The position numbers were made by a program, and so were the translations under genes. Of a stretch of 24,264 bases of DNA, positions 1-24,264 are shown piece by piece; the stretch's first letter is position 1, and every line of letters starts with the position of its first letter. The stretch is from the IMG/VR virus record IMGVR_UViG_3300009496_000072, positions 1 through 24,264 of that record. The stretch is one strand, 5' to 3'. The notes under the pieces were generated by a model, which saw only the letters and a program-made list of their open reading frames with translations, was not told the DNA's origin and did not search any database. Origin of the DNA: a virus.

Positions 1-2
1 CT

Positions 3-539
3 AAAAAGAAAACAGCTTTAGAACAATTAGAAACATATAAACAATTAGAAACTGAATATAAAGCATATGAATATTATTTACAGACTGTAAAAAGAGATGG
101 TGTTCCATATGAATTAATTAAAAAAGCACTGCCTAAAATAGAAACTGAAATAAATAATGTTTTAGATCAAGTTGTTGATTTTAATATGGTATTAAATACA
201 GATGGTAGAAATATTAATGGCTATATAATATATGATGAAGATAATTTCTGGCCATTAGAATTAACATCTGGAATGGAAAGATTTATTTCTTCGTTAGCAA
301 TCCGTGTAGCATTAATTAACGTATCAGCTTTACCTAGACCTAATTTTATTGCAATTGATGAAGGATGGGGTAGTTTAGATAGAGAACATATTTCTTCTGT
401 AACAAATTTGTTTGAATATTTTAGATCAAAATTTGATTTTTCTATTATTATATCACATGTTGAATCAATGAGAGATATGGTAGACAACTTAATTGAAGTT
501 AATAAAATTGAAAATTTCAGTCATATTCAACATGTATGA
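3..539 (+). CDS. 46: Rad50/SbcC-like recombination ATPase subunit, C-terminal part (T4 gp46-like), 5' truncated
   Basis: The frame is open from the window edge, so only about the last 178 residues are present. The first ~60 visible residues are Lys/Glu/Leu-rich and look like the end of a coiled coil. Then come, in order, an ABC signature-like segment (TSGMERFISSL, near 267-299), a Walker B segment with D-loop (FIAIDEGWGSLD, near 345-380) and a switch-histidine segment (ISHVES). This is the C-terminal ATPase half of SMC/Rad50/SbcC proteins. In T4 the homologous gp46 pairs with the gp47 nuclease to resect DNA ends for recombination-dependent replication. The gp46 assignment rests on the phage context and the motif order; a generic SbcC homologue is the alternative. 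An internal ATG at 186 is not the true start, because the coiled coil continues upstream of it in frame. The gene ends 25 bases before the first structural gene. Confidence 0.8.
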   Translation, partial: KKKTALEQLETYKQLETEYKAYEYYLQTVKRDGVPYELIKKALPKIETEINNVLDQVVDFNMVLNTDGRNINGYIIYDEDNFWPLELTSGMERFISSLAIRVALINVSALPRPNFIAIDEGWGSLDREHISSVTNLFEYFRSKFDFSIIISHVESMRDMVDNLIEVNKIENFSHIQHV

Positions 540-547
540 TATTTATA
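540..547 (+). promoter_or_regulatory. TATTTATA late-promoter-like octamer upstream of the 1085-residue virion gene
   Basis: TATTTATA starts at the last base before the gap, followed by an A-rich run, 17 bases before the ATG at 565. It is one of eight identical intergenic copies. The promoter role is inferred from position and recurrence. Confidence 0.55.
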
Positions 548-564
548 AAAAAGAAACTTCATGA

Positions 565-3500
565 ATGGCTCGAAAACTTGCAACATATAAAGGGTATGAT
601 ACTTTAAATACTTATTATACTGATACATCATTATTATCTCCGGATATTTTTGATATTAGTTTTTTTCCAAATACATTAACAGTAGGTAAGAATTTAATTA
701 AGTTTCGTGGAAATTCTAACTCTTTAAAAGTAGGATCTATAATTGATATTGAAATTTTAGATTCAAACGGGGACACTATATATTCTGAATTTATAGATTA
801 TATAGACGATGATGGAGCAAGAGTTATATCAATTTTCATATATGAAGATACTGCGCCTGGAGACGCAACAGTATTTCTTGTAACAGAAATAACTAAAATT
901 AATAATCAATTAGTTCCTAATATTTTTAAAAATCAATTAAATGCAAAATGGTCAAGAACTATACCAGTTAATCCATTAGACTTAAATACATCTACAATTA
1001 TTTTTAATAACACTCCAAAAGTTACTATTTCTGAAAATGTAGGAGTTCAATTAAATAGAACATATAACAACGGACAATTTCCAATATATAATACCGGACA
1101 GATAAGTTTTATATCACAAAATAATCAACCAACTGCAATATTAACAGGAGGTAAATTTATTGGCGATATGATAAACGGTACATTGTCAGTACCAAATCCA
1201 ATTAATCCATTACCTACAATTGATATTAATGCTAATTCAACTGTATATACTAGTACTATTAGTAAAGTTTTAAATGATACTACATTACAATTAGATTTTC
1301 CATATCAGGTTTTTGATACACAAAGTAATTTTTCACATACATTTAATAGTTTTGATAATTCAACATATCAAATTGAGTACGAAGCATCCCCTCAATATAC
1401 TCCAACACAAAATTCTGAATCGTTTGCATTAATACAAATTTCTGACTTAGAACCTAACACAGGAGATATTTCTAGAATTAAAGTGTATTTAAATTCTGCA
1501 GGAACTGTAGGAACATTTGAGCAAGTTAATGATATATTACTACCAAATACTGAAATATTTATTGATTCAACATCATCATTGACTCCTGATAAATCTATAG
1601 GAATATTTGAAACTCAAAGTATTATTAATACATATTGGGAAGGACATTCATACCAAGGTAATACAGAAATAGCAGCACCTACATTAACTTGGACAACAAG
1701 TTCAATAAATAATGCAACTGCAATTACAGGAATATTAGATTTATCAAATTCAAATAACGTATATGCATTTCAATTAAAAGACCAATTTTCTGGTATTTTT
1801 GTAAGTCAATCAATGTATACAGTAACATTAGATGCATTTGCACAACGTGGATCTGATAATTTAAATCCTATATTATCAATTTATACATCTGGATCAGCAT
1901 TTACATTTGATACAACAGATAATTTCAATCAATCATTACCAAAAAAATTAGGTAAAAAGATTGGTGAAATAGAGTGTTTAGGTAATTCAAAAAGATATGA
2001 TGATATAACATTTGAATTTAATTCTGATCAATCTGGCAAGGGAGTATTATTATTTGTAATTGAATCAGGAAATTGGCAAATTTCTGATATTAGAACATTA
2101 ACTGATGCAGAATATGGATATACTCCAAATTATACAAGATTTAGAACAGAAATACCAACTAAAATTAAATCTGGCAATCAATTATCTTTTAAAATTGAAT
2201 ATTATAATCGATTAGGAGATAAATCAAATACTGTTAATTTTGTTAGAAATTTAAATTTTGAAGGTGGTAACAGATATATAGACGGCGGATTTTCAATGCT
2301 AACTGGATCTTTATTTGTTGCTAATACATTATCATCAGGTGTAGAAATTGCCGGTTTGAAAAATACAGGATATGTTAGATCTCTAGGGTATAACGGATTT
2401 AATCAAGCCCTAGGAACCGGTTCAGGAGGATTCTTATTGTTTTCCGGATCCGCATTACCATATCAAACTGAAACTACATATCAAGGTGTAGGATTAGAAA
2501 TGGTATCTAATGCAAATAATTATTTTAGATATAGAACAACTCCTAGTATTTTAGATATACACACAGAAACATTTTTCTTAGGTAATCCATCTACTCAATT
2601 CGTAAGCGGATCATCTGGTCAATTGGAAATATCATCTTCTGGATATCATATACAAGCAAATGGAGATATAACAGCTTCTAGATTTTTAATGGATGGCGGA
2701 ACTATAACAGATAACGTAACAATACTAGGATCATTATCTGCAAATAGTATTTTAACTCCTGCTACAATTAATGGATCGCCGTCAACACCAGCAAATGCAT
2801 CTTCTTCAATTAGTACAGATGGATTCGCAATATTTAAATCAGCTTCAATAGCAGGATTTACAATAACAGACGGAGAAATAATTTCTGCAGGTGCAGCAGA
2901 AGCATCGTCTAGTATAACAAATACAAATGTTAGCTTAACTAATTTTACTTTAACAGGCGGTATAGGAATAAATAATCCGGCGATATCATTACAAACATAT
3001 TCTGGATCTCCAACCAATGGATATGTCTTCTCCGGATACATTTCAAATGCAGGAGCTTCATTTAAAATAGGAGCAACATCATATGAAGTAGCACCTGCAA
3101 CATATACAGTTGGAGCTGGAACAATAACTTTAACGGGGGCATATCAAACTGGAGATCCATTTGGAGAAGGCTCACAAGGAAATTTTAGTTTTTACCAAAC
3201 AGATGCTCCATCTAACACAACATTTTTATCTGGATCAACAACAAATTTTCCAGCAATAGAATCTCCTATAGTATTAAAAGCATTAGGAGAAATAACTGCT
3301 AGCGCAGGAAAAATAGGAGGATTTCAAATTGGAACTTCATCACTTTCAACTGCAGGAGTAGAGATTAATGATTCTTCACAAAACTCATTTATTAGTTCTA
3401 GCAATTTCAATGTTAAACATACTGGTATAATGACTGCAAGTAATGCATTATTTGAAGGAGTTGCATTAGCAAATATTATTAGAGATAAAGCAGTAGTTAT

Positions 3501-3822
3501 AACTGCAGCTAATTCTTCTTCATATTTACAGTTTAATCCTCAAGTTGGTACTCCTCCTAGCGCTACAACAGCAGCTTTTTATAATATAGTATTAGATGGC
3601 TCTTTGGGAGGAGAAAAAGTTAGGAGAGCATTAATAGGATGTCCATTAAAAACAATAAGTAGCGGCGGAGGTCCGCCTACTACATATACTGTTGCTATAG
3701 CAGGAGTCAAACTACCAGATATTGGATCAACCACTTCTTTAGAATGTATAATAGAAATTTCTGGTTCTGGGATTGCTTTTCGAAATGATGTAGGACCATT
3801 TGCAGCTGGATTTTTAACATGA
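565..3822 (+). CDS. Large fibre/appendage-like virion protein
   Basis: This 1085-residue protein is rich in Ser, Thr, Asn, Gly and Ile, with hardly any Cys, and has no signal peptide or membrane segment. That composition is typical of trimeric beta-rich phage fibres and baseplate appendages. The first ~650 residues look like repeated beta-sandwich material. From about residue 690 the sequence changes to short repeated modules: GDITAS near 700, IAGFTITDGEI near 765, GEITASAGKIGGFQI near 908, and HTGIMTASNALFEG near 952. These GxITAS and GGFxI-type modules are known from many phage fibre proteins. The start at 565 is preceded by an A-rich, weakly GA-containing stretch; no better start is visible. 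Its exact place on the particle (baseplate, side fibre or neck whisker) cannot be read from sequence. The neighbouring 177-residue gene is probably a partner. Confidence 0.6.
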   Translation: MARKLATYKGYDTLNTYYTDTSLLSPDIFDISFFPNTLTVGKNLIKFRGNSNSLKVGSIIDIEILDSNGDTIYSEFIDYIDDDGARVISIFIYEDTAPGDATVFLVTEITKINNQLVPNIFKNQLNAKWSRTIPVNPLDLNTSTIIFNNTPKVTISENVGVQLNRTYNNGQFPIYNTGQISFISQNNQPTAILTGGKFIGDMINGTLSVPNPINPLPTIDINANSTVYTSTISKVLNDTTLQLDFPYQVFDTQSNFSHTFNSFDNSTYQIEYEASPQYTPTQNSESFALIQISDLEPNTGDISRIKVYLNSAGTVGTFEQVNDILLPNTEIFIDSTSSLTPDKSIGIFETQSIINTYWEGHSYQGNTEIAAPTLTWTTSSINNATAITGILDLSNSNNVYAFQLKDQFSGIFVSQSMYTVTLDAFAQRGSDNLNPILSIYTSGSAFTFDTTDNFNQSLPKKLGKKIGEIECLGNSKRYDDITFEFNSDQSGKGVLLFVIESGNWQISDIRTLTDAEYGYTPNYTRFRTEIPTKIKSGNQLSFKIEYYNRLGDKSNTVNFVRNLNFEGGNRYIDGGFSMLTGSLFVANTLSSGVEIAGLKNTGYVRSLGYNGFNQALGTGSGGFLLFSGSALPYQTETTYQGVGLEMVSNANNYFRYRTTPSILDIHTETFFLGNPSTQFVSGSSGQLEISSSGYHIQANGDITASRFLMDGGTITDNVTILGSLSANSILTPATINGSPSTPANASSSISTDGFAIFKSASIAGFTITDGEIISAGAAEASSSITNTNVSLTNFTLTGGIGINNPAISLQTYSGSPTNGYVFSGYISNAGASFKIGATSYEVAPATYTVGAGTITLTGAYQTGDPFGEGSQGNFSFYQTDAPSNTTFLSGSTTNFPAIESPIVLKALGEITASAGKIGGFQIGTSSLSTAGVEINDSSQNSFISSSNFNVKHTGIMTASNALFEGVALANIIRDKAVVITAANSSSYLQFNPQVGTPPSATTAAFYNIVLDGSLGGEKVRRALIGCPLKTISSGGGPPTTYTVAIAGVKLPDIGSTTSLECIIEISGSGIAFRNDVGPFAAGFLT

Positions 3823-3844
3823 TTATAATAGAAAGAAATATTTT

Positions 3845-4378
3845 ATGGGATTAACAAGCTACGTAACAATTGATGACGGCACTGTCTTAAAAGCAACTCC
3901 AATTAATGGTAATCCTAATGCAATTGGAATCGTAACAGGCACTCAAGAACCATTTACTAAAACATTTAAAGATGGAATAACTGTAGAAGGTTCGTTAGGA
4001 ACAGATATAAATTTAAAAAGTAATGTTCATATAAGTGGGAGTATCACATATCAAAATATTAACCGATATAGTGGAGGAACTACTACAATTGGTTCTAATT
4101 TAAGTTCAAATCAATCAATATATTTATTATCTCCAACTAGTGGTACAGTTACTATTGCTTTACCATATTTAGGAGGAGCAAGTACTAACTATGATTCCCA
4201 ATTAATAATAATAAAAAAACTAACCAGTACTGGTACTGTATCAATTAATCCAGCTGGTCCAACAACAGTAGACGGATCTACCAGTATGTCAGCAACAGCA
4301 CAATATTCATTTATACAATTATTACAAGATGGTCCTTCTAATAGTTGGATTGTAATTGCAAACAATGGATTTTCATAA
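3845..4378 (+). CDS. Small fibre-like virion protein
   Basis: This 177-residue protein lies 22 bases after the large fibre-like gene, with a weak GAAAG upstream. The N-terminal half (DGTVLKATPINGN, then GITVEGSLGTDINLKSNVHISGSITY) reads as short beta strands with a stalk-like hydrophobic periodicity. The C-terminal half (from about residue 78) alternates Ser/Thr/Gly turns with strands and ends in SWIVIANNGFS, a pattern common at the compact C-terminal tips of phage fibre proteins. I do not recognise the family. Context and composition suggest a partner or tip protein of the preceding gene product. No catalytic motif, signal peptide or membrane segment is visible. Confidence 0.5.
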   Translation: MGLTSYVTIDDGTVLKATPINGNPNAIGIVTGTQEPFTKTFKDGITVEGSLGTDINLKSNVHISGSITYQNINRYSGGTTTIGSNLSSNQSIYLLSPTSGTVTIALPYLGGASTNYDSQLIIIKKLTSTGTVSINPAGPTTVDGSTSMSATAQYSFIQLLQDGPSNSWIVIANNGFS

Positions 4379-4384
4379 CAAACA

Positions 4385-4392
4385 TATTTATA
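4385..4392 (+). promoter_or_regulatory. TATTTATA late-promoter-like octamer immediately before a start codon
   Basis: TATTTATA lies only 4 bases before the ATG at 4397, and no ribosome binding site fits in between. If this is a -10-like element, the transcript would begin at or just after the ATG, so the message would be leaderless or the gene would depend on upstream transcripts. Confidence 0.45.
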
Positions 4393-4396
4393 TAAA

Positions 4397-6670
4397 ATGA
4401 ATAACGTAACAGTATTATTTCCAGGAGGCTTCAAGCCAATAACCGGAGCACATATGGCTCTTGCTCAAAGATACGCTCAAAATCCTAGTGTTGACAAAGT
4501 TATCATGTTAATAGGTCCTAAAGAGCGAGACGGTATAACAAGAAATACAAGTATTAAAATGTTTAATTTGTTAAATAGAAACAATAATATTGAAATACAA
4601 TCAACAGATTTTAATTCGCCTATTATGGCTGCATATGAATATCTATTTTCATTACCAGAAAACGCTCAAGGTCAATTTGCATTAGCTGCATCAGAAAAAG
4701 ATGAAGATTATGTTCGAGTAAAAACATTTCTACCAAATGTAGATAAGTATAAATTAACTGGTGATAGAAAAGGAAGAAAAATCCCAGTTGGTATTGATGC
4801 AGTTGAATTAACAGTTTCTGTAGACCCTTTAAAATATGATGATGGTAATGCAATATCAGCATCTGCCGTAAGAGCAGCCTTAAATGCAGATGCATATAGT
4901 AAATTTAAAGAAAGTTATCCTGGATATGATGAATCTATTATAAAAAATATTTGGCAAATGCTTGGCGGAGCTCCAACATATGGAGATGTAATGGGATCTG
5001 AAATTAAAAAAAGCATTAAAGACATTGAAGATGGTGATGTAATATTATTAGACAATGGTAATAAGTTTAAGGTAGATTATATAGATCCATGGAGTGCCGG
5101 CGGTAGAATAATTAACGGTACAGATCTTGAAACAGGTAAAAAAGGAAAGTTAAAAATTAAGTTCTTAACACCAAGAGGGAATACAGGCCTCGCAGATGAT
5201 ACCATGTTAACAGTATTAAAAGAATCATTAACTATGAAAGAATGGTTCTTGCAAGAATTTGAAAATAATGCAAATGAAATAGCAGAACAAATGGGAGTTG
5301 GATATATGACTCCAAAGGGAGCTGTAGCACATCAAAAGAAAATTAAAAAACTTAGAAAATTTCTTGACAAGAAAAATGATCGTGGATTTACATATGATTT
5401 TGATGAATATCCGAAAACTGTATTTGGAACAAAATATTTAAATGAAGGTGGATTAGCTGGTCATATGTCACATCCATTTGATATGAATAGATCACAATCA
5501 TTAACATTTGCAGATTTCAAAGAAATGATCGCACGTGGATTACAAGGTAGATTAGATATTGAAAACACCGTTACTGAAAAAACAGATGGACAAAATATTT
5601 TTATGACTTTTAAAGACGGAGCAGTTAAATTTGCTAGAAATGGCGGAGAACGTGTAAATCCATTAACTGTTAAAGAATTACAAGCAAAGTTTGCAGGAAG
5701 AGGTAATATATCAGACGCATTTGGAGAAGCCGGAACAGATTTAGCAGCTGCTTTTGCAAAAGTAGGATTAGAAAAATTACAAAGTATTTTTCAAAATGGC
5801 AAGGTATTTGCTAATATGGAAATTATATATCCGCCAACAAAAAATGTTATATCATATGAAGCAGCATATTTGCAATTTCATAATCTTGTAGAATTTGATG
5901 AAAAAGGAAAAATTGTACAAACTGATTTAACCGGTGGTGCTGTTGTACAAAAAGCTGTAACAGACGCAAACTCAGATTTACAAAATACATTTAATTTAAT
6001 TCCACCTCAAAAAATTAAATTAGGCCAAATTGAAAATTTTCAAGACTATCAAGATGCATTATTCAATGAATTAAATCAACTACGTGACAAATATAATCTA
6101 AAAGACACAGATACAGTTTCAGAGTATCACAAATCATGGTGGAGAGATATTATACGAGCTAAAGCAAATGAGTTTAATTATAATATACCTAACGAAGTAA
6201 TAGATATATTAATGAATAGATGGGCATATAATATTAAATCACCTAACGTCTCTGCAGTAGCTAAAATGATAGACAATGCAGAGTTTGTAGAATGGATGAG
6301 AGGGTTTGATAAAAAAGACTTTAAAAAATATATAAAAGACAATATACAGCCATTTGAATCAATATTCTTAAAATTAGGTGCAGAAATAATGAAGAATGTA
6401 TCTAATTTTTTAGCACCGAATCCTGCAAAAGCTGTACAAGATATTAGAAAAGAAATTGCACAAATAATTCGCACATTGAGATCTACTAATGATATATCAA
6501 AAATGGAATTACTAAAAACTCAATTGGATAAAATTAAAAGATTAGGCGGATTCGAAAAAATAGTTCCGGTAGAAGGAATTGTATTTGTATATGGAGGTAA
6601 TACATATAAACTAACTGGAGCATTTGCTCCGCTAAACCAAATATTAGGAACATTAAAGTATTCTAGATAA
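4397..6670 (+). CDS. Two-domain protein: HIGH-type nucleotidylyltransferase fused to a ligase-like covalent nucleotidyltransferase
   Basis: A 757-residue protein. N-terminal domain (about 1-190): FPGGFKPITGAH with T16-x-x-H19 matches the (T/H)xGH loop of the cytidylyl/adenylyltransferase superfamily (as in PPAT and NMNAT), with Ala in place of the usual Gly. ISASAVRAAL (R159) matches the second superfamily motif, ISxTxxR. C-terminal region: EKTDGQN (K395, D397, G398) resembles the KxDG nucleotidylation motif I of DNA/RNA ligases. NMEIIYP (E475) resembles motif III, VEGIVF (E726) motif IV and YKLTG (K738) motif V. A block with GGLAGHMSHPF precedes motif I. About 250 residues separate motifs III and IV, longer than in small RNA ligases, so an insertion is likely. 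The substrate is unknown; nucleotide-cofactor chemistry or nucleic-acid end repair are both possible. It resembles large phage proteins I recall being catalogued as a domain of unknown function (possibly DUF6267). The start is fixed by the first beta strand directly after the ATG. Confidence 0.65.
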   Translation: MNNVTVLFPGGFKPITGAHMALAQRYAQNPSVDKVIMLIGPKERDGITRNTSIKMFNLLNRNNNIEIQSTDFNSPIMAAYEYLFSLPENAQGQFALAASEKDEDYVRVKTFLPNVDKYKLTGDRKGRKIPVGIDAVELTVSVDPLKYDDGNAISASAVRAALNADAYSKFKESYPGYDESIIKNIWQMLGGAPTYGDVMGSEIKKSIKDIEDGDVILLDNGNKFKVDYIDPWSAGGRIINGTDLETGKKGKLKIKFLTPRGNTGLADDTMLTVLKESLTMKEWFLQEFENNANEIAEQMGVGYMTPKGAVAHQKKIKKLRKFLDKKNDRGFTYDFDEYPKTVFGTKYLNEGGLAGHMSHPFDMNRSQSLTFADFKEMIARGLQGRLDIENTVTEKTDGQNIFMTFKDGAVKFARNGGERVNPLTVKELQAKFAGRGNISDAFGEAGTDLAAAFAKVGLEKLQSIFQNGKVFANMEIIYPPTKNVISYEAAYLQFHNLVEFDEKGKIVQTDLTGGAVVQKAVTDANSDLQNTFNLIPPQKIKLGQIENFQDYQDALFNELNQLRDKYNLKDTDTVSEYHKSWWRDIIRAKANEFNYNIPNEVIDILMNRWAYNIKSPNVSAVAKMIDNAEFVEWMRGFDKKDFKKYIKDNIQPFESIFLKLGAEIMKNVSNFLAPNPAKAVQDIRKEIAQIIRTLRSTNDISKMELLKTQLDKIKRLGGFEKIVPVEGIVFVYGGNTYKLTGAFAPLNQILGTLKYSR

Positions 6671-6678
6671 TATTTATA
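6671..6678 (+). promoter_or_regulatory. TATTTATA late-promoter-like octamer upstream of the acidic Pro/Glu-rich gene
   Basis: TATTTATATAAAAG directly follows the stop codon at 6670, 27 bases before the ATG at 6706. Same octamer and A-rich 3' flank as the other copies. Confidence 0.55.
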
Positions 6679-6705
6679 TAAAAGAAAATAACAGGACATA
6701 ATAAT

Positions 6706-7572
6706 ATGGCAAAGTATAAACAACCAAAAAATGATAAGTATAAATCCAGAAAAGATTTAAAAGATTATACAATTGATAAAGATGTTGAAGGAATGGTACC
6801 AAATGCATCTGGAGAACCAATGCCTGAAGTTCCTAGAAAAGACGATAAAGAAGTTATTGACGATGTTGAAAACATGGTACCTAAAGTAAAAGATTCTGAT
6901 AAAATATATATTACTAAAGAATTGCAAGACGGTGATCCTAAAATGCCATCTAATGCATTAAAAACATTAGTTAAAAATCAAGAAGAAGATGCAAAAGAAT
7001 TAATTGATACATTATCAAAAAAGGATGGTGGCTATATGACACAAATAGAAAAATTAACAAAAGAACAAAAAGAAAAGCTAGTTAAAGAAATTGTAAAAAG
7101 AAAAGTTTCAAAATTTTTATCTGAGCAAGCTTTAAACACATTAAAAAATGAGCAAGATAAACAAACAGAGCCAGCAGACGAAGAACCAATAGAAGAACCC
7201 GTTGCTGATACTCCAGAACCTACTCCTGCTCCAGAAGCACCTGCAGAACCAGCTGATGCACCAGAAGCTCCAGTAGAACCAGAAGAAGCACCAGAACCAG
7301 AAGAGGCACCAGAACCAGAAGAGGAACCAATTCCAAATCCAGAAGGTGGAGAAGATGCCGAAAAACCTAATACAGGAGGAGATCCTAGAGTTTCTAAATT
7401 TATTGAAGCAATGGAACAAAAAGGCGGAACTTTAGCACAAGTTACATTAATGATGAAAACTATGAATCAATTTTTAGGCGAAAAAGAACCAAAAAATAAA
7501 ATACAATTTTTAGCATTCATGAAAAAATTAGTTGATAAATCTTTACAAAAGATGGATCCTAAAGATTTATAA
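6706..7572 (+). CDS. Acidic Pro/Glu-rich protein of unknown function, possible prohead-core component
   Basis: I do not recognise this 288-residue protein. The N-terminus is Lys-rich (about 1-25) and carries a duplicated short motif, DVEGMVP at 26-32 and DVENMVP at 53-59. Residues 85-150 look helical. Residues about 152-212 are a low-complexity Pro/Glu/Ala linker with EAPEPE repeats. The last 60 residues (PRVSKFIEAMEQKGG to DPKDL) look like a compact helical domain. There is no membrane segment or signal peptide. The composition of the linker resembles the acidic part of the gp22-like scaffold at 15738, which makes a scaffold or core role conceivable, but this is inference from composition only. 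A start at 6706 fits; an ACAGGA lies about 13 bases upstream, which is distant for a ribosome binding site. Confidence 0.55.
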   Translation: MAKYKQPKNDKYKSRKDLKDYTIDKDVEGMVPNASGEPMPEVPRKDDKEVIDDVENMVPKVKDSDKIYITKELQDGDPKMPSNALKTLVKNQEEDAKELIDTLSKKDGGYMTQIEKLTKEQKEKLVKEIVKRKVSKFLSEQALNTLKNEQDKQTEPADEEPIEEPVADTPEPTPAPEAPAEPADAPEAPVEPEEAPEPEEAPEPEEEPIPNPEGGEDAEKPNTGGDPRVSKFIEAMEQKGGTLAQVTLMMKTMNQFLGEKEPKNKIQFLAFMKKLVDKSLQKMDPKDL

Positions 7573-7594
7573 TACAATAATTAAAATTTAATTT

Positions 7595-8227
7595 ATGGCA
7601 AAGAAGTTACAAAACGTTAAAGCCGTCCAAAAGATGTTGGATGGTACCCATGCTTTTCAAACAAAACGAACTCACGGATTTTCAGACGCAAAACAAAAAG
7701 CTGAAAAAAATAAAAAACGTGAAATTGGAGAAATTTGGGAAGAAGAAATAAATGGTACTATATATACTATAGAACAACAAAATGGATTTCGTGTAAAAAA
7801 ACCAAAAAACTCAGTAGCTAACGAGATACGAGATTATCTTAAATCATATCCAAATTGTCAAAAAACCTGTTGTAAAACAGAATTTGGCGCAGTTGATGAA
7901 AAAATGAGAGTTATTCATGGAATGTGTCTTGATTGTGTTATTGACATGGAACATGAATTAAAAAAACAAGGTAAATACGAAGAGTACGAGCGCAAAAAAA
8001 TGACTGAAAATGCAATGTCTTGGTTAAAAAGAGCAGAACAAGATATTGAAATATTAAAAAAAGCATATACAGAAGCTTCGAGTAATGTAATGAATGCAGA
8101 TGGATTATTAGAACATTGGTCAGCTAAAATGACCCAAGAAGAGTTTGATGAAAAAATACAAAACGGATTTAATGAATTTAAAGAAAAATTTTTAAATAAT
8201 ATAAACACAAAGGAAAAAAATGATTAA
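7595..8227 (+). CDS. Small protein with a Cys cluster (putative zinc-binding), unknown function
   Basis: This 210-residue protein opens with a basic segment (VQKMLDGTHAFQTKRTHGF, residues 11-29), then has a short beta region (GEIWEEEINGTIYTIEQQNGFRVKK, residues 45-69, here split by charged residues). A Cys cluster follows: C88, C92, C93, then C111 and C114 (CLDC), a spacing that would fit one zinc site. The C-terminal half (about 115-205) is highly charged and helical, probably coiled coil. In T4 the small terminase subunit lies just before the large subunit. This gene is three genes upstream of the terminase here, so small terminase is one candidate, but no signature supports it. No Shine-Dalgarno sequence is visible upstream. 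It overlaps the next gene by 8 bases, suggesting translational coupling. Confidence 0.55.
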   Translation: MAKKLQNVKAVQKMLDGTHAFQTKRTHGFSDAKQKAEKNKKREIGEIWEEEINGTIYTIEQQNGFRVKKPKNSVANEIRDYLKSYPNCQKTCCKTEFGAVDEKMRVIHGMCLDCVIDMEHELKKQGKYEEYERKKMTENAMSWLKRAEQDIEILKKAYTEASSNVMNADGLLEHWSAKMTQEEFDEKIQNGFNEFKEKFLNNINTKEKND

Positions 8228-8540
8228 GAAATATTGGAAATTAATAGCAGGAGCAATTGCTGGAATATTTGGTTTACTTTTTATATTTGGAAAAAAGTCT
8301 AACAACAAAAAAGCTATAGCTGCAAAAAAGAAAATTGATACGAATAATGTAGAGATTAATAAATTAGATGGTAAAGTTGAAGAAATTAAAAAACAAAAAG
8401 CTGTTGCAAAGAAAAAAGTAACAACCACAAAGAAACAATTGGAAGCAACAAAAACTAAAAAATCTGCTCCTAAAAAATCAGCACCAAAAAAATCAGTAAA
8501 ATCTGCTAAGGCAAATATTAAAAAGAAAATTAGGAAATGA
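8220..8540 (+). CDS. Small Lys-rich protein with one N-terminal membrane segment
   Basis: This 106-residue protein has a short basic N-terminus (MIKKYWK), one hydrophobic segment (about 8-24, LIAGAIAGIFGLLFIFG), then an extremely Lys-rich tail. Residues 32-75 have heptad-like spacing suggestive of a coiled coil. Residues 82-97 carry the near-repeat SAPKKSAPKKS, similar in style to histone-H1-like tails. AAAGGA lies 7-12 bases upstream of the ATG, inside the previous gene. Its end overlaps the next gene as ATGA. A single N-terminal membrane segment followed by a charged coiled coil is the layout of an inner-membrane spanin, and the overlap with a secreted-looking gene would suit that. A holin or a membrane-tethered DNA-binding protein cannot be excluded. 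Confidence 0.55.
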   Translation: MIKKYWKLIAGAIAGIFGLLFIFGKKSNNKKAIAAKKKIDTNNVEINKLDGKVEEIKKQKAVAKKKVTTTKKQLEATKTKKSAPKKSAPKKSVKSAKANIKKKIRK

Positions 8541-8917
8541 AACATATTTTTATTATAATATTATTATGGCCATTAGTTAATTTTAGCCAAATGCCAGATA
8601 CTTGTTTTACTGAAAATGAAATTATCGAAATTTCAGAAACATTGGATTCATTATATTATTTAGATTCAATTAACACTGAAATTATTTCACAACAAGAAGC
8701 ATTAATATCTGAATTAGAAAGTATAATAATATTAGATTCTGTTGAAATAATGTATATAAATCATAAATCAAAATTATTAAATGATAATATTGAATTATAT
8801 ATCGAACGTGAAAAATATTTAAAACCTAAATGGTATGATAATAAATTTATATGGTTTAGTAGCGGAATATTAACAGCGGTATTAACAGGAAAGATGATAG
8901 TCGAAGTAGTACAATAG
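8537..8917 (+). CDS. Small exported protein with signal peptide and C-terminal membrane segment
   Basis: A 126-residue protein. Residues 1-18 (MKHIFIIILLWPLVNFSQ) look like a signal peptide with a possible cleavage after FSQ or nearby; there is no lipobox, and the nearest Cys (C23, in PDTC) does not fit one. Residues about 25-95 are Glu/Ile/Leu-rich and likely coiled coil. Residues about 103-122 (FIWFSSGILTAVLTGKMIV) form a second hydrophobic segment. A signal sequence, a periplasmic coiled coil and a C-terminal membrane anchor resemble the unimolecular spanin layout. GGA lies 4-6 bases upstream of the ATG, and translation is probably coupled to the preceding gene through the ATGA overlap. 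The stop overlaps the terminase GTG start by one base. The lysis role is inference from topology only. Confidence 0.55.
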   Translation: MKHIFIIILLWPLVNFSQMPDTCFTENEIIEISETLDSLYYLDSINTEIISQQEALISELESIIILDSVEIMYINHKSKLLNDNIELYIEREKYLKPKWYDNKFIWFSSGILTAVLTGKMIVEVVQ

Positions 8918-10497
8918 TGAGTAATAAACAAAATATAAAGCAAATAATACAGGAACAGTTTAAAAAATGTGCTGAAGATCCTGTTTATTTTATGCGTCAA
9001 TATTGTTATATTCAACATCCTACTAAAGGAAAAATTAAATTTAATTTATTTCCATTTCAAGAAGAATCATTAACTACATTACAGAATAATAGATACAATG
9101 TTATTTTAAAATCAAGACAATTAGGTATATCAACACTATCAGCTGGATATGCTTTATGGTCAATGTTATTTAATGAAGATTTCAACGTATTAGTTATTGC
9201 CACTACCCAAGATGTAGCTAAAAACTTAGTGAGTAAAGTTCAAATAATGAATGAAAACTTGCCAAGTTGGTTAAAAACAAATATAGTTACAAATAATAAA
9301 TTATCATTAAAATTTGCAAATGGCTCTCAAATCAAAGCAATATCAAGTGCTTCAACAGGTGCACGATCGGAAGCATTATCACTATTAATAGTTGATGAAG
9401 CTGCATTTATTAGAAATATTGAAGAAATATGGGTAGCTTCTCAAGCAACATTATCTACTGGTGGAGGAGCTATAGTATTGTCTACTCCAAATGGTATTGG
9501 TAATTGGTTTCATCAAACATGGGCAGATGCTGAAACAGGAGTTAATGGGTTTGAAACAATTAAATTAGATTGGAAATTACATCCAGAGCGTGATCAATTA
9601 TGGAGAGATGAGCAAACACAATTATTAGGTGAGCGTGGAGCAGCACAAGAATGTGATTGTGATTTTATTTCATCTGGACATACTGTAGTAGATGGATTAA
9701 TTTTACAAGAGTATGAATCAAAATGTATAGAGCCAATTGAAAAGCGTGGTTATGATAATTCATATTGGATATGGGAGTATCCAGATTATTCAAAAGATTA
9801 TTTAGTAGTAGCGGATGTTGCTAGGGGAGATGGAGCTGACTGGTCTGCATTTCATGTAATTGAAGTTCAATCAATAAAACAAGTTGCTGAATATAAAGGA
9901 AAAATTCCTCCTAAAGACTTTGGCAATATGTTAGTTACCGTTGCAACAGAATGGAATAATGCATTATTAGCTATTGAAAATGCTAATATAGGATGGGCTG
10001 CAATACAACCAGCATTAGATAGAAGTTATGAAAATTTATTTTATACATATAAAGACGATGGATATGTAGATTTAGATATACAACTTCGAAAAGGATATGA
10101 TCAAAAAGATAAATCACAAATGGTACCAGGAGTTTCAACAACGTCAAGAACAAGACCATTAATGATATCAGCATTAGAAATGTATATGCGAGAAAAAAGT
10201 CCCGTTATACATTCAAAAAGATTAATACAAGAATTATTTGTTTTCGTTTGGTTAAATAGTAAACCTCAAGCACAAATAGGTTATAACGATGATTTAGTTA
10301 TGAGTTTTGCAATTGCATTATGGTTACGAGATACTAGTTTAAAATTAAGACAACAAGGAATTGAATTAAATAAACGAGCTTTATCACAATTTCAAAAAAC
10401 AGATACTACTATATATACTAACAAAGATAAGAATCCTAATGATACTTGGGATTGGAATAATGGTCAAGATAACGAAAATTTAACATGGCTTCTGTAG
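8917..10497 (+). CDS. 17: Terminase large subunit (T4 gp17-like)
   Basis: A 526-residue packaging motor ATPase/nuclease that pumps and cuts phage DNA into proheads at the portal. The N-terminal ATPase carries KSRQLGIST (about 65-73, the Walker A type seen in T4 gp17), SLLIVDEAAF (D160, E161; Walker B) and LSTPNG (about 188-193, coupling motif). The C-terminal RNase H-like nuclease carries acidic residues in the expected order: VVADVARGDG (D300), LAIENANIG (E354) and YNDDL (D458/D459). The length is somewhat shorter than T4 gp17 (about 610 residues), mostly at the N-terminus. Translation starts at GTG, overlapping the upstream stop by one base (TAGTG). No clear Shine-Dalgarno sequence precedes it, so termination-reinitiation coupling is likely. 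The portal gene follows 35 bases later behind its own late-promoter-like octamer. Confidence 0.95.
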   Translation: MSNKQNIKQIIQEQFKKCAEDPVYFMRQYCYIQHPTKGKIKFNLFPFQEESLTTLQNNRYNVILKSRQLGISTLSAGYALWSMLFNEDFNVLVIATTQDVAKNLVSKVQIMNENLPSWLKTNIVTNNKLSLKFANGSQIKAISSASTGARSEALSLLIVDEAAFIRNIEEIWVASQATLSTGGGAIVLSTPNGIGNWFHQTWADAETGVNGFETIKLDWKLHPERDQLWRDEQTQLLGERGAAQECDCDFISSGHTVVDGLILQEYESKCIEPIEKRGYDNSYWIWEYPDYSKDYLVVADVARGDGADWSAFHVIEVQSIKQVAEYKGKIPPKDFGNMLVTVATEWNNALLAIENANIGWAAIQPALDRSYENLFYTYKDDGYVDLDIQLRKGYDQKDKSQMVPGVSTTSRTRPLMISALEMYMREKSPVIHSKRLIQELFVFVWLNSKPQAQIGYNDDLVMSFAIALWLRDTSLKLRQQGIELNKRALSQFQKTDTTIYTNKDKNPNDTWDWNNGQDNENLTWLL

Positions 10498-10504
10498 TTA
10501 GTTA

Positions 10505-10512
10505 TATTTATA
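10505..10512 (+). promoter_or_regulatory. TATTTATA late-promoter-like octamer upstream of the portal gene
   Basis: TTATATTTATAATAAA lies between terminase and portal, 20 bases before the ATG at 10533. Same octamer as the other copies. Confidence 0.55.
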
Positions 10513-10532
10513 ATAAATTAAAAGAATAGATT

Positions 10533-12329
10533 ATGGCATCATTAAGAAAACGTTTGCAAAGATTATTTAGTACAAATGTAATCGTTAGAAAATATGGTAA
10601 AGATAAATTACGAGTTGTTGATACAAATCGATTACAATCAACTGGTAATATAGCACAAAGTAAAATTACTGATCGATATTCAAGATTACATGGAAGTAAC
10701 AGACATGGATATGGGTCATACGGTTCTGCTTATGGTGGATATGATGCAAATTATTATTCTCAACAAAACAGAAAACAATTATATGTTGATTATGAAATGA
10801 TGGATAAAGATCCTATTATTTCATCAGCGTTAGATATATATGCAGATGAATCTACATTAGAAGATCAATTTGGAGATATATTAACAATTAAAACAAATAA
10901 AACTAATATTCAAAAAATATTATATAATTTATTTTATGATGTATTAAACATAGAATTTAATATGTGGCCATGGGTTCGTAATCTTGCTAAATATGGCGAC
11001 TTCTTTTTGAAACTAGACGTGTCAGACGAAATTGGAATCATAAACGCAAGACCATTATCAGCATATGAAGTTGAAAGAATGGAAGAATTTAATCAAGAGT
11101 CTGGAGAATATAATATTAAATTTCAACATAATCTGTCAGATAATACAGTATATGATGTATTTGAATTAGCACATTTTAGAATGATATCAGATTCTAACTT
11201 TTTGCCGTATGGTAGATCAATGTTAGAAGGAGCTAGACAAGAATTTCAAAAATTAATGATGTTAGAAGATGCAATGTTAATTCATAGAATAATGCGTGCA
11301 CCTGAAAAAAGAGTTTTTAAAATTGATATTGGTAATATTCCGCCAAATGAAGTTGATTCGTTTATGGAACAAATTGTTAATAAAATGAAAAAAGTTCCTT
11401 ATGTCGACAAAAATACAGGAAATTATAATTTAAAATTTAATTTAAATAACATGTTAGAAGATTATTATCTTCCAGTAAGAGGAGGAAATAGTCAAACACA
11501 AATAGATACATTACCAGGAATGACTTTTACTGGTATCGAAGATATTGAATATGTTAAACATAAAATGATGGCTGCTTTAAAAATTCCAAAGCCATTTTTA
11601 GGATATGACGAAGGGGTTGAAGGAAAAACTACATTAGCTTCCATGGATATTAGATTTGCTAGAACAATTGAAAGAATTCAAAAAATTATTTGTTCTGAAT
11701 TATCTAAAATTGCAATAGTTCATTTATATGCACAAGGGTTTGAAGGAGAAGATTTAATTGGTTTCGAATTATCATTAACACCTCCATCAATTATTTATGA
11801 TCAACAAAAAGTTGCATTAATGAATGAAAAAATTCAATTGGCTGTTGCAATGAAAGATTCTAAATTAGTTTCTGATAAATATGTTTACGAGTATATATTT
11901 AATATGTCTGAAGATGAATGGTTAGAAGAAAGAAATAATGTTGTAGAAGATTTAAAATTGAGATTTAGACAAAATCAAATTGAACAAGAAGGAAATGATC
12001 CTACCTTAACAGGCATATCATATGGTACACCACACGATTTAGCTTCAATGCATCAAAGCACTGATGACGTTATAGACACTGATAAAGGAGGACGTCCTCC
12101 AGAAGGAATAAAATATGGTCAACATGCGAATGAATTAGGATGGGATCCAACTGGTGCAAAATCATTGAAACAAGCTAGCACGTTTCAGCCTCATACAAAA
12201 AAACGTACAAAAACTGAAAATGTTGAAATTCTTAAAAAAATTAAACAAAATAGATCTAAAATATTATTTGAAACTAAAAAAGAAACCGATGATACGGGGT
12301 CAATGTTGGATGAAAATAATATTTTATAA
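10533..12329 (+). CDS. 20: Portal vertex protein (T4 gp20-like)
   Basis: A 598-residue protein forming the dodecameric portal through which DNA enters the head and to which the neck attaches. The segment DKDPIISSALDIYADES (about 91-107) is a hallmark of T4-like portals. It is followed by FGDILTIKT, WPWVRNLAKYGDFFLKLD, a MLEDYYLPVRGG segment and LPGMTFTGIEDIEYVKHKM, all in the order of gp20 proteins. Residues about 57-76 form a Gly/Tyr/Ser-rich insert (HGYGSYGSAYGGYDANYY). The C-terminus extends beyond the T4 length (524 residues) with a charged tail containing GGRPPEGIKYG. Such tails may interact with the core or DNA, but this is not established here. Weak GAA-type sequences precede the ATG. 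Confidence 0.92.
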   Translation: MASLRKRLQRLFSTNVIVRKYGKDKLRVVDTNRLQSTGNIAQSKITDRYSRLHGSNRHGYGSYGSAYGGYDANYYSQQNRKQLYVDYEMMDKDPIISSALDIYADESTLEDQFGDILTIKTNKTNIQKILYNLFYDVLNIEFNMWPWVRNLAKYGDFFLKLDVSDEIGIINARPLSAYEVERMEEFNQESGEYNIKFQHNLSDNTVYDVFELAHFRMISDSNFLPYGRSMLEGARQEFQKLMMLEDAMLIHRIMRAPEKRVFKIDIGNIPPNEVDSFMEQIVNKMKKVPYVDKNTGNYNLKFNLNNMLEDYYLPVRGGNSQTQIDTLPGMTFTGIEDIEYVKHKMMAALKIPKPFLGYDEGVEGKTTLASMDIRFARTIERIQKIICSELSKIAIVHLYAQGFEGEDLIGFELSLTPPSIIYDQQKVALMNEKIQLAVAMKDSKLVSDKYVYEYIFNMSEDEWLEERNNVVEDLKLRFRQNQIEQEGNDPTLTGISYGTPHDLASMHQSTDDVIDTDKGGRPPEGIKYGQHANELGWDPTGAKSLKQASTFQPHTKKRTKTENVEILKKIKQNRSKILFETKKETDDTGSMLDENNIL

Positions 12330-12338
12330 ACATTACTA

Positions 12339-12346
12339 TATTTATA
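12339..12346 (+). promoter_or_regulatory. TATTTATA late-promoter-like octamer upstream of the gene at 12368
   Basis: CTATATTTATATGAAAG lies 21 bases before the ATG at 12368. Its presence also argues for the ATG at 12368 over the TTG at 12356, which would leave only 9 bases between octamer and start. Confidence 0.5.
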
Positions 12347-12367
12347 TGAAAGAACTTGTGTATTAAC

Positions 12368-13222
12368 ATGAAAAACCTTAAACATTCAAAGTATAAAAAT
12401 ACGGCTATTCTTTTTGAAATGTTAGTCAGAAAACTTACATCAGAAACTTTGACTTCTGACAAAACAGTTACTGTTGAAATAATTAAAAAGTATTTTGGTA
12501 AAAATACTGCATTATCAAAAGAATTACAATTATATAATGCATTAATAAAAGAAACATTAAAAACAGAAGCTCAAGCTTTAGATTATATAAGAAGTTGCAA
12601 AGTTACTCATAGTAAACTTAATAAAGGATTATTACGTAGACAACGTTATAATCTAGTTAAAGAAATTTCAGAAAATTTTGATTTTCAAAAAGTATCAAAA
12701 ATTAGAATAAATAATTATAAAGAACTAGCTTCTATATATAAATTATTTGAATATAGCGAAGCTGATAATCCAAAGGATTTATTAGAGTCAAAAACTGCTA
12801 TTGTAGATCATTTATTAGGAAATATAGAACAATCGCTTAAACTAAGTCCATTATTAGAAAAATATAAAGGATATGATACAGATGTTAGAATGCTATCATA
12901 TAAGTTATTAGTAGATAAATTTAATTCAAAATATTCTGGATTAGATGAAAATCAAAAAAAAGTATTAAATAAATATATTACACACGTTAATGATTCCGAA
13001 TCAGTAAAACAATATTTTGAAAAAATTATTCCTGGAATTAAAAAAGAACTAAAAGAGCAAGTATCATCAATATCAGATAAAGCAACAAAAATAAAAGTTG
13101 ATAAATTATCTGAAATGCTTTGTAACGTAGAAACAATTAAAATAATAAAAGAATCTCATGTTTTAACTATATTGAGATATTTTGATTTAATTAAAGAATT
13201 AAAACAGGTCAATTCAAAATGA
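12368..13222 (+). CDS. Conserved-looking helical protein between portal and protease, possible prohead core protein
   Basis: This 284-residue, Lys/Leu/Glu-rich, all-helical protein begins MKNLKHSKYKNTAILFEMLV. I recall proteins of this type at the same place, between portal and prohead protease, in other T4-like phages, but no function is known to me. T4 has the small core proteins gp67 and gp68 at this position. An assembly or core role is therefore plausible, but the sequence shows no resemblance I can point to. A longer reading from TTG at 12356 is possible but would use a weak start codon and a leader shortened by the octamer at 12339. No signal peptide or membrane segment is seen. The stop overlaps the next start as ATGA. 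Confidence 0.6.
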   Translation: MKNLKHSKYKNTAILFEMLVRKLTSETLTSDKTVTVEIIKKYFGKNTALSKELQLYNALIKETLKTEAQALDYIRSCKVTHSKLNKGLLRRQRYNLVKEISENFDFQKVSKIRINNYKELASIYKLFEYSEADNPKDLLESKTAIVDHLLGNIEQSLKLSPLLEKYKGYDTDVRMLSYKLLVDKFNSKYSGLDENQKKVLNKYITHVNDSESVKQYFEKIIPGIKKELKEQVSSISDKATKIKVDKLSEMLCNVETIKIIKESHVLTILRYFDLIKELKQVNSK

Positions 13223-13923
13223 AATCATTTTTAAAAGAAATCGAATCTAAGTTTCAAGAAATAAACGAAAAAGATTGGGATGGCGACGGCGAACAAGAAT
13301 CTGCTAGCGATGAATATATGGGCGTTAAAGATAAAGCTATAAAAAAAGCAATGAAGAAAGAAAACGCAAAACCAGACTTTTTAGATTTAGACAATGATGG
13401 TGACACTGAAGAAGATATGAAAGATGCTGCTGCAGCTAACGAAGCTATTGTAGCAAAAGATGAGATTGAATTAGAAAAATTATCAAAAGACCCAAAATTC
13501 AAAGATCAAGATATTAAATTAGCAGAAGCAGATATAGAAGAACAAAATGTAACCGGAGCAATAGCCGGCTATCAGACACCAAATGCATTTTCAACAAAAG
13601 CACAAGCAAAAAAGAAAAAGCAAATGAAATATGAGTCTGTACAAAAAGCACTTGACAAAAAATATGAAGCAATGATTGAATCATATTCTAGATTTGCAAC
13701 AAGTAATCCAAAATCAACTCCATCTCAAACTGTTAATGGCACAATTAAAGAAGTAGCAAAAAAATTACAAGAAATAGAGCAATTAGTTAAATATACATCT
13801 AGATTAAAAACAGAATCTGGAATTGCCGGATCATCATATGGAAAGTCTACTCATAATGCATTATCAAAAATTTCTGAACGATTATTAAAAATATCAGAAC
13901 GAGTAAGAAGTTTAGGAGAATAA
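13219..13923 (+). CDS. Charged protein with two DxDxDG calcium-loop-like motifs, capsid-assembly neighbourhood
   Basis: A 234-residue protein. The N-terminal third carries two acidic loops, DWDGDGEQE (from D19) and DLDNDGDTEED (from D56), each with the DxDxDG start of EF-hand or dockerin-type calcium loops. Neither has an acidic residue at loop position 12, so calcium binding is uncertain. Between them is a basic helix (KDKAIKKAMKKENAK). The C-terminal 80 residues (from about 155) form a likely coiled coil ending in LSKISERLLKISERVRSLGE. Similar acidic DxDxDG segments occur in virion genes of other T4-like phages, as far as I recall. It overlaps its upstream neighbour by 4 bases (ATGA) and ends one base before the prohead protease ATG, so the three genes are probably co-translated. 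Its function is unknown; a scaffold or core role is inferred from position. Confidence 0.55.
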   Translation: MKSFLKEIESKFQEINEKDWDGDGEQESASDEYMGVKDKAIKKAMKKENAKPDFLDLDNDGDTEEDMKDAAAANEAIVAKDEIELEKLSKDPKFKDQDIKLAEADIEEQNVTGAIAGYQTPNAFSTKAQAKKKKQMKYESVQKALDKKYEAMIESYSRFATSNPKSTPSQTVNGTIKEVAKKLQEIEQLVKYTSRLKTESGIAGSSYGKSTHNALSKISERLLKISERVRSLGE

Positions 13924-13924
13924 T

Positions 13925-14548
13925 ATGAGTAAGAATTTATTATTAGAATATATACCATTTAAGCCTATCGGCCCTGTTAATGAGCAAATGGCTTCACAAT
14001 TTGGAGTTCCTGGCGGATTAGTAGTACAAGGGGTATTACAACGAGCAGGAGCTAAGAATCAAAACGGAAGAGTATATCCTAAACATATATTAGATAGAGA
14101 AGCTAAAAAATATCAAAAAGAATATATTGATCAAAATAGAGCATTAGGGGAATTAGATCATCCTGAATCTTCTGTTGTTAATTTAAATAACGTTTCTCAT
14201 AACATTTTAAAAATGTGGTGGGATAAAGATGATTTAATGGGAGCCGTACAAATATTAGAAACACCAGCTGGAAAAATATTAAAATCATTATTCGATGCTG
14301 GTATTACATTAGGAATATCTAGTAGAGGATTAGGCTCAGTAAAAGAATTATATAAAGAATCTGCAGTAGAAGTGCAGGAAGATTTTGAATTAATTTGTTT
14401 TGATTTTGTTTCAAATCCTTCAACCCATGGAGCATTTTTAAGACCAATGAATGAATCAGTAAACAAATCAACAAAAGATTATAAAAAAGTAAATGATATT
14501 ATTACATCAATATTATGTGATAGTGGAAAATGTAGGATTTTACCATGA
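13925..14548 (+). CDS. 21: Prohead maturation protease (T4 gp21-like)
   Basis: This 207-residue serine protease trims capsid and core proteins inside the prohead. The family fold (herpesvirus-assemblin-like, peptidase S80 type) is marked by ALGELDHPESS (His79), ISSRGLGSV (Ser133, preceded by a hydrophobic helix with GITLGI) and LICFDFVSNPS (D160 in the strand before the conserved VSNPS). The sequence FGVPGGLVVQGVLQRAGAKNQNGRVYP (residues 26-52, here read across a few variable positions) is the usual N-terminal strand region. A good ribosome binding site, AGGAG, lies 6 to 10 bases before the ATG, inside the end of the upstream gene. The length matches T4 gp21 (212 residues). The next gene starts by a 4-base ATGA overlap. 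Confidence 0.93.
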   Translation: MSKNLLLEYIPFKPIGPVNEQMASQFGVPGGLVVQGVLQRAGAKNQNGRVYPKHILDREAKKYQKEYIDQNRALGELDHPESSVVNLNNVSHNILKMWWDKDDLMGAVQILETPAGKILKSLFDAGITLGISSRGLGSVKELYKESAVEVQEDFELICFDFVSNPSTHGAFLRPMNESVNKSTKDYKKVNDIITSILCDSGKCRILP

Positions 14549-14910
14549 AATTTAAAGAAATATTAGAAGCATTAGAAAGAGAACCTGTAAAAGTAACAAC
14601 TGAACAAAAGCGTGAATTTGTAGAAGCTGTAAAAGGATATTCACAATTAGGTGAATCTGTATATGGTAAAGGAGATCTTCAAGAATTATGCGAACGTGTT
14701 AAATATATGGTAGAAATGGCTCAGCAAGTAACATTATCAGAAGGAGATTGGTTTGACGGCATTACAGTTAACAGACACATGAAAGGCCTTAATGAATCAT
14801 ATAAAGTTTTTGAGAAAACTGCAAAAGAAATTTCACAGCTACAAGAAAGACTTTCTGCTTCATATGAAGATATTGGACAAGGATTAAATAAATATTTTGA
14901 TGTAAATTAA
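14545..14910 (+). CDS. Small conserved-looking helical protein after the prohead protease
   Basis: This 121-residue acidic, helical protein (MKFKEILEALEREPVKVT at the start) has one notable central segment, LSEGDWFDGITVNRHMKGL (about 67-85). It carries no membrane segment, signal peptide or catalytic motif. It overlaps the protease gene by 4 bases (ATGA) and has TAGGAT about 8 bases upstream. Its place between gp21 and gp22 suggests an accessory core or scaffold protein, but this is positional inference. I do not recognise the family. Confidence 0.5.
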   Translation: MKFKEILEALEREPVKVTTEQKREFVEAVKGYSQLGESVYGKGDLQELCERVKYMVEMAQQVTLSEGDWFDGITVNRHMKGLNESYKVFEKTAKEISQLQERLSASYEDIGQGLNKYFDVN

Positions 14911-14951
14911 TTTTGAACTTATAAAATAAATTATTATAATAAAGGAAATAG

Positions 14952-15323
14952 ATGTCAAACATTGATAACATGTATCATCAATATTTTGGAATGAAATCTC
15001 AAACTAATGAAGCTGATTTAATTAATAAAATATCAGACTACAAAGGAGGATTTCTTTATAAATTAATTGATCCAGCAACAGCGGGAAATGTAAAAGCTGA
15101 TATACAAGCATTTTTAAATAAAAAAGGAATGCATGTTATTAAAACTAAATTTGACGATGCATCTGGAAAAGGATTTTTTTATGTTAGATTAGGAGAAGAT
15201 CCTGCAAAAGAATCTCAACGAATTCAAGGATTCATAAGTCAATTACCAGAAGTAGAAAAATTTAAGTTTACATTACGACCAATACAAAAACAACAAGTTA
15301 CACCAAATCCTTCAAATGAATAA
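14952..15323 (+). CDS. Small protein of unknown function
   Basis: This 123-residue protein is preceded by AAAGGAAATAG, a reasonable ribosome binding site. The first ~20 residues (MSNIDNMYHQYFGMKSQTNE) are polar. Residues about 30-112 read as alternating strands and helices (GGFLYKLIDPATAG, KADIQAFLNKKGMHVIKTKF, GKGFFYVRLG, SQRIQGFISQLPEVEKFKFTLR), which would suit a small ferredoxin-like fold. The tail is a polar linker. I do not recognise the family, and no catalytic residues stand out. Its last 8 bases overlap the bS21 gene, so the two are probably translated together. Confidence 0.5.
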   Translation: MSNIDNMYHQYFGMKSQTNEADLINKISDYKGGFLYKLIDPATAGNVKADIQAFLNKKGMHVIKTKFDDASGKGFFYVRLGEDPAKESQRIQGFISQLPEVEKFKFTLRPIQKQQVTPNPSNE

Positions 15324-15552
15324 ACAAATAAAACATCACAAATCTATAGTACCAGGCAAATCAAATTCAACTAAAGTTATTAACAAAGATATAAACTTTG
15401 CATTAAGACTTTGGAAGAAACAATTAAAATCATCAGATTCAATTGATAAATTAAAATCTTTAAAAGAATTTGAAAAACCTAGTATCACTAAAAGACGACA
15501 AAAACAAGCAGCTATATATAAACAAAAAATATCTGATATGTATTCTGACTAA
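15316..15552 (+). CDS. rpsU: Phage-encoded small ribosomal subunit protein bS21
   Basis: A 78-residue basic protein. Residues 17-74 follow the bS21 pattern closely: STKVINKDINFALRLWKKQL (as VxxxxxFxxALRRFKR in bacterial S21), then the linker SSDSIDKLKSLKEFEKPS (as EVRRREFYEKPT), then the Arg/Lys-rich helix TKRRQKQAAIYKQKI (as ERKRKKAAAVKR). The N-terminus (about 1-16) is a basic extension beyond most host proteins. bS21 sits near the anti-Shine-Dalgarno end of 16S rRNA and affects initiation. Phage copies are known and are thought to join host ribosomes to favour phage messages. There is no Shine-Dalgarno sequence. The start overlaps the previous gene by 8 bases. A strong intrinsic terminator follows, making bS21 the last gene of the unit that includes gp21. 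The stop codon is part of an 18-base palindrome. Confidence 0.8.
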   Translation: MNKQIKHHKSIVPGKSNSTKVINKDINFALRLWKKQLKSSDSIDKLKSLKEFEKPSITKRRQKQAAIYKQKISDMYSD

Positions 15553-15567
15553 TACATTAATGTATTA
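15550..15567. repeat. Perfect 18-base palindrome spanning the bS21 stop codon
   Basis: TAATACATTAATGTATTA is perfectly self-complementary and begins with the bS21 TAA. It could be a DNA-binding site, or a weak AU-only hairpin ahead of the terminator that starts 12 bases later. Such palindromes can arise by chance in very A+T-rich DNA. Confidence 0.4.
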
Positions 15568-15578
15568 ATATATTTAAT

Positions 15579-15607
15579 AAGGTCCTGATTAAGTTCAGGA
15601 CCTTTTT
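15579..15607 (+). terminator. Strong intrinsic terminator after bS21
   Basis: AAGGTCCTGA pairs perfectly with TCAGGACCTT (10 bp) around the 6-base loop TTAAGT, followed directly by a short T run. It separates the portal-to-bS21 block from the gp22-gp23 unit. Genes in this window end mostly without terminators, so its presence here is notable. Confidence 0.85.
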
Positions 15608-15628
15608 ACTGTTTTTTAACTTCATCTA

Positions 15629-15636
15629 TATTTATA
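15629..15636 (+). promoter_or_regulatory. 22: TATTTATA late-promoter-like octamer for the scaffold-capsid unit
   Basis: CTATATTTATAGTAAA lies 21 bases after the terminator T run and about 100 bases before the gp22 ATG, so the leader would be the longest in the window. Inferred promoter for gp22-gp23. Confidence 0.6.
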
Positions 15637-15685
15637 GTAAATACATTATCTCTATATATAATGTCAATATAATCAATTATTCTAT

Positions 15686-15705
15686 TAAGATTACAAATAA
15701 TCTTA
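15686..15705 (+). promoter_or_regulatory. Leader hairpin upstream of gp22
   Basis: TAAGATTA and TAATCTTA form a perfect 8-bp stem around the loop CAAA. The stem ends 18 bases before the AAGGAG ribosome binding site of gp22. It has no T run, so it is not a terminator. A role in protecting or controlling the abundant scaffold/capsid message is inference. Confidence 0.4.
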
Positions 15706-15723
15706 TTTCCAAAATAAAAATTT

Positions 15724-15729
15724 AAGGAG
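15724..15729 (+). promoter_or_regulatory. 22: Strong Shine-Dalgarno sequence for gp22
   Basis: AAGGAG with 8 bases to the ATG at 15738 is the strongest ribosome binding site in the window. Several other virion genes have only AGGA or nothing, so gp22 appears set for high translation. Confidence 0.7.
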
Positions 15730-15737
15730 AACAAGTA

Positions 15738-16772
15738 ATGAACGGGAAATCGGACTTACTAAAAGAAGCAATTGCAGATGCCAAAGCCGTTAAGGAAACA
15801 GCATTAGCAAACGCTAAAATAGCTCTTGAAGAAGCTTTTGCTCCTAGAATCGAAGCAATGCTATCAACAAAACTTTCTGAAGATTTATACGAAGACGAAA
15901 TGGAAGACGACGTCGCAGCTCCAGTAGCTGACGCACCTGTCGAAGAACATGACGTTATGTATGAGCCTGAAGCAGAAGGCGGAGAAGATATGGAAGCACC
16001 TGCACCAGAAATGGATGTTGAAATGGATATGGAAATGCCTGCTGAAGAACCAGTAGTTGCAGATGACATGGAAATGGAAGGCATGATGTATGATGTAGAT
16101 GAAGATCCATCTGATCCTAATAGTAGTGTTGAAGAAGATCTAGAATTAGAAGCAATCATAAGAGAGTTAGAAGAAGATTTAAATGAAGAAGAATTAACTG
16201 AAGATGGTCATAATAATGACGCAGCTGATTCTACAGACTCAAAAGGAAATGATTTAATGTCAGAACCAAAAGAAATGAAAAATGAAGAATTCAATATTGA
16301 TGAAATCATTGAAGAAATTCTTTCGGAAGAAGACAAAGAAGAACCTAAAGAAAAAGTAGAAGAAGGTGAGCATGATGATAAAGAATCTAAAGAAAAAGTA
16401 GAAGAAATGACTGAAGAATTAACTGAAGCATATGACACTATTGAATCTTTAAGAGACACTATCAATGAAGTTAATCTTTTAAATGCAAAACTTCTTTACA
16501 CGAATAAATTATTCAGAAATTTTGAATTATCAGAAAGTCAAAAAATGACAGTTATCGAAAATTTCGATAGAGCTGGTAATACAAGAGAAGTTAAATTAGT
16601 ATTTAGTACATTAGCAGAAAATTTTACAGTTCCTGTAAAAAAGAGACAAATGGTAAAAGAAGGCTCAGCCTCTAAACCAGTTGAATCAACTGCACCTGTA
16701 TCTAAATCAATAATCAATGAAGGTAATCAATTAGCTAACAGATGGAAGAAGTTAGCCGGATTACTAGATTAA
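15738..16772 (+). CDS. 22: Prohead core scaffold protein (T4 gp22-like)
   Basis: A 344-residue, very acidic, helical protein. The N-terminus is a long amphipathic helix (LLKEAIADAKAVKETALANA, roughly residues 7-26). A Glu/Asp/Met/Pro-rich low-complexity region follows (about 53-130, with repeats of the type VEMDMEM and PAEEP), then a charged coiled coil (about 185-240). The C-terminal third (LNAKLLYTNKLFRNFELSESQ to WKKLAGLL) is the region usually conserved in gp22 proteins. Scaffold proteins of this type fill the prohead core and are degraded by gp21. Position directly before gp23 and after gp21 agrees with T4 order. It ends 17 bases before the gp23 ATG. It has its own late-promoter-like octamer, leader hairpin and strong ribosome binding site. 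Confidence 0.85.
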   Translation: MNGKSDLLKEAIADAKAVKETALANAKIALEEAFAPRIEAMLSTKLSEDLYEDEMEDDVAAPVADAPVEEHDVMYEPEAEGGEDMEAPAPEMDVEMDMEMPAEEPVVADDMEMEGMMYDVDEDPSDPNSSVEEDLELEAIIRELEEDLNEEELTEDGHNNDAADSTDSKGNDLMSEPKEMKNEEFNIDEIIEEILSEEDKEEPKEKVEEGEHDDKESKEKVEEMTEELTEAYDTIESLRDTINEVNLLNAKLLYTNKLFRNFELSESQKMTVIENFDRAGNTREVKLVFSTLAENFTVPVKKRQMVKEGSASKPVESTAPVSKSIINEGNQLANRWKKLAGLLD

Positions 16773-16789
16773 AAAAGGAAAATAAAAAA

Positions 16790-18451
16790 ATGGAAATTTC
16801 ATCTTTATTAGAAGATAACAATCCTTCCCAAAGAAATGCAGCTAAAGCAACTGTTAATAAATGGGAAAGAACAGGACTCCTTGAAGGATTAAAAGGAGAA
16901 ACTGAAAAAGCCGGAATGGCTCAGCTTCTAGAAAACCAGGCTAGACAACTTGTAAAAGAAGCGTCTGCAACTGGTACGACAGAAGGATCAGAAGAATGGG
17001 CTGGTGTAGCACTTCCATTGGTAAGAAGAATCTTTGCTGAATTTGCAGCAAAAGAATTTGTTTCTGTACAACCAATGAACTTGCCATCAGGACTAGTATT
17101 TTATTTGGATTTCAAATACGGTACTGCACAACCAGGATTCGATGACGATAACGCAGACAGTTTAGCACAAACAGGTGATCCTTTTGGACCACAAAGTGCA
17201 GCTGATTCTATGTTTGGTATAACTACTACCGAAAATGACCCATCAGGTGGTCTTTATGGTGCTGGTAGATTTGGATACTCAATCAATGAGATAGCAGTTA
17301 CTGCTTCAGGTACTATTGGTACTGCAACATCATCATCTGTAAACTATGATTCTGCATATACTGATATATTAGCTGCCAACCCACATACGGTTGTTAGCAT
17401 ACCATTATCATCATTGTCTGGATCAGATACTACTGCAGTAAGATCATTTATTATTGCAACTGGTTCCGGTGGTACTGTTAATCAAGTAAGTGCATTTACA
17501 AAAGTAAACGCTGCTAAGACACATGTTGAGTTTGTAATTACTGGTTCAAATAGCTTAAGTCCATCTGCTGGTGATTATATTGTAAAATATAGTGCTCAAC
17601 CATCTGATATATCTAGAGGAGACTTTGAAGATTCAAATCCTTTCAAAGGTTCTGGTGCTGGTACAGGTATCAATAATGGTACTGATATTGACATTCCAGA
17701 AGTTAATTTAGAAATGCAATCAGATCCTATAGTTGCTAAGACTAGAAAACTAAAGGCTGTTTGGACTCCTGAATTTGCTCAAGATTTAAATGCATACCAT
17801 TCAATTGACGCTGAAGCTGAATTAACTTCAATGTTAAGCGAATATGTATCAATGGAAATTGATCTTGAAATTTTAGATATGTTAATCAATGGTGCAGTAA
17901 CAACTGAATATTGGTCAGCTGAATCTAATCAATTCTTTTCTCCATCACAAAATAAATTTGTTGGAAAAGATGTAGCCGGTGGCGGATATTATAATACACA
18001 AGGAGAGTGGTTCCAAACTTTAGGAACTAAACTTCAAAAAGTATCTAACAAAATTCATCAAAAAACACTTAGAGGTGGTGCTAATTTCTTAGTTACTTCA
18101 CCTGCTGTTGCAACTATCCTAGAATCAATTCCTGGATTTGCTGCTGACACAGATGGTAACAAAATGGAATTTGCTGCTGGTGTTCAAAAAATTGGTGCAA
18201 TCAATAATAGATACACAGTATATAAAAACCCTTACATGAAAGAGAACGTAATCCTTATGGGTTATAGAGGAGCACAATTCCTTGAAACTGGTGCAGTTTA
18301 TTCACCATATGTTCCATTAATCATGACTCCACTAGTATACGATCCTGTTAATTTCACCCCAAGAAAAGGTGTAATGACAAGATATGCTAAGAAAATGGTA
18401 AGACCAGAATTCTACGGTAAAGTATATGTTGCTGGATTAAATTCTATTTAA
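16790..18451 (+). CDS. 23: Major capsid protein (T4 gp23-like)
   Basis: A 553-residue protein that forms the hexameric shell of the head, with an N-terminal part normally removed by gp21. The opening, with NKWERTGLLEGL (about 23-34) and QLLENQARQL (about 45-54), parallels the T4 gp23 propeptide (NKWKPLLEG and FENQEKDF). EEWAGVALPLVRRIFAEF and VSVQPMNLPSGLVFYLDFKYG (split here by a few residues) match the conserved gp23 core start. The end, with GVMTRYAKKMVRPEFYGKVY, is the diagnostic gp23 C-terminus. An ATG at 16742 in the same frame would overlap gp22. The ATG at 16790, behind AAAAAAGGAAAATAAAAAA, fits the propeptide alignment and is preferred. A terminator follows. Codon choice leans to GGT, ACT and CTT more than in neighbours, as expected for a very highly made protein. 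No separate gp24 vertex paralogue follows. Confidence 0.95.
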   Translation: MEISSLLEDNNPSQRNAAKATVNKWERTGLLEGLKGETEKAGMAQLLENQARQLVKEASATGTTEGSEEWAGVALPLVRRIFAEFAAKEFVSVQPMNLPSGLVFYLDFKYGTAQPGFDDDNADSLAQTGDPFGPQSAADSMFGITTTENDPSGGLYGAGRFGYSINEIAVTASGTIGTATSSSVNYDSAYTDILAANPHTVVSIPLSSLSGSDTTAVRSFIIATGSGGTVNQVSAFTKVNAAKTHVEFVITGSNSLSPSAGDYIVKYSAQPSDISRGDFEDSNPFKGSGAGTGINNGTDIDIPEVNLEMQSDPIVAKTRKLKAVWTPEFAQDLNAYHSIDAEAELTSMLSEYVSMEIDLEILDMLINGAVTTEYWSAESNQFFSPSQNKFVGKDVAGGGYYNTQGEWFQTLGTKLQKVSNKIHQKTLRGGANFLVTSPAVATILESIPGFAADTDGNKMEFAAGVQKIGAINNRYTVYKNPYMKENVILMGYRGAQFLETGAVYSPYVPLIMTPLVYDPVNFTPRKGVMTRYAKKMVRPEFYGKVYVAGLNSI

Positions 18452-18491
18452 TAGTTAAATAACTAATTAAATTTTATTTAAACTAATATCT

Positions 18492-18520
18492 GGAAGGGAT
18501 GATTTATTTCATCCCTTTCT
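18492..18520 (+). terminator. Intrinsic terminator after gp23
   Basis: AAGGGATGA pairs with TCATCCCTT (9 bp, extendable by a G-T and a G-C pair) around the loop TTTATT, followed by a T/C-rich run. With the terminator at 15579 it brackets the gp22-gp23 unit. Confidence 0.85.
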
Positions 18521-18531
18521 TACTGTTTTGA

Positions 18532-18539
18532 TATTTATA
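18532..18539 (+). promoter_or_regulatory. TATTTATA late-promoter-like octamer for the neck gene unit
   Basis: GATATTTATAATAAAAG lies 11 bases after the terminator and 14 bases before the ATG at 18554. Since the terminator stops upstream transcripts, genes from 18554 onward need a promoter here, which strengthens the promoter reading of this octamer. Confidence 0.65.
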
Positions 18540-18553
18540 ATAAAAGAAGTACT

Positions 18554-18829
18554 ATGGCAGCCCCAAGAACAAAATATTCAATACAAGCAAGAATAAAATA
18601 TAAAGGTAATTTAGTTGACGTTTTAGATAGAATACGAGCTATACGTATGGTATTAATGGTTCATATAGAACAAGATTTAGGCAAAGGATCTGAATTAATA
18701 ACAATAAAAGTTTTATCTCCATATTCAGCTAAAAAAACGTTTCAAGCAATTCAACAATTAAGTACAAGAAAAATTGAGACATTGGAACAAATGGCATTAT
18801 TAAATAGTACACTAACAAAATTACAATAA
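18554..18829 (+). CDS. Small protein of unknown function after the capsid gene
   Basis: This 91-residue basic protein reads as beta-alpha-beta-beta-alpha-beta: SIQARIKYKG, NLVDVLDRIRAIR, MVLMVHIEQDLG, SELITIKVLSP, SAKKTFQAIQQLST, KIETLEQMALL. That order suits a ferredoxin-like fold, as found in many regulatory or binding domains, but no ligand site is visible. It is the first gene after the gp23 terminator and its own octamer promoter, 12 bases before the gp13-like gene. AGAAG lies before the ATG. I do not recognise the family. A head-completion or neck-related role is a guess from position. Confidence 0.5.
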   Translation: MAAPRTKYSIQARIKYKGNLVDVLDRIRAIRMVLMVHIEQDLGKGSELITIKVLSPYSAKKTFQAIQQLSTRKIETLEQMALLNSTLTKLQ

Positions 18830-18841
18830 GAAAGAATTATA

Positions 18842-20068
18842 ATGGCAGATTATAGTGTAAGTAAACCAATTTGGCCTGGAAGTTCATCTTTCACAACAGG
18901 ATCAACACCATTTGGGTTTTTTGATACAGATCCAATGTTCCAAACTCAAGCAGATAGTTTTGCAAATCACGCAGCACAAAACGTTGGATATCCAATTATG
19001 GATGTAGAACTACTAGATATAAACTTTTATAATGCATTTGAATCATCTGTGATTGAATATTCAAATCAAGTTAATCAAGTTAATATTGCCAATAACTTAT
19101 TAAACACATTAGGTATACAAACAGGATCTAATTTTTTAACAGATAACTCTTTTACTGACACATTAATAGGATCATCACTATCATATATTACAAAATTATC
19201 AAAAACATATGGTACGGAAGCTGATTCTGGTGGTAATTTAAAATGGTATTCTGCTTCAATTGCAATTAAGCCAGGACAACAAACATATAGTATAAGAACA
19301 GCGGTATCAGAAAGTTTAGGAATTATATTATCAAATACTAGTTCAATTGAAATTAAACGGGTTTTACATAATGTTCCTCCAGCTATTATAAGATATTTTG
19401 ATCCATTTGTAGGAACAGGCTTAGGCTCTCAAAATTTAATGGATGCATTTGACTTTGGAGGATTTTCTCCGTCAGTTAATTTTATGATGATGCCATTACA
19501 TCAAGATTTATTAAGAATACAAACTATAGAATTTAATGATAGAATTAGAAAATCACATTTTTCTTTTGAAATACATGGTGATGATATAAGATTATATCCA
19601 ACTCCTGGAACAACTGGAACTGCTGCAAGTCCATTTTATAAAAACGTTTGGTTTGAATTTTTATTTGAAGAAAAGAAAGCTGATGAAGCTATATTATTCG
19701 GTAATGCAGCTGCTATGACCGGAGCAGTATCAGACGGATCTAATATTCCATATACATATCAAAAATATTCTCAAATCAATGACGTAGGAAGATCATGGAT
19801 ATTTAGATATGGGTCTGCATTAGTGAAAGAAATGTTAGGATACGTACGAAGTAAATATTCTTCAGTACCAATTCCAAATTCAGAAGTAACATTAAACGGA
19901 TCAGAATTAGTAACACAAGGTCAATCTGAAAAAGACGCATTAATTACGCAATTACGAGAATTTCTAGACAAACTAACAAAGGAAAGTATGATGACACGAC
20001 AACAAGCTGAAAATGATGCAATGAATGAAGTTTTGTCAAAGATACCAACTAAAATATACGTAGGATAA
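18842..20068 (+). CDS. 13: Neck/head completion protein (T4 gp13-like)
   Basis: A 408-residue protein, longer than T4 gp13 (309). The sequence TPFGFFDTDPMFQTQADSF then VGYPIMDVELLDINFYNAFESSVIEYSNQVN (about 49-79, read here in two halves) matches my recollection of gp13-like neck proteins in T4-like phages; the call also rests on what follows. Next come gp14-like and gp15-like genes, so the T4 order 13-14-15 is kept. In T4, gp13 and gp14 seal the packaged head and let the tail join. Residues around 310-335 (WIFRYGSALVKEMLGYVRSKYS) look helical and lie in the region typical for neck contacts. The C-terminus is a charged helix. A weak AAGAAAG precedes the ATG. The gp13 identity is the least certain of the three. 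Confidence 0.6.
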   Translation: MADYSVSKPIWPGSSSFTTGSTPFGFFDTDPMFQTQADSFANHAAQNVGYPIMDVELLDINFYNAFESSVIEYSNQVNQVNIANNLLNTLGIQTGSNFLTDNSFTDTLIGSSLSYITKLSKTYGTEADSGGNLKWYSASIAIKPGQQTYSIRTAVSESLGIILSNTSSIEIKRVLHNVPPAIIRYFDPFVGTGLGSQNLMDAFDFGGFSPSVNFMMMPLHQDLLRIQTIEFNDRIRKSHFSFEIHGDDIRLYPTPGTTGTAASPFYKNVWFEFLFEEKKADEAILFGNAAAMTGAVSDGSNIPYTYQKYSQINDVGRSWIFRYGSALVKEMLGYVRSKYSSVPIPNSEVTLNGSELVTQGQSEKDALITQLREFLDKLTKESMMTRQQAENDAMNEVLSKIPTKIYVG

Positions 20069-20070
20069 AA

Positions 20071-20592
20071 ATGGCATTATTTGGTACTCAACGTGATGCA
20101 AAATTTTTAGCATCTATTAATGCAGAATTATTAAATGCAATAGTTGATACTGAAATAGAATTTTATAAATTAATAATCGAAGATTCAAATTCTAATATAT
20201 ACGGCGAATCAGTTAACAAAACATATTTTAATTATATATTAATTCCAGCTTTAATTACTAAAGAAGGAAAAACTTCTGAAATGGACGATTATGGTCACAC
20301 ATATACACGTACCGCTCAATTTGGAATATCTAGAGATATTTTAGAAAAAGCTTCATTTTATCCGGAAGTTGGAGATATTATCAAATGGGATAATGAATTT
20401 TATGAATTAGACAATGTAGATGCAAATCAATATTTCGCCGGCAAGAATCCTGACACATGGGCTAATGGTAATAAATTTGGATATAGCGTATCTGTTTTAT
20501 GTGATGCTCACGTAACAAGACAAACTCCAGCTAATATTAGAAAAATGAAATTTGGTGTAACAGATGATAAACAATCATATAAAGGATTTTAA
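20071..20592 (+). CDS. 14: Neck protein (T4 gp14-like)
   Basis: A 173-residue protein, shorter than T4 gp14 (256). The best marker is VGDIIKWDNEFYELDNVD (about 113-130), followed by NQYFAGK, FGYSVSVLCDAHVTR (about 145-159) and a basic end. I recall this run of strand, ligand-like loop and CDAHVTR/CSTHMTR-type motif from gp14-like neck proteins of other T4-like phages. An N-terminal YGES motif also fits (INxELLNAIVDTEIEFYKL precedes it). AGGA lies 7 bases before the ATG. It sits 2 bases after the gp13-like gene and overlaps the gp15-like gene by one base (TAATG), so the trio is probably translated in step. Confidence 0.7.
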   Translation: MALFGTQRDAKFLASINAELLNAIVDTEIEFYKLIIEDSNSNIYGESVNKTYFNYILIPALITKEGKTSEMDDYGHTYTRTAQFGISRDILEKASFYPEVGDIIKWDNEFYELDNVDANQYFAGKNPDTWANGNKFGYSVSVLCDAHVTRQTPANIRKMKFGVTDDKQSYKGF

Positions 20593-21827
20593 TGTCTAGA
20601 TTTAAAAATTTTAATATAGATCGAAAACAAGACAAACCAGAATTGCGTAATTCTGAATCTGTTAGAGATGATCAAACATTTGATAGATCTTCACAAATTC
20701 GAAGAGATGATGATGTAATTAAAACTCCTAGAAGAACCGTTTACAATATTGACTATGCATTAAAATGGTTTATAGAAAATTCAATACAACCTAAAATAAC
20801 TGGAGCTGATAACAAATTAATTGATGTTCCTGTAATTTATTCTAATGCAGAAAAGTGGGATAGTGTAAGAAGATTAGGTTATATACGAGATGAAAAAGGA
20901 ATGTTACAATCTCCATTAATAATATTAAAAAGAAATTCAATACAAGAAAGAGATCAATTAAAAAAGTTAGACGTTAATCGATTTGTACCTGGAAATAGTA
21001 TTATATATAAACAACAATATAATTCTAGAAATCAATATATTGATCAAATATTCCCTATACCAGCTATACCAAAAGAAAATTCTGCAGAATTATATTCAGT
21101 CAATATACCGGAATATATTGATGTAGAATACGATCTTTTAATGTGGACTGATTTTACAACACAAATGAATGAATTAATAGAACAATTAATGCCATATGGC
21201 GGATTTGCATGGGGAAATGAATCTAATAAATATCGAACACATATAAGAAATTTAAGTTTCGAAACTGTAAATACAGTAGGAAATGATCGATTAGTTAGAT
21301 GTACAGCTCCATTAACAGTTAATGGTACATTATTAGGAGAACAAGAATACAGATTATCAACAATACAAAAAAAATATTCTTTAAAACAATTAACATGGGA
21401 TTTTGTAGTAGATGCAGATGAATTATTTAATACAACCGATTTTGGCTCTTTATTACCAGCAGCTTCTCCCGAATTACCTGTTAGTTCACTAGTAAGAATA
21501 ACAACCCCTGGAGGTGGCACTCCTATAATAATAAACCCAGATCTTATGGAATATATAACAAAATTAAGAGAAGTAGTAGGCACTGCTCAAAACTCAACAA
21601 CTGTCACTGTAAATGACACTGCAGGAACTAATCCATCAACATTAACAGTTGCTACAAAAGCAGAGTTTGATATTTATGTTAATGGTCAATATGTAGACAA
21701 AGCTTTATATACATGGACGCCGGCGTTAACTAGTCCACAAACAGTTGTTTTTAATACTGGTACAATGGGATATGATTTAGATACCGAAGATATAATTATA
21801 ATAAATGGCAGATGGTCGTTAATTTAA
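20592..21827 (+). CDS. 15: Tail terminator / sheath-stabilising protein (T4 gp15-like)
   Basis: A 411-residue protein, longer than T4 gp15 (272). Three stretches line up with what I recall of gp15: LIDVPVIYSNAEKW (about 77-90) with FIRVPITYASKEHF, EYDLLMWTDFTTQMNELIEQ (about 179-198) with the YELSIFTRYEDDMFQIVEQ region, and CTAPLTVNGTLLG (about 237-249) with WSLTFEVNGWMYP. In T4, gp15 forms the ring that caps the finished tail and joins it to the neck. The first ~45 residues are charged and probably flexible. The last ~110 residues (TTPGGGTP, then TVTVNDTAGTNPSTLTVAT) look like an added beta-rich domain absent from T4 gp15. AAAGGATTTTA precedes the ATG. Confidence 0.7.
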   Translation: MSRFKNFNIDRKQDKPELRNSESVRDDQTFDRSSQIRRDDDVIKTPRRTVYNIDYALKWFIENSIQPKITGADNKLIDVPVIYSNAEKWDSVRRLGYIRDEKGMLQSPLIILKRNSIQERDQLKKLDVNRFVPGNSIIYKQQYNSRNQYIDQIFPIPAIPKENSAELYSVNIPEYIDVEYDLLMWTDFTTQMNELIEQLMPYGGFAWGNESNKYRTHIRNLSFETVNTVGNDRLVRCTAPLTVNGTLLGEQEYRLSTIQKKYSLKQLTWDFVVDADELFNTTDFGSLLPAASPELPVSSLVRITTPGGGTPIIINPDLMEYITKLREVVGTAQNSTTVTVNDTAGTNPSTLTVATKAEFDIYVNGQYVDKALYTWTPALTSPQTVVFNTGTMGYDLDTEDIIIINGRWSLI

Positions 21828-21845
21828 TAATCAAGGAATACTAAA

Positions 21846-22070
21846 ATGGCAAGAAGAATTCGAGGAAAACAATTAGCAAAACATTTGGTATTAACAGGAT
21901 CATTATCAATATCAGGTTCCGGATCTACATTACCTAATTCAGCATCATTATCAATTGACGGGGGAGTAAACAGAAGTGATTCTGCAACAGATCAAATCTT
22001 AGGAAATTTTGATGCTGGAACGTTTCATGATGACCTACCGGCTTCTGGAAATAAACAAGTAATAATTTAA
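21846..22070 (+). CDS. Small Ser/Gly-rich protein, unknown
   Basis: A 74-residue protein with a basic N-terminus (MARRIRGKQLAKH) followed by LVLTGSLSISGSGSTLPNSASLSIDGG, which resembles the stalk repeats of fibre-like proteins, and a polar end (DDLPASGNKQVII). AAGGAATAC lies about 10 bases before the ATG. The reading frame is intact, with no sign of a frameshift to the next gene, which is in a different frame 65 bases on. It may be a small virion component or a remnant fibre start. I do not recognise it. Confidence 0.45.
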   Translation: MARRIRGKQLAKHLVLTGSLSISGSGSTLPNSASLSIDGGVNRSDSATDQILGNFDAGTFHDDLPASGNKQVII

Positions 22071-22091
22071 TAGTTTTTAATAATAGTTTTA

Positions 22092-22099
22092 TATTTATA
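22092..22099 (+). promoter_or_regulatory. TATTTATA late-promoter-like octamer upstream of the terminal fibre-like gene
   Basis: GTTTTATATTTATATTAAA lies 36 bases before the ATG at 22136. The flank GTTTT directly upstream matches the copy at 18532. A 10-base direct repeat, TAATAGTTTT, occurs at 22068 and 22081 just before it. Confidence 0.55.
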
Positions 22100-22135
22100 T
22101 TAAATATTCAAAACACAACAAAAGGATTTTAATCA

Positions 22136-24264
22136 ATGTCTCAAATTATTCAGCATCGTAGAGGTAGTTTAGGTAATATCAAATCACTAAATACCAACGG
22201 CCCAATACATAGAGGTGAAATATTAGTAGCCACCGGATCTTTATATATATCTTCCGGATCATCTGACTCAGATAATTATCATTTATCCGCATCAATTTTC
22301 TTTGGAGGATCATTAACTCCTTCCGGAAATGAATACAAAGCATTAACACAAGTTATAAGTGGTTCTGGATTACCTTCTGTAACAACTGGAACATATGGAA
22401 GATCATTGGATGGTATTTTATATATTAATACCGACGATAATAAATTATATAGATTAGTAGCTGAAGTAGATGCAAATCCTGCAACATCTGGAAACTTTAC
22501 TGGATCTCATCAATTAATATCCGGAGGAGGCGGAGGCGGAGGATCTTCTGATTATCCTTCTATAGGAACACCAGATGATGGAACATATACTGATGGTGTA
22601 TTTCCATTCACTTCTACCACGACAATTGCAAATGCTATAGATCAAATAAATGAAGTATTAAAAGTAATTGCTCCATCTTCACCACCAAATTATCAAGGAT
22701 TAAGTTTTGCTGCTAGTGGAACTATCACCGGAAAATTATCTTTTGGTGATAATCATGCTATATCTGGTTACACAAATGTTGGAGACAATATTGGTCAAAC
22801 ATATGGTGGCTCTGATTATGCTAGTATTCAAACAGTTGTATTCGCAACGTCATCAGATGTACCATCTGTTGTTGCATCCGATAACACCGGTGGTTTTAAA
22901 GGAATATATGGAGATCCTAGTTCAACTACAGGAACTGTTAATGATATTGCAACAAGATTAGGTAAAGGTAATCCTGCAGTAAGTGCTGGATCAAATGGAT
23001 CATATGTTCAATATGCAGTAGGTGATGGAAAAATTGGTGTTATGGCATTATATTTAAATGGAGCAAGATTTTTAACAGCTTCACTTTCTGGATCTGATGC
23101 AGCAGGTGTAGCTCAAATACAAGATACAACTAGTAATGGTTCTAATTTAACATTATCAGCAACACAAAGTGTATTTTTTAGTGACGGAATAGCAAAACTA
23201 GAAGGAGCTGAATATAGAACATTTACATATTCAATTGCCACTGCAGATATGAGAAATGGTCATAACTATCTAACTGTTAGACATGAATTAGCAGGAAGTA
23301 CAAGAACAGCTACTAAACATGATTGGATTCATGACAATTTTTCAGGAACTATGGCTGCAACAGATAATGCAACTCATCCAATAACATCTTCATTGAGTGC
23401 AGCTCAAGGATTTGACACATCCAAAGTTCATTCTGTATCTGGAATTAAATTTTATACTCCAGGATTTGGAGCTAGTCTAGTTCAAGCATATACATCATCA
23501 TTTACTGGAATATATCAAAATGTATATCCATCAGCAACATCGGCTATTACAATGGGATCAAACAACATGACCATTGATTCTAGTACTAAAAAGATTGAAG
23601 GAAGTAAAATATCAACATTAACTGGAGCTTCTGCAAATAAATTTCCAGATTTAGATATAGCAAATCATCCAACTACCACAGAAGATAGTAACATGACAAT
23701 GTCATTTGCAGCAACTGTCGATATTACAGACACAGGCGTATTTCATGCACCAGGAAGTGGTACTACAAATGCTGCATGTTCATTTGGATTTAGTTCCGCA
23801 GTAACTCCATTGATGAGATCTGGTTTAAGTGCTCCATCGATTACAAATGAAAATAGATATTATTATAACTCAATTACATCTGGATCAACTAGCGAAGCTT
23901 ATATTGAAACATTTAGAGGAGAAATTTATAGACAAGCATATTCTGCTAATAGTATAGGATCAACATCTAATACATGGAATGGAACTACAGATTTATCTAA
24001 TAGCACAGCAGGAGCGGTCCAAGCAGTACAATTTCAAACTAAACTAATAGATATAAAATCAGCTGGTAATAGTGGTGTTTTCACAACATTCCACGGTCCT
24101 TCTGGTCAACCAACATATTCTGCAGGTAATGTAGCTTCTGGAGACAGATCATATGTTAGATATTTTAAAGCTCCATTTGCATCTGGATATAAAGAATTTG
24201 CTATAGAATTTGTAGGCTCCGGAAAAATTGTTCCTGACGGATCATCATTATTTCAAGCCGATGA
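22136..24264 (+). CDS. Long fibre-like virion protein, 3' truncated by the window
   Basis: The frame is open from ATG 22136 to the window end, giving 709 complete codons with no stop. AAAGGATTTT lies about 10 bases upstream. It begins MSQIIQHRRGSLGNIKSLN, the IxxRRG-type opening common in phage fibre and neck-appendage proteins, then GEILVATGSLYISSGSS. Residues about 132-138 are a run of seven Gly (ISGGGGGGGSS), a likely flexible hinge. A helical DQINEVLKVIAP segment follows near 175. The remainder is Ser/Thr/Gly/Ala-rich, beta-type sequence without Cys clusters, membrane segments or a signal peptide. Where it sits on the particle is unknown. It follows the neck and tail-terminator genes, so a neck-whisker-like fibre is as plausible as a tail fibre. 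I saw no reverse transcriptase nearby that would suggest targeted variation. Confidence 0.65.
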   Translation, partial: MSQIIQHRRGSLGNIKSLNTNGPIHRGEILVATGSLYISSGSSDSDNYHLSASIFFGGSLTPSGNEYKALTQVISGSGLPSVTTGTYGRSLDGILYINTDDNKLYRLVAEVDANPATSGNFTGSHQLISGGGGGGGSSDYPSIGTPDDGTYTDGVFPFTSTTTIANAIDQINEVLKVIAPSSPPNYQGLSFAASGTITGKLSFGDNHAISGYTNVGDNIGQTYGGSDYASIQTVVFATSSDVPSVVASDNTGGFKGIYGDPSSTTGTVNDIATRLGKGNPAVSAGSNGSYVQYAVGDGKIGVMALYLNGARFLTASLSGSDAAGVAQIQDTTSNGSNLTLSATQSVFFSDGIAKLEGAEYRTFTYSIATADMRNGHNYLTVRHELAGSTRTATKHDWIHDNFSGTMAATDNATHPITSSLSAAQGFDTSKVHSVSGIKFYTPGFGASLVQAYTSSFTGIYQNVYPSATSAITMGSNNMTIDSSTKKIEGSKISTLTGASANKFPDLDIANHPTTTEDSNMTMSFAATVDITDTGVFHAPGSGTTNAACSFGFSSAVTPLMRSGLSAPSITNENRYYYNSITSGSTSEAYIETFRGEIYRQAYSANSIGSTSNTWNGTTDLSNSTAGAVQAVQFQTKLIDIKSAGNSGVFTTFHGPSGQPTYSAGNVASGDRSYVRYFKAPFASGYKEFAIEFVGSGKIVPDGSSLFQAD

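Follow-up and report, generated by a model that had tools for sequence, protein, structure and literature searches.

The internal head proteins of T4, IPI-III and Alt, carry a capsid-targeting peptide, are processed by gp21 and are ejected. T4 injects a few head proteins, and phages are known that carry RNA ligases made after infection; T4 RNA ligase 1 (gp63) doubles as the catalyst of tail-fibre attachment. Nucleotidyltransferases of the HIGH superfamily are recognised by two textbook signatures, an (H/T)-x-G-H loop and ISxTxxR. The gp21 protease cleaves after L/I-x-E (PMC9026906), and polyvalent proteins have been described as multi-domain proteins encoded near virion genes and predicted to be injected, some of them with ParB/Srx domains (Iyer et al. 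2017, PMC5512222). The latter paper brings in RNA ligase merely to draw a contrast and does not count it among polyvalent domains, and no description of a virion-packaged RNA ligase was found in our literature search.

The protein analysed here resembles each of these systems in part. With IPI-III and Alt it shares an L/I-x-E site, a gene in the late head operon and, in its stand-alone relatives, similar N-terminal peptides, but its cargo would be a ligase and a nucleotidyltransferase. As in polyvalent proteins, several unrelated enzymatic domains are found per chain near virion genes, whereas the modules appear to be punctuated by gp21 sites and the metallopeptidase/ArdC hub was not seen. The NadM/NadR NMNAT fusions of phages also combine a HIGH nucleotidyltransferase with a second enzyme domain; the partner there is a Nudix domain or nicotinamide riboside kinase, and here it is a ligase fold.

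Genomic context of the fused gene

The window, that is, the whole stretch of 24,264 nucleotides analysed, is a 24-kb virus fragment (IMG/VR record IMGVR_UViG_3300009496_000072). The open reading frame at 4397-6670 (+) is intact in the window translation and codes for 757 aa. Fibre-like genes lie upstream of it, and on the same strand the 3' side holds terL (phrog_2, E 1.7e-45) and portal (phrog_213, E 1.4e-63), followed further on by prohead protease (phrog_207, E 1.3e-56), a scaffold-like gene and the major head protein (phrog_138, E 1.2e-70). Judged by these matches, the window genes form a T4-like head operon and the phage is of T4-like type, in agreement with the late expression that an earlier note on this DNA had proposed from the position of the gene. 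Among relatives, terL was downstream on the same strand in all 133 loci in which it was found. Directly 3' of the gene, at 6706-7572, an acidic Pro/Glu/Ala-rich repetitive protein is encoded, which matched no family and has a counterpart in 71 compared loci. The presumed processing enzyme of the same phage is located as follows:

13925..14548, + strand: gp21-type prohead protease (phrog_207 head maturation protease, E 1.3e-56)

Searched by sequence against Pfam, PHROG and the PDB, the 757-aa query matched nothing real, and its matches to a thiaminase and a cyclo-oxygenase were rejected as chance. Homologues were gathered from viral contigs and phage records.

Two nucleotidyl-transfer domains in one protein

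The full-length AF2 model (pLDDT 77.8) contains two confident domains and a poorly predicted linker. The features of the N-terminal domain are:

4397..4966, + strand: HIGH-superfamily nucleotidyltransferase domain, aa 1-190 (AF2 pLDDT ~90; NadM/NadD/PPAT folds)
4442..4453, + strand: T16-G-A-H19 loop (H19 invariant, 23/23)
4853..4873, + strand: ISASAVR, the C-terminal HIGH-superfamily motif, ending at R159 (S154 and R159 each 23/24)

In the PDB fold search, the N-terminal part retrieved a mixture of NadM, NadD and PPAT at the top (E 2.5e-5 to 1e-3), and homologues of the same architecture match PF01467 (CTP_transf_like). T16 and H19 are located in FPGGFKPITGAH; the loop here is TGAH, in which A replaces G, and it is conserved among homologues. 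The predicted Rossmann-like fold and both signatures thus place aa 1-190 in the HIGH (NMNAT/PPAT) superfamily. Two Prevotella Lak phages (L046, L047) encode a HIGH domain of the same PGGFKP subtype as a separate protein of 207 aa, with the ligase gene absent within 5 kb.

The features of the C-terminal domain are:

5447..6667, + strand: RNA-ligase-like adenylation domain, aa 351-757 (AF2 pLDDT 93.6, pTM 0.89; PDB matches are ligases)
5576..5590, + strand: motif I, EKTDG, with K395 as predicted AMP acceptor (invariant; aligns with T4 Rnl1 TKEDG and Rnl2 EKIHG)
5813..5827, + strand: motif III, NMEII (E475; invariant in alignment A3, aligned with T4 Rnl1 ANFEFVAPTNRIVLAY)
5933..6556, + strand: all-helical insert, ~200 aa long, separating motif IIIa from motif IV (model secondary structure, domain helices 163-365)
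6569..6586, + strand: motif IV, VEGIVF (E726; invariant)
6605..6613, + strand: motif V, YKL (K738 invariant; the second Lys position of K-x-K is T740)

None of the sequence models in Pfam, PHROG or the PDB recognised the ligase domain, and PDB profile searches with alignments A1, A3, A4 and A5 gave chance matches only. In the fold search with the full-length model, T4 RNA ligase 1 appeared at rank 45. When the domain was modelled alone with 62 homologues (the model listed above), ranks 1-34 of the Foldseek search against the PDB were all ligases, with T4 Rnl1 first (E 1.5e-3, prob 0.91) and archaeal Rnl3, fungal Trl1 and T4 Rnl2 among the other leading matches (prob up to 0.92). The TM-scores to these folds are ~0.2, so the kinship to known RNA ligases is distant. 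Profile comparisons were likewise weak: hhalign to single T4 ligases reached a prob of ~3, Pfam RNA_ligase an E of 0.02 and PHROG 562 an E of 0.034. The weak alignment to T4 Rnl1 nevertheless places motif I (TKEDG) and motif III (ANFEFVAPTNRIVLAY against ANMEIIYPPTKNVISY) opposite their counterparts, and T4 Rnl2 is also aligned at motif I.

Conservation follows the catalytic motifs. In 23-25 homologues, three of them at 33-37% identity, little or no variation was seen at H19, R159, K395, D397, G398, E475, E726, G727, K738 and G741, which speaks against chance occurrence of the motifs. In the 62-sequence alignment of the C-terminal domain (A3), E394, K395, D397, G398, R414, E475, E726, G727 and K738 are invariant (E44, K45, D47, G48, R64, E125, E376, G377 and K388 in domain numbering), and all 149 near-complete domains retain the Lys of motifs I and V and the Glu of motif IV. 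A second ligase subfamily (A4; KIDGVNAS, EGIVVRD, KITG; 330-360 aa) is clearly homologous (hhalign 98.8%, E 4.6e-17).

With a motif I of the K-x-(D/H)-G type (K395-T-D-G), the Glu residues of motifs III and IV and a predicted adenylation fold, the domain can be assigned to the covalent nucleotidyltransferase (RNA ligase) superfamily. It shares with T4 Rnl1, Rnl2, Rnl3 and Trl1 the fold detected by Foldseek and the order of motifs I, III, IV and V, and with T4 Rnl1 the ANxE..PT..V..Y surroundings of motif III. It differs from T4 Rnl1 and its kin in the helical insert, in K-x-T for K-x-K (Thr at the second position in the query and its relatives) and in the candidate head-protease site N-terminal to it. 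The protein ends 19 residues past K738 and has no Rnl1-type C-terminal domain after motif V, the feature that marks the T4 Rnl1 (gp63) subfamily. Ligase activity of aa 351-757 is predicted from the model, and RNA is the likely substrate, to judge from the ligases nearest in fold and from the accompanying modules described below.

These results bear out one part of the earlier note, its reading from sequence of a HIGH-type nucleotidylyltransferase fused to a ligase-like domain. TGAH (T16/H19), ISASAVR (R159), K395, E475, E726 and K738 all lie at the residues it gave, the fold it expected was predicted at aa 351-757, and the four ligase residues held in the 62-sequence alignment. By the AF2 models and the PDB fold searches, the HIGH and ligase fusion is real.

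A candidate prohead-protease site between the domains

The features of the region between the two domains are:

4967..5446, + strand: variable linker, aa 191-350, where extra modules are inserted in relatives (low pLDDT; comparison of lengths and inserts)
5216..5224, + strand: candidate prohead-protease site LKE276/S277 (strict [LI]xE[GAS] match in the linker)
5438..5446, + strand: main candidate prohead-protease site LNE350/G351, cut between 5446 and 5447 (family pattern L/I-x-E before GG)

The linker has a pLDDT <50 at 255-305 and 337-356 in the AF2 model, and its length among relatives ranges from 70 to >400 aa. The whole 757-aa protein contains exactly two strict [LI]xE[GAS] matches, at E276 and E350, both in the linker. 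The residues before the ligase domain were compared in 179 distinct homologues, found with a search pattern that demanded GG and GHM and left the preceding residues free (first count n=170). P3 was L or I in 177 of the 179, P1 was E in 166 and P1' was G in all, while P2 was free (13 residue types, entropy 2.78 bits over the 179 sequences). A candidate gp21 site of the kind typical of T4-type internal head proteins, L/I-x-E, is therefore present at LNE350 before GG and in nearly all of the family.

The exceptions at P1 are of two kinds. In ten of the 179 sequences P1 is M, and a Shine-Dalgarno-like sequence stands nine bases before this ATG in all ten (AAGGAG in eight), so that an internal start is apparent there. 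Such a sequence was found upstream in 14 of the 166 homologues with E at P1, and none of the 16 of these with a K-E codon pair nearby used AAGGAG. The GG would thus apparently become the N-terminus of the ligase either by cleavage or by internal initiation. Three homologues (L122, L224 and L165) have C at P1. In the first two of these an HNH-like element lies just upstream of the site, and L122 retains an intact LLTEGG on the upstream side of the insert, a picture resembling the insertion of a homing element into the protease site.

Matches to [LI]xE[GAS] are also concentrated in the linkers as a class, with 0.43 per 100 aa, whereas ligase domains have 0.11 and HIGH domains 0.05; in linkers 65 were observed compared with 28 by shuffling. 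These counts, like those at the site itself, ignore kinship among the sequences. Elsewhere in the window the matches cluster in the scaffold, capsid and small core-like proteins. It looks as if a candidate head-protease cut site sits exactly between the two enzyme domains, and the two enzymes would therefore probably act as separate polypeptides after maturation, not as the single one of the earlier note. The candidate prohead-protease site between the domains, which was absent from the earlier note, is the main new result of the analysis.

Candidate targeting peptides and stand-alone ligases

Stand-alone ligase genes encode a short N-terminal peptide, for example MKTKILNFNQFITE or MIKLNNILNE, before the L/I-x-E/GG site in 20 of 20 cases. 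Starts of this kind were found in only 40 of 654 control ORFs, by a pattern that was defined post hoc from the examples. The peptides resemble MKTYQEFIAE/A, which was read from two T4 genes matching known internal proteins, and the N-termini of the cyanophage HIGH proteins are MKKFSAFLNE/A (S-SM1) and MKSFLQFLKE/A (S-SCSM1). The ligase forms with an internal start (P1 = M) would be without a targeting peptide.

No N-terminal capsid-targeting peptide is present in the 757-aa protein, the chain of which opens directly with the HIGH domain, so targeting would need an internal element or an interaction. One candidate for such an element is:

5234..5287, + strand: MKEWFLQEFENNANEIAE at aa 280-297, an internal segment that may serve in capsid targeting (KEWW-type segment in relatives)

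Related KEWW-type segments occur in 38 of 180 relatives. Since stand-alone ligases were found without a HIGH gene nearby, coupling of HIGH and ligase is not obligatory.

Modules in the linkers of relatives

In relatives the linker carries further modules. Those found include a PNK-type HAD phosphatase (L025; phrog_415, E 2e-8), a CCA-adding tRNA nucleotidyltransferase (L129, E 1.5e-29; L204, E 3.6e-30; also L165), to which L204 adds an HD domain, a P-loop kinase of zeta/AAA_33 type (L187), a ParB-like domain (L044, L165), a weakly matched protein-kinase-like domain (L034) and HNH-like elements (L122, L224). In L071, a module that is SGNH-hydrolase-like by its GDSI motif is inserted between HIGH and ligase. 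The domain order is reversed in L128, L177 and S-PM2. A HIGH domain was scored in 73 of 106 complete proteins by a simple pattern that undercounts. Across the sequences compared, the ligase is the constant part of these multi-domain proteins. The protein at 829-6558 of L129, with 1909 aa, combines ParB/Srx-like, CCA-adding, HIGH and ligase parts, and its middle part is possibly ART-like by eye.

The earlier note had also suggested packaging-linked DNA end repair. This was rejected, since the closest structural matches are to RNA ligases and the modules that accompany the domain (CCA-adding, PNK-like, P-loop kinase) act on RNA ends. An NMNAT feeding a LigA-like NAD-dependent ligase was likewise discarded: the protein showed no NMN-binding domain of the Ia type, and ligase genes that stand alone have no HIGH gene in their vicinity.

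Cyanophage relatives and DUF6267

Published virion data concern cyanophage relatives of the HIGH part. The T4-GC190 cytidylyltransferase was present in purified S-SM1 virions and grouped with virion structural proteins (PMC3037559), and cytidylyltransferase/NMNAT-like proteins were found by mass spectrometry in virions of S-SZBM1 (PMC9146016), S-SCSM1 and S-CBWM1 (PMC9602691) and S-CREM2 (PMC10665884). Together with the protease-site pattern and the targeting-peptide-like starts, these data strengthen what had been a guess of virion delivery, and packaging of the family in virions is well supported.

The T4-GC190 gene of S-SM1 overlaps that of T4-GC71, a cluster that corresponds to DUF6267 (PF19782), and in S-PM2 a single protein consists of DUF6267 (E 1.6e-111) and CTP_transf_like. 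Of the S-PM2 records AJ630128 and LN828717, one has a broken fusion frame and the other an intact one, which may reflect a sequencing difference. DUF6267, which occurs in 470 phage records and which no paper retrieved by our literature search names, has the motifs KxDGxP, EGFV and KLVDR. In a BFVD fold search the window ligase domain matched the S-PM2 fusion (E 3.5e-5), and DUF6267 apparently has the same fold. The two share the arrangement KxDGxP..EGFV..K, an HxxHPxD before motif I, and adjacency or fusion to HIGH; they differ in that the domain order is reversed or the genes separate, and the Pfam DUF6267 model did not match the 757-aa query. The hhalign comparison was weak (prob 21, E 0.001), and profile searches with A3 and A4 did not retrieve cyanophage DUF6267 by sequence. 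The link is therefore drawn from the fold, from the order of the motifs and from the adjacency of the genes, and because the sequence-profile link is weak, uniting the two families remains a proposal.

Proposed role and alternative explanations

As the simplest account, we consider it moderately likely that the protein is a capsid-packaged, protease-processed precursor that delivers an RNA ligase and an NMNAT-like enzyme, both ejected with the DNA. A precursor of internal head proteins would be made late, alongside terminase, portal, prohead protease and capsid, and would enter the prohead core. There the gp21-type protease would cut after E350, and probably also after E276, to yield an NMNAT- or PPAT-like HIGH nucleotidyltransferase and a free ligase domain starting GGLAGHM. 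Both would stay in the capsid and leave with the DNA on ejection. The ligase would then react with ATP to adenylate its own K395 and rejoin broken RNA, most likely tRNAs cut by host anticodon nucleases, while NAD or a similar dinucleotide made by the HIGH enzyme would offset NAD depletion. Cleavage, packaging and ejection in this phage, as well as the substrates and the biological purpose, are what we infer. The purpose is probably to reverse, at an early stage of infection, the cleavage of tRNAs and the loss of NAD, by analogy with known phage-host conflicts over anticodon-nuclease damage and NAD loss (PMC9503650, PMC7824862).

A wider proposal, to which we give slightly less than an even chance, is that a widespread family of virion-packaged RNA ligases includes the cyanophage core protein DUF6267, and that its protease-punctuated precursors, with swappable NMNAT-like, CCA-adding, PNK-like and kinase modules, form an RNA-repair and NAD-restoring kit active before phage gene expression. 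If true, a head-packed ligase could begin to repair tRNAs within the first minute, ahead of the translation stop imposed by host nucleases. A testable function would be offered for DUF6267 and for the cyanophage 'cytidylyltransferase', which has repeatedly been seen in virions and is so far unexplained, and modules beside head-protease sites would provide a general key for reading such precursor proteins.

The domains could also work as a late bifunctional enzyme that is not packaged, in which the dinucleotide made by HIGH is the adenylyl donor of the ligase, or a cytoplasmic macromolecule of host or phage is modified, the L/I-x-E/GG pattern being structural. That the fusion recurs, with either of two HIGH subtypes and also with the domains in reverse order (L128, L177, S-PM2), does suggest functional coupling, and the invariant GG and H residues past the site may be catalytic. 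A structural role fits poorly with a fixed P3 and P1 beside a free P2 and with the internal start that appears where M replaces E at P1; stand-alone ligases without a nearby HIGH gene and the presence of cyanophage relatives in virions also count against this enzyme, which we regard as unlikely. A role in virion assembly like that of T4 gp63, with cleavage merely freeing the domain from the head core, would agree with T4 Rnl1/gp63 as the nearest fold, with the fibre-like genes directly upstream and with the weak PHROG 562 match. The protease site and the core-targeting-like peptides, however, indicate the head interior rather than the tail, chaperoning would not require conserved catalytic residues, and RNA-repair modules are joined to the ligase in relatives; we hold such a role to be quite unlikely.

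That the domain is a degenerate, inactive ligase fold serving as a core or structural protein seems very improbable. Motif V without its second Lys and the classing of cyanophage HIGH proteins among virion structural proteins (PMC3037559) would be in line with it, but the superfamily's catalytic K, E, E and K, together with R414, are invariant over very diverse homologues.

Distribution of the ligase family

The ligase domain is encoded in at least 587 viral contigs, whereas a search of the genome collection gave six matches only, all on short MAG contigs resembling phage DNA. It is thus essentially a phage family, and a cellular origin was rejected on the same grounds. Among T4-like phages of marine and fresh waters the family is very common, although neither Pfam nor PHROG has a model for it. 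The contigs with this family that are assigned to archaeal or bacterial MAGs (L127-L132) are probably misbinned virus DNA. In the Microcystis phage Mel-JY01 (L043), a gene annotated as ribosomal protein S21 (RpsU) lies at 22183-22410, between the prohead protease and capsid genes.
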